Shown one piece after another: positions 1-64,000 of a stretch of DNA of 64,000 nucleotides; the first letter of the stretch is position 1, and each line of letters starts with the position of its first letter. The DNA lies in the NCBI GenBank assembly GCA_023665905.1, contig JAMPDA010000001.1, positions 1-64,000 on the forward strand. Reading direction: 5' to 3'. A program made the position numbers and the translations under genes. Origin of the DNA: Roseburia sp. Its GTDB lineage: Bacteria > Bacillota > Clostridia > Christensenellales > Pumilibacteraceae. The notes below the pieces were generated by a model. It was not told the origin of the DNA. It made no database searches and worked only from the letters and a program-made list of their open reading frames with translations.

Positions 1-134
1 CCGTTTGGGATTTTGTGCTTTCCGAAGATGATATGAAGCAAATCGCCGCGCTTGACGTAGGCGAAAGCAAAATCGTAAATCATAGCGATTGCGGGTTCGT
101 CAAATTATTGCATAGTATGAAAATCCACGACTGA
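1..134 (+). CDS. Aldo/keto reductase, C-terminal fragment (5' end outside window)
   Basis: The first complete codon is at base 3 and the frame runs to TGA at 132-134, giving about 43 residues. The visible end includes SEDDMKQIAALDVGES. This matches the last helix of aldo/keto reductases, where a loop with acidic residues before an Ile/Leu-Asp segment closes the cofactor pocket. The enzyme would reduce carbonyls with NADPH in the cytosol, but no catalytic residue lies in this piece. It is followed 12 bases later by the decarboxylase-cupin gene on the same strand. A second, complete aldo/keto reductase lies at 1469. The family call rests on a short tail. Confidence 0.6.
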   Translation, partial: VWDFVLSEDDMKQIAALDVGESKIVNHSDCGFVKLLHSMKIHD

Positions 135-146
135 TAAGGAGTATTT

Positions 147-890
147 ATGGAAAAGCAAACAGCAGGAAGAAAACTTCTCGGAGATTTTGCGCCCGAATTT
201 GCTCATCTTAACGACGATATACTTTTCGGGGAAGTTTGGGCGAGAGATGCGCTTTCTTTGCGCGATCGTTCGCTTATTACCGTTATATCGCTGATGGCGC
301 AAGGCTTAACGGACGCATCTTTTGAAAACCATTTGAAAGCGGCAAAGGCAAACGGAATCACGAAAAGCGAAATTGCCGAGATTATCACGCACGCCGCCTT
401 TTACTGCGGGTGGCCCAAAGCGTGGGCGGCGTTCCGTATGGCAAAAGAAATATGGACGGAAACCGTTACGGCGGGCGACGCAATGACCGAACACGGCAGC
501 AAAATGATATTCCCGATAGGTCTGCCTAATGAACAATTCAAGCAATATTTTATCGGACAAAGTTACCTTGCGCCGCTTAACGTGCAAGCGGGAGTTTTTA
601 ACGTAACCTTCGAGCCGAAATGCCGTAATAATTGGCATATACACCACGCGGATAAAGGCGGCGGTCAGATGCTTATATGCGTTGCGGGCGACGGTTGGTA
701 TCAAGAATGGGGCAAGGAAGCACAGAGTTTGAAAGCGGGCGACGTCGTTATGATTCCCGCGAACGTAAAGCATTGGCACGGAGCAAAAAAAGACAGTTGG
801 TTTTCGCATATTGCGATTGAAATTCCTGCCGAAAACGGTAGCGCGGAATGGTGCGAACCTGTTTTCGACGATCATTATGAAAATCTATAA
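147..890 (+). CDS. Carboxymuconolactone decarboxylase-like / cupin fusion protein
   Basis: A 247-residue protein with two modules. Residues about 10-105 are an all-helical CMD/AhpD-type domain with RDRSLITVISL and HAAFYCGWPKA; H82 and C87 sit where the family has its active site, but the AhpD CxxC pair is absent. Residues about 135-235 are a cupin beta-barrel with H164, H166 and H167 in the first metal motif and H209 and H211 in the second. Such fusions usually accompany flavin- or NADPH-dependent reductases, as here. The substrate is unknown. The start is supported by AAGGAG at 136-141. It lies between two aldo/keto reductases and a flavin reductase-like gene, probably one operon. Confidence 0.85.
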   Translation: MEKQTAGRKLLGDFAPEFAHLNDDILFGEVWARDALSLRDRSLITVISLMAQGLTDASFENHLKAAKANGITKSEIAEIITHAAFYCGWPKAWAAFRMAKEIWTETVTAGDAMTEHGSKMIFPIGLPNEQFKQYFIGQSYLAPLNVQAGVFNVTFEPKCRNNWHIHHADKGGGQMLICVAGDGWYQEWGKEAQSLKAGDVVMIPANVKHWHGAKKDSWFSHIAIEIPAENGSAEWCEPVFDDHYENL

Positions 891-905
891 CGGAGGATTA
901 TTAAA

Positions 906-1466
906 ATGAAAAAAGATTTAGGCGTTAAGCCTTATATTATGCCTATGCCCGTGCTGATAATCGGCACGTACAGCGAGGACGGTACGCCCGATGCAATGAA
1001 CGCCGCGTGGGGAACGCTCTCGGAAATGAATGCGGTTGCGCTTTATTTGGCTGGAAGCCATAAGACGGCGGAAAACATAAGGGCTAAAAAAGCATTTACG
1101 GTTGCTCTTGCCGACGAAGCGAATTTGGTTGCGGCAGATTACGTCGGCATTGTTTCGGCGCACAAAGAAAAGAACAAAGTAGCAAAAGCAGGTTGGACGG
1201 TAACGAGAAGTTCTCGCGTGGATGCACCCGTAATTAACGAATTGCCGCTTACTCTCGAATGTACGCTTGATTATATCGACGAAAATACGGGTTGCGTTTA
1301 CGGCGAAATCGTAAACGTAGTTGCCGACGAAAAAGTTTTGGATGAAACGGGCAACGTGGATTTGAACAAACTCAATCCGCTGTCCTATGACCACGCAAGC
1401 CTTTGTTACTTTACAGTGGGCAAAAAAGTCGGCAAAGCATTTTCTGTCGGAAAGGAATTGAAATAA
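906..1466 (+). CDS. Flavin reductase-like FMN-binding protein
   Basis: A 186-residue protein of the flavin reductase-like split-barrel family (DIM6/NTAB type). The N-terminus PMPVLIIGTYSEDGTPDAMN is the usual first strand and turn. HKTAENIRAKKAFTV is the conserved segment that contacts FMN phosphate, and SSRVDAPVINELPLTLEC continues the barrel. Members bind FMN and act as oxidoreductases or supply reduced flavin. The partner is not known. It starts 15 bases after the CMD-cupin gene with GGAGG at 892-896, and ends two bases before the next gene, so the cluster is very likely cotranscribed. Confidence 0.85.
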   Translation: MKKDLGVKPYIMPMPVLIIGTYSEDGTPDAMNAAWGTLSEMNAVALYLAGSHKTAENIRAKKAFTVALADEANLVAADYVGIVSAHKEKNKVAKAGWTVTRSSRVDAPVINELPLTLECTLDYIDENTGCVYGEIVNVVADEKVLDETGNVDLNKLNPLSYDHASLCYFTVGKKVGKAFSVGKELK

Positions 1467-1468
1467 CT

Positions 1469-2440
1469 ATGCGAACGAGAGTATTGGGAAAAGATTTGCA
1501 GGTGTCCGCAGTAGGCTTCGGTTGTATGGGCATATCCCACGCATACGGCGAGCCTATGGAGAAATCCGAAGCAGTCAAATTATTGCGCCAAGCGGTCGAA
1601 TGCGGCTACACCTTTTTCGATACGGCGGAATGCTATATAGGAGAAAATTCCAACAATGAAGAAATCGTGGGCGAAGCGCTTGCACCCTTTAAGGGCAAAG
1701 AGCAAATCGCTACGAAATTCGGAGTAAGAAACGAAAATCGCGTAATCGTTACCGACAGCCGTCCCGAAACGATAAGAAAATCGGTTGAGGGAAGTTTGAA
1801 ACGGTTGAGAGTTGAATATATCGACCTTTACTACCAACACCGCGTAGATCCGAAAATACCCGCAGAAGAAGTTGCGGGCGTTATGGCGGAACTTATTAAA
1901 GAAGGAAAAATCACACATTGGGGTATATCCGAAGTTACGGAAGAATACCTGCGTAAAGCACACGCTGTTTGTCCCGTAACGGCAATTCAGAACAGGTATT
2001 CGATGATGTTCAGAGAATACGAAAAGCTGTTCCCCGTGTTGGAAGAATTGAACGTAGGGTTTGTGGCGTTCAGTCCGCTTGCTAACGGTTTTCTTTCCGC
2101 AAAATATAATAGCAACGAGCAATTCGGAGGCGCAAAAGATTATCGCGGAGCTATGCCGCAATTTCAAAACGGCGCATACGAGCAAAACGCCGCGCTTATT
2201 AAACTGTTGAACGATATGGCGGCAAAGCGCAATACAACTACGGTGCAAATCGCGCTTGCGTGGCTAATAGGTAAAAAGCCGTATATCGTGCCCATACCGG
2301 GAACGACGAAATACGAGCGTATGAAAGAAAACGCAAAGGCGTCGGAAGTTGGGCTCACGGAAAGCGAAATTGTCGATATTGACGTTGCGTTAAACAATAT
2401 GCAAATGTCCGCCGTGTTCGGGGGACACGCGACGAAATAA
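1469..2440 (+). CDS. Aldo/keto reductase
   Basis: A complete 323-residue NADPH-dependent aldo/keto reductase, TIM barrel. The catalytic tetrad is visible as D51, Y56, K83 and H124 (FDTAECY, ATKFG, YYQHR). The C-terminal cofactor segment is PIPGTTKYERMKENAKAS. A longer reading frame begins at 1403 inside the upstream gene. ATG 1469 is preferred because the family N-terminus MRTRVLGKDLQVSAVGFGCM starts there and AAAGGA lies just upstream. The family resembles the quinone/ketone-reducing AKRs (YhdN/IolS-like). This and the preceding three genes form a small redox cluster, perhaps for reactive carbonyls. The substrate cannot be read from sequence. Confidence 0.9.
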   Translation: MRTRVLGKDLQVSAVGFGCMGISHAYGEPMEKSEAVKLLRQAVECGYTFFDTAECYIGENSNNEEIVGEALAPFKGKEQIATKFGVRNENRVIVTDSRPETIRKSVEGSLKRLRVEYIDLYYQHRVDPKIPAEEVAGVMAELIKEGKITHWGISEVTEEYLRKAHAVCPVTAIQNRYSMMFREYEKLFPVLEELNVGFVAFSPLANGFLSAKYNSNEQFGGAKDYRGAMPQFQNGAYEQNAALIKLLNDMAAKRNTTTVQIALAWLIGKKPYIVPIPGTTKYERMKENAKASEVGLTESEIVDIDVALNNMQMSAVFGGHATK

Positions 2441-2533
2441 AGATACTGATATTTTTTGCCGTTTGAGTTTCGCGCTATACTTTTTGAAAGCCGCCGCGGT
2501 TCTTTTCATTCGCGCATTTTTATATATTATAGT

Positions 2534-3607
2534 ATGTGGAAATCGTTTTTGCGCGCTATGTCGGTGGCAATGCTTATCGTCGGAACAATGATAGGCGCGG
2601 GATTCGCTTCCGGAAAAGAGGTCGTGACGTTTTTCGGTGAAATGCCCAACGTCTTTATCGCGCTCATATCCGGCGTGCTCGTTTTCGGCTGTTCGGTCTT
2701 GTTTCTGTTCGTGGGCAGGCGCGTAAAAAAATCGGATATAGGCGAGGTGAACGGCGCGGTTTTCGGTGCGCTTCGACCTGTCGCCGACGTGTTTATGCTG
2801 TTCAATTCCATGACCGTGCTCGGCGCGATGCTCGCAGGCACGGACAGCCTTGCCGCGGAGGTTATCGATATCCGTCCGGCGGCGTCGATAGCGGTGGGAC
2901 TGCTGTGCGCGTTCACCGCCGTCAAGGGTATCAACGGACTGCTCAAAGCCAATGCGGCGCTCGTGCCGATAATGATAGTGTTTTTGTGCGTCTGCTCGTG
3001 CCTCGTGATCGATTTCCCGTTTAAAGCGCTGTCGTCGCCCATACAGCCGTATTCGATCGTCCTGTACGTTTCCATGAACATGATACTCGGCGGCAGCGTG
3101 CTGACCACCGTACACAAGCTGTCGCCGCGCGAAATAATACTCGCGTCGGCGACGGCGTCCGTAATAATAGCGGCGCTTTTGATGCTCATAATGGGCGCGC
3201 TCCATTCCGTATCGGCGGCGCACGCGGAAATGCCGACGCTTGTAATCGCACTCAAAAGCGGCAAGCCGATGTATTTTTTATGTTTTCCCGTGATAGGCGC
3301 GTCGATATTCACGACAATGCTGTCGGCGTTCAAATCGCTGTACGACTATGTGGTGGGTTTTATCCCCGTAAAGCCGCTCGCCGCACTGCTCGTGCTCTGC
3401 GGCGGCCTTGCGGTCGGTGCGTTCGGGTTCGGGAACGTGGTGGGGAAGATGTACCCGATAATAGGCGCTATCGGCATAGCGTATCTCGCTTGCAACGGTT
3501 GGTATCTCGTAAAGACGCGAGTAAAGCGCAAAGTAACGCGAAAAGCCGCTCGCGTCAAAAGCGCGGCGGCTCGGCGCTTGCCAAAGCGCGGCAGTCAGTC
3601 TAAGTGA
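2534..3607 (+). CDS. YkvI-family integral membrane protein
   Basis: A 357-residue polytopic protein with about ten hydrophobic helices. The opening segment VGTMIGAGFASGKEVVTFF is the hallmark of the YkvI family, distant relatives of APC-superfamily amino-acid transporters. The C-terminal 30 residues are Arg/Lys/Ala-rich and cytosolic. The frame is open from 2456, but ATG 2534 gives the canonical N-terminus. No Shine-Dalgarno sequence precedes it, and TATA-rich DNA lies within ten bases of the ATG, so translation may be leaderless or nearly so. Its last 13 bases overlap the end of the convergent permease gene. Substrate and role are unknown. Confidence 0.75.
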   Translation: MWKSFLRAMSVAMLIVGTMIGAGFASGKEVVTFFGEMPNVFIALISGVLVFGCSVLFLFVGRRVKKSDIGEVNGAVFGALRPVADVFMLFNSMTVLGAMLAGTDSLAAEVIDIRPAASIAVGLLCAFTAVKGINGLLKANAALVPIMIVFLCVCSCLVIDFPFKALSSPIQPYSIVLYVSMNMILGGSVLTTVHKLSPREIILASATASVIIAALLMLIMGALHSVSAAHAEMPTLVIALKSGKPMYFLCFPVIGASIFTTMLSAFKSLYDYVVGFIPVKPLAALLVLCGGLAVGAFGFGNVVGKMYPIIGAIGIAYLACNGWYLVKTRVKRKVTRKAARVKSAAARRLPKRGSQSK

Positions 3608-4428
3608 TAGCGCCGTTTCGTAGCGCGTTCTATAGCAGCCACTCCGAGATACATCGCCGTTGCGAGCAGACACAGAATGACGGTGCTCCCCATGACGAGG
3701 TCCATTTTGAATACCTGACTGCCGTAAATGATGAGGTATCCGAGACCTGCGGTAGACACGAGATATTCGCCCATGATAGTGCCGACCCATGCCAGCCCGA
3801 CGTTTATCTTGAGCATATTGACGAGCGCCGGAACGTTCGCCGGAAAGATCAGCTTTGTCAGTATCTGCCATCTGGATGCGCCCATGGAGCGCAGCAGAAA
3901 TATCTTGCCTTCGTCCACCGCCATAAAGCCGTTTAGTACGCTTATAACCGTCACGATTATGCAAATGAGTATCGTCATTACGATTATCGCCTGTGTACCT
4001 GCGCCCACCCATATTATTATGATAGGCCCGAGCGCGATCTTAGGCAAAGCGTTGAGAACGACGATATACGGCTCTGCGATACGGCGGAGCTTGGTGAACC
4101 GCCACAGCGCGACGGCGATGAGTATGCCCAATCCGCTCGCCGCCAAAAATCCGACGATACACTCTATCAGCGTGTATGCGATGTGCTTAAACAGCTCGGC
4201 GGCGGCGACGCTCGACAGTATCTTTACGACGCGCGACGGGCATGAGGTGATAAACGGGTCGATCCAGCCGCAAACCGCCGCGAGTTCCCAAAGCCCTATG
4301 AGCGCGGCCAAAACGCCGATTTGCAGCAGCAGGACGGTCAGCTTGTCTAAACGCCGCTTTGCGAGATACTTTTGCCGCGGTGTTTTTGCCGCCCGAAACA
4401 GACAGGGAAGCGGTTCTTTTATCTTCAT
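3595..4428 (-). CDS. ABC transporter permease, NitT/TauT (SsuC) type
   Basis: A 277-residue binding-protein-dependent permease with about six membrane helices. The cytoplasmic coupling loop EGKIFLLRSMGASRWQIL (EAA---G motif) contacts the ATPase. TAGLGYLIIYG near the end is characteristic of the nitrate/sulfonate/taurine/thiamine-precursor class. With the ATPase (4643-5419) and lipoprotein (5432-6466) it forms a complete importer; the order on the minus strand is binding protein, ATPase, permease. About 210 bases separate ATPase and permease, mostly filled by a small reading frame. GGAG lies upstream of the start. The substrate is undetermined. Confidence 0.9.
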   Translation of the reverse strand: MKIKEPLPCLFRAAKTPRQKYLAKRRLDKLTVLLLQIGVLAALIGLWELAAVCGWIDPFITSCPSRVVKILSSVAAAELFKHIAYTLIECIVGFLAASGLGILIAVALWRFTKLRRIAEPYIVVLNALPKIALGPIIIIWVGAGTQAIIVMTILICIIVTVISVLNGFMAVDEGKIFLLRSMGASRWQILTKLIFPANVPALVNMLKINVGLAWVGTIMGEYLVSTAGLGYLIIYGSQVFKMDLVMGSTVILCLLATAMYLGVAAIERATKRRYHLD

Positions 4429-4488
4429 AGTTTATCTCCTTTGCAAGTTTTGCGGCACGCCGTCGAGCATGCGTCGGCATGCCGAGCG

Positions 4489-4668
4489 CTACTTACGCCC
4501 GTCGTTTTCGCTGTTATCCCGAGCGTCCGATCCAAACATGTTCGCTACGTTTGCGGCGACACGTTTGCCGAGCGCCACGATATAAACGCCGATGTTCTTT
4601 GCGAGCGCGGCGGCGTCCGACAGGATCTGTCTGCCCGTTACTTCATTGCGATTCGATATTACTGTCAT
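4489..4668 (-). CDS. Small hypothetical protein inside the ABC importer operon
   Basis: A 59-residue reading frame that begins 26 bases inside the end of the ATPase gene and nearly fills the gap to the permease. On the minus strand GGAGGGAGG lies nine bases before the ATG, a strong ribosome-binding site, although these bases also code for the ATPase C-terminus. The product has an amphipathic central helix (residues about 14-45, AAALAKNIGVYIVALGKRVAANV) and a polar tail. No family was recognised. It could be a small accessory subunit or a chance frame. Confidence 0.4.
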   Translation of the reverse strand: MTVISNRNEVTGRQILSDAAALAKNIGVYIVALGKRVAANVANMFGSDARDNSENDGRK

Positions 4669-5419
4669 TTTGCGAAACCTCCCTCCATACGCGGTCGAAC
4701 CACTCCGAAAAGCGCGGATTTTCGCGCTTGGCGAGCGGCGTCGGCGCATCGATGTCGATATTGAAAACGGTTTTTACCGTAGCCGGTCGTTTTGTCAGCA
4801 CGACGATCTTGTCTGCCATGGACACGGCTTCGGAAATATCGTGAGTGACGAGAACTGCCGTTTTTCTTTCGCTTTTGATAATGGAATACACGTCGTCGCA
4901 CACCGTCATGCGCGTCTGAAAATCGACGGCGGAAAACGGTTCGTCGAGCAGCAGTATTTTGGGCTTGAACGCGAGCGTGCGTATCAGCGCGGCACGTTGG
5001 CGCATGCCGCCCGACAGCTCGGTGGGGTACGCGTCGCGGAACTCGCCGAGCCCGTACTTAGAGAGCATTCCGAGCGCGTAATTGCGGTTTTCTTCCGTCA
5101 GCTTTTTCTGTACGGAAAGCCCGAGTAGAACGTTGGACTCGATGGTGCGCCATTCGAAAAGATTGTCGCGTTGCAGCATGTAGCCGACTATGCCGGACCT
5201 TGCCGTTACCTCCGCGCCGTCCACCTTTATGCTTCCGCCCGTCGGCGGAATGAGCCCTGCTATCATGGACAGCAGCGTTGTCTTTCCGCAGCCGGACGGT
5301 CCGACGAGGGCGATAAATTCACCCTCGTCAACCGACATCGACAGGTCGCGCACCGCTTCGGTCTCGCTCTTTTCCGTTTGATAAATCAGGTCTACGCGGT
5401 CAAGCTCGAGAAGCGCCAT
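4643..5419 (-). CDS. ABC transporter ATPase, NitT/TauT (SsuB) type
   Basis: A 258-residue nucleotide-binding subunit. Walker A is GPSGCGKTT (residues 40-48), the signature is LSGGMRQRAAL, Walker B with catalytic Glu is ILLLDEPFSAVD, and the switch His is in VLVTHDISEAV. The YMLQRDNLFEW Q-loop matches the SsuB/TauB subgroup. It hydrolyses ATP to drive import through the permease at 3595-4428. It follows the lipoprotein gene by 12 bases, with GGAGG just upstream of its start, so these genes are translationally close. Confidence 0.93.
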   Translation of the reverse strand: MALLELDRVDLIYQTEKSETEAVRDLSMSVDEGEFIALVGPSGCGKTTLLSMIAGLIPPTGGSIKVDGAEVTARSGIVGYMLQRDNLFEWRTIESNVLLGLSVQKKLTEENRNYALGMLSKYGLGEFRDAYPTELSGGMRQRAALIRTLAFKPKILLLDEPFSAVDFQTRMTVCDDVYSIIKSERKTAVLVTHDISEAVSMADKIVVLTKRPATVKTVFNIDIDAPTPLAKRENPRFSEWFDRVWREVSQNDSNIESQ

Positions 5420-5431
5420 GATATTCCTCCG

Positions 5432-6466
5432 TTACAGTTCGAGCTCCGCAACAAGCTCGTTTGCTATCGTGTTGTCCACCGCGAGCGAATAGTCGGCGCG
5501 TTCGGACAGAGTGCCTGCGTTTTCCATGATGTCCTGCAACCGCTCGAACGCGGTCTTTGCCATGACCGGCGAATCCGCCCAGGCGTCGATAGCGAGATAG
5601 CTCTTTACAGCCGCCGCAATGGAGCTTTCGCTCGTCCCGGCAAACGACGCGGTAAGCGACTTAGCTACTACTTCGGGCGTGTTGTCTTTCATGTATTTGT
5701 AGCCGCGAAGCACCGCGCGCAAAAACGCTTTTGCCGTGTCGTTGTTCTTGTCGAGCCACGATTTTTGCGCCGAGAACGCGGTGTACGGCACTTCTCCGGA
5801 CGCCTCGCCGACGGACGCCACGATATAGCCTTTGCCGCTCGCCACGTATTCCGACGCCGTCGGCTCGAACATGGTCGTGTAGTCTATCGAGCTGTCCGAT
5901 TCGAATGCGCCGACCATGGCGTCGAAAGCTATCGACGTGTCGAACAGCGAAGAATCGTCGGTAGAAACGCCGTTCTGATTGAGCACCCACTGCAAGGTCA
6001 TTGCCGGCACTCCGCCCGCGCGTCCTGCAAGAATGTGTTTGCCGGAAAGGGAAGCCCAGTCGAAATCCGGCTCGTCGGTCCTGCCGACGAGGAATGAGCC
6101 GTCGCGCTTAGTCAACTGCCCGAATATGACGGGGTAGTTGCGCTGACCTTCCACGTGACAGTAGATCGTCGCTTCGGGACCCATGAGCCCGATATCGGCG
6201 GAGCCGGATATCACGGCTGTCATGACCTTGTCTGCGCCGCCGCCGTTGGACAGCTTGATGTTGATGTCCTCGTCCTCGAAATAGCCGTTGTTCATGGCTA
6301 TGTACAGCGGCGCATAGAAGATAGAGTGGGTGACTTCGCACAGTCTTACGGTGTTTTTGCCGTCCTTTTTGCATGCCGCAAGCGACAGCGGACACAGTAG
6401 CAGCGCGACAGCGGTAATAAATGCCGTTATCTTGCCGAGTTTGCCCTTTTTGCCTTTTTCTTTCAT
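5432..6466 (-). CDS. ABC transporter substrate-binding lipoprotein, NMT1/THI5-like
   Basis: A 344-residue lipoprotein. The start at 6466 is chosen over longer frames because GGAGG lies ten bases upstream and the first residues form a normal signal: Lys-rich n-region, hydrophobic core, then SLAAC with lipidated C32. The mature part has the SsuA/THI5 fold, with APLYIAMNNGYFEDEDI and SGSADIGLMGPEATIY typical of proteins that bind pyrimidine precursors, sulfonates, nitrate or riboflavin. The ThiY/THI5 Cys-rich metal motif is not present. A short inverted repeat (TATGC, 6-base loop, GCATA) lies at 6500-6515 in the leader. No TPP or FMN riboswitch is visible upstream, so the ligand stays open. Confidence 0.88.
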   Translation of the reverse strand: MKEKGKKGKLGKITAFITAVALLLCPLSLAACKKDGKNTVRLCEVTHSIFYAPLYIAMNNGYFEDEDINIKLSNGGGADKVMTAVISGSADIGLMGPEATIYCHVEGQRNYPVIFGQLTKRDGSFLVGRTDEPDFDWASLSGKHILAGRAGGVPAMTLQWVLNQNGVSTDDSSLFDTSIAFDAMVGAFESDSSIDYTTMFEPTASEYVASGKGYIVASVGEASGEVPYTAFSAQKSWLDKNNDTAKAFLRAVLRGYKYMKDNTPEVVAKSLTASFAGTSESSIAAAVKSYLAIDAWADSPVMAKTAFERLQDIMENAGTLSERADYSLAVDNTIANELVAELEL

Positions 6467-6622
6467 TTTGATCCTCCGAGGCAGAAATATATTCCATTGT
6501 ATGCCGCTCCGCATAGCTGAGTGAAAATAATAATGTTTGTTTTTCCGCGGTTCGGCAAACTTGTTTTTTGCGGCGCAAATCGCAAAAAATCGGGCATGTA
6601 TCGAAAATTCGCGATATATCGT

Positions 6623-6651
6623 TTGCAATTATCGTTTGGTTATGATAAAAT
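6623..6651 (+). promoter_or_regulatory. Sigma-A promoter of valS
   Basis: TTGCAA (6623-6628), 17-base spacer, TAAAAT (6646-6651). Transcription would start near 6658, leaving a leader under 30 bases. There is no room for a T-box. Confidence 0.6.
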
Positions 6652-6684
6652 GCACATAAGCATACACGGAGCGATATTGAGTAT

Positions 6685-9243
6685 ATGGACAAGACATACG
6701 ATCCCAAAAAATTCGAATCGCGGATATACCGCAGATGGTTGGATAACGGGTGCTTCGAGCCGCGCGCAGGGAAAAAGAAAAAGAAATTTTCCATCGTGCT
6801 GCCGCCGCCCAATATAACCGGTCAATTACACGTAGGGCACGCCATGAACGTGACGATCCCCGACGCCATAGTCCGCTACAAGCGAATGAAGGGCTATGAA
6901 ACGCTGTGGCTGCCCGGCATCGATCACGCGTCGATCGCGACCGAAACGAAGGTAGTGGAAGCGATGCGCGACGAGGGATTGACTAAATCCGACGTCGGAC
7001 GCGACGGGTTTTTGGAGCGCGCCTGGGCGTGGAAAAACAAGTTCGGCAACCGCATTGTGGAACAGCTCAAATACATGGGCGTAAGCCTCGATTGGTCGAG
7101 AATGGCGTTCACCATGGACGAGCGCTGCTCCAAAGCGGTGCGCGAAGTGTTTGTATCGCTGTACGAGCAGGGTTACATCTATCGCGGCGATCGCATAATC
7201 AACTGGTGCCCGGGCTGCAAGACGGCGATCTCCGACGTGGAGGTCGATTACTGCACCGAAAAATCGCATTTGTGGCACATACGCTATCCGTACAAGGACG
7301 GCAGCGGATATATAACCGTCGCGACGACGCGTCCGGAAACGCTGTTGGGCGATACCGCCGTTGCGGTCAATCCCGACGACGAGCGATACGCCGGAAAGGA
7401 AGGCAAAGCGCTCGTTCTTCCGCTCGTGGGGAGAGAGATCCCTATAGTATACGACGATTATGTTGAAAAGGATTTCGGCACGGGCGCGGTAAAGATAACG
7501 CCCGCTCACGATCCCAACGACTTCGAAGTGGGTCTTAGGCACAAGCTCGAAGTAATACGCGTTATGAACGACGACGGGACTATGAACGAGCTTGCCGGCA
7601 AATACTGCGGCCTTTCGCGCGAAAAGGCGCGCGCCGAAATAGTAAAGGACCTCGACGCTTCGGGACTGCTCGAAAGGACGGAGGACTACACGCACAATGT
7701 CGGACATTGCAGCAGGTGTAAAAACACGGTAGAGCCGCTAGTTTCGAAGCAGTGGTTTTTGAAGATGACCGAGCTCGCCGAGCCTGCCATCGAAGCCGTC
7801 AAGTCGGGCAAGATCAAATTCATTCCGAAACGGTTTGAAAAGTCATATTTCAACTGGATGAACAACATTCGCGATTGGTGTATATCGCGTCAACTGTGGT
7901 GGGGACACCGCATACCCGTGTATTATTGCGACGGTTGCGGCAAGGAAACGGCGAGCAGGACGGATATTTCGGTATGTCCGCACTGCGGCGGCGCGCTTCG
8001 TCAGGACGAAGACGTGCTCGACACCTGGTTCTCGTCGGCGCTGTGGCCGTTTTCAACTATGGGCTGGCCGGATAAAACAGCCGATCTCGAAAAGTTCTAT
8101 CCGACCGATCTTCTCATCACGGCGTACGACATAATCACGTTTTGGGTGTCGCGCATGATATTCGCGGGACTTAAGTTCGCAGGCGACGTTCCGTTTAAGG
8201 AAGTGTACATTCACGGGCTTGTCCGTGACGGCATGGGTCGCAAGATGAGTAAATCTTCGGGCAACGGCGTGGACCCTATAGACGTCATCGAAACGGCAGG
8301 GGCGGACGCATTGCGCTTTTCACTCGTAAACGGCATTGCGCGCGGCGGAGATATATGCTTTTCCAATACGTCGCTCAACACGTACAGGAACTTTATGAAC
8401 AAGCTGTACAATGCCGCCAAGTTCGTAATAGGCGCGTGCGAAAACGGGTACAGCAAAAAGCCGCAGCCGCTTACCGTGGCGGACGGCTGGGTAATGGGAC
8501 GCATAAACGAGCTCATATCGGCTGTCAATCATTCCATGAACAGATACGACGTAGGTCACGCCGCGCAGCTTTTGTACGATTTTATTTGGGACGAGTTCTG
8601 CGATTGGTATATCGAGTTCGCCAAGGTCCAGCTTAGATCGGGCGACGCGAAAAACACCGCCGGCGTGCTGCTGTACGCTTTGCAGACGCTGCTCAAGCTC
8701 GCGCACCCCATAATCCCGTTTATCACCACGGAAATTTACGACAGTTTGCCGGACGCGGAAGGCGAGCTCATGCTCTGCGATTTCCCGACGAAAAAGCGCG
8801 GCGACTTCGGCGAGGCGATAGCGTACACGGAAAGGCTTAAGGAGTGCATACGCGCCGTTCGCAATCTAAAACAGACCAATTCTGCGGTGTCCAAAGCGCC
8901 GGAGGTGTACTGCGAGGGCGACGCGCGGCTTTGCGAGAGCATTTCATATTATATGCCGGCGCTCGCCAAAACTTCCGACGTCAAGTCGGGACGCGCTGAC
9001 AACAGCGCCCTGATAGCGCTCGACGGCATCAAGCTGTACGTGCCGCTCGCCGACACGCAAAAGGAGCGCGACAGACTGTTGAAAGAACTCGAGCACGCAA
9101 AGAGCGAGCTCAGGCTTGCGCAGTCCAAGCTCGCCAACGCCGGTTTCGTGCAAAAGGCGCCGCAAAGCCTTGTGGACGCCGAAAAGGAAAAGGTAAAGAA
9201 CTACACCGAGCGCATCAAGTCCTTAACGGAAAAGCTCGGCTGA
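6685..9243 (+). CDS. valS: Valine--tRNA ligase
   Basis: An 852-residue class I aminoacyl-tRNA synthetase. The HIGH motif is HVGH (residues 49-52) within PPPNITGQLHVGHAMN and the KMSKS loop is at 520-524. The valine-type editing domain (GYITVATTRPETLLGDTAV) lies between them. The anticodon-binding domain precedes a C-terminal coiled coil (about 795-852), where ValRS grips the tRNA. It charges tRNA-Val in the cytosol and clears mischarged Thr. GGAG lies 14 bases before the ATG. The gene stands alone behind its own promoter, divergent from the ABC importer. Confidence 0.98.
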   Translation: MDKTYDPKKFESRIYRRWLDNGCFEPRAGKKKKKFSIVLPPPNITGQLHVGHAMNVTIPDAIVRYKRMKGYETLWLPGIDHASIATETKVVEAMRDEGLTKSDVGRDGFLERAWAWKNKFGNRIVEQLKYMGVSLDWSRMAFTMDERCSKAVREVFVSLYEQGYIYRGDRIINWCPGCKTAISDVEVDYCTEKSHLWHIRYPYKDGSGYITVATTRPETLLGDTAVAVNPDDERYAGKEGKALVLPLVGREIPIVYDDYVEKDFGTGAVKITPAHDPNDFEVGLRHKLEVIRVMNDDGTMNELAGKYCGLSREKARAEIVKDLDASGLLERTEDYTHNVGHCSRCKNTVEPLVSKQWFLKMTELAEPAIEAVKSGKIKFIPKRFEKSYFNWMNNIRDWCISRQLWWGHRIPVYYCDGCGKETASRTDISVCPHCGGALRQDEDVLDTWFSSALWPFSTMGWPDKTADLEKFYPTDLLITAYDIITFWVSRMIFAGLKFAGDVPFKEVYIHGLVRDGMGRKMSKSSGNGVDPIDVIETAGADALRFSLVNGIARGGDICFSNTSLNTYRNFMNKLYNAAKFVIGACENGYSKKPQPLTVADGWVMGRINELISAVNHSMNRYDVGHAAQLLYDFIWDEFCDWYIEFAKVQLRSGDAKNTAGVLLYALQTLLKLAHPIIPFITTEIYDSLPDAEGELMLCDFPTKKRGDFGEAIAYTERLKECIRAVRNLKQTNSAVSKAPEVYCEGDARLCESISYYMPALAKTSDVKSGRADNSALIALDGIKLYVPLADTQKERDRLLKELEHAKSELRLAQSKLANAGFVQKAPQSLVDAEKEKVKNYTERIKSLTEKLG

Positions 9244-9273
9244 TCTGCGGCATAGCCAACAGAACAAAAACTG

Positions 9274-9302
9274 TTTACTTTTGGCGATATATGTGTTATA
9301 AT
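9274..9302 (+). promoter_or_regulatory. Sigma-A promoter upstream of the DUF4364 gene
   Basis: TTTACT (9274-9279), 17-base spacer, TATAAT (9297-9302). The start site would fall near 9309, about 20 bases before the TTG start codon. Confidence 0.7.
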
Positions 9303-9330
9303 TGCCACAATTACACAGTCGGGGGAGCGT

Positions 9331-9855
9331 TTGGAACAATCCGAAGAAGAATTACTCAATAAACTGATAGTACTGTTTGTATTCGACAAAATGGATATCG
9401 CTCTTGACGAAAAGACGATAATCAACATTTGCTACGTGCAAAACGGCTGGATGATGCCGCTGTATTGTATGGAAGCCATACAGAAGCTTGTCAAATCGAA
9501 CTTTATACATCAAGTTTCGCGCGGCAGGGAAAAGCTGTACAAGCTCACGCCCGACGGTAGAGTTTGCCTTGCCAATTTTTATTCGCGTATTCCCGAATCG
9601 CTCCGTCAGGAAATAAGCGATTACGTTAAGAAAAACCGTATGACGTTCAAACGTCAGCAGGAATACATGCATACATATTACAAGAATAAGGACGGCACGT
9701 ACACCGTATGGCTGCGCGTAGTCGAGCCGTCGGCGACGCTTTTGGACCTCAAGTTCGTGGTGGCAAACAATAAAACGGCAAAGTATATACACGAAAATTG
9801 GGAAAAAAAGGCGGCGAGCGTCTACATGAATCTTCACGACCAACTTACAGAATGA
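9331..9855 (+). CDS. DUF4364 family protein (winged-helix-like)
   Basis: A 174-residue protein of the DUF4364 family, found in Firmicutes. The N-terminal half (residues about 8-75) looks like a winged helix: LLNKLIVLFVFDKMDIAL, then a recognition segment and SRGREKLYKLTPDGR as the wing. The C-terminal half is a mixed alpha/beta domain. It probably binds nucleic acid or acts as a regulator; no target is known. The start codon is TTG, preceded closely by GGGGGAG at 9321-9327. No in-frame ATG gives the family N-terminus. It is followed ten bases later by the TSCPD gene. Confidence 0.8.
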   Translation: MEQSEEELLNKLIVLFVFDKMDIALDEKTIINICYVQNGWMMPLYCMEAIQKLVKSNFIHQVSRGREKLYKLTPDGRVCLANFYSRIPESLRQEISDYVKKNRMTFKRQQEYMHTYYKNKDGTYTVWLRVVEPSATLLDLKFVVANNKTAKYIHENWEKKAASVYMNLHDQLTE

Positions 9856-9865
9856 GGTGTCAATT

Positions 9866-10120
9866 ATGGAAAGCTACAAGACGAGCGGTACTTGCTCCAA
9901 AGAGATCATTTTCGACGTAAAAGATCACAAGATCACGTCGCTCAAGTTCATTCACGGCTGCTCCGGCAATACGCAGGGCGTGGCAAAGCTCGCGATAGGC
10001 CGCGACATAGACGAGGTGATAAATCTGTTGAGCGGCGTCGTATGCCGCAACGGCACGTCATGTCCCGATCAGCTCGCGCAGGCGCTCAAGCAATATAAGG
10101 CAACTCATCCGGACGCGTAA
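9866..10120 (+). CDS. TIGR03905-family TSCPD domain protein
   Basis: An 84-residue protein with the TSCPD signature: VVCRNGTSCPDQLAQAL near the C-terminus, and GCSGNTQGVAKL in the middle. Small stand-alone TSCPD proteins resemble the C-terminal domain of vitamin B12-dependent ribonucleotide reductases. Their Cys pairs may bind metal, but the function is unknown. ATG 9866 is chosen over GTG 9857 because GAGGTG lies at the right distance upstream. It sits between the DUF4364 gene and bioY, probably in one transcript. Confidence 0.85.
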   Translation: MESYKTSGTCSKEIIFDVKDHKITSLKFIHGCSGNTQGVAKLAIGRDIDEVINLLSGVVCRNGTSCPDQLAQALKQYKATHPDA

Positions 10121-10128
10121 CGGCTTTT

Positions 10129-10731
10129 ATGCGCACAAGACGCTTGGTTTCGATCGCCGTTTTTACGGCGCTAATGATAGTCGGCGGTTGGATATCCGTA
10201 CCCGTTCCGTTCACGCCCACAAAGCTGTCTTTCCAGACGCTGTTCGCCGTTACGGCAGGTTTATTGCTCGGCGGACGCGACGGCGCGCTCGCCGTGCTTG
10301 TGTATATAGCTATGGGACTTATCGGCTTGCCCGTATTCACTAACGGCGGCGGCGTGGGGTATGTGTTTATGCCGTCGTTCGGGTATCTGATAGGATTTGT
10401 ATTCGGCGCGCTGCTTTGCGGAGCTGTTTGCTCGCACTTAAAGCACAGAACGCGCGGACATGTTTTCCTTGCGGCGCTCGTCGGGCTCGTGCCCGTATAC
10501 GCCGTGGGCATGACGTATCAGGTGCTGATACTGTACTACTACGTGGGAAGCGCTTGGGCGGCGGCTTTGGGCGGACTTCCGTCGATAGTCGTGCTCGCCG
10601 TCAAAGACGCGGCGCTTTGCGGACTTGTGGCGTCGCTGTACCCGTCGCTGTCGCGCGCCGTAGGTTACAGACGCGGCGCGGCGACTAAAAGCTCACGGGC
10701 GGACGTAAACGCGGATCCGCAGTATCGCTGA
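10129..10731 (+). CDS. bioY: Biotin ECF transporter substrate-specific component BioY
   Basis: A 200-residue S-component with six hydrophobic helices. Family marks are the N-terminal PFTPTKLSFQTLFAVTAGLLLGGRDG, GLPVFTNGGGVGYVFMPSFGYLIGF, and the late KDAALCGLVASL helix. BioY captures biotin and works with a shared energising module (EcfT plus two ATPases) that is not encoded here. The start has no clear Shine-Dalgarno sequence and lies eight bases after the TSCPD stop, so translational coupling is likely. A terminator follows at 10760. The basic tail after about residue 180 is probably cytosolic. Confidence 0.93.
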   Translation: MRTRRLVSIAVFTALMIVGGWISVPVPFTPTKLSFQTLFAVTAGLLLGGRDGALAVLVYIAMGLIGLPVFTNGGGVGYVFMPSFGYLIGFVFGALLCGAVCSHLKHRTRGHVFLAALVGLVPVYAVGMTYQVLILYYYVGSAWAAALGGLPSIVVLAVKDAALCGLVASLYPSLSRAVGYRRGAATKSSRADVNADPQYR

Positions 10732-10759
10732 ATCGTTCGCAACGGAAAATGGGAGCATT

Positions 10760-10794
10760 AAGACCGACGAAGCATATTCGCTCGGTCTTTTTTT
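10760..10794 (+). terminator. Rho-independent terminator after bioY
   Basis: Perfect 8-bp stem AAGACCGA (10760-10767) / TCGGTCTT (10782-10789) followed by a run of T. Confidence 0.85.
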
Positions 10795-10841
10795 ATGGTT
10801 AATTTATACAAAATAGCCGCAAAATTTTATGCAGTTTTACG

Positions 10842-10870
10842 TTGAAATGGCGTTCGCAAAGGTGTATAAT
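10842..10870 (+). promoter_or_regulatory. Strong sigma-A promoter of the long ABC ATPase
   Basis: TTGAAA (10842-10847), exact 17-base spacer, TATAAT (10865-10870). AGGAG at 10891-10895 then serves ATG 10902. Confidence 0.85.
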
Positions 10871-10901
10871 ATTACCATAACCATAGGAATAGGAGAAAAT
10901 T

Positions 10902-13106
10902 ATGGCAAGTTTGTCTTTGAAACACATTTACAAGGTGTACTCGGGCGGTGTTCGCGCCGTCAGCGATTTCAACCTCGAGATCGACGATAAAGAGTTTATC
11001 GTTTTCGTCGGTCCGTCCGGTTGCGGCAAGTCCACGACTCTGCGCATGATAGCCGGCTTGGAAGATATTTCGTCGGGCGAGCTTTATATCGACGACCGTT
11101 TGGTCAACGACGTAGAGCCCAAGGACCGCGACATAGCGATGGTTTTCCAGAACTACGCGCTTTATCCGCACATGACTGTTTACGACAACATGGCGTTCGG
11201 CTTGCGCCTGCGCCACGTTCCGGCTCAGGAAATAGACGAAAAAGTACAGGAGGCGGCGAGCATACTCGGTATTCAGCACCTTTTGAGCCGCAGACCGAAG
11301 GCGCTTTCCGGCGGTCAGCGTCAGCGCGTCGCGCTCGGCAGAGCTATCGTCCGCGAGCCTAAGGTCTTCCTTTTGGACGAGCCGCTCAGTAACCTCGATG
11401 CAAAACTGCGCGTTCAGATGCGCACGGAAATAACAAAGATCCACCACCGTTTGGCGACGACGTTTATCTACGTCACGCACGACCAGACCGAGGCTATGAC
11501 CATGGGTACGCGTATCGTCGTTATGAAGGACGGTATCGTGCAACAGGTCGATACGCCGACTACGCTTTACGACAACCCCGCAAACCTGTTTGTCGCGTGC
11601 TTCCTCGGTTCGCCGCAAATGAACATATTTAAGGCGAAGCTCGTCGAGGAAAACGGCGAACTGTACGCGCTTATAGGCGACACCAACAAGGTGCTTATAC
11701 CCAAGACGCGCGCAAAACGCATAATAGACAACAGTGTAATAGGCAAAGACGTTCTTTTGGGAATACGTCCCGAGGACGTGCATTACGAGCAGGCGCTCGT
11801 CGAATCTCATCCGGAGTGCGTAATCGACGCCACTATCGACGTTATAGAAAACCTCGGTAACGAAACCATATTGTACCTCAACGTAGACGGCAAAGAGGAC
11901 TACACTATATCGCGCGTCAATTCGCGCTTCTCGTTCGAGCAGGGCGAGCAGGTCAAGATGTATCTCGCCACCGATCACGCGCATCTGTTTGACCCGACGA
12001 CCGAGTTCACGCTCATGGGCGTTCCCGATTACAATCTCATTCCCGCGCAAGCTGTCGCAGTGGACGGCGGACTTGCCGTCATGTTCGGCGACACGCGCAT
12101 CGATCTTCCCGAGAGCGTCGTAAAACGCATAACCGACACTTCCATAGTAAACAACAACGTCGTGCTCGGTCTGCCGCCTCAAGCGCTCAAGGACGAAAAA
12201 ACAAACGACACCGACTGCGCCGTGGAAGGCGTTGCGGAGTTCTTCGACGACTATCCGCGCTTCAGAGCCGTGTATGCGACCGTTCCCGGCGTAGAGAACT
12301 ACGTTATCATGGCGCGTCCGCTCGGCATGCCGTTCTCCGGCGGCAAGCCCATCACGTCGTATGTGGACGTGGAAAAAATACAGATATTCAACACTGACGG
12401 CGAGCCGGTCATTGCCGATATGGATGTTACGTACAACGAAACGGTCGGCACGGCTATCGACAATCAAGGCGTGGTCAACTATAAGTTCGCAGCCGAAAAC
12501 GGCACGAAGAACAAGCTCGCTTTCGAGAACTTTACGGTCGAAACCGACGCAAGCGGCGCCAAAGAGCACAAAGTCCGCTTCGGCGACCTGTCGCTTTCGG
12601 AAACCGAATCGCCTATACACATCGCTTTGAACGGCTTTTCGATAGACAAGGACGTCGTGGTGAAGCAGCACAAGATGGTGCTCAGCGGCAATATCCTGCA
12701 TTTGGACGAGTATCGCAAGCATGCCGTAGTCACCGTGGAAGTCCCCGGCTTCAACGGAAACGTCACGGCGCTCATAAACAACTTCTTCGGATACAACGTC
12801 GGCGAAAAGATCAAGCTTGCCGTCGATCCGCACTCGATAGTTGTGGGCAAGTGCGAAACCGCAGCCGACGTAATAGCCAAAGCTCAGGAAGAAGGCAGCG
12901 TTCGCTATAAAGAACTCGTCGCTGCGCGCGAAAAAGAAAAGGAACTCGAGGCTGCCGCCAAAAACGCCAAAGCCAAGAAGGAACAGGCCGCTACCGTAGC
13001 TCCCCAGGCGAAAGAGGAAAAGCCCAAGGAAGCTAAAGCCGCCGCGCCCAAAAAGCCTGCGGCAAGAACGACTGCGGTAAAACGCCCTGTCGCTAAAAAG
13101 AAATAA
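10902..13106 (+). CDS. MalK/UgpC-type ABC ATPase with extra TOBE-like modules and a Lys/Ala/Pro tail
   Basis: A 734-residue ATPase, about twice the usual 370. Residues 1-240 form a classic CUT1 nucleotide-binding domain: GPSGCGKST, ALSGGQRQRVALGRA, FLLDEPLSNLDAKLR, YVTHDQTEAMTMG. The first TOBE/OB region (about 240-365) contains VLLGIRPEDVH. A second, similar segment follows with VVLGLPPQALK after a matching strand-helix pattern (KRITDTSIVNNN against KRIIDNSVIGKD). A third ends in VGEKIKLAVDPHSIVVG. The last 70 residues are Lys/Ala/Pro-rich like a histone-H1 tail. No permease or binding protein lies nearby, so it may energise several sugar importers like MsmK. It has its own strong promoter. 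Confidence 0.85.
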   Translation: MASLSLKHIYKVYSGGVRAVSDFNLEIDDKEFIVFVGPSGCGKSTTLRMIAGLEDISSGELYIDDRLVNDVEPKDRDIAMVFQNYALYPHMTVYDNMAFGLRLRHVPAQEIDEKVQEAASILGIQHLLSRRPKALSGGQRQRVALGRAIVREPKVFLLDEPLSNLDAKLRVQMRTEITKIHHRLATTFIYVTHDQTEAMTMGTRIVVMKDGIVQQVDTPTTLYDNPANLFVACFLGSPQMNIFKAKLVEENGELYALIGDTNKVLIPKTRAKRIIDNSVIGKDVLLGIRPEDVHYEQALVESHPECVIDATIDVIENLGNETILYLNVDGKEDYTISRVNSRFSFEQGEQVKMYLATDHAHLFDPTTEFTLMGVPDYNLIPAQAVAVDGGLAVMFGDTRIDLPESVVKRITDTSIVNNNVVLGLPPQALKDEKTNDTDCAVEGVAEFFDDYPRFRAVYATVPGVENYVIMARPLGMPFSGGKPITSYVDVEKIQIFNTDGEPVIADMDVTYNETVGTAIDNQGVVNYKFAAENGTKNKLAFENFTVETDASGAKEHKVRFGDLSLSETESPIHIALNGFSIDKDVVVKQHKMVLSGNILHLDEYRKHAVVTVEVPGFNGNVTALINNFFGYNVGEKIKLAVDPHSIVVGKCETAADVIAKAQEEGSVRYKELVAAREKEKELEAAAKNAKAKKEQAATVAPQAKEEKPKEAKAAAPKKPAARTTAVKRPVAKKK

Positions 13107-13246
13107 ATTAGGTATTATACCCCAGGGCAAGCCCTGGACCAGCACGCTTCGCGTGCAAGTGCCGCCGCAAGCGGCGGTGTATAAAACCTAATTTGTCGTC
13201 GTCGCAAATTTGCCCTTGCAAGCAAGCAAATTTGCTCCTCGAATAA
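13102..13246 (+). repeat. Structured repeat element, copy 1 (candidate RNA or mobile palindromic element)
   Basis: A second, diverged copy lies at 56502-56714. The element is bounded by AATAA on both sides (13102-13106 and 13242-13246), and the left AATAA contains the stop codon of the ATPase gene. A long closing stem pairs 13105-13120 with 13179-13194 (15 of 16). Inside are three hairpins: 13122-13137, 13142-13156 and 13162-13177. A fourth stem-loop at 13204-13235 has nine pairs, a 2-base bulge, five pairs and an AA tip. Most tips read GCAAGC. It ends with CCTCGAATAA. Confidence 0.8.
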
Positions 13247-13262
13247 CCCGAAAGGTCAATAC

Positions 13263-13291
13263 AAAAAAGAGCGGTTCGCCGCTCTTTTTTT
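13263..13291. terminator. Bidirectional terminator between the ATPase and cysS
   Basis: Perfect 12-bp stem 13263-13274 / 13279-13290 with a TTCG loop; A-run on the left and T-run on the right serve both convergent genes. Confidence 0.85.
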
Positions 13292-13381
13292 GTGCTCGTC
13301 GATGTAAATATCAGTCGATGCAAATATCACGTGATATGTGTGCTGTCGAGTATCGGTCGTATTATAAATTATAGTAAACAA

Positions 13382-14779
13382 TCAGTCTTTCTTTTTGAGC
13401 GTATATCCGTCTTTGCCGTCGAGAATATCGTAACACATTGCTTCTATTTCGCGCCTAAGCATGTCGGAAGTTTTCCAGTCTTTATTGCGGCGCGCGATCA
13501 GGCGCTCCTCGGCGATCTCAATAACCTTTTGGGGAACTTGATAACGCGGTTGTTTGTTCGACAAATGCAAGTCGAGCCCGAACAGTGCGTTCAGCTTTTT
13601 CGCCGCGTCGAAGATCTCGCGGCAGGGCGGCAGTTTAGCCATAGTCCACATTTCGCCGAGCGCAAGAGGGAAGTTGAGGTCGTCATAGACCGCATCCACG
13701 ATCTTTTTGTATTGCTCGTCAACCTTTTTCGCCGTTTCGGCGTCCGCCGCGGCCGCGATTTCGCATGCGCACACTGTGGCGCGCAATCTGTTGTACGCAG
13801 TCTGCGCTCCGCTTAAACCCTCGAATGTGAAGTTGAGTTTGTTGCGATAGTGCGTATTCATGCAAAAATATCGGAACGCGAGCGGCGAGTAGCCGCGCTC
13901 ACTCAGTTCCTCTATCGTATAGACGTTTCCGAGCGACTTGCTCATTTTGCCGCCGTCCACGAGCATAAATTCGCCGTGCATCCACATGTTTACGACGCGG
14001 TGTCCTTCGAGCGACTCCGACTGCGCTATCTCGTTTTCGTGGTGAATGGGGATGTGATCCACGCCGCCCGTGTGGATATCGAAGCGGTCGCCCAAGAACT
14101 TCTTGCTCATTGCCGAGCACTCTATATGCCAGCCGGGATATCCCATACCCCAAGGCGAGCGCCATTGCATGATATGGTTCTTTTCGGCTTTTTTCCACAG
14201 CGCAAAGTCCGCAGGATGGCGCTTTTGCTCGTTTACCGTTACGCGTGCGCCGGCGAGCGCGTCCTCGATATTACAGCGCGACAGCTTTCCGTATTCTTTG
14301 AACTTGGATATATCGAAGTATATCCCGTCGTCCGTTTCGTAGCCGTACCCGAGCTCGCAAAGCTTCGATACGAAGTCGATCATCTCGTCGATATTATCCG
14401 TAGCTTTGGCGACGATCTCCGGCATGAGAATATTCAGCCGCTCGAAGTCCTTAAAGAACACGGCGGAATAGAAATCGGCTATCTCTTTGGGCGTTTTGTT
14501 CTGTTTTTTCGCCGCCGACTGCATTTTGTCCTCGCCGTCGTCGCCGTCCGACATCAGATGCCCGACGTCGGTTATGTTCATCACCGATTTGGTGGTGTAG
14601 CCGGCAAACTTGAGTGTGCGGCGCAGTTCGTCCATAAATACGTATGTACGCAGATTGCCGATGTGCGCGTAATTATAGACGGTAGGGCCGCAGGAATACG
14701 TGGTTACCGTCGGCGGCGCGATGGGTTTTAGCGTTTCTTTTTTGCGCGAAAGCGTATTGTATAGTTTGATCTCGTCCAT
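13382..14779 (-). CDS. cysS: Cysteine--tRNA ligase
   Basis: A 465-residue class I synthetase. HIGN (residues 39-42) follows zinc ligand C30 in SCGPTVYNYAHIG. The other zinc ligands lie in WHIECSAMS and VDHIPIHHENEIAQSE, and the KMSKS loop is GKMSKSLGN. It joins Cys to tRNA-Cys. Its start has GGAGCAG upstream, and it lies 40 bases downstream of cysE, a frequent pairing in Bacillota that links cysteine synthesis and use. No T-box or Cys-specific leader is visible before either gene. The C-terminal end is short and ends in a Lys/Asp tail. Confidence 0.97.
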   Translation of the reverse strand: MDEIKLYNTLSRKKETLKPIAPPTVTTYSCGPTVYNYAHIGNLRTYVFMDELRRTLKFAGYTTKSVMNITDVGHLMSDGDDGEDKMQSAAKKQNKTPKEIADFYSAVFFKDFERLNILMPEIVAKATDNIDEMIDFVSKLCELGYGYETDDGIYFDISKFKEYGKLSRCNIEDALAGARVTVNEQKRHPADFALWKKAEKNHIMQWRSPWGMGYPGWHIECSAMSKKFLGDRFDIHTGGVDHIPIHHENEIAQSESLEGHRVVNMWMHGEFMLVDGGKMSKSLGNVYTIEELSERGYSPLAFRYFCMNTHYRNKLNFTFEGLSGAQTAYNRLRATVCACEIAAAADAETAKKVDEQYKKIVDAVYDDLNFPLALGEMWTMAKLPPCREIFDAAKKLNALFGLDLHLSNKQPRYQVPQKVIEIAEERLIARRNKDWKTSDMLRREIEAMCYDILDGKDGYTLKKKD

Positions 14780-14819
14780 GTACTGCTCCGTTAAATTTAT
14801 CGAACATTGAAAAATTCGG

Positions 14820-15476
14820 TCATTTTTGCTCGCTTGAGCTCAGTTCCGCGACCGTGCGCTCGAGCTCCTCTATGCGCGCGGCGAGCTTAGCTATATCGTC
14901 GGTCACAGGGTCGGGAAGGGCTTGATTGAGTTCGTCTATGCGCCTGCCGGCGATCTTGACTATTCGCCCGGGCACGCCGACCACCGTGGCGTTGGGCGGC
15001 ACTTCGTTGAGGACGATAGAGCCGGCGCCTATCTTGGAGCCTGCGCCGACGGTAAACGGGCCGAGCACCTTTGCGCCTGCGCTTATCATTACGCCGTCCT
15101 CTATGGTGGGGTGGCGCTTGCCCTTGTCTTTTCCCGTTCCGCCGAGCGTTACGCCCTGATATATTATTACGTTATTGCCGACGACCGCGGTTTCGCCGAT
15201 CACTACGCCGGCGCCGTGGTCGATAAACACGCCTGCGCCTATTGTAGCGCCCGGGTGTATTTCTATTCCGGTAAAGAACCTCGTAAGTCCCGACAGTATG
15301 CGTGCCAAAAGGAAATATCTGTGCACGTGCAGGAAATGAAAAAATCTGTACATCACAAGCGCGTGAAATCCGCTACAACAAAGAGCCGCCGTAAATTTAT
15401 TGGGAGTTGCCGGATCGTGCGCGAGCGCCGCGTTCAAGTCGCGACGTATGGCTTTAAATGCTCTTACAGACTTCAT
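14820..15476 (-). CDS. cysE: Serine O-acetyltransferase
   Basis: A 218-residue left-handed beta-helix acetyltransferase of the short CysE type. The hexapeptide coils start at GIEIHPGATIGAGVFIDHGA; the catalytic His is in FIDHGAGVVIGET, and GKRHPTIEDGV precedes the CoA site. It makes O-acetylserine from serine and acetyl-CoA, the first step to cysteine. ATG 15476 is chosen over 15509 because GGAG lies seven bases upstream and the family N-terminus begins there. The last 30 residues form a coiled coil (ARIEELERTVAEL). A terminator separates it from the marR gene. Confidence 0.93.
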   Translation of the reverse strand: MKSVRAFKAIRRDLNAALAHDPATPNKFTAALCCSGFHALVMYRFFHFLHVHRYFLLARILSGLTRFFTGIEIHPGATIGAGVFIDHGAGVVIGETAVVGNNVIIYQGVTLGGTGKDKGKRHPTIEDGVMISAGAKVLGPFTVGAGSKIGAGSIVLNEVPPNATVVGVPGRIVKIAGRRIDELNQALPDPVTDDIAKLAARIEELERTVAELSSSEQK

Positions 15477-15493
15477 GTATCTCCGTTCGGTAT

Positions 15494-15530
15494 AAAAAAC
15501 GCCGTGCATTCAAAGTATGCAAAACGGCGT
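15494..15530 (-). terminator. Rho-independent terminator between marR and cysE
   Basis: On the minus strand a 6-7 bp GC stem plus an inner ATGC/GCAT pairing is followed by six T. It ends the marR transcript and could also act as an attenuator for cysE-cysS, though no antiterminator was found. Confidence 0.75.
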
Positions 15531-15587
15531 AAAGATCGGAAACAAACGGGGTAGGGCGCGGTGCGCCGCAAACCGTATACGCGCAAC

Positions 15588-15992
15588 TTACTCCGCGCCG
15601 TTCAAAAATGCGATGGCAGCCTCGAGCTTTTTCTCGCCCTTTTGCGCTTCCTTTTCGTTGAGCTGTAACTGCTTGGAAATCGATTCGTCCAGCTCGGCGA
15701 TCATACGGTTGAGTTCGGCAGCGCCTTTATCCGTAATTTTGTAGTGCACGGAGCGCATGTCGCGCTCTACGCGCATTTTTTCTATCAATCCCTCGTCTAT
15801 CATCGCTCGCGCGAGAATAGTGAGGTTGGGCTTTGCTATGCAAAGCTCGGCCACAAGCTCTTTGGGTGATAAAACATCATTGCGGACGAGCGAAAGAAAC
15901 CGCATCTTCTGAGAAATTACTTCTCCGCCGTTGCAGTTTTTACACAGCTTCCGCGTAATGAGGTTGATCGAAAGGATTTGTTCCGCTAACAT
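15588..15992 (-). CDS. MarR-family transcriptional regulator
   Basis: A 134-residue winged-helix protein. The N-terminal helix carries CKNC (residues about 17-20). The DNA-binding part is SPKELVAELCIAKPNLTILARAMIDEGLIEK, followed by a wing with RDMRSVHYKITDKG, and the C-terminal helices dimerise. It would repress or activate nearby genes in response to a ligand or oxidation; the CKNC pair could be redox-sensitive (inference). AGGAG lies ahead of the ATG. It has its own promoter and is cut off from cysE by a terminator, so its target may be elsewhere. Confidence 0.85.
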   Translation of the reverse strand: MLAEQILSINLITRKLCKNCNGGEVISQKMRFLSLVRNDVLSPKELVAELCIAKPNLTILARAMIDEGLIEKMRVERDMRSVHYKITDKGAAELNRMIAELDESISKQLQLNEKEAQKGEKKLEAAIAFLNGAE

Positions 15993-16020
15993 TGCCTTTG
16001 CTCCTAAAATATTTTTTAAA

Positions 16021-16050
16021 ATTCTATCACATTATATGCCGCGCTGTCAA
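16021..16050 (-). promoter_or_regulatory. Sigma-A promoter of the marR gene
   Basis: On the minus strand TTGACA (16045-16050), 18-base spacer, TAGAAT (16021-16026). TATAAT also occurs within the spacer but at the wrong distance. Confidence 0.75.
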
Positions 16051-16154
16051 ACGGTTTTACGATGTTTTTTAATTTATACATATTTTGCCAAAAAAATCAT
16101 GCGTTTTCCACGCCGATGCGCGGTATCGCGGTTATCGCTCGCGTCGCGCAAGTG

Positions 16155-16181
16155 TTAGCACTGTTTGCGCTCGACTGCTAA
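16155..16181. promoter_or_regulatory. CIRCE-like inverted repeat (possible HrcA site)
   Basis: TTAGCACTG, nine bases, GACTGCTAA. Each arm matches the CIRCE consensus (TTAGCACTC-N9-GAGTGCTAA) at eight of nine positions with the correct spacing. The nearest genes are marR (160 bases away, minus) and the giant surface protein (262 bases away, plus); neither is a usual HrcA target. No well-placed promoter was seen beside it. Confidence 0.4.
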
Positions 16182-16382
16182 AAATATATTTTATACATAT
16201 TTAAAATTAATTTCGGTATTTAATTATAAATAACCATTTACAGATACTATTTTCGGCATTTTATCGGGCCGAAACCGTTAATTCGGCGTAGTTTTGAGGA
16301 ATTTTTTGATTTTTTATAAAATTTTTCGCATAATTATATTTTAAATCTATCTAAAATAAAACGGCGATTATTTGATTATCGG
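16182..16382. other. AT-rich intergenic stretch
   Basis: No gene is visible between marR (ends 15992) and 16444. This part is strongly AT-rich with A/T tracts that would favour curvature. A small hairpin TTTCGGC/GCCGAAA lies at 16251-16274. It may be a long regulatory region for the surface protein. Confidence 0.6.
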
Positions 16383-16411
16383 TTGACAAATATGCCGCTA
16401 TAATGTAATAT
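16383..16411 (+). promoter_or_regulatory. Promoter of the giant surface protein
   Basis: TTGACA (16383-16388), 17-base spacer, TAATAT (16406-16411). The start site near 16418 lies beyond ATG 16414, which supports ATG 16444 as the real start. Confidence 0.65.
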
Positions 16412-16443
16412 ATATGCGTACTACTGTACTCAGAGGTATAGAT

Positions 16444-19400
16444 ATGCCTATTTCCGACGAAATTATCGAGCTTGCGCCGGTAAAAAAGACGAAAACAGTG
16501 ATGATCGTGATGTTTGCCGCTATGGGAGCTTTGCTCGCGCTTGCGGTGACGTTTTTGATCTTGTATTTGCTCAAACCGAGCTTCGAGGAGAGCACGGGCA
16601 GAGTTGTCGGAGTGGTCGAGGATTCGTCCTCGCTGTATCAATCATCGACTTCCGGCGGAGATGCGGCAAAGTTTGCGTCGGTGGGCAACGAGTATACCGT
16701 CAACGTCACGGTCGCAGCCGAGGGCGATGCGGATCCCGGCGTCGTGTGGATAGTCGAGCCTGCGGGCGCGGTGGAAGAAAAGAGCAAAGGCGTACTTTCT
16801 TCCGACGAATCGGGCAAAACGTTTTTCTTTAAATTCGTTCCTCTTTCGACATACGCCGACGGAACGACGCCTATAACTATCACGGCGCGTTCGGTGCACG
16901 ACGTAGATCAGCTTGCGCGCATAAGCTTCTATGCGGTCAAGCAGGGTACGGAGGAGATACGCCTTTCCAAGTATTGGACCAGCAAGAATACGAGCGGAAT
17001 ATCGATCACGGACGGGCAACCTTTGCGGCTTCCGTATTATGCCTCGCGCATGAACAATCCGGTATTCTATATTTCGTATGAGCAGCTCGGCGCGAATAAC
17101 GGCGATTCGGACTCGTATTCCGCGCTTACCAAGGTGGTGGGCACGGACGGAGTCAACAGCACGACAATGGTGTCGGTAACTACGCCCAATCCCGACGTTA
17201 TAGAAATAGGCGAAGTGCTCGACAGCGACGACGTGCCCAAGTTCACGTTTAAGATACTCAAGGCGGGCGCGACGGCTACCATCAATATAACTGCCAACGT
17301 AAATAACGATTTTGCCGAGCCGTTGACTAAGACCGTAACTATAAATACGGTGAGCAATTCCGATCTCGGCTACATAGACGCAATTCGCGTGTATGACGAG
17401 CCTCTTACGGCGGCGTACTACGAGGCGAACAAAAACAATCAAGCCAACCTGCCGCGTTCGGCGGAATCGATAACGCTTCCGTACGCGTCCAGCTATAAGA
17501 ATTTCCTCAAGCACATCGCGCTCAGTCCGTTTTCGTTGCAGTATGACGACACGGACTTGAAGCCCGTGTCCGATTGGTCGGATAAGCTCGAGATAGTGTC
17601 GAGCGACAACGAAGTGGCAAGATACGTAAACGGCAGTCTTGTCATAGGCAAGTTCGCCGAAAATCATGACTGCGAGCTGACCATACGCGATAAAACGGCG
17701 TCCAGCCTCGGCACGGAAGTAAAGATCATCGTAAAGGTCGTGGCGTACAATCCGTCCGGAACGATAAGCGTTAACGTTCCTGCGACTAACAGGACGTACA
17801 CCGAAGCGCAGTTGGACGGCATGGCGGCAACGACGGATATAAACACGTCGCAGGGCGTGCTCGCCGCCGTTATGACGGTGGAGTATGCCATAAGCGCTCC
17901 CGCAACGACGTCTAGGGATAAGATAGTTTCGCTGCTGTCCAACGGCTACAAGCTGTCCGTCAAAAAGGACGGCGCAGACGTTACGAATGCGATGAGCGTT
18001 AAGCTTGCGACGCTCAATTACGACAACGGCAAGGCTGTAGTGGAAAACTATTCCAACAGCGTGACCGTCGGCACGGCGTCCGCGTTTACCGATAAAACGC
18101 TGTGCGTTATCCCCGGGCGCGGCGACAGCTTTATCGCCGTTGCGATGTTCCAAATAACGGTAAATACGAGCGGCGTTCCCGACGGGCTCTATTCAATAGA
18201 ATTTGAAAAGATAGGCGTGGAACTTCCGGGCGAGGACAACGGCATCAACCTGCGCAACCGCTCCTGGAGAAAGAGCTTTAGGCTCAACGTCACCGAAAAT
18301 CCGACGGGCGCCGAGTTTATAGACGCGGACGACGCGTTGGATCTGATATCGTCCGACAGGACCAGAGCAGGCAAGTTTATCGTGACGCGCGTGCCTCAGC
18401 TTACGACCAATAACAATCAGTCGTATTGGAGCGGAGCCGCGGCGATATACGTCCAAAACCGCGCCGCCGCAGACTTCCCGTTTGAGCTGTCGCGCCTGAT
18501 ATCGCTCACAAACGCCGACGGCGATGCGCTCACCAACCAGAACGGCACAGTATCGGTGAACATCTCGACGGTAGCGTCCTCCGGCATTCTCAGCAAGAAC
18601 GATTCGAGCACCAATGTGCGGTTTACCGGCAAAGCGCTCAACGCCACCAACTCGCAGGGTCCTCATGCCGAAGCTGTGATAACCGCTACGGACAGCGCCG
18701 GCAAGAAGATAGGTCAGTTCGAAATATCGATCTACGTCATCGACGCCATAGATCAGATATACTGCGAAGAAACGACATTGCGCACCGTTTACTACAATCG
18801 CACGTCTTACGCAACGTTCGAAAAAGACAGCGTAAAATCGACTGCCAGGCACAGCCAGGCTACGAGCAATTACAACTACAACGATTTCGATATAGAATAC
18901 GGCGACGGCAACAAGCTTGACGGCACTTGGGACACTTCGGACGGCAAGTACGCCTACGGCGCGAGCAAAAAGACGTTCAAGATAGGCGCCGATACTATAT
19001 TCGAGTACGTTAAGAACACCGGCTATATCACCGCAAAGTGCGATCTGTTCGAGTACAGCTACAACCATGCCGGCATCGATCTTTCCGATATCAGTTTGGT
19101 GTACAAACTGAACGACGAGGATAAATACTTCGGCGCGGATATGGAGTGCAGTCGCGATTACAGATTGGAAAGGGTTGCCGACGGCTTGGGAATATTTGTC
19201 GATCAAGATTACGAGCCGAGTACTGCCGTAATAAATACGCTCGACAGCGCCAAGCTGTCGTACAGCTTTAACCAGGGCGCGACCGTAAACTTGTACTCCT
19301 CGCCGATAGTAGTTATCGGCACGGATGAGCAGGTGGTCATACGCTATGCCGAGTCCACGCCCAAAACCGTTGCGGCGGTAAGGAACAATGCGTACTTTAC

Positions 19401-22400
19401 CGTTCCGAGCGGCATAACGGTGCTAAGTTGCACCGAGATCACATCGGGTAGCGGTCATTACACCGCGGCGTCCTTCCAAGCTCCCGACGTAGTTTCCACC
19501 GACGAACCTGTGGATAAGTACACTTTTACCGCTGTCATCAGCAGTTCCACAAACTTCGAGATAAGGATAGAAAACTACGCAAGGCCAATCGCCGAAAACG
19601 GTATTCACATCTATTCCGACGCCGCATACAGCACGCCGCTGACGGCGCTCGACTTCGGCAAGCTCACGGCGAGCACGGATTCGCCGTATGAAAAGCCGTT
19701 CTGGCTGAAGGTGACGTACGGCGCCAAGGGAAGCTACAACAAGTTCGAAGCGGCGGTTATGCACAACCTGCCCAGCTACTTCGCTGTTTTGGACAAGAAC
19801 GGAACGCGCATAGAACGCTTGGAATTTGCCGAGTCCGATACCCTCGTGGACAACGAAACAGTCGAGTATAAAGAAAAATTCTTCTTAAAACTGCTCGAAA
19901 CGGCGGAAGATCTCGACAGCTTTTCGGTGGATATACGCGAGGCGTTTTTTGGCGGTGCGCAGCCTATTTCCGCGGCGTTTAACTTAACGGTGCGCACCGG
20001 TCTTGAAAGCATAGCGCTCAGCGTCGGCGAAAATACGGAGATCGCGCGCATATCCACGGAAACGGCGTCCGATATTTCTTACTCGTTCAAGTTCGACGAC
20101 GTCGAAGATGCGCTCGGCAGCAAAGCTACGCTCAATATTCCCATCTCGTTCAACACGCTTGCCGCGGTGCAATCGGCGGACGGAACGTTTAACGGAATAG
20201 CGTACGACTATAAGCATAAACTCTCTGCCACCGCCACAACGGCGAGCGGTCTGAGCGTAGACGTGACGCATATAAGGGATGACAGTCCGTATATCGCAGT
20301 TATCGTCAACAGCGGAACATTCACCGCAGGAACGGTGTATTCGTTTACCGTCACATTCACCGATTCTCTCGGCTCGACGAGCTTTGTCGCCAGTTTCAAA
20401 GTCAAAGTCCTAATGGACGTCTATGAAATTTCCGCGACGCCTACTTCGTTCGAATTGCCTATCACGGGCGGATCGACGGGCGAGAAGAACGCTACCGTCA
20501 CGTTGCAGTACAATAACGGTCAGTCGAAGTACGCTCCCGACGACGCGTATCTCGAGAACGTTCAAGTATCGGTGGTGAGCAAGGTCGGAAACACTGTGAC
20601 CGAAAACCCTGCGAAATTCCGCGTCGTAAAGACAAATAACAGCAGTTACACACTGTACGCCCAAAACGATGCGTCGGGCGACAGCTACTACCTGCGCGTA
20701 AAATACAAGTCCTTGGTGCGCGATTACAAAATAACGCTCGCAACAAGTGAAACGCGTATCCGCAACACTTCTACCAACATATCGAGTAGTGGCATAGCAA
20801 CGGTTGCGGTTTCGAGCGCGACTCAAGAGTTCGATATCTCCGCGGAAGTGTACAATATCGGCACTCTCAACGCCAATCCGAGTTTGGCGTCGTCGGTGCA
20901 GTACAGCCTGTATTCCGATGCCGGACACAATACGCCGATAAGCAGCAGCGTCGCGACTGTGACGGGCGGCAAGCTCAAGTTCGTCGCGCCCGCTTCGACG
21001 TCGGGCACGATATATGCCGTCGCAAGCTACACCGACTCGCAGAGCGGCAAATCGAGCAGTATCAACACTACCGTGAATTACTCCGTGACGATATCGGCCG
21101 TTTCGCTCGGCGGCTTCGGCGCGAACGACAAGACGTTTGTCGCAGGCACGGGCAGTAACGCCGATACAATAGTTCTATATCGCCTCGACGCAAACAACTA
21201 TTCTCAAATTGATTTGACCGATCATATCGTAACGTCCGTGCCGTTCGGCATGAGCATACCGTCTGCGAACATAACCAAGACCGTCACCGTGACGGGCGCG
21301 CTGTCGGCCGGCGGACTGCTCGTAAAGCCGACGGGCGTCGGAACGGGCACTATTACGGTCACGGCAAAGCACGGCAACAATGCGCCCGTATCGTATACTT
21401 GCACCGTCACGGTGCGCGGCTTCGAAGACCTCGACAACGCACTGTCCATAAATAAGACTGCGCTCGATATCGTAGCCGGCGATACGGCGACGCTCGCGGC
21501 GACCGCGCTCAGCGATTACGATGGAATAACGCGCACATACAGTGTGGCCGTTTCCAACAACGCAAACGGCAGAATATCGCTCGCTACTTCCGGACTTTCC
21601 ACGACGGTGTCGCTCGACAGAAGCAAGTTCGATAATCAGTCTTATTACGGCACGTACACGCTGACCGCCACGCTTACATACGTCGTTCCGACGTCTTGGA
21701 GCGCAAGCACGGTAGGCGCGTTCATCATGACGGCGACGCGTCCGTTTACCGTGAACTTCGACTATACGCTCGACTTTAAGCTTGTTAAGAGCAAGAGCGG
21801 CGCTGATAACGACGTGCAGACGTCGTCTACGCATACGGCGGATCCCGACGCCGAGTATAAGGCGGTTTTGACGTCCGCGTTCTACTCGACCGATTGGACG
21901 TATTCGCTGTCCTCGAATAACGGCATGGTCGCCGCTACGACCTTTACGTCAAGCTCCGCAACGCTCAGCGGACTTAACGTCAAGTCGGGCGCATTCACCC
22001 TTACGGTCACGGCGAACGCGTACGGAAAAACGCTTACAAAGAGCTATAGCTACACGTTCGCGAGCGAGCGCAGTATTTCCGCGGCGATGACCGCCAATAA
22101 CGGAACGCTCACGTTTACCGACAACGGCAACACCAAGGAAGCGACGGTGGATATCGGTTATTCGGCATCCGCAACGCCGGCGCAGAACTGGGTGTTTACG
22201 TACACGATAAACACGAGCGAGGCGATAGGTAACGTCGATATCTTATGGTCGGGCGACGCGGTCGCAGGAACAAAAACCAAAAACGGAGATGCCGTGAGCA
22301 TGACGTTTACCGTCAACAGTCTGACACGTCTTGTGGTGAACGGCACGGTGACGAGCAACGGCATCACGTATTACACGCAGAGATACAAGCTCGAGCTTAC

Positions 22401-25092
22401 CGCTGTTGCGCCGCAGTTTGCGCTGTCGGCCAATTCGGAGAGCGTGCGGCCTCTTGCTACGTCTACGCTTTCTGTCGGCAACAGCGCGTCCGCATTCCGC
22501 GGCGCGTATACGGTCAGCTATTCGTTGATATCGGGAAGCGATATCGCAACGCTCGCAAACAACGTTCTCACCGCAAAGTCGAACACCGTCGGCGGAAAGG
22601 CGGTCGTCTGTGCGACCATTACGATCACGGACGGCGTGTATTCGGGAAATACTTACAAGCTTTACAAAGAGATTGCAATAGTGGGTATTCCGTTGCCGTC
22701 GGCGACGTTTGCAAGCGCGCAAACTGAGTGTGCGGTGGGTAGCTCCGTAACGCTGTCCAATGCGCTAAACGTCGCGACTACGGTGACTGCGAGCGACAAT
22801 GCGAACTATATCTATACTTCCGGCAACATGTCGATCAGCTATGCCGCAGAGTCGTCGTACTTCGTAAGCGGCACGGATTACACCCTCAATAGCAGTACCG
22901 GCGCGCTCAGCATACTCGATACCGACAAGACAAAAGCCGGCGGAAAACTGCGCGTGACGGCTACCGTCAGCCTTACGGGCGGAGTGAACAGCGGCAGCAG
23001 CTTTACCGCATCTACGGATATCGTAATAGTCCCGACGCAGGCAAAACCGGTCACAGGTGTCGTAATATTCGGCAAAGCCGGAACGTACGACATAAGCCGC
23101 GCCGTCGCGCTGTATATAAGCGACAGATCGGATTCCGTATCCGCTCACGATACGTACTCGGTCGCGTACACCGTTTCGGGCACGGGTGCGCAGGACATTA
23201 CGGTCAGCGGAAGCAATCTCGTAATAAGCTCCGATATAACCGATTGGCGGACGATAACGCTTAACGCAAGCGTCACCGTTACGTCCGGCAATTATCGCGG
23301 AAAAACGCTCACGTGTTCAACTTCCGTCAAGATCTACGACATGAACGCCAACACGGAAAATAAGGTAGAGTTCGACACGACAAACGGCGTCTACGGCTCG
23401 AAACTCGCCAAGGATATGCTGTCCGGCAATACTTCGTCCGTAACCGCTATAGAGGTGTACGCTTTTGACAACGCCGACGCGCTCCGCGTGCAGCATAATG
23501 GCACCGTAAACGCCGAGATCTTTGTCGATACGCTGTTCAATAATGCTTCGGGCGGATACAAGGAGATAACCGTCGGGCTTATCGTCACGACGACGGACGG
23601 AAGCGAGCATTATGCCGTGGCTACGCTCAAAGCGGCGTACATTACGTCGTCCGTCACCGCAACGGTCACGTTTAACACTAACGGCGGATCGACGGTCGCG
23701 AGCCAAAGCGTAGCGGTCGGCGGCACGGTGTCCGCACCTGCGGATCCTACAAAGGCGGGCTACAAGTTTGTCGGCTGGTATACGGACAGCGTATGCACGG
23801 CAGGCAATATGTACGACTTCGGCATGGCTGTGGTCAAACCGTTCACGCTGTACGCAAAGTGGACCGCCGACGAGCGCGTTATCGCTCTCGACGGCAACGG
23901 CGCCGGCGCAGTGCTGTCCAAATCGTACATAAAGGTCACGACGGGATCGACCTATTCCGAGCTTAACGACATCACGGTAACGCGGGCGGGTTATGATTTC
24001 GGCGGCTGGTGGACTACAGCCGAAACGGGCGGAACGCGCATACAGGCGACGTCTAACGTAGCTGCTACAGGCGCGACCGTGCTTTACGCGCGCTGGAGCG
24101 CAAAGACAATCACCGTTACGCTCGTTTACGGCGACGGCAGCTCTAACGGCTCTATGTACGTAACATGCGGAAGTCCGTATACCAAGGCTAAGCTCACCGA
24201 AAAAACTCGCGAAGGCTACGATCTTATAGGCTGGTATACCGAGGCTAACGGCGGCGGCGCTTGCGTGTACAGCAGTTCGACGGATACCGCATGCAATGTG
24301 GAAATAGGCGGCGATCACAGCATTTACGCATTCTGGAAAGAACGCTATTATACGATAACTCTTAATGCCGATTTCGGCAACATAGGCGGTGAGGAAACGC
24401 GAGATTACTATGTAAAACACGGCGAAACACTGTCCATGCTTTCCATAGTTCCCGCTCGTAGCGGATATGTCTTTGCCGGTTGGTACACCGCACCGAACAG
24501 CGACGAGGCGGTCACCGCTTCGGATACGGCAAACGGCGACGCAACGTATTATGCTCATTGGAGGTTATCCGTCACCGTAACGTTCGATATAGGCGATTCC
24601 GCTCGAGCGCACGTGATAACGCCGTCCGCCGTTGCGGTCGCATGGCACTCGACATACGGGGAATTCGGCTCGCTGCCTACTCCGACATCGTATGACGACG
24701 GCACGGGCGTATATAACTTTGTCGGCTGGTATACCGCGGCAAACGGAAGCGGCAATGAGGTCACCGACGCAACCGAAGTTGTCAACATGACCGCTCATAC
24801 CCTCTACGCCAAATGGGCAAAGACTATAACCGTAACATTCGATATAGGCTACGCCGCAGATCACAATGTTACGGCGGTAAGCAATGCGTCTGTCACGGTC
24901 GGAAGCGGAGTCTCGTTCGATTCTTTAGCGGAACTGTCGCGCGATAGCTATATCGACGGTTACGTTACATACGTTTTGACCGGTTGGAGCACCGAGGCTA
25001 ACGGCGGCGGAACTAAGTACGATACGGACATTGACGTGCCGTTCACGGAAAATACGACAGTGTATGCTGTTTGGGAGTTACAGAACAACTAA
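16444..25092 (+). CDS. Giant membrane-anchored surface protein with beta-sandwich domains and C-terminal InlB B-repeats
   Basis: A 2882-residue protein. A short Lys-rich cytosolic segment (KKTK) precedes one helix at about 17-41, with no cleavage site, so it is an N-in, C-out anchor. The ectodomain to about 2400 is Ser/Thr/Ala/Asp-rich with alternating beta strands, like tandem bacterial Ig-like domains. Residues about 2405-2880 hold six InlB B-repeats (Flg_new type), each running from a TVTF-like strand through GW(Y/W/S)T to YA(K/R/F/H/V)W. Cysteines are scarce. No LPxTG, SLH or choline-binding module closes the protein. ATG 16444 has AGAGG at 16432-16436. Adhesion or envelope structure is inferred. 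Confidence 0.85.
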   Translation: MPISDEIIELAPVKKTKTVMIVMFAAMGALLALAVTFLILYLLKPSFEESTGRVVGVVEDSSSLYQSSTSGGDAAKFASVGNEYTVNVTVAAEGDADPGVVWIVEPAGAVEEKSKGVLSSDESGKTFFFKFVPLSTYADGTTPITITARSVHDVDQLARISFYAVKQGTEEIRLSKYWTSKNTSGISITDGQPLRLPYYASRMNNPVFYISYEQLGANNGDSDSYSALTKVVGTDGVNSTTMVSVTTPNPDVIEIGEVLDSDDVPKFTFKILKAGATATINITANVNNDFAEPLTKTVTINTVSNSDLGYIDAIRVYDEPLTAAYYEANKNNQANLPRSAESITLPYASSYKNFLKHIALSPFSLQYDDTDLKPVSDWSDKLEIVSSDNEVARYVNGSLVIGKFAENHDCELTIRDKTASSLGTEVKIIVKVVAYNPSGTISVNVPATNRTYTEAQLDGMAATTDINTSQGVLAAVMTVEYAISAPATTSRDKIVSLLSNGYKLSVKKDGADVTNAMSVKLATLNYDNGKAVVENYSNSVTVGTASAFTDKTLCVIPGRGDSFIAVAMFQITVNTSGVPDGLYSIEFEKIGVELPGEDNGINLRNRSWRKSFRLNVTENPTGAEFIDADDALDLISSDRTRAGKFIVTRVPQLTTNNNQSYWSGAAAIYVQNRAAADFPFELSRLISLTNADGDALTNQNGTVSVNISTVASSGILSKNDSSTNVRFTGKALNATNSQGPHAEAVITATDSAGKKIGQFEISIYVIDAIDQIYCEETTLRTVYYNRTSYATFEKDSVKSTARHSQATSNYNYNDFDIEYGDGNKLDGTWDTSDGKYAYGASKKTFKIGADTIFEYVKNTGYITAKCDLFEYSYNHAGIDLSDISLVYKLNDEDKYFGADMECSRDYRLERVADGLGIFVDQDYEPSTAVINTLDSAKLSYSFNQGATVNLYSSPIVVIGTDEQVVIRYAESTPKTVAAVRNNAYFTVPSGITVLSCTEITSGSGHYTAASFQAPDVVSTDEPVDKYTFTAVISSSTNFEIRIENYARPIAENGIHIYSDAAYSTPLTALDFGKLTASTDSPYEKPFWLKVTYGAKGSYNKFEAAVMHNLPSYFAVLDKNGTRIERLEFAESDTLVDNETVEYKEKFFLKLLETAEDLDSFSVDIREAFFGGAQPISAAFNLTVRTGLESIALSVGENTEIARISTETASDISYSFKFDDVEDALGSKATLNIPISFNTLAAVQSADGTFNGIAYDYKHKLSATATTASGLSVDVTHIRDDSPYIAVIVNSGTFTAGTVYSFTVTFTDSLGSTSFVASFKVKVLMDVYEISATPTSFELPITGGSTGEKNATVTLQYNNGQSKYAPDDAYLENVQVSVVSKVGNTVTENPAKFRVVKTNNSSYTLYAQNDASGDSYYLRVKYKSLVRDYKITLATSETRIRNTSTNISSSGIATVAVSSATQEFDISAEVYNIGTLNANPSLASSVQYSLYSDAGHNTPISSSVATVTGGKLKFVAPASTSGTIYAVASYTDSQSGKSSSINTTVNYSVTISAVSLGGFGANDKTFVAGTGSNADTIVLYRLDANNYSQIDLTDHIVTSVPFGMSIPSANITKTVTVTGALSAGGLLVKPTGVGTGTITVTAKHGNNAPVSYTCTVTVRGFEDLDNALSINKTALDIVAGDTATLAATALSDYDGITRTYSVAVSNNANGRISLATSGLSTTVSLDRSKFDNQSYYGTYTLTATLTYVVPTSWSASTVGAFIMTATRPFTVNFDYTLDFKLVKSKSGADNDVQTSSTHTADPDAEYKAVLTSAFYSTDWTYSLSSNNGMVAATTFTSSSATLSGLNVKSGAFTLTVTANAYGKTLTKSYSYTFASERSISAAMTANNGTLTFTDNGNTKEATVDIGYSASATPAQNWVFTYTINTSEAIGNVDILWSGDAVAGTKTKNGDAVSMTFTVNSLTRLVVNGTVTSNGITYYTQRYKLELTAVAPQFALSANSESVRPLATSTLSVGNSASAFRGAYTVSYSLISGSDIATLANNVLTAKSNTVGGKAVVCATITITDGVYSGNTYKLYKEIAIVGIPLPSATFASAQTECAVGSSVTLSNALNVATTVTASDNANYIYTSGNMSISYAAESSYFVSGTDYTLNSSTGALSILDTDKTKAGGKLRVTATVSLTGGVNSGSSFTASTDIVIVPTQAKPVTGVVIFGKAGTYDISRAVALYISDRSDSVSAHDTYSVAYTVSGTGAQDITVSGSNLVISSDITDWRTITLNASVTVTSGNYRGKTLTCSTSVKIYDMNANTENKVEFDTTNGVYGSKLAKDMLSGNTSSVTAIEVYAFDNADALRVQHNGTVNAEIFVDTLFNNASGGYKEITVGLIVTTTDGSEHYAVATLKAAYITSSVTATVTFNTNGGSTVASQSVAVGGTVSAPADPTKAGYKFVGWYTDSVCTAGNMYDFGMAVVKPFTLYAKWTADERVIALDGNGAGAVLSKSYIKVTTGSTYSELNDITVTRAGYDFGGWWTTAETGGTRIQATSNVAATGATVLYARWSAKTITVTLVYGDGSSNGSMYVTCGSPYTKAKLTEKTREGYDLIGWYTEANGGGACVYSSSTDTACNVEIGGDHSIYAFWKERYYTITLNADFGNIGGEETRDYYVKHGETLSMLSIVPARSGYVFAGWYTAPNSDEAVTASDTANGDATYYAHWRLSVTVTFDIGDSARAHVITPSAVAVAWHSTYGEFGSLPTPTSYDDGTGVYNFVGWYTAANGSGNEVTDATEVVNMTAHTLYAKWAKTITVTFDIGYAADHNVTAVSNASVTVGSGVSFDSLAELSRDSYIDGYVTYVLTGWSTEANGGGTKYDTDIDVPFTENTTVYAVWELQNN

Positions 25093-25120
25093 ATTTCGCG
25101 CTTGCGCAAAGGAATGACTT

Positions 25121-25663
25121 ATGGATAAATTTTACACAGTCGATATCGAGGGAAGAAAGGAAGACCTGCCTATCTTGCCGTTGCCGTCGGGCGTAAACAT
25201 CTGCTTTTTCAACCTGCACGGCGATGTGGAGCTTACCGAGCACTGCGCCAAACATCTTGCGAAGCGCATAAAAAAGTACTCTCCCGACGTTTTGATAACG
25301 GCGGAAAGCAAGGGCTTGCAGATAACGCACTGCGTGGCGCGCGAGCTTGGCTTTAAGCATTACGCCGTCGCTCGCAAAAACAAAAAGCTGTATATGCAGG
25401 ACGGCATCGAGGTCGAGGCTAAGACGATAACGACGGGCGAAATACAGCATTTGTATCTGTCCGCCCACGATGTCGAACTGCTTAATGGCAAGCGCGTCGC
25501 CATAATCGACGACGTTATCAGCACGGGTGCGGCAAACGCCGCGCTCGAACACCTCGTTTCCGTAGCGGGCGGCGAGGTGGTGTGCCGCGCATTCGTTCTG
25601 GCGGAAGGCGACGCAAAAGACAGGCAGAATATCGAGTATCTCGCAGCTATTCCGCTTTTATAG
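25121..25663 (+). CDS. Phosphoribosyltransferase family protein (adenine/xanthine type)
   Basis: A 180-residue type I PRTase. The PRPP-binding loop is VAIIDDVISTGA (residues about 126-137), with ESKGLQITHCVARELG and YAVARKNKKLY earlier as in Apt/Xpt proteins. It would transfer a base onto PRPP, giving a nucleotide and pyrophosphate, in salvage or as a regulatory paralogue. Base specificity cannot be assigned. It starts 28 bases after the giant gene with AAAGGA upstream and no visible promoter of its own, so it may be cotranscribed with it. A terminator follows. Confidence 0.8.
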   Translation: MDKFYTVDIEGRKEDLPILPLPSGVNICFFNLHGDVELTEHCAKHLAKRIKKYSPDVLITAESKGLQITHCVARELGFKHYAVARKNKKLYMQDGIEVEAKTITTGEIQHLYLSAHDVELLNGKRVAIIDDVISTGAANAALEHLVSVAGGEVVCRAFVLAEGDAKDRQNIEYLAAIPLL

Positions 25664-25677
25664 ACCGAATTATGTAC

Positions 25678-25709
25678 ACAAAAAAAGACGGACTATCCGT
25701 CTTTTTTGT
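25678..25709. terminator. Bidirectional terminator
   Basis: A/T-flanked perfect stem with GACGGA (25687-25692) and TCCGTC (25696-25701), loop CTA, plus seven A and six T on the two sides; separates the convergent PRTase and coat genes. Confidence 0.9.
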
Positions 25710-25712
25710 TGC

Positions 25713-26456
25713 TTAAATTTTGCAGTCGTGGCAGTCGCAAAGCGGCGAGAACTGCTGCTTGGCTTTTAATACATCTTCTTCGGAAGCTTCCGAAGTGGGG
25801 TACATGCCGCGCTTTTCCATAAATTCAAACGTCGAGTATTGGTCGGCGGCACATTCGGTCAGGTTGTCGCGGAGTACGTTGCGGAAATTTTCTTCCGACG
25901 CTTCGCAGAGCGCCGTGGAATACAGCTTTACGAGCTGCTTTTCCGCGCCGAGCACGTCCGATATTATCTCGTAATCGTCGAGCGCGCACTCCGCCTGCGC
26001 TCTTGTAGTGGTGTAAAGGTCGTCGCACGTCGCGGCGGTTTCGTCGTCGGACGACATGTCGCTGTCTGCAAGGTCCTCCGTGACTTCGTATCCGCAGTCG
26101 CAGTCGGAGCCCGTTTCCGCGTCGTCGGCGGAGCCGTAGCTCGCGTCGTAGCCATTAGAGCTCGCCGGAACGGTTCCGGGCAAGCCGAATTCGCGCGACA
26201 CGTTGTGCTCGGTGGCAAACTCGGCGGAATTATCCGAAACGCCGTCGAATTCAGTGGCGAATTCCGCGGAATTATCCGAAATATCGGCTTCGCGCTCGAC
26301 ATCGGTATCCGAAAACTCGTTTGATGTTTCCGTTTGAAACTCGATGGGAGTGTCGGCAAATTCGTCCGCCGTTTCGGTTTCGTAATTCGACTGCTCGGTG
26401 TCCGAGTAGTCGCGCGCTATGTCGTACAGACTGTCGTAATCTTTGAGTTCTGACAT
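25713..26456 (-). CDS. CotF-type spore coat protein with acidic N-terminal extension
   Basis: A 247-residue protein. Residues about 1-145 are very rich in Asp, Glu, Ser and Thr, probably disordered, with DNSAEFATE repeated. Residues about 155-240 match the CotF coat-protein domain: a four-helix segment QLVKLYSTALCEASEENFRNVL, then MEKRGMYPTSEASEEDVLKAKQQF. It ends CDCHDCKI, a possible metal or disulfide cluster. AAAGGAG precedes the start. It lies 15 bases after the small helical protein gene and is probably expressed with it during sporulation (inference). The acidic extension is not usual for CotF proteins, and the usual second CotF copy is missing. Confidence 0.75.
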   Translation of the reverse strand: MSELKDYDSLYDIARDYSDTEQSNYETETADEFADTPIEFQTETSNEFSDTDVEREADISDNSAEFATEFDGVSDNSAEFATEHNVSREFGLPGTVPASSNGYDASYGSADDAETGSDCDCGYEVTEDLADSDMSSDDETAATCDDLYTTTRAQAECALDDYEIISDVLGAEKQLVKLYSTALCEASEENFRNVLRDNLTECAADQYSTFEFMEKRGMYPTSEASEEDVLKAKQQFSPLCDCHDCKI

Positions 26457-26471
26457 ATTTTTCTCCTTTGT

Positions 26472-26654
26472 TTAGTTTTTGTCGAGATAGTTGCACAGCG
26501 TTTCATAGCGCTGTTTGTGTCCGTTTGCGAGCTTGCCGAGCGCGCAGCGGAGATCGTCGTTATCGGTTTCCGAAACGTAGTTGCAGCATTTTTTGTACGC
26601 GAGCTTTTCGCTGCGGCACAGCTCGCTGAGTTCCTGAAGGCTTTTCGAGGTCAT
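26472..26654 (-). CDS. Small two-helix protein, spore-coat associated
   Basis: A 60-residue protein with two long amphipathic helices (LQELSELCRSEKLAYKKCCNY and DLRCALGKLANGHKQRYETLCNYL). This pattern is seen in small ferritin-like proteins encoded beside cotF genes in Clostridia. It carries four Cys. AAGGAG lies eight bases before the ATG. On the minus strand CATATTA about 30 bases upstream loosely resembles a sporulation sigma -10 element. The role is inferred from the neighbour. Confidence 0.65.
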   Translation of the reverse strand: MTSKSLQELSELCRSEKLAYKKCCNYVSETDNDDLRCALGKLANGHKQRYETLCNYLDKN

Positions 26655-26744
26655 GTGGTTCTCCTTGTTGCTTTTGTCTTTCTAATATGCGGAGATTTTC
26701 GGGTTTTATACGCGCCGTAATCAATATAGAGTTGACAAAATAGC

Positions 26745-26773
26745 TTGTTTTTGCTTCAACGTTATGGTACAAT
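26745..26773 (+). promoter_or_regulatory. Promoter of recX, placing transcription start at the ATG
   Basis: TTGTTT (26745-26750), 17-base spacer, TACAAT (26768-26773). Only six bases separate the -10 from ATG 26780, so the mRNA would be leaderless. Confidence 0.55.
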
Positions 26774-26779
26774 ACATAT

Positions 26780-27424
26780 ATGGGCAAAATAACCGATATT
26801 TCCGCTCAAAAGCGCAATAAAAGCCGCGTCAGCGTGTTCATAGACGGCGAGTTCGTGTGCGGTCTGGACGCCGTAACAGCCGTTTCGTCGCGCATAAGGA
26901 TAGGCGACGAGATAACGGCGGACGAGCTGAAAAAACTCGTCGCGGAAAGCGAGAAAAATTCGGCGTTTGAAAAAGCCGTGGGCTATCTTTCCGCTTCGCC
27001 GCGCTCGAAAAAAGAGATACGTACGTATCTTCTGAACAAGGGCTACGATTTGGAAGTGGTGGTCTCGACGGTGGAAAAGCTCGACGCGTACCGATACACC
27101 GACGATCACGCTTACGCGCAGAGCTATATAAGGTCCAAATCCAAAAAGTACGGGAATTTCCGCATCGCGGCGGAGCTGCGGCAAAAAGGTATAGCTTCCG
27201 ATATAATATCGGAGCTTCTGGACGAAAATTCGGAGGACGGCGCGGTCGAAATAGCGCGCAAGTATCTCAATACGCACCGCAGTGCCGACGTTCAAAAGTT
27301 GAAACGCTTTTTGTCGAGCCGCGGATTTTCCTGGGACGCCATTGCGACGGCGGTGCGCGCTCTCGATGAGGACGGCGCGTTTTCGGACGGAGCAGACGAC
27401 GCCGCCTTTTACGGCGAAGAATAG
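26780..27424 (+). CDS. recX: Regulatory protein RecX
   Basis: A 214-residue RecX protein made of three-helix repeats: KAVGYLSASPRSKKEIRTYLLNKGYD, then YRYTDDHAYAQSYIRSKSKKYGNFRIAAELRQKGI, then KLKRFLSSRGFSWDAIATAV. The N-terminal extension resembles the Bacillus form. RecX modulates RecA filaments. No recA lies in the window. No Shine-Dalgarno sequence precedes ATG 26780 and the -10 box ends six bases before it, so translation is probably leaderless. It is followed after 18 bases by the P1 peptidase gene. Confidence 0.9.
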   Translation: MGKITDISAQKRNKSRVSVFIDGEFVCGLDAVTAVSSRIRIGDEITADELKKLVAESEKNSAFEKAVGYLSASPRSKKEIRTYLLNKGYDLEVVVSTVEKLDAYRYTDDHAYAQSYIRSKSKKYGNFRIAAELRQKGIASDIISELLDENSEDGAVEIARKYLNTHRSADVQKLKRFLSSRGFSWDAIATAVRALDEDGAFSDGADDAAFYGEE

Positions 27425-27442
27425 ATAAGCGAGGAGCATAGT

Positions 27443-28345
27443 ATGAAAAACAGCAAGTTCACATTGCCGAACGGCATCAAGATCGGTCATGCCGACGACG
27501 GGTATACGGGCGTTACCTGTATACTTGCGGATCATGCCGTCGGCGGCGTGTCCTGCCGCGGCGGCGCGCCGGGCACGCGCGAAACCGACATGCTTCACGC
27601 CGATAAGTCGCAGGAGCATGTGGACGCGATAGTACTTTCGGGCGGATCGGCGTACGGGCTCGAAGCGGCGTGCGGCGTTACGGAGTACCTTCGCGAGCGC
27701 CGCATAGGTTTCGAGATAGGCGATAAGGTAGTGCCGCTCGTGGCGCAGGCGATACTGTTCGATCTCAATACGCCAGGTGAGTATCACTATCCGGATAAAG
27801 CAATGGGCTATGCCGCCGCGGAACGCGCCGTGCACGACGGCGTTACATTCGGCTCGGTCGGCGCCGGCAAGGGCGCGACTGTGGGCAAAATTTTGGGTCC
27901 TGCGGGCGCGTGCAAGAGCGGTATCGGCGGCGCTACGTTGTTCTTCGGCGACGTGTTTGTGACCGCCGTAGTGGCTGTAAACGCGTTAGGCGACGTGTAT
28001 GACCGCAAAACCGGCAAGATATTGGCAGGCGCGCGCACGCCGGACGGCGGTTTTTTGAATACCGTCGAGCGCTTGAGCGACGGAAGTTTTGCGGCGCAAA
28101 AAGGCGCGAACACCACTATCGGGTGCGTCATGACGAACGCGCGGCTCGATAAACTGCACACCAACAAGCTCGCCGCCATGGCGCACGACGGGCTGGCTAT
28201 GTCTATTCGTCCCGTTCACACTGATGCCGACGGCGATACTCTGTTTGCACTGTCCAAGGGCGATAAGCAGATCGACTTCGGCGTTTTAATGGCGCTTGCG
28301 GCGGAAGTTACCGCCGACGCCGTGGAAAACGCGGTAAAACAGTAA
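27443..28345 (+). CDS. P1 family peptidase (DmpA/BapA-like, S58)
   Basis: A 300-residue N-terminal-nucleophile hydrolase of the DmpA type. AIVLSGGSAYGLEAACGV and the C-terminal GANTTIGCVMTNARL are family hallmarks. By alignment with DmpA the self-cleavage point falls between N223 and T224, making Thr the nucleophile in place of Ser. Members cleave N-terminal residues from small or beta-amino peptides. GGAG lies upstream. Its stop overlaps the acpS start (TAATG), so the two genes are coupled. Confidence 0.9.
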   Translation: MKNSKFTLPNGIKIGHADDGYTGVTCILADHAVGGVSCRGGAPGTRETDMLHADKSQEHVDAIVLSGGSAYGLEAACGVTEYLRERRIGFEIGDKVVPLVAQAILFDLNTPGEYHYPDKAMGYAAAERAVHDGVTFGSVGAGKGATVGKILGPAGACKSGIGGATLFFGDVFVTAVVAVNALGDVYDRKTGKILAGARTPDGGFLNTVERLSDGSFAAQKGANTTIGCVMTNARLDKLHTNKLAAMAHDGLAMSIRPVHTDADGDTLFALSKGDKQIDFGVLMALAAEVTADAVENAVKQ

Positions 28346-28734
28346 TGCGCATAGCGGTGGGAGTGGACACGGCGTGCGTGGCGCGCGTGCAAAATGCTAT
28401 CGAAAACGACGCGTTTGTCGCGCGCGTTTTTACGGCAAAAGAGCGCGCGTATTGTGACGGCAGGCCGCGCCCTGCCGAGAGCTATGCAGGTATCTTTTGC
28501 GCAAAAGAGGCTGCCGCAAAAGCGATAAAGCGCGGCTTCGGCGCAGGGTTCATGCCGACGGATATCGAGGTGACGCACACCGCCGACGGCGCGCCGACGC
28601 TTCGGTTTTACGGCAGAGCGGCGGAGATGTTTTCCGCGTACGACTGCGACGTGTCGATATCGCACGACGGCGGAAATGCCGTTGCGACCGTAGTGCTCGC
28701 GGCGCGCAACGATTTGGGAGGCGATAATGCTTAA
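28345..28734 (+). CDS. acpS: Holo-[acyl-carrier-protein] synthase
   Basis: A 129-residue 4'-phosphopantetheinyl transferase. The first metal motif is GVDTACVARV with D8, a variant of the usual G(I/V)D(I/L)xE where the Glu is Ala or Cys. The second is GIFCAKEAAAKAIKRG with E55. It transfers phosphopantetheine from CoA to acyl carrier protein. Its start overlaps the stop of the peptidase, and its end overlaps nnrDE by eight bases, the usual acpS-nnrD arrangement in Bacillota. Confidence 0.9.
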   Translation: MRIAVGVDTACVARVQNAIENDAFVARVFTAKERAYCDGRPRPAESYAGIFCAKEAAAKAIKRGFGAGFMPTDIEVTHTADGAPTLRFYGRAAEMFSAYDCDVSISHDGGNAVATVVLAARNDLGGDNA

Positions 28735-30184
28735 CGTACTCACGTCTGAAAAGGTGAGATCGGCAGAAGAAGAAACGATGCGCCGCGGCGTAGACGTGAT
28801 GTTTTTGCGGTTCAACGCCGCGCTCGCGGTCGCCGACGGCATATACGAACGGGCGCGCGGCAAAAATACGCGCACTGCGGTGTTCTGCGGCAGCGGCGGC
28901 AACGGCTGCGACGGTATACTCGCCGCCGTTCGGCTTTTCCGAAAGGGTTGCAACGTGGTTGTCTATCTCGTCGGCAGTGCCGAAAAAGCCAATGCTCAAG
29001 CGCTCGAATACGCAAAGAGCGAGGGCGTTCCCGTCCGTCCGTGCTCCGAGTTCGACGGCGCCGATATCATTATCGACGCGATTTTCGGGATAGGTCTTAA
29101 CAGACCGATCGAGGGCGAAACGGCGGAGCTTATAGAAAAGCTCAACGGCGCGGAAAATGCGTTCAGGCTTGCCGTGGATATCCCGTCGGGACTTAACGCC
29201 GATACGGGCGAGGTCATGGGCAAGGCGTTCAAGGCGCACGTCACAATAACTTTTTCGTGTTATAAGGCAGGCATGCTTTTCGGCGAGGGCAGGGAATACT
29301 GCGGCAAGATAACGGTGGAAGACGTCGGCGTAAAGACCGAGTCGAACGTCCGTGTTTACGAAAATTCCGACTTCGCGCCGTTCAGGCGTCGGCGCGACGC
29401 GCACAAGGGCAATGCCGGTCGCGTGTATATAATAGGCGGTTGCGGTTCGATGATAGGCGCGCCCGTGCTTGCGGCTACGGCGGCGCATGCCGCGCACTTG
29501 AACGGCGCAGGCACCGTGACCGTGTGCTTGCCGAGCGTTCACCGCGTAGCCGTTTCGTCGCGCAGCGCTATGTCGATGATGAAGTTCTTGAGCGACACCG
29601 CGAACGGATATATCAAGTTTGTTAAACGTGAGCTCGACGACATAATAAAACGCGCCGACGCGATAGCGATCGGCATGGGCATGGGCGCCGCGCCCGACCT
29701 AAAGCGCATGATCGCGTACCTGTGCGAAAACTTCGACGGCTCGCTCGTCATCGACGCCGACGCTATAAACGCGCTCGCGGGCGACTACTCGATCTTGCGC
29801 GGAAGCAAGCCGGAAATCGTATTGACTCCGCACGTCGGCGAGTTTAAACGCCTTACCGGTTTAGACCCGACTATAGAAAACGCCGCAAAGCTTGCGCGCG
29901 ACGTCGGCTGTTTGGTCGCGCTTAAGTCCGCCACGACGATAATAACGGACGGCGAGGAAACGCGCCTGAACGTGACGGGCACGCCCGCCATGGCAAAGGG
30001 CGGCATGGGCGACGTCTTGAGCGGCTGCATAACCGCGCTTTCGTGCGCTTATCCGCTGTTCGACGCGATAACCGTGGCGTGCTACCGCAACGGCGTCGGC
30101 GCTGAGCGCGCCGTAAGCTCGTTTGCGGAAATGATGCTCACCGCGCACGATGTTCTTAATATGGCGAACTATCCCGAATTGTGA
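28727..30184 (+). CDS. nnrDE: Bifunctional NAD(P)H-hydrate epimerase / ADP-dependent NAD(P)H-hydrate dehydratase
   Basis: A 485-residue fusion. Residues 1-210 are the YjeF-N epimerase, with TAVFCGSGGNGCDGILAAV and DAIFGIGLNRPIEG. Residues about 215-485 are the ribokinase-like dehydratase, with VLTPHVGEFKRLTGL and GTPAMAKGGMGDVLSGCI, whose GMGD loop carries the catalytic Asp. Together they repair hydrated NADH and NADPH. The fusion is the standard bacterial form. No terminator is obvious after it; a repeat-rich stretch follows. Confidence 0.95.
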   Translation: MLNVLTSEKVRSAEEETMRRGVDVMFLRFNAALAVADGIYERARGKNTRTAVFCGSGGNGCDGILAAVRLFRKGCNVVVYLVGSAEKANAQALEYAKSEGVPVRPCSEFDGADIIIDAIFGIGLNRPIEGETAELIEKLNGAENAFRLAVDIPSGLNADTGEVMGKAFKAHVTITFSCYKAGMLFGEGREYCGKITVEDVGVKTESNVRVYENSDFAPFRRRRDAHKGNAGRVYIIGGCGSMIGAPVLAATAAHAAHLNGAGTVTVCLPSVHRVAVSSRSAMSMMKFLSDTANGYIKFVKRELDDIIKRADAIAIGMGMGAAPDLKRMIAYLCENFDGSLVIDADAINALAGDYSILRGSKPEIVLTPHVGEFKRLTGLDPTIENAAKLARDVGCLVALKSATTIITDGEETRLNVTGTPAMAKGGMGDVLSGCITALSCAYPLFDAITVACYRNGVGAERAVSSFAEMMLTAHDVLNMANYPEL

Positions 30185-30201
30185 TTACTTGTCAAGCAAA
30201 A

Positions 30202-30268
30202 TTATGTCATCTCGACCAAGCATTGCGGAGCAATGCGCGTGGAGAGATCCAGGCGATCCGCCGCATAG
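30202..30268 (+). repeat. Dispersed hairpin repeat, copy A1
   Basis: Near-identical to 30292-30358 (one change over the first 63 bases), period 90. The core folds as AGCATTGC-GGA-GCAATGC within an imperfect GATCTC/GAGATC outer stem. The 600-base stretch from 30185 to 30785 holds no gene, only these repeats. Confidence 0.85.
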
Positions 30269-30291
30269 TGAAGCGGCAGGCAAAACAAACG

Positions 30292-30358
30292 TTATGTCAT
30301 CTCGACCAAGCATTGCGGAGCAATGCGCGTGGAGAGATCTAGGCGATCCGCCGCAAAG
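30292..30358 (+). repeat. Dispersed hairpin repeat, copy A2
   Basis: Direct repeat of 30202-30268, which places a tandem pair directly after nnrDE. Confidence 0.85.
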
Positions 30359-30433
30359 TTGTGTTGCCAAACCAGCCGTCACTTCTTCACTTTTCCTTTT
30401 TACATTTTCACTTAATCATGCGGCGCTAAAGCG

Positions 30434-30485
30434 CCTGGATTTCTCCGCTCCGCTCACTGCGTTCGCTCCGGTCGAAATGACAAGG
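30434..30485 (-). repeat. Dispersed repeat, inverted diverged copy
   Basis: Read on the minus strand it begins CCTTGTCATTTCGACCGGAG and ends GAGAAATCCAGG, the same ends as the direct copies with a different middle. A partial end (GTCGAAATGACAAGG) recurs at about 30511-30526. Confidence 0.65.
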
Positions 30486-30596
30486 AGGTGGTTGAGCTGT
30501 TCTCGCGTAGGTCGAAATGACAAGGGGTTGGTTGGACTTATCTGCTTACATTAAAGTATAGCAAGTCATTATCAATCTCGCGCACTCAAACCCCCG

Positions 30597-30653
30597 TTTT
30601 GTCATTTCGAGCGAAGCCGAGAAATCCAGGCGAACCGTCGCATAGTGAAGCGG
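30597..30653 (+). repeat. Dispersed repeat, diverged direct copy
   Basis: Begins TTTTGTCATTTCGAGCGAAG and ends with the same CCAGGCGA...CGCATAGTGAAGCGG tail as copy A1. A second shared motif, CACTTTTCCTT-TTACAT-TTCACTT, occurs at about 30384 and 30674. Confidence 0.7.
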
Positions 30654-30785
30654 TCAAATCGCAGTTCACCTTTTCACTTTTCCTTCTTACATCTTCACTT
30701 GCGACGCGGCGACGCACGCGTCGCAGTACGCGGCAACGTCCGTATTGCATACGGAAAAATCGCGGCGACGCTTTTATATAGTAAA

Positions 30786-31133
30786 TTACACGAACCCGAG
30801 CGACACGAGAGTTGCGCGCTCGATTTTGCGCATGGCAATGCCGTCGATCTCGCCGATGCGCGTTTTGAGCCGACGCTTGTCGAGCGTGCGCAGTTGCTCG
30901 AGCAGTACGACCGAATCCTTTGCGAGCCCGAACTGTCCCGCGGCGATCTCGACGTGAGTGGGGAGCTTTGCCTTTGTTATCCTGCTCGTGACGGCGCAGA
31001 CTATTACGGTGGGGGAATATCTGTTGCCGACGTCGTTCTGAATGATAAGCACGGGGCGCACGCCGCCTTGTTCCGATCCGATGACCGGACTTAGGTCGGC
31101 GTAATATATTTCTCCGCGCTTATATGTCAACAC
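30786..31133 (-). CDS. mazF: Type II toxin, mRNA interferase MazF/EndoA
   Basis: A 115-residue PemK/MazF RNase. The start [31 protein letters not shown] is near the EndoA consensus. R26 and T49 (in [16 protein letters not shown]) correspond to the catalytic residues. The enzyme cuts single-stranded mRNA at short motifs, and the antitoxin encoded 15 bases upstream should block it. The pair faces the repeat-rich stretch. It may be the housekeeping EndoA of Bacillota, although here it sits in an accessory-looking region. Confidence 0.93.
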
Positions 31134-31148
31134 AGTTTTCTCCTTTGT

Positions 31149-31352
31149 CTACAGATTTGCCCAATCGAGATTGATCTCGGCGCATTCGCCTATGCCGTTT
31201 TGCCAAAGCTCGTTCTGTTCCATTATATGCGCGTCCAAAGAAAAGCGTTTCAAAAGCTCCGCTATAAGCGCGCCGATGCTCATGTTCTTCAGGCTCGCGT
31301 TGCGTGTCAGGATATCGTTCAAAGCCTCGTCCACCTCGACAGTGTATTTCAT
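31149..31352 (-). CDS. Antitoxin partner of MazF
   Basis: A 67-residue acidic protein. The N-terminus MKYTVEVDEALNDIL followed by two helices (MSIGALIAELLKRFSLDAH) suggests a small DNA-binding dimer of ribbon-helix-helix type. The C-terminal half (NELWQNGIGECAEINLDWANL) would thread into the toxin. It precedes mazF in one operon, and GAGGAG lies ahead of the start. Such antitoxins usually repress their own promoter. The family was judged from context and size. Confidence 0.75.
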   Translation of the reverse strand: MKYTVEVDEALNDILTRNASLKNMSIGALIAELLKRFSLDAHIMEQNELWQNGIGECAEINLDWANL

Positions 31353-31404
31353 AAGATTTTCTCCTCGTTTGAAATATTTATACCGTTAGTTTGTAAGTTT
31401 TTTC

Positions 31405-31439
31405 GGCTTGTTATGTACAATAAATAGCAAAATTCGACA
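31405..31439. repeat. 35-bp perfect direct repeat, left copy
   Basis: Identical to 31492-31526, 87 bases apart. Contains GTACAATAAATAGCAAAATT. Lies upstream of the antitoxin gene and may carry a promoter or operator module. Confidence 0.85.
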
Positions 31440-31491
31440 TAGAAAAGCGTGGCAAAACAAAATGTACAAGTCCGCGTTTCGCCAAGCCTTT

Positions 31492-31526
31492 GGCTTGTTA
31501 TGTACAATAAATAGCAAAATTCGACA
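31492..31526. repeat. 35-bp perfect direct repeat, right copy
   Basis: Second copy of 31405-31439. The pair is also responsible for a spurious minus-strand frame that repeats the same peptide twice. Confidence 0.85.
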
Positions 31527-31596
31527 CTGAAAAGTTGCAACAAAAAGAAAAGCGCGGAACAATTATATCTGCGCTTTTATATTTGGGTGTTATATA

Positions 31597-31854
31597 TTAT
31601 TCGTATATCTCGGTATAGCCGTAATTGTCTTTACCTCTGCTACCGTCGGCTTCTTCCAAACCCAAAAGATAATCGGTAGATACGTTTAGTTGGACGGCTA
31701 AATCGCGTAGTGTCTGTATACTCGGATAAGACTTACCACTTTTAAAGTCACTTATGCACTGTTTGGAAATACCTACAAGCGCCGCGAGTTGCGTTTGCGA
31801 AATTACCATATGTTCCAATTCGTTGCAGAAACGCACCGTAAATATGTCTTTCAT
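31597..31854 (-). CDS. XRE-family HTH repressor
   Basis: An 85-residue Cro/CI-type regulator. The helix-turn-helix is QTQLAALVGISKQCISDFKSGKSYPSIQTLRDLAVQLNVSTDYLLG. The frame is open to 31947, but ATG 31854 gives the expected N-terminus and lies 11 bases from a -10 box, so the leader is only about five bases and has no Shine-Dalgarno sequence. It is divergent from the GLUG lipoprotein gene and shares a 106-base control region with two matched operators. Auto-repression and repression of the lipoprotein gene are inferred. Confidence 0.85.
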   Translation of the reverse strand: MKDIFTVRFCNELEHMVISQTQLAALVGISKQCISDFKSGKSYPSIQTLRDLAVQLNVSTDYLLGLEEADGSRGKDNYGYTEIYE

Positions 31855-31865
31855 AGCTAAGTTAT

Positions 31866-31894
31866 ATAATAAATTGTAAGTTATTGCTTGACAG
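31866..31894 (-). promoter_or_regulatory. Promoter of the XRE repressor
   Basis: Minus strand CTGTCA (31889-31894), 17-base spacer, TATTAT (31866-31871). Its -35 occupies the same bases as the -35 of the divergent promoter. Confidence 0.6.
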
Positions 31895-31916
31895 TACGCT
31901 ATTAACGTACTATAAT
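31888..31916 (+). promoter_or_regulatory. Promoter of the GLUG lipoprotein
   Basis: Consensus TTGACA (31888-31893), 17-base spacer, consensus TATAAT (31911-31916). A repressor would be needed to keep it silent. Confidence 0.85.
31894..31910. promoter_or_regulatory. Operator O1 for the XRE repressor
   Basis: GTACGCTATTAACGTAC, a near-palindrome filling the promoter spacer. Bases 31893-31906 are also an exact inverted repeat of 31928-31941. Confidence 0.7.
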
Positions 31917-31923
31917 AAGGTGT

Positions 31924-31940
31924 GTAAGTTAATAGCGTAC
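31924..31940. promoter_or_regulatory. Operator O2 for the XRE repressor
   Basis: GTAAGTTAATAGCGTAC, the inverted partner of O1. Centres are 30 bases apart, about three helical turns, suiting cooperative binding. O2 covers the transcription start of the lipoprotein gene. Confidence 0.7.
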
Positions 31941-31960
31941 TATGCAAAAGGAGAATTTAA

Positions 31961-34129
31961 ATGAATAGTCGGGTATGGTCTATTATAAAGATAGTGTTGC
32001 CGCTTACGGTTGCATTTATTGTGGTTTTATTATCTGCATTTATATTATCGGGTTGTGGGATTTTTGATTACAGATGTAATCATAATTACGGAAGTTGGGT
32101 AACCGTAACCGAAAATACTTGTACACAAGACGGTGAGGAGCAACGTACATGTTCAAAATGCGGAGATGTAGTCAGTCACGTCATTCCGGCTCAACACTCA
32201 TATGAAGACGGGGTAATCATTATAGCTGCTACTTGTGAAACGCCCGGAACTCGTAAATGTGTATGTAGTAGATGTGGGGATACAAACGTAATGGCTTATT
32301 CGATAGGGCATACATTCGCTGAAGACTGGTCATATGACGAAACTGAGCATTGGCATGCGGCACTTTGTCAGTGTGGACGAGATAGCGATCGTGGCGAGCA
32401 TAATTTTAAAAACGATTATTGTACGGTGTGCCAACAACCTGATGCAAGCCTTTTTATATCCGACGCAACGAGTTTATACAAAATAAAAGATGATACCGCA
32501 AAACGAAATTATCTGCTTGCTGCCGACATTGATATGTCCGATTTTTCATGGAGTCCTTTCGACTTTGCCGGAAGCATTAACGGTAATGGGCACACGATAA
32601 AGAATTTGAGTATAGCCAAATCGTCCGGAAACTGTGGCGTATTCTCTAAACTTACGGGCTACATATCGGACATTAAGTTTGAGAATTTGCAAGTCGTATC
32701 CACTGCTTACGATAACGTGTATGTGGGCAGTGTGTGTGGGCTGTTGAGCGGAGGTGTAATACAAGACGTGACAGTCAGCGGCAGTATTAATTGCGACAGC
32801 GGTTATATAGGAGGAATAGCCGGGAGAGTCGAGAACAATGGTTCTATATCAAACTGTGTGAATAACGCGTCCGTCGAAGGATTGGCGTCGGATACTTTTG
32901 GAGGTTCTGGCGGTATAGTGGGGGAATATGTTAATGGCACTATATCCGATAGCATAAACAACGGCAGAGTAAAGAATAAGTACTGCGTCGGTGGAATAAT
33001 AGCTATGTATGCTCCCAGCAGTACATCAACTTCTAATGTTACAAATAATGGTAAAATTGAGGGCGATTTTAAAGTCGGCGGCATTATCGGTAACGCATCG
33101 TTCAAGGCGGGGATAAAGCTAACGGTTGATGGAGGATGGACTAATCATGGCGAAATATTTGGAAAAGAGTATGTGGGCGGCATTATCGGCAGGTTGTACG
33201 AAAACGCAGAATTTCAGAATCCCGCAATAACATTAAAAAGGTTTAATAATGACGGCAATGTCACGGGCGTTACATATGTCGGCGGTAATATCGGTTATGC
33301 GTATTTATTCGGCGAAACTTTCGGTTTAAGCGGTGATATCGATTTTACTATGGAAATGTGCAATAACGAAGGTGATATAAGCGGCGAAAAGTATGTAGGC
33401 GGCATAGTGGGACTTGCGTCCGCCGACGGTGATGTTAAAGTTATTAAAAATTGCACGAGTATAGGCAAAATAACCGCAGAGTGCTATGTCGGTTGCATTG
33501 CCGGCAAGCTGATCGAAATTTCGATAAAAGAATGTTCAAATACTAGATCGACAATTACAGGCTTAAAATCAATTATCGAAAACGGAGTAAAATATGTTTA
33601 TGCAGGTGGTATGGTCGGCTACGGTAGGGATATCGATGTGCAGGACTGCGTTAATGATGTCGCGATAAGTTATAGCTACGACGGCGCGTGTATAGGCGGC
33701 ATAGTGGGGTATTTATACTCTTACGATGTTTCTACAAGTGTGACGGGCTGTACCAATACGGAAAATATAGATGCGCCAAACGCCAAGTATGTGGGCGGCA
33801 TTGTCGGGTATTTGTACTGCTATGAGTCGCTTTTGGGACGTAATAGAGTCACATTGACAAAGCTTGAAAATTTTGCCGATGTAATGGGAAAAACAGCAGT
33901 CGGGGGAATATTCGGAAAGGCGGATATGGCTGTCGTTACGGCGAGTAAGATCGAAAGCGACGGAACCGTATCTGGCAAAGAGAACGTCGGACTAGTCAGC
34001 GGAGAGTTCCTTTGTTCGTCTTCGTCAACACTTTCATACTGTAGCTGTGGCGGTACCGTCATGCTAAACGGTAGCGAAAAATTCAATATGTTCGGGAAGG
34101 GTGGAGGTTCGCTTCAGATAATAGAATAG
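31961..34129 (+). CDS. GLUG-repeat surface lipoprotein with N-terminal CxxC domain
   Basis: A 722-residue protein. A signal segment (residues about 6-29) ends in FILSGC with lipidated C32. Residues about 39-165 carry repeated CxxC pairs (CSKCGD, CSRCGD, CTVCQ) spaced by TC...G motifs and His, probably binding zinc. Residues about 170-720 are a GLUG-repeat solenoid, with (Y/C)VGGI(I/V)G recurring about every 40-60 residues. The gene is AT-richer than its neighbours, which suggests recent transfer. AAAAGGAG precedes the ATG. It is controlled by a strong promoter overlapped by XRE operators. An adhesion or surface role is inferred; the ligand is unknown. Confidence 0.85.
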   Translation: MNSRVWSIIKIVLPLTVAFIVVLLSAFILSGCGIFDYRCNHNYGSWVTVTENTCTQDGEEQRTCSKCGDVVSHVIPAQHSYEDGVIIIAATCETPGTRKCVCSRCGDTNVMAYSIGHTFAEDWSYDETEHWHAALCQCGRDSDRGEHNFKNDYCTVCQQPDASLFISDATSLYKIKDDTAKRNYLLAADIDMSDFSWSPFDFAGSINGNGHTIKNLSIAKSSGNCGVFSKLTGYISDIKFENLQVVSTAYDNVYVGSVCGLLSGGVIQDVTVSGSINCDSGYIGGIAGRVENNGSISNCVNNASVEGLASDTFGGSGGIVGEYVNGTISDSINNGRVKNKYCVGGIIAMYAPSSTSTSNVTNNGKIEGDFKVGGIIGNASFKAGIKLTVDGGWTNHGEIFGKEYVGGIIGRLYENAEFQNPAITLKRFNNDGNVTGVTYVGGNIGYAYLFGETFGLSGDIDFTMEMCNNEGDISGEKYVGGIVGLASADGDVKVIKNCTSIGKITAECYVGCIAGKLIEISIKECSNTRSTITGLKSIIENGVKYVYAGGMVGYGRDIDVQDCVNDVAISYSYDGACIGGIVGYLYSYDVSTSVTGCTNTENIDAPNAKYVGGIVGYLYCYESLLGRNRVTLTKLENFADVMGKTAVGGIFGKADMAVVTASKIESDGTVSGKENVGLVSGEFLCSSSSTLSYCSCGGTVMLNGSEKFNMFGKGGGSLQIIE

Positions 34130-34165
34130 TGCATTTTGCTGTACTAAATAAGTTTTAAGTCATTA

Positions 34166-34196
34166 AAATCGTCAAGGCATTTGATTTTGGCGATTT
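34166..34196 (+). terminator. Weak terminator after the lipoprotein gene
   Basis: AAATCGTC/GGCGATTT, eight pairs including one G-T, with a long loop and a broken T-run. Confidence 0.35.
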
Positions 34197-34208
34197 ATTG
34201 TTCTACAA

Positions 34209-34235
34209 CAAAAAGACCCGAGCGGAGCTCGGGTC
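34209..34235 (-). terminator. Terminator of the SecB-like gene
   Basis: Perfect 9-bp stem GACCCGAGC (34215-34223) / GCTCGGGTC (34227-34235), followed on the minus strand by five T. Confidence 0.85.
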
Positions 34236-34267
34236 GGTTGATTATAGTTTTGTCGGTGTAGCGGCTG

Positions 34268-34714
34268 TCAGTTCGCTTCCGCGGGCTTTGCGGCGGCGCC
34301 GCAGTAAACGGGCGGCGAGATCATTGGCACGTTATTGGACGCCTGCGTGAGCTGGGCGATAACGAGCGACATGGCCGAAAAGACGTTTCCGCAGAGGAAG
34401 TTGAAATCGTTGACGGTATAGGTGCGGAGCTGTTCGCGGAAATCGATGTCCTGACCGACAAACTCGTCGTTGAGCGTGCGGCGCACGGTGTACACATTGG
34501 TTATTTCGAAAACGCCTTCCGGCTCGAAATCCATTCTGCGGACTACTTCGTACTCGACGGTCGCGCCGTCTTGCTTTTGAAAGAACACTTCGTCTTGCGT
34601 TCTGCCGCGATAATTGATCTGCGGACGGATCTGAAGTCTGTCGAATGTGGCGCGCCGCATCGTCAGTTGCACGGGTCCGTCTTTAAAGAGTTTTGTGAGT
34701 TCTATTTTCTCCAT
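34268..34714 (-). CDS. SecB-like protein, function unknown
   Basis: A 148-residue protein. The order of segments resembles a SecB chaperone: VEYEVVRRMDFEPEGVFEITNVYTV as the central strands, FNFLCGNVFSAMSLVIAQLTQAS as the long helix, then VPMISPPVY near the end, like the SecB PPL/PINF tail. Bacillota normally lack SecB except as stress-linked or toxin-linked versions. It would be cytosolic. CGGAGGAC provides a ribosome site. It has a near-consensus promoter whose -10 region is a GTATAC direct or inverted repeat, so it is regulated. The family assignment is tentative. Confidence 0.45.
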   Translation of the reverse strand: MEKIELTKLFKDGPVQLTMRRATFDRLQIRPQINYRGRTQDEVFFQKQDGATVEYEVVRRMDFEPEGVFEITNVYTVRRTLNDEFVGQDIDFREQLRTYTVNDFNFLCGNVFSAMSLVIAQLTQASNNVPMISPPVYCGAAAKPAEAN

Positions 34715-34734
34715 ATTGTCCTCCGGAAATTACT

Positions 34735-34748
34735 GTATACAAGTATAC
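34735..34748. promoter_or_regulatory. GTATAC-AA-GTATAC operator-like repeat
   Basis: Two GTATAC palindromes two bases apart, overlapping the -10 box of the minus-strand promoter at 34742-34770. The binding protein is unknown. Confidence 0.5.
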
Positions 34749-34770
34749 ATCGTTTTGCGCTCAATGTCAA
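34742..34770 (-). promoter_or_regulatory. Strong promoter of the SecB-like gene
   Basis: Minus strand TTGACA (34765-34770), 17-base spacer, TATACT (34742-34747). Confidence 0.85.
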
Positions 34771-34827
34771 TCGATTATGCAATCAATTTTGCACAGTATT
34801 TGCGCGCGCTATTTTTTTATGGGCGTA

Positions 34828-34856
34828 TTGACAAGACGCGTCGAAAGATGTATAAT
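34828..34856 (+). promoter_or_regulatory. Consensus promoter of the PfkB kinase-dinB operon
   Basis: TTGACA (34828-34833), 17-base spacer, TATAAT (34851-34856). AGAGGTG precedes ATG 34895. No LexA-type box overlaps it. Confidence 0.88.
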
Positions 34857-34894
34857 TATCGTATAGCCGCATTACGCTATAAAGAGGTGAACCA

Positions 34895-35812
34895 ATGAAG
34901 CTTTTTGTATCGGGATTGATAAATGTCGAGACCAATCTGAGAATACGCTCGTTTCCCGTGACGTACTATCCCATCGATTATCCGTTTTTCGGCATAAACA
35001 CATCGATATCGGGCGTCGGATACAATATAGCTACTGCGGCAAAAGCGCTCGGCGACGATGCGGTCCTTTCTACACTTATAGGCAAAGATAACGAGGCGCA
35101 AAGGATAGTTCAGGCTCTTGAGAGTAAAGGCGTAGACCGCAAGTACGTTTTCGACAGCCTCGACGCGACGCCCGTTTCCGTCGTGCTCTACGAGCAGGGC
35201 GACGGCGGACGTCGGCAGATATACTGCGATCTAAAGGATATACAGGAGCGTTCGCTGGACGTGGAGTGTGTAGAGCCCGCCGTTTTCGATTCGGATATAT
35301 GCGTGCTGTGCAATACGAATTTCAATCGCGCGTTGCTGCCCATTGCTAAAGAAGCCGGCAAAACGATAGCGACCGACGTTCACGTTATCAGCGACATATA
35401 CGACCCGTTCAACCGCGATTTCATGAATTACGCGGATATACTGTTTCTCAGCGACGAGGACTTGCCCGTTTCGCCGAGAGAGTTTTTGATAAAGCTTAAA
35501 GACGAGTACGGCGCAAAGGTCATAGTTATCGGGCTCGGACCCGACGGCGTTATCATGTACGAGCGCGAAACCGACAGCATAACGGAGCTTCGCGCCGTGT
35601 CAATAGGCGGTGTGGTGAACACGATAGGCGCAGGCGACGCGCTGTTTACGTCGTTTATACACTATTACGGCGGCGGAAAGTGCGGCGCCGTGGAGGCTAT
35701 AAAGCGCGCGGAGATATTTGCGGCGCTCAAGATCCGTCACGACGGCGGAGCATGCGGTTTTTCGGGTGAGGAGCAAGTCGAGGAGATATACCGTTCGTAC
35801 GAGTTCAGATGA
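34895..35812 (+). CDS. PfkB-family carbohydrate kinase
   Basis: A 305-residue ribokinase-fold enzyme. The N-terminal motif is GVGYNIATAAKALGDDAVLSTLIGKD, and the C-terminal catalytic motif is NTIGAGDALFTSFIHYY, with the catalytic Asp in GAGD and Asn in place of the usual first Asp. VIVIGLGPDGVIMY precedes the ATP site. It should phosphorylate a sugar or nucleoside, but the substrate is not recognisable. It overlaps dinB by four bases (ATGA), so the two are translated together. This pairing with a DNA polymerase is odd and may be only positional. Confidence 0.85.
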   Translation: MKLFVSGLINVETNLRIRSFPVTYYPIDYPFFGINTSISGVGYNIATAAKALGDDAVLSTLIGKDNEAQRIVQALESKGVDRKYVFDSLDATPVSVVLYEQGDGGRRQIYCDLKDIQERSLDVECVEPAVFDSDICVLCNTNFNRALLPIAKEAGKTIATDVHVISDIYDPFNRDFMNYADILFLSDEDLPVSPREFLIKLKDEYGAKVIVIGLGPDGVIMYERETDSITELRAVSIGGVVNTIGAGDALFTSFIHYYGGGKCGAVEAIKRAEIFAALKIRHDGGACGFSGEEQVEEIYRSYEFR

Positions 35813-37038
35813 CAGACCGTGTAATACTGCATTGCGATTTGAATAATTTTTACGCATCGGCGGAGTGTATTGCGCACAAGGAATGGCGCGACGTCCCTTT
35901 AGCGGTGTGCGGCGACCCGACCAAGCGTCACGGCGTGGTGCTCGCCAAAAACGAAATAGCGAAAAAGCTCGGAATAAAGACGGGCGACGTCATATGGCAG
36001 GCTCGGCAAAAAGCGCCGGGTCTTGTTGCCGTTCCGCCGCATTTCGATTTGTATATGGAATATTCGCGGCAGATGTTCGCGCTGTACAACGACTTTACCG
36101 ACATGGTGGAGCCGTTCGGCGCGGACGAATGTTGGCTGGACGTCACGGGCTCGCAAAAGCTGTTCGGCGACGGCGCGGCTATTGCCGACATGATCCGCGA
36201 GCGCGTAAAAAAAGAGAGCGGGCTCACGTGCTCCGTCGGCGTGAGCTTTAATAAAGTGTTCGCAAAGCTCGGGTCGGACCTTAAAAAGCCGGACGCCACG
36301 ACCGTTATTTCGCGGTCCAACTTCAAAGAGCTGATATGGCGGCTGAAAGCCGACGAGATGTTGATGGTGGGCAGGCGCACGTATACGCGGCTTTTGCAGC
36401 TCAATATTGTTACGATAGGCGACCTTGCCGTCGCGCCTGCCGACGTGCTCAAGAGCAATTTCGGCATAAACGGGCTTAAGATGAAGGCGTACGCGAACGG
36501 CGAAGACGACGAGCCCGTGCGCGAAGCGGTAAAAAGCAGACAGATCAAGTCCATAGGTCACGGCATGACCGCCGTGCGCGACATCGAAACGGAGCGGGAC
36601 GCGCGCGACCTTATCTACTATTTGAGCGAAAAGGTCGCGGCACGCATGAGAAAAAACGGCGTACGCGGCTCGCTCGTGTCGGTTGGCATGCGCGACAATA
36701 AGCTGTTTTCAATAGTCAGACAGCGCGCGCTGCCGCTGCCGAGCTATTCTTCGACGGAGATAGCGGAGTGCGCGCTCGGCCTGTTTTTGGATAATTGGAA
36801 CGGCGATCCCATGCGCACCGTCACCGTTTCCGTCGCAAAGCTCGAGGACATCGATGAACCGTATCAGCTCTCGTTTTTTTCGGACACGGAGCGCAACGAA
36901 AAGCTGGAAAAACTCGACGAAGCCATAGACAAGCTCAATGCAAAGTACGGCGGCATCGTTCGCAGGGCGTCGCTCATCGGCAAAGATTTTTTGTACGACA
37001 AGACCGACGCAGAGGACTTTTTGCCCTTTCAAAGATAG
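35809..37038 (+). CDS. dinB: DNA polymerase IV (Y-family)
   Basis: A 409-residue translesion polymerase. The palm motifs are LHCDLNNFYASAEC and GADECWLDVTGS (the SxDE site). The helix-hairpin-helix thumb (IVTIGDLAVAPADVL) follows, then the little finger (SIGHGMT to SVGMRD). YQLSFF at about 360 is a beta-clamp binding motif. The enzyme copies damaged templates without proofreading. It is encoded in one operon with the upstream kinase and upstream of uvrBA. No SOS box was seen, so damage control may differ from that in Bacillus. Confidence 0.95.
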   Translation: MTDRVILHCDLNNFYASAECIAHKEWRDVPLAVCGDPTKRHGVVLAKNEIAKKLGIKTGDVIWQARQKAPGLVAVPPHFDLYMEYSRQMFALYNDFTDMVEPFGADECWLDVTGSQKLFGDGAAIADMIRERVKKESGLTCSVGVSFNKVFAKLGSDLKKPDATTVISRSNFKELIWRLKADEMLMVGRRTYTRLLQLNIVTIGDLAVAPADVLKSNFGINGLKMKAYANGEDDEPVREAVKSRQIKSIGHGMTAVRDIETERDARDLIYYLSEKVAARMRKNGVRGSLVSVGMRDNKLFSIVRQRALPLPSYSSTEIAECALGLFLDNWNGDPMRTVTVSVAKLEDIDEPYQLSFFSDTERNEKLEKLDEAIDKLNAKYGGIVRRASLIGKDFLYDKTDAEDFLPFQR

Positions 37039-37108
37039 ATATTTCGGTCGCGTTATTTGTTTGCAAAATTCGTATTCGGTTATATTTTGTTTTTGCGCGG
37101 TCAAATAA

Positions 37109-37138
37109 TTGACATATCGCGGCGTTTTGCTGTATAAT
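37109..37138 (+). promoter_or_regulatory. Promoter of uvrBA
   Basis: TTGACA (37109-37114), 18-base spacer, TATAAT (37133-37138). The nearby GGCGGAG serves ATG 37169. No LexA palindrome is apparent. Confidence 0.8.
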
Positions 37139-37168
37139 ATTCGACAGCTTTTGTATGGCGGAGCGGCA

Positions 37169-39172
37169 ATGGAATTCAAATTACACAGTAAATATAAGCC
37201 GACGGGCGACCAGCCGGAAGCGATAGAGCAGATAGCCAACGGCATAGAGGACGGGCTTGCGTCGCAGGTGCTGAAAGGCGTTACTGGTAGCGGAAAGACG
37301 TTCACCATGGCTAACGTGATAGAGCGCGTACAGCGTCCGGCGCTCATTTTGGCGCACAACAAAACGCTCGCCGCACAGCTTTGCAACGAGTTTCGCGAGT
37401 TCTTTCCCGAAAACCGCGTGGAGTTTTTCGTCAGTTATTACGATTACTATCAGCCGGAGGCGTACATTCCGTCCACCGATACTTATATCGAAAAGGATCT
37501 CGCGATAAACGACGAGATAGACAAACTGCGCCACAGCGCAACGTGCTCGCTCCACGAGCGGCGCGACACAATAGTTGTGGCGTCCGTTTCGTGCATTTAC
37601 GGACTGGGCGCGCCGGAGGACTATTACAGGCTCGCGGTGTCCGTGCGTCCCGGCGACAGAATGACGCGCGAAGCGCTTATTGCGCGGCTCGTGGATATTA
37701 ATTATCACAGAAACGACCTGGGACCCGAGCGTACCGATTTTCGCGTCCGCGGCGATACCGTGGATATTTTTCCGGCGAGCATGTCCGAGCGCGGCATACG
37801 CGTGGAGTTTTTCGGAAGCGAGATAGACGGAGTGAGCGAGTTCGACGTCGTTTCGGGCAACATTACCGCGCGGCTTGCGCACGCCGCGATATTTCCGGCG
37901 AGCCACTACGCCGTCGAGCACGGCGTGCTACTCGACGCGATCGACCGTATCGAAAAAGACTGCGAGGAGCGCGTCAAGTTTTTTACCGACAATCATAAGC
38001 TGATAGAAGCGCAACGCATAGGCGAGCGCGTGCGATACGATATAGAGATGATGAAAGAAATCGGCTACTGCTCGGGGATAGAAAACTATTCGCGATACTT
38101 CGACGGGCGGAAAGCCGGCGAGCCGCCGTTTACGCTGTTGGATTATTTCCCGCACGATTTTATCATGTTCATCGACGAAAGCCACATGACCGTGCCGCAG
38201 CTCCGCGCCATGTACAACGGCGACAGGGCGCGAAAGACCTCGCTCGTCGATTACGGATTCCGTCTGCCTGCGGCGTTCGACAACAGACCGCTCAAGTTCG
38301 AGGAGTTCAGAGAGCGCATACATCAAACGGTGTACGTGTCCGCGACGCCCGCGCCGTACGAGCTGGAGCTTTCGGGCGGAACGTTTGCGCGTCAGGTGAT
38401 ACGCCCTACGGGTCTTGTCGATCCGCCCGTGACGGTGCGTCCGACAAAGGGTCAGATAGACGATCTTTTGACGGAGATAAAGGACACCGTCGAAAAGGGC
38501 GGAAGGATACTCGTCACGACGCTGACTAAGCGCATGTCGGAGAGCCTCAGCGATTACCTCGCCGAGCAGGGCGTAAAAGTAAAATATCTGCACAGCGATA
38601 TCGACACCATGGAGCGTGTTTCGATAATCAATTCGCTTCGGCGCGGCGATTTCGACGTCGTGGTCGGCATAAACCTCTTGCGCGAAGGGCTCGATATCCC
38701 CGAAGTGCGGCTCGTCGCTATCCTCGACGCGGATAAAGAGGGATTTTTGCGTTCCGAAACATCGCTTATACAGACGATAGGGCGCGCGGCGCGAAACAGC
38801 GAAAGTCGCGTTATAATGTACGGCGACACGTTGACGGGTTCCATGAAAAGGGCAATAGACGAAACAAACGAGCGGCGCGCGCTTCAGCTCAAATATAACG
38901 AGGAGCACAACATCACGCCGCAGACGATAATCAAGCCCATACGCAATACTATAGAAATAACGGATAAGCAAGCGCATGTAGAGCTTAAGGACATCGGAAA
39001 AGAGCTCGACAGACTGAAGTCGCTGATGAACGCGGCGAGTAAAGAGCTCGACTTTGAATCGGCTATCTCGTATCGGGATAAGATAGCCGAGCTCAAGGAG
39101 CTTCAGCGCAATATTTCCGGCACGAGCGCGGCGAGAAGACTGCGCAAAACAAAAGAGGAGAACAACGATTGA
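37169..39172 (+). CDS. uvrB: Excinuclease ABC subunit B
   Basis: A 667-residue damage-verification helicase. Walker A is [14 protein letters not shown], the beta-hairpin [21 protein letters not shown] is complete, the DEAD-type box is MFIDESH, and motif VI is [13 protein letters not shown]. The C-terminal UVR domain ([27 protein letters not shown]) binds UvrC. ATG 37169 is chosen over 37109, which lies inside the promoter. uvrA follows one base after the stop, so both subunits are made together. uvrC is not in the window. Confidence 0.98.
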
Positions 39173-39173
39173 T

Positions 39174-41990
39174 ATGGCATACGACAACAACGAAATAGTT
39201 ATAAAAGGCGCGCGGGAAAACAACCTGAAAAACATCAACCTGACCGTGCCCAAAAACAAGCTCGTGGTGTTCACGGGCGTATCGGGCAGCGGCAAGACGT
39301 CGCTCGCGTTCGACACTATCTTTGCGGAAGGTCAGCGGCGATATGTGGAGTCGCTTTCTTCGTACGCGCGGCAGTTTTTGGGACAGATGGACAAGCCCGA
39401 TGTGGACAGCATAGACGGACTGTCGCCGGCGATATCCATAGACCAAAAGACGACGGGCCGCAATCCGCGCTCGACCGTCGGCACCGTGACCGAGATATAC
39501 GACTACATGCGCTTGCTCTTTGCGCGCGTCGGCGACGTGTACTGCCATAACTGCGGATCGGAAATACATCAGCAGAGCGTGGACGAGATAGTCGATAAAA
39601 TAATGGCGTTGCCGCCCGAAAGCAAGGTGATGATAATTTCGCCCGTGATACGCGGAAAAAAGGGCGAGTACGTCAAGCTGTTCGAGGATTTCAAAAAAGC
39701 CGGATATTCGCGCATGCGCGTGGACGGCATCATTTACGGCTTGGACGAAGAAATAAAGCTCGATAAAAATTCCAAGCACGACATATCCGTCGTGGTCGAT
39801 CGGCTCATGATAGAGCCGGACATACAGCAGCGTCTTACCGATTCGGTGGAAACCGCCCTAAAACTTTCCGACGGGCTCGTCATCGCGTTTTATGACGACA
39901 AGGAGTTGCTGTTTAATACAAAGTATACGTGTGGCAATTGCGGGCTGTCGCTTTCCGAGGTAGAGCCGCGGCTGTTTTCCTTCAATTCGCCGTTCGGCGC
40001 ATGCGAAAAGTGCGGCGGTCTCGGATTTTTGACCAAAGTCGATCCCGAACTGGTGTTTTTCGGCGACACGTCGCTGCGCGATCTAATCGACGGCGGACAG
40101 CTTGAGGGTCACGCGTATTACGAGCAGTGTTTCGAGGCGCTCGCAAAAAAATACTCGTTTTCGCTCAAAACGCCCTTCCGCAAGCTCGATAAGAGCGTGC
40201 AAGATATTATACTGTACGCGACGGACGAGCCGCTTGTTATCGAATATACGACGGGACACTATCACCGCAGCGAGCGCATACAGTACGAGGGCATGATAAA
40301 CTTTATGGAGCGCAGACTTGCCGAAACGACGAGCGACGGCGTGCGCTGGCGTATAGGACGCTTCACCAATTCACAGCCCTGTCCCGAATGCGGCGGCAAA
40401 CGCCTCAAAAAAGAGGCGCTCGCGGTAAAGGTGGGCGGCAAGAATATCGACGAGCTGTGCCGCATGCCCGTCAGACATTTATATGAATTTTTCGATAAGC
40501 TTACGCTGTCGCCGTCTAAAACGATCATCGCGGAGCGCATACTGAAAGAAATACGCGCGCGCATTAAATTTTTGATGGACGTCGGGCTCGAATATCTTAC
40601 GCTGTCGCGAAGCGCCACCACGCTTTCCGGCGGCGAAGCGCAGCGCATACGGCTCGCCACGCAGATAGGCTCCGGACTGTCGGGCGTCCTTTATATACTC
40701 GACGAGCCGAGCATAGGGCTTCACCAATGCGACAACGCAAAGCTCATTGACACGCTCAAGCATTTGCGCGACCTCGGCAACACGCTGATAGTGGTCGAGC
40801 ACGACGAGGACACCATGCGTTCCGCCGACTGCATAGTGGATATAGGCGAGGGCGCAGGCGTGCACGGCGGCAACGTCGTCGCGGTCGGATCTGTGGACGA
40901 TGTCATAAAGTCTGGGTCGGTCACGGGCAAATTCCTGTCGGGCGAGCGCAGGATAAAAGTCCCGACCGAGCGTCGGTTCGCGGACAGCTATATAACCATT
41001 CGTGGCGCGGCGGAAAACAACCTGCGAAAAATCGACGTCAAAATACCGCTCGGCGTGTTTACCGCCGTCACCGGCGTATCGGGCAGCGGCAAGTCGTCGC
41101 TGATAAATCAGACGCTCTATCCGGCGGCGGCTAATATGTTCAACAGCGTAAAACAGCGCGTGGGAAGCTGCGACGGCATAGACGGGCTGGAGCAGATAGA
41201 TAAAGTTATAAACATCGACCAAAGCCCTATAGGCAGGACGCCGCGCTCCAATCCCGCGACGTACACCGGCGCGATGTCCACGATACGCGACCTCTTTGCG
41301 GAACTCCCTGCGGCAAAAGAACGCGGCTACGGTTCGGGCAGGTTCTCGTTCAACGTGCGCGGCGGACGGTGCGAAAACTGCGAGGGCGACGGGATAATAC
41401 GCATTGAAATGAACTTCCTGCCCGATGTGTACGTGCCGTGCGACGTCTGCCACGGCAAACGCTTCAACCGCGAAACGTTGCAGGTAAAGTACAGAGATAA
41501 ATCGATAGCCGACGTCCTCGATATGACGATAGAGGAGAGCTACGAGTTTTTCAAGAACATTCCCACGCTCAAGCGCAAGCTCGGCACTTTGCTGGACGTC
41601 GGGCTCGGCTATATCAAGCTCGGTCAGCCGGCGACGACGCTGTCGGGCGGCGAGGCGCAACGCGTCAAGCTGGCGACGGAACTGTCCAAGGTGTCTACAA
41701 GCAGGACGCTGTACGTCCTCGACGAGCCGACGACGGGACTTCATTCGGCGGATGTGGAGCGGCTTATTGATATACTTTCGCGGCTTGTGGACAACGGCAA
41801 CACCGTAGTCGTTATCGAGCACAATCTCGACGTTATCAAGTGTGCGGACTATATAATAGACCTTGGACCGGACGGCGGCGACGCCGGCGGTGCGGTGGTC
41901 GCTACGGGCTCGCCCGAAAAGGTAGCGCAGGTCGAACAAAGCAAGACCGGACAGTACCTCAAAAAAATTCTCGGCGGCGGCTGTGAGTGA
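39174..41990 (+). CDS. uvrA: Excinuclease ABC subunit A
   Basis: A 938-residue ABC-type damage sensor. Two Walker A motifs are [14 protein letters not shown] and [14 protein letters not shown], and both signatures ([18 protein letters not shown]) are intact. Zinc modules are visible as CHNCG, CGNCG...CEKCGG, CPECGG and CENCEG...CDVCHG. UvrA dimers load UvrB on lesions. AGAGGAG lies ahead of the start, and the stop overlaps the region before the LRR gene. The length is typical. Confidence 0.98.
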
Positions 41991-41992
41991 GT

Positions 41993-43366
41993 ATGGCGGA
42001 TAACAAATCCACGGATTTTATAATAGAGGGCAAAACGCTTGTAAAGTATACGGGCGCCGCAAAAACGGTCAAAGTGCCTAACGGCGTCGCCGTTATCGGC
42101 GAGAGCGCGTTCGAGGAAAACCACGATATAGTCACAGTCGATTTGAACGAAGCCACGGAGATAAAGGCGCGTGCTCTGTATTTTTGCAAGAACCTGAAAA
42201 AGGTCGTCGCTAAAAACGTAAAGACTGTCGGACACTCGGCGTTTCGCGCAAACCTGATGTTAAAGACCGTAGTATTCGGCGCGGTAGAGCGCATAGACGA
42301 TTATGCGTTTTTCGATGGTCTGTATCTTGCGGAGCTCGTCGGCACGGAGCGCCTTGTGTATTTGGGTGACAGCGCGCTCGACGGCGCCGATCTGACGCAT
42401 TTCAAAATGAGTAATGACGCGACGTATATCGGACCCTGCGCTTTCAGGTGCTCGGATATTACCGAGTTCGATTTTCCCGACTGCATAGAGGTGATAGAGA
42501 GCTGTGTGTTTGCGGGCTGCGACGGTCTCAGACGCGTGACGCTCCCGAAAAAGTTAAAGACGATAAAGCGTCACGCATTCAGCGACTGCTATATGTTGCG
42601 GCGAATAGAGCTTCCGGAGAGCTTGACCGACATCGAACCGGAGGCGTTTGACGGCTGTAATATCGCCGAAGTGTACAACAAAACCAATATCGATATAGTT
42701 GCGGGCAGGGGTAAGCCGGGCGGACGCGTGGCGGAGTTTGCGATAAGCGTGTTCACGACCGAGGCGGACGATACTCACACGGTGATCGACGGGTTCGTTT
42801 TTTGTACGGACAGCCGCGATAACGGCAGGACGTATCTCACCGAATATATCGGCAACAAAAATGATTTGATTTTGCCGCGCGACTGTAACGGCAGGGATTA
42901 CGGCATATACCGCATGGCGTTTGCCGAAAGCGACATAACGAGCATCGATTTGGGCGACGGCGTTACCGAAATAAGCAATCTTGCGTTTTATAAGTGCGAA
43001 CAGCTTAAATCGGTCAAGTTCGGCAGCGGATTAAAGACAATATATCGGCTTGCGTTTAAGCTGTGCGAAAAGCTTAAATGCGCCGAGCTTCCCGACAGCA
43101 CTGAGCTTTTGGGTTCGGGCGCCTTCCTCGGTACGGGGATCGAGTATATCAAGTTCGGTAGCGGCATGAAGGAGATAAGAAGCGCAAACTTCGATTACTG
43201 CCGCGCGTTTCACCGTATATACTATACGGGTACGCCAGAGCAGTTCGAGGCGATCAAGGCGGGCGGCGGCTGTAAAGAGTGGTTCAAAAAGATAGTCAGG
43301 TACTATTCCGAAACCCCGCAAAACGGCTGTTGGCATTATGCGGACGGCGAGATAAAAGAATATTAA
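41993..43366 (+). CDS. BspA-type leucine-rich repeat protein (LRR_5), cytoplasmic
   Basis: A 457-residue protein made of about ten LRR_5 repeats, with units like IKARALYFCKNLKKVV, IGESAFEENHDIVTVDL, IKRHAFSDCYMLRRIELPESL and ISNLAFYKCEQLKSVKF. A plain segment (residues about 225-300) splits two repeat blocks. There is no signal peptide or anchor, so it should remain in the cytosol, unlike surface BspA proteins. It starts three bases after uvrA and is probably cotranscribed. The function is unknown. The start could also be GTG 41987. A perfect hairpin follows at 43381. Confidence 0.8.
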   Translation: MADNKSTDFIIEGKTLVKYTGAAKTVKVPNGVAVIGESAFEENHDIVTVDLNEATEIKARALYFCKNLKKVVAKNVKTVGHSAFRANLMLKTVVFGAVERIDDYAFFDGLYLAELVGTERLVYLGDSALDGADLTHFKMSNDATYIGPCAFRCSDITEFDFPDCIEVIESCVFAGCDGLRRVTLPKKLKTIKRHAFSDCYMLRRIELPESLTDIEPEAFDGCNIAEVYNKTNIDIVAGRGKPGGRVAEFAISVFTTEADDTHTVIDGFVFCTDSRDNGRTYLTEYIGNKNDLILPRDCNGRDYGIYRMAFAESDITSIDLGDGVTEISNLAFYKCEQLKSVKFGSGLKTIYRLAFKLCEKLKCAELPDSTELLGSGAFLGTGIEYIKFGSGMKEIRSANFDYCRAFHRIYYTGTPEQFEAIKAGGGCKEWFKKIVRYYSETPQNGCWHYADGEIKEY

Positions 43367-43380
43367 GGCGGTTTAACACT

Positions 43381-43413
43381 AATACTACGAATATCATGTT
43401 CGTAGTATTTTTA
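43381..43413 (+). terminator. Perfect hairpin with T-run that encloses the next start codon
   Basis: Stem 43381-43391 / 43399-43409 (11 perfect pairs), 7-base loop containing ATG 43396-43398, then a T-run. It looks like an intrinsic terminator for the LRR gene, yet the loop holds the likely start of the YetF gene. Confidence 0.6.
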
Positions 43414-44115
43414 AAGTCGTTGATTACGTTTTTGGTCGTATTTTTCGTGATACGGCTAATGGGCAAGCGGCAGATAGGCGAAATGCAGCCGTTCGAGCTT
43501 GTTATAACTCTTATTATCGCCGAAGTGGCGTGTATACCGATGAACGATCCGTATATCCCCATTTATTACGGGATCGTTCCCATAGTCACGCTGGCGACAT
43601 TGCACATTTTGCTTTCGTTGCTGTCGCGCAAATCGATAAAGGCGCGCAAGATACTGAGCGGAAGCAGCATGATAGTCATAGACAAGTCTGGCATTAAATA
43701 CGAAAACCTCAAGAAAATGAACATGAATATGGACGACTTGATAGAAGCGGTGCGCACTTCGGGCTACGTCGATTTTACGCAGATAGCGTACGCCATTTTC
43801 GAAACCAACGGACAATTGTGCGTGGTGGAAAAGGAGCAGGAGCAGTCGAACGGCGAGCAAGATACTCAAAGCGACGGTCAAAAGAAAACTCTTTTGCCGC
43901 TCGAGCTGCTCGTGGACGGAAATTATATCGATAGAAATTTGGAACTGTCGGGCACGTCAAAGTCGGAGATCTCGCGCGTTCTCGAGGAGAACAAACTGCG
44001 CCTTTCCGACATGCTGTATATCGATGTGCGGCAGGACGGCAACGCGTATTTTTCGCCCAAACACGCGCCGTCGTTTTGCAGCGCGCTTGCCATAAGCGGA
44101 GGCGAAAACTGGTGA
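43396..44115 (+). CDS. YetF/DUF421 family membrane protein
   Basis: A 239-residue protein. Two or three N-terminal helices are followed by MGKRQIGEMQPFELVITLIIAEVACIPM, the YetF hallmark, and a cytosolic domain with SRKSIKARKILSGSSMIVIDKSGI and LRLSDMLYIDVRQDGNAYFSPKH. Related Bacillus proteins are spore-membrane components. The family N-terminus begins at ATG 43396, which lies in the loop of a hairpin, and no Shine-Dalgarno sequence is present. Translation may therefore be controlled. Its stop overlaps the GTG of the next gene. Confidence 0.85.
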   Translation: MFVVFLKSLITFLVVFFVIRLMGKRQIGEMQPFELVITLIIAEVACIPMNDPYIPIYYGIVPIVTLATLHILLSLLSRKSIKARKILSGSSMIVIDKSGIKYENLKKMNMNMDDLIEAVRTSGYVDFTQIAYAIFETNGQLCVVEKEQEQSNGEQDTQSDGQKKTLLPLELLVDGNYIDRNLELSGTSKSEISRVLEENKLRLSDMLYIDVRQDGNAYFSPKHAPSFCSALAISGGENW

Positions 44116-44504
44116 AAAAGGTCATAATCATTTTGGTCGTCTTTGCAGTGCTCGTGGGCGGCATGATAGGCGAGATCGTATTCGTAAACAGCTTTTACAA
44201 CGGCTTGCAGACGGAGCTCGAGGCGGTGGCGGAGAGCATAGAGCTGAACGAAGACAATTTGGACAATCCGCAAACGGTCGAGATGTGCGACGACTTGCTT
44301 AAGAAATGGGAAAAGGGCAAGAACGTGCTCTTGATGTTGCAAAACCACAACACCGTGCGCAATCTCGACGAGAAGATCGTCAGCCTCGCCGCGGTGGTTA
44401 AGTCCGATAATTACAACGACGCGGTCATTTTTGTAAGGTCGGCGATAAACTATATAGACGACGTGCTGCTCGACAGCATTCCGTATCTTTCCAACATACT
44501 GTGA
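44112..44504 (+). CDS. DUF4363 family membrane protein
   Basis: A 130-residue protein with one N-terminal helix (KKVIIILVVFAVLVGGMIGEIVFV) and an outward helical domain. The conserved WEKGKNVLLMLQNHNTVRNLDEKI is the DUF4363 mark. It is encoded after YetF in many Clostridia, so the two probably act together at a membrane. The GTG start at 44112 overlaps the YetF stop (GTGA), which replaces longer starts at 44076. No terminator was seen before holA. Confidence 0.8.
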   Translation: MKKVIIILVVFAVLVGGMIGEIVFVNSFYNGLQTELEAVAESIELNEDNLDNPQTVEMCDDLLKKWEKGKNVLLMLQNHNTVRNLDEKIVSLAAVVKSDNYNDAVIFVRSAINYIDDVLLDSIPYLSNIL

Positions 44505-44552
44505 TCATAAGCTTCGAGCTGTTCCCTTTACGGCAAATAATGCGCAAATCGA

Positions 44553-44581
44553 TTGATTTATTCGTTTTGTTGTATTATAAT
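44553..44581 (+). promoter_or_regulatory. Promoter of holA, placing transcription start at the ATG
   Basis: TTGATT (44553-44558), 17-base spacer, TATAAT (44576-44581). Six bases separate it from ATG 44588, so the message would be leaderless. Confidence 0.75.
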
Positions 44582-44587
44582 TGACGT

Positions 44588-45535
44588 ATGGAGTTCATCG
44601 AGCTGAAAAAACATCTCAAATCGTCGCCGCCGTGTGCAGGTTATTACTGTTACGGCGACGACGATTATGTCATAAATAGGGCGGTCGGGCTTATAAAGGG
44701 CGTTGTCACCGATCTTCAGCCGCTCAATATCGTCGATAGGGAATTTACGTCGGCGCAGAACGTAGTGGAAGAACTCATGCAGCTCCCCGTGATGAGCGAA
44801 TATCGCGTCGTCGTTGCGCGCGGCAAGTTCGACGTCGCGCCCATATCCGAGTATCTGTCCGATCCCAATACGAGTTCGGTGCTCGTCATGATCGATTATA
44901 TCCCGCACGACAGTTGGGGACACGCCGCCGCGCCCAAATTCCCGAACGGCATAACGGCGGTAAACTGCAACCGTCTACAGCTTAAGTACATACTTTCGCT
45001 CGTGCGGAAAACGCTCGATACAACGGGCTCGCGCATAGGCGACGTCGCAGCAGAAACGCTGTATAAAAGGTGCGGCGGTTATCTCACACGAATAATGTCG
45101 GAAGCGGAAAAGCTGTCGGCGCTTCGCGCGAACGACGAAATAACCGTTGACGATATCAACGAGTCGGTCTATGCCGATACCGAGTTTGCGGTGTTCGAGC
45201 TGAGCGACTGCATACTCAAATCGGACGCGGCGCGCGCCGTAGCCATAGTAAACGGCATGGCTAAAAACAACGATCTCGTGGCGGCGTACACGCTTTTGTA
45301 CAACCGCTTTAAGCGGATATTCGCCGCGGCCGTCGATCCGGACAGCCTTGCGGCGCTCGGAGTAAAGCCGAATATGGTCGGAAGGCTCGTGCAGGAGAGC
45401 AAGCGGTTTTCCAAAGCACGGCTTAGAACGCTTATAGACACGCTTGAAAAATCGGACTATGCTTACAAGACGGGCGCGGTGTCGCAGTACGACGCGCTTG
45501 TCGGCTTTGTCGTTAAGGCGGCATACGGAGGTTGA
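44588..45535 (+). CDS. holA: DNA polymerase III subunit delta
   Basis: A 315-residue clamp-loader subunit. The N-terminal YYCYGDDDYVINRAVGLIKG and the helical C-terminus fit the AAA+ fold of HolA; LKSDAARAVAIVNGMAKNNDLVAAYTLLYNRFKRIF is typical. It opens the sliding clamp. There is no Shine-Dalgarno sequence and TATAAT ends six bases before the ATG, so translation is likely leaderless. The next gene starts with GGAGG inside the stop of this gene. Confidence 0.93.
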   Translation: MEFIELKKHLKSSPPCAGYYCYGDDDYVINRAVGLIKGVVTDLQPLNIVDREFTSAQNVVEELMQLPVMSEYRVVVARGKFDVAPISEYLSDPNTSSVLVMIDYIPHDSWGHAAAPKFPNGITAVNCNRLQLKYILSLVRKTLDTTGSRIGDVAAETLYKRCGGYLTRIMSEAEKLSALRANDEITVDDINESVYADTEFAVFELSDCILKSDAARAVAIVNGMAKNNDLVAAYTLLYNRFKRIFAAAVDPDSLAALGVKPNMVGRLVQESKRFSKARLRTLIDTLEKSDYAYKTGAVSQYDALVGFVVKAAYGG

Positions 45536-45536
45536 T

Positions 45537-46073
45537 TTGATAGACATTGCAAAAAAGAGAATGCCGGAGCCGTTGGCATATCTTATGGTGTATTTCGGCT
45601 TTTGTGCCGCGTCGATGTTTTCGATGCGCGGAAATATGGCGTACTACGGTCAGAGCTACGGCTGGCCGAGCTGGTTCACAAACGACATTTGGGCGTTTTT
45701 CCTCGGCGGACTCGTCCCGACGGTGCTGTATATTATTATCGCCACATTCGGGTTTCGCTCGCTTACCGTCAAGTTGCGCGGCGGCGTGACGGCGGTCAAG
45801 TACGGACTGCACTTTGCTGTCACCGCGGCAAACATTTTGCTTTTTTGTCTTAAGTTCATTTATCTTGCCGTGCCGCTGTACGCGTCGCTATTGGATATAA
45901 TTTTCGATCCGGTGATAATGCTCGCATTCGTCGCGCTGTATATGTGGTACGTGTTTAAAATGGACTATGTAGACAAAACGCGGTTTCGATTGGTGCTGTC
46001 GCAGGTGATGGGCGCGTTTATAACGGTATACGGCGTTTTGACCGTGCTGAGTTTGATATTGGCTGTGGTGTGA
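45537..46073 (+). CDS. Membrane protein of unknown function
   Basis: A 178-residue protein with about five helices (LAYLMVYFGFCAASMF, IWAFFLGGLVPTVLYIIIATFG, FAVTAANILLFCLKFIYLAVPLY, PVIMLAFVALYMWYVF, VLSQVMGAFITVYGVLTVLSLILAVV). TTG 45537 is chosen as start because GGAGG at 45527-45531 lies five bases upstream; longer frames run into holA, and ATG 45561 is an alternative. The stop is two bases before the next ATG, so it belongs with the pseudo-peptidase gene. No family was recognised. Confidence 0.6.
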   Translation: MIDIAKKRMPEPLAYLMVYFGFCAASMFSMRGNMAYYGQSYGWPSWFTNDIWAFFLGGLVPTVLYIIIATFGFRSLTVKLRGGVTAVKYGLHFAVTAANILLFCLKFIYLAVPLYASLLDIIFDPVIMLAFVALYMWYVFKMDYVDKTRFRLVLSQVMGAFITVYGVLTVLSLILAVV

Positions 46074-46074
46074 T

Positions 46075-47856
46075 ATGAAAAAATACGTTAAAGTTTTGTT
46101 AATAGTCTTCGCAGTCGTCTTTTCATTGCTGTCGCTTTCGGCATGTGCGGACGCCGGCGCGCCCGACCATGACGTATCCGATCCTCGGTACTCCGTGTCC
46201 GCTTCCTCGCTCGAGAGCAAATTGGAAGATTTTTTGAGCGCGTGCGAAAACCGTACGACATACACGGACGGGGAGCGCAGAGCGGCGGAGTACTTAAACG
46301 AGCAGCTCGTCGGCTACGGCTATGACGACGTCGGAATAAGAGAGTTTTCGGTAAGCGAATCGGCGGAGATAGACGGCGTGACGCAGGAAAAACGCGTAAA
46401 CAGCCGCAACGTTGTCGCCGTGTATTCTTCGGGCGACGGCGACGCGCGCAAGAACGTTATTTTGTGCGCGTATTACGACAATCGCTATTCGCAGCCGTTT
46501 TCGGGCGCGGTAGGCGGCTTCGGCGCGTCTGCGGCTCTTTCCAACGGCACGGGCGTTGCGACGCTTCTCGAGATCGCCGAATATTTGCAGTCGGAAAAGC
46601 CTGCGCTGGACTTCGACGTTACGATAGCGTTTTTGGGCGCGTCGGCGCTTTCGGATATCGGCGCACAGCGCCTGTACAACGATATGACGTCCAAGCAGCG
46701 CGAAGCGACGGTGCTCGTTGTCGAGCTGCAGCGTGTCGGAGCGGAGCACATTTACGCGTTTTCGGACGCGAGAAAGACCGAGCGCGAAACGTTTTTCGAC
46801 GGCATATCCGCCGACAACGGGCTCGATATCTACAAGGTCACGCAGAAGTCGCCCGTAATAACCGGAATGAGCGCGCTGAACGGCGTTCCGTATTTCCAGT
46901 GGGCGCACAGCGGCGTGTTTCCCGTATTCTTCAACGCCGGCATACCTACGCTCAATGTCGTCGGCGCAGATTGGGAAACGAACAACCTTACCGATAACGA
47001 CACTGTGTCGTTTACGGAAAACGACACGCTAAAAAACCTCAAGGACAGCAATCCCGAGTATGCCGACAGCATGGCGACAGCCGCCACTCTCGTCATCGAG
47101 GCGATGAAAAACGACGGGTTTTTGACGGCTATGCAATACGACGTCGATAACTTTCCAAATACCGATGTGCTCGAAAAAGAGTGGATATGGTATGTGGTAG
47201 TGTTGGGCGTGCTCGCCGTCGCGATCGTCGCGATGTATATAGTATTCGGGCGCTTGACCAAAAAGTATCCGATGACCGTTCCGCAGCCCAAAAAGATGAA
47301 AATGGCTGTATTCGGCATGGATTACGAAGATAAAAACAGCGACAATATTTACATCGATATTCAAACTGTCGGGCGCGGCGAGGAGATATTCCCCGGAGTG
47401 CCCAATAACGAGCCCGCCGCAAAGACGCCGTTCGACGACATCTTTCCGCCGTTCGTTGCGCCGACCGCAAGCACGCCGGCAAAGAAAGACGAGCCGCCTG
47501 TGAGCGAGCCGGAAAAAGACCCGCCCGTGGACGAAGCGGCAAAACAAGCGTCGACCGAAGGCGAGCATGCGGAAGAACCGACCGAAAACGCGCAAGCGGA
47601 AGAACCGATCGCAGAAAAGCGTGAAAATGCCGACGGCGTCGAAGCTGCAAGCAGCGCCGAGTCGAAAAAGCCGAAGGCGCAGACAAAAAAATCGACCGCG
47701 CAAAAGCAGGGCGACGCCGCGCAAAACCGAAGCGGCGCCTCGACTGCGCGCAAGCCGAGCGCACAGACAAAGCGAAAAACGGTTTCCGCTGGCAAGTCTA
47801 CTCATAAGAGCAGTGGGGAAGCGGAAAACAAAGACGAGCCGAAAGAGAGCGAGTAA
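46075..47856 (+). CDS. Degenerate M28-peptidase-like lipoprotein with C-terminal anchor and charged tail
   Basis: A 593-residue protein. Lipobox SLSAC gives lipidated C24. Residues about 45-350 follow the M28 aminopeptidase plan (NVILCAYYDN, SNGTGVATLLEIAEYLQ, VTIAFLGASALSDIGAQRL, FFNAGIPTLNVVGAD). The metal and catalytic positions are changed: Y133 for the first His, Ser for the bridging Asp, GAS for GEE, and Gln for the third ligand. A second helix at about 369-391 is followed by 200 residues rich in Glu, Lys, Ala and Pro. It may be an inactive binding or scaffold protein. It lies two bases after the membrane protein gene. Confidence 0.7.
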   Translation: MKKYVKVLLIVFAVVFSLLSLSACADAGAPDHDVSDPRYSVSASSLESKLEDFLSACENRTTYTDGERRAAEYLNEQLVGYGYDDVGIREFSVSESAEIDGVTQEKRVNSRNVVAVYSSGDGDARKNVILCAYYDNRYSQPFSGAVGGFGASAALSNGTGVATLLEIAEYLQSEKPALDFDVTIAFLGASALSDIGAQRLYNDMTSKQREATVLVVELQRVGAEHIYAFSDARKTERETFFDGISADNGLDIYKVTQKSPVITGMSALNGVPYFQWAHSGVFPVFFNAGIPTLNVVGADWETNNLTDNDTVSFTENDTLKNLKDSNPEYADSMATAATLVIEAMKNDGFLTAMQYDVDNFPNTDVLEKEWIWYVVVLGVLAVAIVAMYIVFGRLTKKYPMTVPQPKKMKMAVFGMDYEDKNSDNIYIDIQTVGRGEEIFPGVPNNEPAAKTPFDDIFPPFVAPTASTPAKKDEPPVSEPEKDPPVDEAAKQASTEGEHAEEPTENAQAEEPIAEKRENADGVEAASSAESKKPKAQTKKSTAQKQGDAAQNRSGASTARKPSAQTKRKTVSAGKSTHKSSGEAENKDEPKESE

Positions 47857-47885
47857 AATAGCTACAATATTAAAATAGCCATAAT

Positions 47886-47915
47886 AAAACGCCGTTGCAT
47901 GTGCAACGGCGTTTT
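47886..47915. terminator. Bidirectional terminator
   Basis: Perfect 14-bp stem 47886-47899 / 47902-47915 with A- and T-ends, between convergent genes. Confidence 0.88.
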
Positions 47916-47922
47916 GCATAGA

Positions 47923-48444
47923 TCAACTGAACCAACCGCTTATCGTAGACCAAAGCCATTGGAAGCCCTGGGTAATTCCGAATTGCGAGGACATGTCTTT
48001 GACTACGGTGACGAAGTTGAATTTATCCACTTCGATCGCGCACCAAATGACGACGATAGCCAAAGTCATTATTATGAGGAATAGGATATTCAAAAGACAG
48101 CTGCGCACGTTTATAGGGCTGCGCAGTTTTTTAAGGCGCGATTCGGGGTCGTTGCTTTCCTTTATGGCTTGCTCGATCTGCGCCGCGGTCATCTGCTCGG
48201 GGGATAGATTGGCAAGCGGAACGGACGCCGTGCCCGTTGTGGGAACGCCGTTTGCCGTAGTGCCTGTAGACGGGGTGCCCGTTGAAGGTATACCGGTAGA
48301 CGGAACGCCTGCCGGAGCTCCCGTGGGCTGGTTGGCGTCTGCCGCCGGAGCGTCGCCCTTTTTGGATTTCTTTTTGCCCGACTTACCCGATTTATCTTTG
48401 GGTTGTTTTACTTTTTCGGGCTTTTTGGACTCTTTTTTTGCCAT
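47923..48444 (-). CDS. Lys-rich membrane protein with PSTG-type repeats
   Basis: A 173-residue protein. Residues 1-30 are very Lys-rich, about 38-75 hold a Pro/Ser/Thr/Gly repeat (PSTGIPSTGTPSTG), and LSPEQMTAAQIEQAIKE is helical. One membrane segment (LLNILFLIIMTLAIVVIWCAI, about 113-133) is followed by a short C-terminal domain rich in Trp and Phe. The positive N-terminus should stay inside. AGAGGAG precedes the start. It is the only minus-strand gene between 34.9 kb and the end of the window. No family was recognised. Confidence 0.65.
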   Translation of the reverse strand: MAKKESKKPEKVKQPKDKSGKSGKKKSKKGDAPAADANQPTGAPAGVPSTGIPSTGTPSTGTTANGVPTTGTASVPLANLSPEQMTAAQIEQAIKESNDPESRLKKLRSPINVRSCLLNILFLIIMTLAIVVIWCAIEVDKFNFVTVVKDMSSQFGITQGFQWLWSTISGWFS

Positions 48445-48685
48445 ATGCTCCTCTTGTATAGCAATCTACATTACATTATAACCTATGCGGACAAAAAAAT
48501 CAAGTATTTTTGGAAATTTATTAACAAATTATGAACAGCCTAATTTCGGCTTGCGTTACGACGTGTGTTTTCGTGTTTGGGGTAGGGCGAGCCGAAAAAC
48601 GACTTTTCGGCGCAATTTTTCGGCCGATGACCGTCGTATGAATTGACGAATATTTTAAAATTATTAAAAATGTTGTTTAAAACGA

Positions 48686-48714
48686 TTGAAAACGATCGGA
48701 TAATAATGTATACT
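48686..48714 (+). promoter_or_regulatory. Promoter of cdaA
   Basis: TTGAAA (48686-48691), 17-base spacer, TATACT (48709-48714). AGAGGAG precedes ATG 48734. The gap 48445-48685 shows no gene; it has one hairpin with GCCGAAAA/TTTTCGGC arms near 48591-48611. Confidence 0.75.
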
Positions 48715-48733
48715 TATTAAGTAGAGGAGCGTT

Positions 48734-49579
48734 ATGTGGTTTTTCGAAAATATTTACGATAAAATGACGGATAAGCCGTGGGCGTGTGCGCTGGATATAA
48801 TCCTTACCGCACTGCTTATTTATGCCCTGATAGTGTTTCTCAAAAAGAACAATGCCGTCAAGTTGATTGCTTTCGTGCTCGTCTTTGTGGCGCTCGGCAC
48901 AGTGCTGTCGTCCGAATTTATAGGGCTGTCCGTATTGGGCAACGTCTTTAAATTCAGCATTTTGATAGTGGCGATATTGGTGCTGTTCCTTTTTCCGCCG
49001 GAGATCAAGCGCGGACTTTTGAAGCTCGCGTCGCCCAAAGAAACGCACGATGCGTACACTACCGATTACGGCGTTTCGGACGACGAGCTCCACGCCGCTA
49101 TCAACGATATCGTGCGCGCGGCGCAGAATATGTCCAAAAAGAACGTCGGCGCGCTCATTATTATTTCCACGCAGAACATGCCCGAGCACATCATCGAGTC
49201 GGGCACGGTGCTCGACGCCGTGCTTTCGTGTTCGCTTCTCGAAAGTATATTCAACACCAAAGCGCCGCTGCACGACGGAGCGGTGTTTGTACGCGGCAAC
49301 AGAATAGTCGCCGCCGGCTGCTTTTTGCCGCTGTCGCAATCGGTTTCCATCGACAAGGAGCTCGGTACGCGTCATCGCGCCGCCATAGGCGTTTCCGAAA
49401 ACTATTCCAATGTTATGGCTATTATCGTATCCGAAGAAACGGGCGTTATTTCGGTAGCGCGCAACGGCGAGCTTATGCGCTATTTCGATTCCCAAATGCT
49501 GACGGATATTCTCGAACAGAACTACGGGCTTAAAGCGGCGGGTCCCACTCGCAAGCGCAGGCACGGAAAGGAGGCGTAA
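48734..49579 (+). CDS. cdaA: Diadenylate cyclase CdaA
   Basis: A 281-residue enzyme that makes c-di-AMP from two ATP. Three N-terminal helices (about 18-90) precede the DAC domain with APLHDGAVFV (DGA motif) and TRHRAAIGVSE (RHR motif). The charged C-terminus ends in RKRRHGKEA. CdaA is normally followed by CdaR, its extracellular regulator, and GlmM. Here a 46-residue stub follows. Its own promoter lies 20 bases upstream of the start. The cyclase itself looks intact. Confidence 0.95.
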   Translation: MWFFENIYDKMTDKPWACALDIILTALLIYALIVFLKKNNAVKLIAFVLVFVALGTVLSSEFIGLSVLGNVFKFSILIVAILVLFLFPPEIKRGLLKLASPKETHDAYTTDYGVSDDELHAAINDIVRAAQNMSKKNVGALIIISTQNMPEHIIESGTVLDAVLSCSLLESIFNTKAPLHDGAVFVRGNRIVAAGCFLPLSQSVSIDKELGTRHRAAIGVSENYSNVMAIIVSEETGVISVARNGELMRYFDSQMLTDILEQNYGLKAAGPTRKRRHGKEA

Positions 49580-49580
49580 T

Positions 49581-49721
49581 ATGTCGGACAAAGAGCAAAA
49601 CAACAAGTCAAACAAATTCGTTTCCGTTATGAAAAAAATATTCGTACACAATATCGGTTGGAAGCTGCTTTCCATAGGAGCAGCTGCGGTGATTTGGGCG
49701 CTTTCCGCCGGACTGCTGTAA
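49581..49721 (+). CDS. CdaR (YbbR-like) N-terminal stub lacking all YbbR domains
   Basis: A 46-residue product: a Lys/Asn-rich cytosolic start, then KKIFVHNIGWKLLSIGAAAVIWALSAGLL, which matches the first helix of CdaR/YbbR proteins. It stops directly after the helix. CdaR is normally 300-480 residues with three or four YbbR domains outside the membrane, so the sensing part is absent. There is no downstream YbbR-like frame. It is translationally framed by cdaA (one base before) and DUF1015 (stop overlaps ATG), so it is probably expressed. It could be a remnant or a shortened CdaA regulator. Confidence 0.75.
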   Translation: MSDKEQNNKSNKFVSVMKKIFVHNIGWKLLSIGAAAVIWALSAGLL

Positions 49722-50872
49722 TGTTTGTAGATTTTGACGGCGAGATATTGATACCGAATGGCGACGTGGGCGACTTTGCCGTCGTCGCATGCGATCAATT
49801 TTGTTCCTGTCCCGAGTATTGGACCGATCTTCGCGCGCAAATGCCGCCGCAGTCGGCGCTCGACTTGATATTGCCGGAGTGCTTTCTTTCGGACGCCGAA
49901 AGCCGCATAGCCGACATAAAGAACGCCGCTTCGGACATGACGAAAAGCGGCAGGTTTTTTGCCGTGCGCGGCGCTGTAGCGGTCACGCGCACGACTGCGC
50001 AGGGGAGGACGCGCCGCGGCGTAGTTGCGGCGATAGATCTCGATGCGTATGACTACACGCCGCATTCGACGGCGCTCATACGCGCTTCCGAACGCACTAT
50101 AGAACAGCGCATACCGCCGCGCGTTACGATACGGGAAGCGATAGACGTCGAACTTCCGCACATACTGTTGCTCGTAGACGATAGGGAAAACGCGCTGGCG
50201 CGCGCAGTAGCGGCGTCCGAAAAGACGACGCTGTACGACGGCGAACTAAGGGGCGGCGGCGGACATGTGCGCGGCGAGCTTATTTCCGATACGGCATTGC
50301 TCAAAAAGGCCGCGGAGGCTATAACGGAAGCGTCCGCGGATAAATTCGGCACGAGGCTTTTTGCACTCGTCGGCGACGGCAATCATTCGCTCGCGACGGC
50401 AAAATATTGCAGCATACACCACCCGACGCCGCAAAACGGAAAAGCGCTCGTGGAGATAGTCAACATATACGACGAGGGACTTATCTTCGAGCCGATACAC
50501 AGGCTGGTCAGGACGGGCGACGCGAACGACTTTATAAAATGCTTCAAAGCGAATGTCGGCGGCGACGCGCAAACAACGCTGTATGCGCCGACGCCCGTTT
50601 CGGTCGATGTCCCTTCCGATAAGATAGACGCTATAGTCGCGGTGGACATGTTTTGCGAGGACTATGTTTCGCGTCACGGCGGATATGTGGAGTACGTCCA
50701 CGGCGACAGCCTGCTCGTGCGCGACGGGCACGTCGGCATAAAAATGCGCGGCGTGGAAAAATCGGAGCTGTTCGGGTACGTCATCAAAAACGGCGTGCTG
50801 CCCAAGAAGACCTTTTCGATGGGCGAGGCTACCGAAAAGCGGTACTACGTGGAAGCGAGAAAGATCAAGTAA
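49721..50872 (+). CDS. DUF1015 family protein
   Basis: A 383-residue protein of the DUF1015 family, with the conserved LVGDGNHSLATAK near the middle and VVACDQFCSCPEYW early. The family is widespread in anaerobes and of unknown function. The frame opens at 49658, but ATG 49721 gives the family N-terminus (DFDGEILIPNGDVGD) and overlaps the stub stop (TAATG). It ends 63 bases before the aspartate kinase start. Confidence 0.85.
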   Translation: MFVDFDGEILIPNGDVGDFAVVACDQFCSCPEYWTDLRAQMPPQSALDLILPECFLSDAESRIADIKNAASDMTKSGRFFAVRGAVAVTRTTAQGRTRRGVVAAIDLDAYDYTPHSTALIRASERTIEQRIPPRVTIREAIDVELPHILLLVDDRENALARAVAASEKTTLYDGELRGGGGHVRGELISDTALLKKAAEAITEASADKFGTRLFALVGDGNHSLATAKYCSIHHPTPQNGKALVEIVNIYDEGLIFEPIHRLVRTGDANDFIKCFKANVGGDAQTTLYAPTPVSVDVPSDKIDAIVAVDMFCEDYVSRHGGYVEYVHGDSLLVRDGHVGIKMRGVEKSELFGYVIKNGVLPKKTFSMGEATEKRYYVEARKIK

Positions 50873-50889
50873 CGAAATTTACGGTAACA

Positions 50890-50921
50890 TTGACCGCATC
50901 AACAAATGACGAATATATAAT
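50890..50921 (+). promoter_or_regulatory. Promoter of the aspartate kinase
   Basis: TTGACC (50890-50895) with overlapping TATATA (50914-50919, spacer 18) and TATAAT (50916-50921, spacer 20). The leader is about ten bases, too short for a lysine riboswitch. Confidence 0.6.
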
Positions 50922-50935
50922 AACGGAGCTTTTAA

Positions 50936-52249
50936 ATGAAAGCGATCAAATTCGGCGGTACGTCTATGTCCACAGCGGACAGCATAAACCGTGTAAAAGA
51001 AATCGTAACGAGCGATCCGGAGCGTCGGTTCGTTGTCGTTTCCGCGCCCGGCAAAACGGCGGGGGAAGACAAGATAACGGATATGCTGATAGCGGTGTAT
51101 TCCGCATCGCCCGATGCGCGCGCAAAGCTCTTTGCGGCGGTGCGCACGCGTTTCGAGCGGATCTGTGCAGGGCTCGGGCTTGACGCCGATCTTTTGGCGG
51201 AAGAATATGCTGACATCATTGCCGAATTGCCCGCCGCCGATTACGACTATATTGTGTCGCGCGGCGAGTATCTGTGCGCAAAGATACTCGCGTCGCTATT
51301 GCATTTCGATTTCGTCGATTCCGCCGATATCATAAAATTTCGCGACGGAACATACGACGACGCGTACACCGACACGGTGTGCCGCATGGCGCTCGGCAAA
51401 AAGAAATGCGCCGTAATACCCGGATTTTACGGCAGCGACCAAAACGGCAAGATCGTCGCGTTTTCGCGCGGCGGATCGGACATAACCGGCGCGATAATAG
51501 CGCGAGCCGTGGACGCGTCGCTGTACGAGAATTTTACGGACGTGGACGGGTTTATGACGTGCGACCCGAGGATAGTTCCGCATGCGTCGCTTATAGATAT
51601 CCTAACGTATAAGGAGCTTCGCGAGCTCGCGTACATGGGTGCAAACGTACTGCACCCCGAATCGATTTTTCCCGTGCGCAAAGCGAACATTCCCATTCAC
51701 ATATTGAACACGTTTAATCCCGACGCGTCGGGTACGCTTATAGTCCCCACTGAAGAATTTTTGCAGGGCAAGTACGAGCGCACCAAAAAAATGCCGATAA
51801 CCGCCATTGCCGGTAAAAAGAACTTTTACTCTCTGTACATCGATAAGTCGATGATGAACACCGAGGTCGGTTTCGTCAGGCGCGTGCTGTCGTGCTTTGA
51901 AAAGTTCAACGTGCCGATTGAGCATATCCCAAGCGGAATAGACTCCATGACGGTCGTGTTTTCGGCAGTAGACACAGACACCGTAAATGCGCTTATCAAA
52001 GCGGTGCAGACGGAAGTAAAGCCCGACCACATTTCGCTGTCCACCGACGTCGCGTTGATAGCTATAGTCGGTCACGGAATGAAGTCGCGTCCGGGCACTG
52101 CCGCGCGCGCGATCAATAGGCTGTCCAACGCGCATATCAACCTGCGTATGATAGACCAGGGCGCGTCGGAGATAAACATAATACTCGGCGTTTCGGACAG
52201 CGACTTCGAGCGCGCGCTCGTGGCGCTCAACGGCGAATTCGAAATTTAG
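50936..52249 (+). CDS. Aspartate kinase
   Basis: A 437-residue monofunctional aspartokinase. KFGGTSM at the start, SRGGSDITGAIIARAVDASLYENFTDVDGFMTCDPR as the substrate and ATP loops, then two ACT domains (about 290-437) with VGHGMKSRPGTAARAINRLSNAHINLRMI for allosteric control. It phosphorylates aspartate for the lysine, threonine and methionine pathways. The close N-terminus and length fit the Clostridia LysC group. Which end product inhibits it cannot be read. A terminator-like stem follows. Confidence 0.93.
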   Translation: MKAIKFGGTSMSTADSINRVKEIVTSDPERRFVVVSAPGKTAGEDKITDMLIAVYSASPDARAKLFAAVRTRFERICAGLGLDADLLAEEYADIIAELPAADYDYIVSRGEYLCAKILASLLHFDFVDSADIIKFRDGTYDDAYTDTVCRMALGKKKCAVIPGFYGSDQNGKIVAFSRGGSDITGAIIARAVDASLYENFTDVDGFMTCDPRIVPHASLIDILTYKELRELAYMGANVLHPESIFPVRKANIPIHILNTFNPDASGTLIVPTEEFLQGKYERTKKMPITAIAGKKNFYSLYIDKSMMNTEVGFVRRVLSCFEKFNVPIEHIPSGIDSMTVVFSAVDTDTVNALIKAVQTEVKPDHISLSTDVALIAIVGHGMKSRPGTAARAINRLSNAHINLRMIDQGASEINIILGVSDSDFERALVALNGEFEI

Positions 52250-52262
52250 CGATATCTTTTAA

Positions 52263-52287
52263 ACGCACGGACGCCCGCGCGTTTTTT
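52263..52287 (+). terminator. Terminator after the aspartate kinase
   Basis: ACGCACGG/CCGCGCGT (7 of 8 pairs), loop ACGC, then six T. Confidence 0.65.
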
Positions 52288-52371
52288 CGCGAGCTTCAAA
52301 ATATACCGAAATATGCGATAATGACGCGGTTATTGCGCGGTAAAATTCTTTTTTGCGGTCGGCTAATTTAC

Positions 52372-52400
52372 TTGACAATGAAGCGCCGCTTATGTATAAT
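52372..52400 (+). promoter_or_regulatory. Consensus promoter of rplU-prp-rpmA
   Basis: TTGACA (52372-52377), 17-base spacer, TATAAT (52395-52400). Confidence 0.88.
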
Positions 52401-52478
52401 AAAACAGAACCGCACGGAAAGGGTCTTTAATTCGCGTATGCGAAACCCCGACGGCGAATACTTTACGGAGGTTATGCT
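52401..52478 (+). ncRNA. Candidate L21 leader
   Basis: About 70 bases of leader before rplU. A hairpin TTCGC-GTAT-GCGAA (52431-52444) is flanked by GGGT (52421-52424) and ACCC (52445-52448), and ACGGAGG precedes the ATG. Size and place match the L21 leader known in Bacillota, which lets ribosomal protein control its own operon. Identity was judged by shape only. Confidence 0.5.
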
Positions 52479-52781
52479 ATGTTTGCGATCATCGAAACGG
52501 GCGGAAAGCAGTATCGCGTCAACGCAGGCGATGTGCTCGATGTGGAGCGCATCGACGCAGAGGTCGGCGCTACCGTTACGCTCAAAGCGCTCATGACGGG
52601 CGAGGGCGAAAAAATCGTTGTCGGTGCGGAAGCCGACAGCAAAACGGTAAAAGCTACCGTCGTGCGCCAGTTCAAAGCCAAAAAAGTCGTAGTGTTCAAG
52701 TACAAGGCTAAAAAGAATGTGCGCAAAAAACAGGGTCATCGTCAGTACTACACTCGCATTAAAATCGACGAAATAGTATGA
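52479..52781 (+). CDS. rplU: 50S ribosomal protein L21
   Basis: A 100-residue L21 protein. MFAIIETGGKQYRVNAGDVLDVERI and VFKYKAKKNVRKKQGHRQYYTRIKIDEI are canonical. It binds 23S rRNA domain I in the large subunit. The stop overlaps the prp start by four bases (ATGA), which is the standard operon order. Confidence 0.98.
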   Translation: MFAIIETGGKQYRVNAGDVLDVERIDAEVGATVTLKALMTGEGEKIVVGAEADSKTVKATVVRQFKAKKVVVFKYKAKKNVRKKQGHRQYYTRIKIDEIV

Positions 52782-53098
52782 TAACGGTGTCGTTCTTCAA
52801 AAAGAACGGAAAGGTCTTTAAAGTATCGACAAAGGGACACAGCGGACTTGCCGAAAGCGGCAACGACATACTGTGTGCAGCGGTGTCCGCGCTTGTCCAG
52901 ACGGCGTATCTCGGAATAGTCGAATTCGGCGGAGATGTCGAGTATGTACGAAGCGAGAAAGACGCATTGTTCGAGTTTACCGCAAAAGGCGACACGCCGA
53001 ATATGCGCGAAACGGAAGTAATAATCGGAACGCTGCGCGTCGGACTTAACGATTTATCTTGCGGATATCCGCATAATCTCAAATTGGAGGAACTATAA
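52778..53098 (+). CDS. prp: Ribosomal-processing cysteine protease Prp
   Basis: A 106-residue protease. The catalytic His is in [11 protein letters not shown] and the Cys in [14 protein letters not shown]. It removes the short N-terminal peptide of L27 before assembly, and the L27 here carries that peptide (MFINIQLF before AHKKGG). It lies between rplU and rpmA as usual. The stop and next ATG share one base. Confidence 0.95.
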
Positions 53099-53373
53099 TG
53101 TTTATAAATATTCAGTTGTTCGCCCACAAAAAGGGCGGCGGATCGACCAAAAACGGCAGAGATTCCAACGCTCAGCGCCTTGGCGTTAAGCGTGCGGACG
53201 GTCAGTTCGTTCTGGCAGGAAATATCCTCATTCGCCAACGCGGCACCAAAGTTCATCCGGGCGAGAACGTAGGGCGCGGCGGCGACGATACACTGTTTGC
53301 TCTCGTTGACGGAAAGGTCAAGTTCGAGAAAAAGGGCGACCGCAAACAAGTAAGTGTTTACCCGGTAGCTTGA
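53098..53373 (+). CDS. rpmA: 50S ribosomal protein L27 (with Prp-cleavable leader)
   Basis: A 91-residue L27. The first eight or nine residues (FINIQLF) precede [18 protein letters not shown], the mature N-terminus that reaches the peptidyl-transferase centre. This extension is known in Bacillota and is cut by Prp. GGAGG lies ahead of the ATG. A strong terminator follows. Confidence 0.98.
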
Positions 53374-53375
53374 TC

Positions 53376-53398
53376 AAAAAGGGCTAACGCCCTTTTTT
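53376..53398 (+). terminator. Terminator of rplU-prp-rpmA
   Basis: AAAAAGGGC (53376-53384) / GCCCTTTTTT (53389-53398), loop TAAC. Confidence 0.9.
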
Positions 53399-53445
53399 GT
53401 TTAGTGCGGTTAGCTATTCGCGGCGAAAGCCCGTAAGGAATTTTC

Positions 53446-54249
53446 ATGTACAAAACCGAAGCCGATAAAATAATAGTAGACAGCGCCGATCTCGACGTTA
53501 AAGCGACGCTCGAGTGCGGACAGCTTTTCCGTTTTGAAAAGAACGGCGGAGAATACACCGTAAAGTCGGGCATGCATGTCTGCAAAGTTTATAATTCCGG
53601 CGATAGCGTCGTTATAGAAACGTCTTCGCCCGATTATTTCGTCAATTTCTTCAATCTCGATCGCGACGTAAACCGCGCAAAGCGCGAGCTGTCGCGTTTC
53701 CCCGAGCTCAAAAACGTGCTCGAATGTTGCGGCGCTTTGCGTATTTTGCATCAGCCTGTTTTTGAAACGATAATATCTTTCATAGTGTCGGCAAACAATA
53801 ATATCCCGCGCATAAAGAGTATACTCAATCGGCTGTGCTCGCTTTTCGACGACGTTTTTCCCACGCCGGAAAAGCTTGCGGAGCTTCCGGTGCGTCAGCT
53901 CGACGCTATCGGTTGCGGATATCGTTCCCAGTACATATCCGAAAGCGCGAAGATCTGCGCGGAAACGGGGATATTGAACAGGCTCACCGGCGCGCACACC
54001 GTAGACGCGGAAAAAATGCTCATGTCGCTTCCCGGCGTGGGCAGAAAGATAGCCGACTGCGTGTTGCTGTTTTCGCTCGGCAGGCTGGAGGTCTTTCCCG
54101 TCGATACCTGGATGCTCAAGACTCAGCGCGTCGGCATGGAAACGGAAATGCAGCTCCGCGCGCGGCTTATGGATAAATACGGCAGCTACGCCGGATATGC
54201 GCAGCAGGTGCTTTATTATTACAACGCCATTCTGCGCATGAAGGAGTAA
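53446..54249 (+). CDS. 8-oxoguanine DNA glycosylase / DNA lyase (OGG1-like)
   Basis: A 267-residue HhH-GPD glycosylase. The N-terminal LECGQLFRFEKNGG is the OGG1 domain. LPGVGRKIADCVLLFSLGRLEVFPVDTW holds the helix-hairpin-helix, the catalytic Lys (GRK) and the catalytic Asp (PVDTW). It removes oxidised guanine and nicks the strand. AAGGA precedes ATG 53446. It ends three bases before the nfeD GTG, so it is coupled to the cluster. No iron-sulfur Cys set is present. Confidence 0.9.
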   Translation: MYKTEADKIIVDSADLDVKATLECGQLFRFEKNGGEYTVKSGMHVCKVYNSGDSVVIETSSPDYFVNFFNLDRDVNRAKRELSRFPELKNVLECCGALRILHQPVFETIISFIVSANNNIPRIKSILNRLCSLFDDVFPTPEKLAELPVRQLDAIGCGYRSQYISESAKICAETGILNRLTGAHTVDAEKMLMSLPGVGRKIADCVLLFSLGRLEVFPVDTWMLKTQRVGMETEMQLRARLMDKYGSYAGYAQQVLYYYNAILRMKE

Positions 54250-54252
54250 AAG

Positions 54253-54768
54253 GTGACGCTCGGCGACAGCTTTTCGGCGCTTTTCGGATCGATCAACATA
54301 TTCACCGTGTGTCTGTGGACCGTCGGGCTCACGCTTTTTTGCATTGAGTTTTTTCAGCCGATGCGCGGCGTGGCATATGTGCTCGGCTCCGCCGCCATGT
54401 GCGCGGCGTTTGTGACGCGCATGCTTTACGGCTCGGCAGGCGAAGCGTATGTTTTTGTCCTTATGACAGCCGTGCTTATTTTTGCCGTGCATATCGTCGC
54501 GCTCGGCACGCAAAAGCGCGATTGGCTGCGCGTAGCGAGGATAGAAAAAGCGGGCGAGCGCAGCCGTAAATTCGGAAATCTCATAGATAAGATCGGCGTG
54601 GCAACGACCGATATCGATCTTACGGGGTCGGTGACTATCAACGACGTAAATCTCGTCGTGTACAGCGACAGCCGCATTGCGGCAGGCGAAAAAGTGCGCA
54701 TAGTAAGGGTGTCGCACGACAGGATAACGGTAGGGCGCGTAGACGCTTCGGACGAAGTTTCGCAATAG
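54253..54768 (+). CDS. NfeD-like membrane protein
   Basis: A 171-residue protein. Three helices at residues about 10-85 are followed by an OB-fold end: LIDKIGVATTDIDLTGSVTINDVNLVVYSDSRIAAGEKVRIVRVSHDRITVGRV. This is the NfeD mark. NfeD usually helps FloA-type flotillin in membrane microdomains, but no floA follows; yqfC comes next instead. The start is GTG 54253 behind AAGGAG. Confidence 0.85.
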   Translation: MTLGDSFSALFGSINIFTVCLWTVGLTLFCIEFFQPMRGVAYVLGSAAMCAAFVTRMLYGSAGEAYVFVLMTAVLIFAVHIVALGTQKRDWLRVARIEKAGERSRKFGNLIDKIGVATTDIDLTGSVTINDVNLVVYSDSRIAAGEKVRIVRVSHDRITVGRVDASDEVSQ

Positions 54769-54824
54769 TTTGCGTCGCGTGTAAAAGTTCTACATGCCTG
54801 CGGCCGCTCATAAGATAAAACGGT

Positions 54825-55079
54825 ATGAGTTTTATCGATCAAGCGGCGGAATTATTCGGAAATATAGCGGAACTTAAATTTCAAGCCGTGCTGTTCGGGC
54901 GCGGCGCTTTGTATTTGGAGGGAGCAAAGCCGCTCAAGATCGACGGCGCGGAGATGATATTCCGCGCGCGCGGTTGCGTTATTACCGTAAGCGGCAGCGA
55001 GCTTTCCGTAAAAGACCTCACGGACGATTGCGTGTCGGTCATCGGCGTCATCGACGGTATTTCGGTGAAAGACCTATGA
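54825..55079 (+). CDS. yqfC: Sporulation protein YqfC
   Basis: An 84-residue YqfC protein, compact beta-rich, with AVLFGRGALYLEGAKPLKIDGAEMIFRARGCVITVSGSELSVKDL. In Bacillus it is made in the mother cell under sigma-E with YqfD. No Shine-Dalgarno sequence precedes the ATG. CATAAGAT at 54809-54816 could be a sigma-E-type or sigma-A -10, which would leave a leader of only a base or two. The stop overlaps the yqfD start (ATGA). Confidence 0.88.
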   Translation: MSFIDQAAELFGNIAELKFQAVLFGRGALYLEGAKPLKIDGAEMIFRARGCVITVSGSELSVKDLTDDCVSVIGVIDGISVKDL

Positions 55080-56506
55080 AAAAACGCGCCGCGGACATGC
55101 CCGAAAAACGCGCGCTTAAAGGCGCGGAAAATAAAGAGCGGGAAAAGCGCGACCGACTGCGCAAGGCGCAGGCGCGCGCCGAAGCCCGTGAAAAACGCCG
55201 GCGCATGCGTGCCGAAGCGGAAAAACTGCGTAAAACAAAGCGCGACGAAGCGGAAAAGGCGCGCAATGTAAGGCGTGCCGCGCGCGCGGTGTTTTTCGGC
55301 AAGATCAAGCGCAAACTCGGCAACAACGCGTGCGGCTTCGGCTATAGAAATCGCGGATTTATCCCACGTTTGGAGATCACCGTGCGCGACGACGCCACAT
55401 CAATCGTTTCAAGGCTTGCGGCGGAAGGAATAATCACCGAGGACCTGTCCGTTTCGGGCGGAAAAGCGACGTTTAAAATACGAAAAAAAGACAAGCGCAA
55501 AGCTGTTGCAATTTTCGGTGACATGTGCTATAATTACTCGATAGACGCAGAGTACGGAATAGGCAGGCTGTTCGCTTTTTTGGCGGCGCGTATCGGTCTT
55601 GCCGTCGGATTCGCCGCGTCTGTGGTTTGTCTGAACATTTCATACGGATATGTGTGGCGCATAGACATTTCCGGCAACGACAGGCTGTCCGATGCCGCAA
55701 TAGAAAGCGCGTTGCACGGCGCGGATATAAAAACCGGTATGCGCAAAAGCAGTGTCGATACGGACAGAGTCGCCGCCGCCGTCAACGGCATGGACGGGAT
55801 AGCCGACGCCGCGGCGGAGATCGTCGGAACGACGCTGCGAGTTTACGTGCTCGAGTCCGAGGACTTTTCGGTGCACGGAAAATATGCGGCGTATGAATCC
55901 GCATACGACGCGACCGTCACGCGCATCGTCTTGCGTGAGGGGTCGGCGCTCGTAAAGCGCGGCGACGTAGTAAAGCGCGGCGACGTTCTTGCCAACGGCG
56001 ATGTGTTTTCCACTGCCGGCGAGCTGCTTTACACCGCGGAATGCGACGCGGAGATCTACGGCGACGTGTCTTTGACGTTCAGTGCGGAAATATCCGCGAC
56101 CGCCGTCGAATATCGCCGTACGGGCCGCTCTAAGAAAAAGACGGGTTTCAGCCTTTTCGGACACCGGTTCCTGTACCCGAAGTCGCCGTACGATTCGTAT
56201 GAAAGCTCGGCGGTTACGGCAAACTATGACGTGTTCGTTCCGCTGTATGTGACGACGGTCAGCTATTACGAAACGGAAGCCGTGCAGGTCGAGCGCGATC
56301 TTGACGCCGTCGCTCGGGAGTTTGCCGCAGCCAAAACGGAAGAGGCGAAGTTCACGGGCGAATTCAAGTCCACGTATACGGTCAAAGAAACGGTTGCCGG
56401 ACTGTATTCGATACACGTATTTTTGAGCGGCGAAACATTGATATCGCGCGGTACGCAGATCCGCGAAAACGCAGAGCCGTCCGCCGACCGAAACGGGAAC
56501 GAATAA
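55076..56506 (+). CDS. yqfD: Sporulation protein YqfD with long charged N-terminal extension
   Basis: A 476-residue YqfD. Residues about 1-75 are an Arg/Lys/Glu/Ala-rich coiled coil not usual in the family. From about 80 the normal protein begins: NNACGFGYRNRGFIPRLEITVRD, then a helix at about 170-190 (FLAARIGLAVGFAASVVCLNISYG) and a large outside domain (YVWRIDISGNDRLSDAAIESAL onward). It is needed for a late sporulation step at the outer forespore membrane. ATG 55076 overlaps the yqfC stop. The stop TAA lies inside the AATAA border of the structured repeat. Confidence 0.88.
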   Translation: MKKRAADMPEKRALKGAENKEREKRDRLRKAQARAEAREKRRRMRAEAEKLRKTKRDEAEKARNVRRAARAVFFGKIKRKLGNNACGFGYRNRGFIPRLEITVRDDATSIVSRLAAEGIITEDLSVSGGKATFKIRKKDKRKAVAIFGDMCYNYSIDAEYGIGRLFAFLAARIGLAVGFAASVVCLNISYGYVWRIDISGNDRLSDAAIESALHGADIKTGMRKSSVDTDRVAAAVNGMDGIADAAAEIVGTTLRVYVLESEDFSVHGKYAAYESAYDATVTRIVLREGSALVKRGDVVKRGDVLANGDVFSTAGELLYTAECDAEIYGDVSLTFSAEISATAVEYRRTGRSKKKTGFSLFGHRFLYPKSPYDSYESSAVTANYDVFVPLYVTTVSYYETEAVQVERDLDAVAREFAAAKTEEAKFTGEFKSTYTVKETVAGLYSIHVFLSGETLISRGTQIRENAEPSADRNGNE

Positions 56507-56714
56507 ATTAGGTATTATACCCCAGGGTAAGCTCTGGACCCGCACGGCAACCGAATGTTGCACGAAACATCGCTTACGTTCTCGCTTGTAATTGTGCGTA
56601 TGCTTGCCCTGGAGCACCCTACGGGTGTTCCGCCGCAAGCGGCGGGGTATTACACCAAATTTGTCGACGTCACATTTTTGCTCCCGCAAGCGGGCAAAAA
56701 TGTTCCTCGAATAA
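56502..56714 (+). repeat. Structured repeat element, copy 2
   Basis: Second copy of the 13102-13246 element, same orientation, directly on the yqfD stop codon. Borders are AATAA (56502-56506) and CCTCGAATAA (56705-56714). The closing stem pairs 56505-56520 with 56647-56662 (13 of 16). Shared hairpins are 56522-56537 (with two G-U pairs) and 56630-56645. The last stem-loop 56672-56703 has the same nine pairs, 2-base bulge, five pairs and AA tip as copy 1. About 70 extra bases lie after the first hairpin, including a GGAGCACCC/GGGTGTTCC stem. Confidence 0.8.
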
Positions 56715-56754
56715 AGACAAACCACGAAATCCATAGTTTTTACGGAGATTTAAG

Positions 56755-57717
56755 TTGATAAAGGGATCTCAAGACGATAATTTGCGCGCCGTGTTCGGCG
56801 TGTACGACGCCAATTTGAAGATAGTGGAGGCGTTGTGCGGCGTAACCGTGCGAATAACCGACGGCGGGTTGGAAATTTCTGGACGCGACGCCGAGATGGC
56901 GCGGCTTATTTTGGACAAGCTGTCGTCCGCGGCCGACCGCGGCGAAAAAATAGACCCCGATACGGTGCGGCGTTATCACTCCATTCTTTCTGCCGACCCC
57001 GCAGGTGTGGACGGCATGACGAAAGAACCTATATGCACCAATGCGCACGGACAGAGGATCTATGCCAAAACTCCGCACCAAAAGCTGTTTGCGGACGCCG
57101 TGGCAAACAATTTGCTCACATTCGCGATCGGTCCTGCCGGAACGGGCAAAACATATCTTGCGGTAGCCATGGCGGCGGCAGCCGTCAAAAAGGGCGTTGC
57201 GGACAGGATAATATTGACGCGACCCGCCATAGAAGCCGGCGAAAAGCTCGGCTTTCTGCCCGGCGACCTTCAAATGAAAGTCGATCCGTACTTAAGACCG
57301 CTTTACGACGCGTTGGGCGATATGTTCGGCGCGGATTACACAAAGCTTATCGAGCGCGGAACTGTTGAGATAGCGCCGCTTGCGTATATGCGCGGCAGAA
57401 CGCTCAACAACGCATTCATGATACTCGACGAGGCGCAGAACACGACGCCCGAGCAAATGAAGATGTTTTTGACGAGGTTCGGCGAGGGCAGCCGCGCTAT
57501 AGTCACCGGCGATGTGACGCAGATCGATCTAAAGGGCGCGCCGTCCGGACTTATAGACGCCGAAAATGTGCTAAAGGGTGTGGAATCGGTCGCGTTTGTG
57601 CATTTGGGCGACGAGGATGTCGTAAGACACGGACTTGTTATGCGCATAGTAAAAGCGTACGGCGAATATTCGCAAAGGAGAAATCATGGGAAATCAATCG
57701 GAACAGACGAAGAGTAA
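56755..57717 (+). CDS. PhoH family protein
   Basis: A 320-residue PhoH/YbeZ ATPase. Walker A is GPAGTGKTYLAVAMA and Walker B is FMILDEAQNTTPEQM, with SRAIVTGDVTQIDL as the sensor. Residues 1-100 form a KH-like start. PhoH proteins act with YbeY in RNA metabolism and are encoded before pgpH and ybeY in Bacillota, as here. The start is TTG 56755 behind ACGGAG. Its end overlaps pgpH by 32 bases. Confidence 0.93.
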   Translation: MIKGSQDDNLRAVFGVYDANLKIVEALCGVTVRITDGGLEISGRDAEMARLILDKLSSAADRGEKIDPDTVRRYHSILSADPAGVDGMTKEPICTNAHGQRIYAKTPHQKLFADAVANNLLTFAIGPAGTGKTYLAVAMAAAAVKKGVADRIILTRPAIEAGEKLGFLPGDLQMKVDPYLRPLYDALGDMFGADYTKLIERGTVEIAPLAYMRGRTLNNAFMILDEAQNTTPEQMKMFLTRFGEGSRAIVTGDVTQIDLKGAPSGLIDAENVLKGVESVAFVHLGDEDVVRHGLVMRIVKAYGEYSQRRNHGKSIGTDEE

Positions 57718-59167
57718 TATAACCCCGATAATGCCGCAACGGTCGGCGTACATTTGGCTCATCGGCATGTTTGCCGTAGTATTTGCCGTGCTGTACATAG
57801 CTCTCGTGCTGTTCGTAAATTTTTCGCATATCGAAAACGGTATACTGTCCATAAGTAAGCGCGGAGCCATAGTTCTGTACTTGTTCGTATTGCTGTTCGT
57901 GCTCGTGGCGTTGTACATGTACATGGCGATCTCGCGCAAAGAATTGCTGTTCAACTTTAAGCGCGCCGGCGCGCTGCTGACTGTATTTTCGTTTGTGGTC
58001 CTTGTCAATATCGGGCTCATTGCCTGGAAGCCTTACGCCATGACGGTGGCGCTTACGGCAATGCTCGTCATGCCGTTTTCGAAAAAGCGCGACGCTTTTA
58101 TACTCAACGCGTTTGCGTGCATGATCTCGTCGTTCGTGATCTTGCTCGTGGTGGACAGCGCGTCGTTTACTGCGGTCGTATTCACAATACTCGCAGGGCT
58201 TTTGAGCGGCGCGGTTGGCACATATACTTTTCCCACCAATATGACGCGCATAGTTTCCGTACTGCGCATGTTCGTGACGGGCATATCCACTATAGCGATA
58301 TACGCCGCGCTGCTTTGCGCATACTCGTTGGATATACAGCCGTTTGTCGATCAACTGCCGTATATCGCAGGCTCAGCATGCGGCGCGATAGTGCTTTCCG
58401 GCGTTATCATTCCCGTCGTCGAGTGGGTGTTCAACCTGACGTCCGATTTTAAACTTATCGAGCTTACAAACCACAAAGCTCCGCTCATTCGCAGGCTGAG
58501 CGAGGAAGCGCCGGGGACGTTCAATCACTGCCTCGCCGTCGCGAACTTCGCCGAGATATGCGCCGACGCGATAGGCGAAGACCCGTATCTTGCGCGCGCC
58601 TGCGCTTACTATCACGATGTCGGCAAGCTGAACAACGCCGAGTATTTTACGGAAAACCAAGCCGGTTACAATCCGCATGACGAGATACTTCCCGAAGTAT
58701 CCGCCGAGATAATTCGCAAGCATACCGTAGACGGCTACGAGCTGTGCAAAAAGCACCGTATCCCGGAGGAAGTCGCGCGCATAACCATAGAACATCACGG
58801 CACACTGCCGATAGCGTACTTTTACAATAAAGCGAGCATGCTCACCGACGGCGAAGTCGATATGAGCGACTACCGTTATCGCGGAGAAACGCCTACGGGC
58901 AAGATCGGCGCGATAATCATGATCTGCGATTCGGCGGAGGCCGCCATTCGCGCCATGGACAATCCTACGGGCGACAAAGTGGACAAGCTGTTGCGCTCTA
59001 TGATCTCGGAACGGCTTAAGCTCGGTCAGTTCGACAACTGCAATATCACGATGAAAGAGCTGACCGCGGTGCGGCTCGCAATAGTCGGCGCGTACGGCGG
59101 ACTTTTCCACAAGCGCATAAAGTACAACTTCGGACGCGGCGGCGGAATGGGCGGCGCAAATGTTTAG
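57686..59167 (+). CDS. pgpH: PgpH-type HD phosphodiesterase lacking the 7TMR-HDED sensor domain
   Basis: A 493-residue protein, while PgpH is about 700. The N-terminus goes straight into seven or so helices (about 20-250) with no extracellular HDED domain. The HD catalytic part is intact: PGTFNHCLAVANFAE, YYHDVGKLNN, KHTVDGYELCKK, IEHHGTLPIAYFY and MICDSAEAAIRAM. It hydrolyses c-di-AMP to pApA and opposes CdaA at 48734. AAAGGAG lies inside the end of phoH before ATG 57686. The missing domain is a real gap because the start is well marked and the upstream frame is phoH. Confidence 0.9.
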   Translation: MGNQSEQTKSNITPIMPQRSAYIWLIGMFAVVFAVLYIALVLFVNFSHIENGILSISKRGAIVLYLFVLLFVLVALYMYMAISRKELLFNFKRAGALLTVFSFVVLVNIGLIAWKPYAMTVALTAMLVMPFSKKRDAFILNAFACMISSFVILLVVDSASFTAVVFTILAGLLSGAVGTYTFPTNMTRIVSVLRMFVTGISTIAIYAALLCAYSLDIQPFVDQLPYIAGSACGAIVLSGVIIPVVEWVFNLTSDFKLIELTNHKAPLIRRLSEEAPGTFNHCLAVANFAEICADAIGEDPYLARACAYYHDVGKLNNAEYFTENQAGYNPHDEILPEVSAEIIRKHTVDGYELCKKHRIPEEVARITIEHHGTLPIAYFYNKASMLTDGEVDMSDYRYRGETPTGKIGAIIMICDSAEAAIRAMDNPTGDKVDKLLRSMISERLKLGQFDNCNITMKELTAVRLAIVGAYGGLFHKRIKYNFGRGGGMGGANV

Positions 59168-60494
59168 GATAACGGGCGACGTACAGCCGGCGTTCAATAG
59201 GCTTGCCGGAATAATTTTCGATACTTTGAAGCTGAAGGGCGATGCGTCGGTGGACGTCGAGTTGATAGGCGACGACGAGATGCGCGCTCTCAATCGCGAA
59301 AAGCGCGGCATAGATAGTACGACGGACGTGTTGAGTTTTCCGGCTCTGACAAAGATCGAGGCGTTTGACAAAAAGAATTATCCGAACGACTATGACCCTG
59401 TGCTGCGCGCCGTTGCGCTCGGCGAGATAGCCATAAACACAGACGCGGCGGCGCGTCAGGCGGTCGAATACGGAACAGGCGAACGCGAGATAAACTATCT
59501 TTTCGTGCACGGCATGCTTCATTTACTCGGTTACGATCACATCGCCGACGCCGATAAGGCCGCCATGCGCGAGATCGAAGAAAAAGTGCTCGCCGCGCGC
59601 GACAAATCGGTTGTCATCGCCGTCGTGGGCAGACCGAACGCCGGCAAAAGCTCGCTCGTAAACGCCATAGTCGGCGAAAAGGTGTCGATAGTTTCTCCCA
59701 AGCCGCAGACGACGCGCGACAGGATAACGGGGATTTGCACCGAAGGCAATACGCAGATAGTGTTTTTGGACACGCCCGGCATGTTCAAGCCGCGTACAAA
59801 GCTCGACGAGCATATGGACAAGAGCGTAAAAAGCTCGCTCGGCGGCGACGCCGATGTCGTCGTCATCGTGCTCGATTGCACCAAAGGGCTTACGGAAGCG
59901 GACGAAAAGCTGATCTTGGAACGCTTAAAGACGCGCGTGCCGCTGTACGTAGTGCTCAACAAGACCGACTTAAAGGGATATAACGACATCTATCCGATCT
60001 TGCAACGGCTCAATCCGTACATGACGCGCGGCGACGGGCAGTCGATAAAAGACGTCATTCCCACGAGCTGTAGAACGGGCAGCAATATAGATGTCGTAAA
60101 GTCCGCGCTCAAAGCGGAGTGCAAGGACGGCGGCTTTCTTTTTCCCGAAGACGAGTACACGGACAGACCGGTCAAGTTCATTATTGGCGAGATAATTCGC
60201 GAAAAAGCGCTTTTGTTTTTGCAGGACGAAATACCGCACGGCGTCGGCGTCGGAGTGTTGAGCGTCGATGAGAGCAAAACGCCCGTGCATATATCGGCGG
60301 ACGTCATTGTGGATAAAAAATCTCACAAGCGCATAGCGATAGGCGACGAGGGCGCCATGATCAAAAAGATCGGTGCGTCGGCGCGAAACGACATAGAACA
60401 TCTGCTCGATAAAAAGGTGTATTTAGAGCTGTTCGTCAAGGTCAGAACGGGCTGGCGCGATAAACAGAACATTCTTCACGATATGGGATATTGA
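59160..60494 (+). CDS. YbeY endoribonuclease-Era GTPase fusion
   Basis: One frame of 444 residues. Residues 1-145 are YbeY: ALGEIAIN, and zinc ligands H117, H121, H127 (HGMLHLLGYDH). Residues 150-444 are Era: GRPNAGKSS at 157-165, DTPG at 204-207, NKTD at 267-270, and a C-terminal KH domain with GDEG at 395-398. There is almost no linker, the last YbeY helix runs into the first Era strand, and no stop or frameshift separates them. YbeY matures 16S rRNA and Era chaperones its 3' end, so fusion joins two known partners. It overlaps pgpH by eight bases. An internal GTG at about residue 143 lacks a clear ribosome site. Confidence 0.93.
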   Translation: MFRITGDVQPAFNRLAGIIFDTLKLKGDASVDVELIGDDEMRALNREKRGIDSTTDVLSFPALTKIEAFDKKNYPNDYDPVLRAVALGEIAINTDAAARQAVEYGTGEREINYLFVHGMLHLLGYDHIADADKAAMREIEEKVLAARDKSVVIAVVGRPNAGKSSLVNAIVGEKVSIVSPKPQTTRDRITGICTEGNTQIVFLDTPGMFKPRTKLDEHMDKSVKSSLGGDADVVVIVLDCTKGLTEADEKLILERLKTRVPLYVVLNKTDLKGYNDIYPILQRLNPYMTRGDGQSIKDVIPTSCRTGSNIDVVKSALKAECKDGGFLFPEDEYTDRPVKFIIGEIIREKALLFLQDEIPHGVGVGVLSVDESKTPVHISADVIVDKKSHKRIAIGDEGAMIKKIGASARNDIEHLLDKKVYLELFVKVRTGWRDKQNILHDMGY

Positions 60495-60590
60495 GCTTTA
60501 CATAATTGCTCCGGTGTTGCGCCATAATACCCCTGTGCCCGTAAAAATTCAATCGAAAAATCGATAACGGGCCTGCGGAGGAGTTATAAT

Positions 60591-60695
60591 ATGGACGACG
60601 ACGAAAAGCTGCTTTGGGAACTGTTTTGCTCGACGGGCGAGCCGAGATACTATTCGATGTACGTAAAAGCGAGGGACGAAAGAAAAAACAAGTAG
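60591..60695 (+). CDS. yqzL: YqzL-like small protein
   Basis: A 34-residue product, MDDDEKLLWELFCSTGEPRY followed by YSMYVKARDERKNK. The LLWELFxxTGEPRYY core matches YqzL, which lies between era and recO in Bacillota, exactly the place here. Function unknown. GGAGGAG at 60577-60583 gives a strong start. A hairpin with GCCCGT/ACGGGC arms lies at about 60538-60571 in the leader. Confidence 0.8.
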   Translation: MDDDEKLLWELFCSTGEPRYYSMYVKARDERKNK

Positions 60696-60730
60696 TCGCG
60701 CCGTAAGCCGTACATCGCTGCGGAGAGGGT

Positions 60731-61381
60731 ATGCGCGATTTTTCCGATAAATGCATTGTGCTCAAAATAAGCGACTATCGCGATGACGATAAGCTCGCCA
60801 AGGTCCTGACCGCCGAAAACGGTTTAGTCACTGTCATATTGCGCGGCGTAAAAAAAGCCAAAGCCAAGCTCAAGCCTTTTGCACAGACCTTTGCCGTGTT
60901 CGACACTCGGCTCGTTTCGGGTCGCGGCGCGTTTTTGACCCCCGTCGAACCGATGATGATAAGCGACGGCTTTTCGCTGTGCGCCGATCTTACGGTGTTC
61001 ACGGCGGCGTCCGTCGCGGCGGAGGCGACAGTTGCCGCGCTCGGCTCGGACGACGAGGCGCATCCCGACGTGTTCGTCGAGTTTTTAAAGTTGATAAAGG
61101 CGCTCAAGTTCGACGGCAATCCGTACTATCAAGCGTCTGTTTACATGTGCGAGCTTTTAAAGCTGTCCGGATTTTACAGGGAGTACGCCTGCGCCGCCGC
61201 AAGCGTGCCGAAAACGCCCGTGCAAATGCTCGGCTACGCGCAGAAAACGGGATACGGCAAGACTGATACGGGCGAGGAGTTTAAAGACCTTTCCCGTCGC
61301 GCGTTGAAGTACATATCGTCCGATTTCGAGCGAAATTTCGATATCGGACTTAAAAGTGTGGATTCCATAGATCTGTATTAG
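60731..61381 (+). CDS. recO: DNA repair protein RecO
   Basis: A 216-residue RecO. The N-terminal OB fold is clear (KCIVLKISDYRDDDKLAKVLTAENGLVTVILRGVKKAKAKLKPF), and the helical part follows. The usual C-terminal zinc finger with four Cys is reduced: only one Cys lies near its place and CxxC pairs are missing. It assists RecA loading at gaps. GGAGAGGGT precedes the ATG, and it follows yqzL by 35 bases as expected. Confidence 0.88.
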   Translation: MRDFSDKCIVLKISDYRDDDKLAKVLTAENGLVTVILRGVKKAKAKLKPFAQTFAVFDTRLVSGRGAFLTPVEPMMISDGFSLCADLTVFTAASVAAEATVAALGSDDEAHPDVFVEFLKLIKALKFDGNPYYQASVYMCELLKLSGFYREYACAAASVPKTPVQMLGYAQKTGYGKTDTGEEFKDLSRRALKYISSDFERNFDIGLKSVDSIDLY

Positions 61382-61464
61382 CGGCTTTTTGCGCGGCATA
61401 TCGGTGCAATAACTACATAATGCGGTCGATCGGCTGTAAAATAGCTAAATCTTTTGCAAATCGC

Positions 61465-61493
61465 TTGCCTTTTCCTTTTATATTTGATAAAAT
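61465..61493 (+). promoter_or_regulatory. Promoter of ppdK
   Basis: TTGCCT (61465-61470), 17-base spacer, TAAAAT (61488-61493), the same -10 as valS. AAGGAG at 61515-61520 serves ATG 61530. Confidence 0.6.
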
Positions 61494-61529
61494 AATCGGT
61501 GACAAATTACATTCAAGGAGAATAACACA

Positions 61530-64000
61530 ATGGCAAAAAAGTATTGCTATCTTTTCAGCGAGGGCAACGCGAGCATGCGTGAGCTTTTGGGCGGCAAGGG
61601 CGCCAACCTTGCCGAGATGACTAAGATCGGTCTTCCCGTGCCTCAGGGCTTCACCATTTCCACCGAAGCGTGCACTCAGTATTACGAAGACGGTCGCAAG
61701 ATAAACGACGGTATTCAAAAGGAAATAATGACGTATATCGACAAAATGGAAAAGATATGCGGCAAAAAATTCGGCGATAAAGAGAATCCGTTGCTTGTTT
61801 CGGTCCGTTCGGGCGCGCGCGCTTCGATGCCGGGCATGATGGACACCATTCTCAACCTCGGTCTTAACGAAACGGTCGTAGAAACCATAGCCGCAAAATC
61901 GGGTAATCCCCGTTGGGCGTGGGACTGCTACAGACGCTTTATTCAAATGTTCTCCGACGTCGTTATGGAAGTCGGCAAAAAGTATTTCGAAAAGCTCATC
62001 GACAAGATGAAAGAGAAAAAGGGCGTGGAGTTCGACGTAGACCTCAACGCCGACGATCTCAAAACGCTCGCCAATCAGTTCAAGGCGGAGTACAAGAACC
62101 AGCTCGGCAAAGATTTCCCCGACGATCCGAAGGAACAGCTCTTCGAGGCTATCAAAGCGGTTTTCCGTTCTTGGGACAACCCCCGTGCGAACATCTACCG
62201 CATGGATCACGATATTCCGTATTCCTGGGGAACGGCCGTAAACGTTCAGATGATGGCGTTCGGCAACATGGGCAACGATTGCGGCACGGGCGTCGCGTTT
62301 ACGCGCAATCCCGCGACCGGCGAAAAGGGCCTTATGGGCGAGTTCCTGATGAACGCGCAGGGCGAGGACGTCGTCGCCGGCGTTCGCACCCCTATGCCCA
62401 TAGCCAAAATGGCGGAAGTTCTGCCCGATGTCTATAAGCAGTTCCTCGACGTGTGCAACACGCTCGAAAAACACTATCGCGATATGCAGGACATGGAGTT
62501 CACCATCGAAAAGGGCAAGCTCTACATGCTCCAAACGCGCAACGGCAAGCGCACCGCCGCCGCCGCTATCAAGATCGCTTGCGATCTCATCGACGAAAAA
62601 ATGATAACCGAGCAGGAAGCGCTCATGCAGATCGACGCGAAGTCGCTCGACATGCTGTTGCATCCGCAGTTCGATCCGCAGGCGCTCAAAGCCGCCGACA
62701 AAAACAACGTCGTCGGTAAGGGCATAGCGGCATCTCCGGGCGCTGCCGCGGGAACTATAGTTTTCACCGCCGAAGACGCCGTCAAGGAAGGCAAAAACGG
62801 CAAAAAAGTCATTCTCGTCCGTCTTGAAACAAGTCCCGAGGATATCGAGGGCATGAAGTTCGCTCAGGGCATACTTACCGTGCGCGGCGGACAGACTTCG
62901 CACGCGGCGGTCGTTGCGCGCGGCATGGGAACTTGCTGTGTGTCCGGTTGCGGCGACATAAAAATGGACGAGGAGAACAAGAAGTTCACTCTCGCCGGCA
63001 AGGTCTATAAAGAGGGCGACGGAATTTCGCTCGACGGTTCCACCGGCAATATCTACGACTGCGTTATCCCCACGGTGCCCGCAGATCCCAGCTCCGGCTA
63101 CTTCGGAAGGATCATGGCGCTCGCGGATAAGTATAAGGCGCTCGGCGTTCGCACTAATGCGGATACTCCTAAGGACGCCAAGCAGGCCGCGGCGTTCGGC
63201 GCGCAGGGCATAGGTCTTTGCCGTACCGAGCACATGTTCTTCGACCCTGAGCGTATCGGCGCGTTCAGAGAGATGATCTGCTCCGACACGGTGGAAGAAA
63301 GAATAGCGGCGCTCGACAAGATCGAGCCGATGCAGCAAGCCGATTTCGAAGGACTTATGGAAGCGCTCGAGGGTCAGCCCGTCACTATCCGTTTCCTCGA
63401 TCCGCCGCTGCACGAGTTCGTCCCGACCGAAGAAGCGGATATCAAAGCGCTCGCTAAAGCTCAGAACAAGAGCGTCGCGCAGATAAAGCAGCTCATATCC
63501 GACTTGCACGAGTTCAACCCGATGATGGGTCATCGCGGCTGCCGTCTTACCGTAACGTATCCCGAGATCGCGGTCATGCAGACCAAGGCGATAATCAAAG
63601 CCGCCATCGCGGTTCAGAAGCGCCATGCCGATTGGAAAGTCGTTCCCGAGATCATGATACCGCTCGTAGGCGAAGTCAAAGAGCTCGCGTTCGTCAAAAA
63701 GACGGTCGTAGCGACCGCCGACGAGATAATCAAGGCCTCGGGCGTAGACCTCAAGTACGAAGTCGGAACGATGATAGAGATACCTCGCGCCGCGCTCACC
63801 GCGGACGACATCGCGGAGCAGGCGGAATTCTTCTGCTTCGGCACGAACGACCTCACGCAGATGACGTTCGGCTTCAGCCGCGACGACGCGGGCAAATTCC
63901 TGCCGCACTACTACAGCAACAAGATCTACGAGTCCGATCCGTTTGCAAGGCTCGACACCGTCGGCGTAGGCAAGCTCATGGACACGGCTGTCAAACTCGG
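61530..64000 (+). CDS. ppdK: Pyruvate, phosphate dikinase (3' end outside window)
   Basis: The first 823 residues of about 880. The N-terminal ATP-grasp domain begins MAKKYCYLFSEGNASMRELLGGKGANLAEM. The phosphohistidine domain is GGQTSHAAVVARGMGTCCVSG, with the swivelling His. The C-terminal PEP barrel contains GLCRTEHMFF, PLHEFVPT, MMGHRGCRL and FGTNDLTQMTFG. It interconverts pyruvate and PEP with ATP and phosphate, in anaerobes often for glycolysis or gluconeogenesis with PPi. The first ATG after AAGGAG is chosen. It continues past base 64000. Confidence 0.97.
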   Translation, partial: MAKKYCYLFSEGNASMRELLGGKGANLAEMTKIGLPVPQGFTISTEACTQYYEDGRKINDGIQKEIMTYIDKMEKICGKKFGDKENPLLVSVRSGARASMPGMMDTILNLGLNETVVETIAAKSGNPRWAWDCYRRFIQMFSDVVMEVGKKYFEKLIDKMKEKKGVEFDVDLNADDLKTLANQFKAEYKNQLGKDFPDDPKEQLFEAIKAVFRSWDNPRANIYRMDHDIPYSWGTAVNVQMMAFGNMGNDCGTGVAFTRNPATGEKGLMGEFLMNAQGEDVVAGVRTPMPIAKMAEVLPDVYKQFLDVCNTLEKHYRDMQDMEFTIEKGKLYMLQTRNGKRTAAAAIKIACDLIDEKMITEQEALMQIDAKSLDMLLHPQFDPQALKAADKNNVVGKGIAASPGAAAGTIVFTAEDAVKEGKNGKKVILVRLETSPEDIEGMKFAQGILTVRGGQTSHAAVVARGMGTCCVSGCGDIKMDEENKKFTLAGKVYKEGDGISLDGSTGNIYDCVIPTVPADPSSGYFGRIMALADKYKALGVRTNADTPKDAKQAAAFGAQGIGLCRTEHMFFDPERIGAFREMICSDTVEERIAALDKIEPMQQADFEGLMEALEGQPVTIRFLDPPLHEFVPTEEADIKALAKAQNKSVAQIKQLISDLHEFNPMMGHRGCRLTVTYPEIAVMQTKAIIKAAIAVQKRHADWKVVPEIMIPLVGEVKELAFVKKTVVATADEIIKASGVDLKYEVGTMIEIPRAALTADDIAEQAEFFCFGTNDLTQMTFGFSRDDAGKFLPHYYSNKIYESDPFARLDTVGVGKLMDTAVKL

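Follow-up and report, generated by a model that had tools for sequence, protein, structure and literature searches.

A folded repeat between yqfD and phoH is a non-autonomous mobile DNA element

We have analyzed a folded intergenic repeat in a stretch of DNA of 64,000 nucleotides, referred to here as the window. Two copies are present, a short form (copy 1) and a long form (copy 2), and the features of the latter and of its neighbours are collected in Table 1. The initial annotation had placed copy 2 at 56502-56714. The element is indeed there, although its edges had been set too wide, by three flanking bases on the left and two on the right. Copy 2 is matched by the covariance model of the family with 130.6 bits (E 1.3e-30). 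Copy 1 is a strong match as well. The remaining covariance-model matches in the window are weaker, lie on the opposite strand and overlap copies 1 and 2, and nothing further was found there. The yqfD stop codon begins with the T of the triplet on the left flank of copy 2. Elsewhere in the window, at 59160-60494, YbeY and an Era-like GTPase with a KH domain are read in one 444-aa frame, which is either a gene fusion or a frame artefact.

Table 1. Position and composition of the two copies of the element and of the genes beside copy 2.
Feature	Position	Strand	Basis or remark
Copy 1, short form, 140 nt	13105..13244	+	Stop-codon insertion as well (AAAT/AA); strong covariance-model match
ORF with YqfD domain, upstream	54974..56506	+	PF06898, E 1.9e-46; stop codon made at the junction
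Target-like AAT, left flank; host-site sequence, not element	56502..56504	+	
Mobile element, long form (copy 2), 208 nt	56505..56712	+	Boundaries set by alignment of 114 copies and by empty sites seen for other copies
Closing stem A, 5' arm AAATTAGGTATTATACC	56505..56521	+	Its leading AA completes the yqfD stop TAA
Local hairpin 1, CCAGGGT AA GCTCTGG, with both G-U pairs	56522..56537	+	Sequence; predicted not to form in copy 2
Additional long-form module, including GGCAACCGAATGTTGC	56538..56601	+	Alignment
GCTTGCCCTGG, distal pairing partner of CCAGGGTAAGC	56602..56612	+	Predicted fold
Hairpin 2, AGCACCC TAC GGGTGTT	56613..56629	+	Predicted fold, genus-wide alignment
Hairpin 3, CCGCCGC AA GCGGCGG	56630..56645	+	Predicted fold, genus-wide alignment
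Closing stem A, 3' arm GGTATTACACCAAATTT	56646..56662	+	Predicted fold, genus-wide alignment
Linker GTCGACGTC, consensus GTCGTCGTC, ending in the CGTC tag	56663..56671	+	Copy alignments
Hairpin 4: 10 bp, 2-nt bulge on 5' side, 4 bp, AA tip	56672..56703	+	
Right tail TCCTCGAAT	56704..56712	+	Its GAAT is a copy of the target motif carried by the element
phoH, downstream	56755..57717	+	PF02562, E 6.2e-88

Comparison of the two copies bears out most of what had been described for them. The last hairpin reads GCAAATTTGC CC TTGC AA GCAA GCAAATTTGC in copy 1 and ACATTTTTGC TC CCGC AA GCGG GCAAAAATGT in copy 2, so that five pairs are changed on both sides, as had been reported: one G-C to A-T, two A-T to T-A and two T-A to C-G. 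These paired changes are recurring subfamily alleles, found in several species in differing combinations, and not five independent events. The bulge and the AA tip stand, whereas the layout of 9 and 5 pairs is better read as 10 pairs, a 2-nt bulge and 4 pairs, a division that depends on the register chosen. The extra stretch inside copy 2 is about 68-70 nt, in agreement with the earlier estimate, and the module that it carries occurs in this genome's long subfamily. The two C-to-T changes on which the G-U and U-G pairs of hairpin 1 were based are present in copy 2; the hairpin itself is predicted not to form (P = 6e-5), because in the minimum-free-energy fold its 5' arm CCAGGGTAAGC pairs with the distal GCTTGCCCTGG. 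Folded as RNA, copy 2 has a z score of -6.5, with 0 of 200 shuffles equally stable.

The repeat belongs to a large family. When its own genome of 1.8 Mb was searched, 61 local matches were obtained; the best of the other copies is 98% identical over 215 nt, and the genome contains copies that are 95-98% identical. A right-end pattern found about 48 ends in the same genome; the reversed control pattern found none. With the covariance model, copies were detected in 19 of 20 genomes of the genus (18 of 19 congeners plus this genome), as compared with 3 of 150 genomes drawn evenly from the rest of the order, two of these three matches being weak. Matches that carry organism titles are to uncultured Clostridia or Clostridiales MAGs. 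Searches of phage, plasmid and viral collections returned no copy, and in Rfam no match exceeded a gathering score and nothing relevant appeared at E <= 0.5. The family appears to be confined almost wholly to one genus of uncultured Clostridia. Its members come in forms of 69-73 nt, 132-149 nt and 207-344 nt, the last with extra modules. The smallest form consists of the closing stem, the linker GTCGTCGTC, the bulged hairpin 4 and the tail TCCTCGAAT, and is devoid of hairpins 1-3.

The flanks of 24 copies were joined and searched for in six sister species. Among the loci fetched, an alignable empty site was obtained for 14 of the 24. In 11 of these 14, taking AAATTAGG...GAAT out of the filled site yields the empty site to the exact base, save for scattered substitutions; the remaining three have indels or substitutions nearby. 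These base-resolution empty sites come from copies other than the two in the window. One copy (L131) is absent from five genomes (G005, G007, G009, G013 and G015), which sets the polarity of the event as insertion. Empty sites were also found for the 72-73-nt copies L181 and L173, so that these small forms too are insertions. The folded stretch is a mobile non-autonomous DNA element, and 72-73 nt of it suffice for insertion.

The triplet to the left of the element was AAT in 83 of 114 copies, TAT in 13 and AGT in 6; the target is (A/T/G)AT on one strand, with a weak bias at position -4. For copies with an empty site in a sister species, the same left triplet is already present in the empty allele. 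The right end is AAT in 95 of the 114 copies whatever the left triplet, and the two triplets differ in 45. At one locus (L129) the target is ATAT in filled and empty alleles alike while the right end remains GAAT. Since the two triplets vary independently, and given this locus, the target is the triplet on the left, and GAAT at the right end is part of the element; duplication of an AAT target is ruled out by the same independence. Insertion is seamless: it takes place on one strand, directly 3' of (A/T/G)AT, with neither duplication nor deletion of the target site. A classical MITE of a DDE transposon would share the small size, dispersal, non-coding character and high copy number of the element, yet it would be expected to have the terminal inverted repeats and target-site duplication that are missing here; contradicted by the empty sites, this origin is scarcely credible.

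Stop codons are among the targets. Of the copies that split a stop codon and whose right end is defined, 15 of 15 have a right flank that restores the T/AA or T/AG of the target (the slash marks the junction), versus 61 of 98 elsewhere; insertion thus splits T/AA, and the AA of the element re-supplies the stop. The phoH locus of 17 congeners is without the element, and in G001 the yqfD stop codon is likewise occupied, by a copy that is different and diverged. The tuf stop codons of this genome and of G007, G013 and G015 were hit separately, and another copy (L192) sits exactly behind another CTCGAAT. A sigma70-like -10 box immediately precedes eleven of the 114 copies, an excess in a post hoc test over the background of 2.9% (p = 6e-4) and over the local background of 4.1% (p = 0.015). 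Relative to the gene on the left, 47 copies are in sense and 55 in antisense orientation (p = 0.49, based on crude ORF calls). Two copies, L187 (G009) and L165 (G007), are inserted between a promoter -10 box and an apparent tRNA gene, so that the element would become the 5' leader of the precursor tRNA.

The initial annotation had held that the structure is maintained, and the genus-wide copies agree. In a MAFFT alignment of 25 diverse copies, 90.5% of cells at paired positions are standard pairs, versus 82.3% in shuffles, and 25 of 48 pairs are changed on both sides. The covariation score is 0.252 versus 0.118 in shuffles, with 0 of 500 shuffles as high, counts that are not to be read as probabilities since the aligned copies are kin; it drops to 0.10 or less when the partner is slid. 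Among 67 non-redundant copies from the whole genus, aligned by fitting to the covariance model and to that extent biased towards it, all helices have pairs with at least two Watson-Crick types, the closing stem included, whose arms in full-length copies are separated by tens of nucleotides to more than 100 nt. In all 80 copies that fit the hairpin pattern, hairpin 4 has a bulge of 2 nt, and CGTC stands unpaired directly 5' of this hairpin in most copies.

That this structure acts as RNA had been argued from its tolerance of G-U pairs, and this part of the earlier argument finds no support. At paired columns there are 69 G.T cells versus 97 A.C cells (68 versus 73 after dropping one column); with no excess of G.T over A.C, there is therefore nothing in the G-U pairs to favour RNA. 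A structured RNA, such as a UTR element or small RNA selected for its function and perhaps spread secondarily, would account for the strong fold and the genus-wide paired changes. The window copy, lying between co-oriented genes, would be transcribed, and the copies behind -10 boxes point in the same direction. We nevertheless consider this reading quite improbable, as it is opposed by the G.T and A.C counts, the random orientation to genes, the copies of 72-73 nt without hairpins 1-3, the polymorphism of the insertion among sister species and the lack of an Rfam match at gathering score. The element being mobile DNA, the paired changes are explained without any RNA function by constraint from its own transposition or by templated correction of palindromes. 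Template switching at replication might even correct palindromes with the fold itself unselected; the changes do come in blocks in the short-loop hairpins, and G.T and A.C are about balanced. This alone is an unlikely cause, for the closing stem with its distant arms is also rewritten in pairs (L187, L167, L128) and the bulge stays constant. Most likely the conserved hairpins serve the mobility of the element itself and not a task of the host's RNA.

We compared the element with known families of mobile repeats. Non-autonomous elements of the IS200/IS605 type (PATEs) insert without target-site duplication (PMC7290912). The present element does so too, and resembles them further in having no terminal inverted repeats (its ends are AAATTAGG... 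and ...TCCTCGAAT), in strand-specific insertion 3' of a short motif that is repeated at the right end, and in having no ORF. It differs from PATEs in that no TnpA or TnpB partner with its ends was found in the genus, in a target of about 3 nt, in elaborate optional hairpins and in a size down to 72 nt. On two points the likeness is partial. PATEs insert 3' of a specific tetra- or pentanucleotide, and here a triplet is conserved with a weak bias at position -4; PATEs have an imperfect hairpin near each end, and here there are hairpins near the ends, the right one bulged, but the left stem is flush with the end. REPs and REPINs, with their RAYT (TnpA-REP) protein, are likewise intergenic and high-copy, with a bulged hairpin and a tetranucleotide tag on its 5' side. 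Neither a RAYT gene nor the GTAG tag was found when looked for in this genome, the tag here being a different one, and the element is larger, with a second stem and precise ends. RUP/BOX, ERIC and bcr are also short structured interspersed repeats of bacteria; the ones known to move differ from the element in their inverted ends and in duplicating their targets. CGTC directly precedes the hairpin in most copies of the element, as in the CGTC-tagged palindromic repeats. Those units measure 20-40 bp and have stems of 8-9 bp, loops of 4-5 nt and, for the most part, CCA tails; they are reported from five phyla that do not include Firmicutes, and are described as having no dedicated transposase (Di Nocera et al. 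2013, PMC3733652). The element does not fit them in the length of its stem, the size of its unit or its tail, and the common 4-mer may be a chance resemblance of sequence. Two other candidates were rejected: domain V of group II introns, which hairpin 4 recalls in its 10 + 2 + 4 plan, since the bulge is on the 5' side and no domain VI-like end is present, and an IS110 bridge-RNA element, since the flanks have just three bases in common.

Taken together, the element is probably a non-autonomous member of a largely genus-specific family that moves by single-strand transposition of the IS200/IS605 or REP kind with an enzyme supplied in trans, and the paired changes, as part of the same judgement, would reflect constraint on, or templated correction of, a DNA fold and not a host RNA function. 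One strand would fold into stem A, with hairpins 1-3 as optional additions on top, followed by the linker, the bulged hairpin and the tail. Transposition would act on this folded single strand; the bulged hairpin may be the part recognised by protein and the linker a guide by which the two AAT cleavage sites are positioned. Such a mechanism appears to be the best supported, and we do not claim membership of IS200/IS605 or REP families because no partner transposase with these ends was present in the genomes searched. Some features count against the model. The left hairpin of known IS200/IS605 elements is set inwards from the cleavage site by some distance, whereas stem A begins at the very end of the element, and the target is only three bases. 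The balance of G.T and A.C indicates preference for neither strand, where a single-strand mechanism might leave an asymmetry.

The search for the mobilising enzyme bears on the same point. Y1_Tnp gave only a stray 11.6-bit match, below cut-off, in this genome, and exceeded the cut-off in 2 of 15 congeners searched (G010 and G014), in both of which the flanks of the Y1 gene are unrelated to the ends of the element. TnpB was found in 0 of 20 genomes. Reverse transcriptase is present in 3 of 20, this genome included, and absent from most hosts of the family; the two ORFs in this genome (G000:C5:3248 and C5:41723; L281, L284) have identical scores and 431 aa each. Right ends with no left end nearby were inspected, and had ordinary genes upstream and no autonomous partner. 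These genomes are metagenome assemblies, in which absence is weak evidence for multi-copy or episomal genes, though it is consistent across the genus; enzymes may sit on unbinned replicons or have been lost after a burst. A variant of the model that differs only in the enzyme would invoke another HUH protein, a recombinase of folded strands or an RNA intermediate. In favour of this variant, the family looks active in genomes that lack Y1 transposase and TnpB and in most cases reverse transcriptase too, the target is only 3 nt long and the stem is flush with the left end; set against the scarcity of reverse transcriptase and the weakness of absence from such assemblies, the variant is a possibility of some substance, if the less likely one.

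Several related or modified elements were seen. In a second family of like layout the linker is AATACGGC or CATACGGC, the hairpin has a GCAA tip, and the tail, TTGTATTAT or TTGTATGG, is complementary to the linker and varies in step with it. This family occurs in G016 (L200, L261, L271), G017 (L265) and G005 (L268), often in tandem; three copies of this genome (L018, L189, L191) carry it nested within their stem A. A module of roughly 125 nt, GGCAGCCAAATGCTGCGCGAC...CAATCTGTGATTG, substitutes for the 5' arm of hairpin 4 in L133, L172, L205, L245, L246, L190, L196-L198, L008, L012 and L015-L018, and a similar module sits in the hairpin-1 loop of the long form. Copies of 89/85 nt (L183, L184 and L185 in G014, L162 in G001) lie within an outer inverted repeat, GGTGTTTGCG/CGCAAACACC. 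Its two arms show paired changes, which would fit either the addition of a third stem or a terminator loop as the target. Diverged elements of the same layout are found in other families or genera of the order (L250/L260 in G144, L251 in G131, L252 in G056); one of these ends in TTTTTGAAT and one in TTGTACAAT.

A broader and rather speculative reading is that a family of folded elements without an enzyme of their own inserts as a single strand by AAT, at stop codons and at promoter -10 boxes, through an enzyme that is neither Y1 nor TnpB-associated and possibly also moves the orphan CGTC palindromes. If the mobiliser were not a Y1 transposase, the question would arise of what moves orphan palindromic repeats in bacteria. 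The family also offers a caution, in that covarying positions and G-U pairs do not suffice to show that a genomic repeat functions as RNA. The seamless empty sites, resolved to the base, give an unusually clear view of the insertion of a structured repeat that apparently has no helper.
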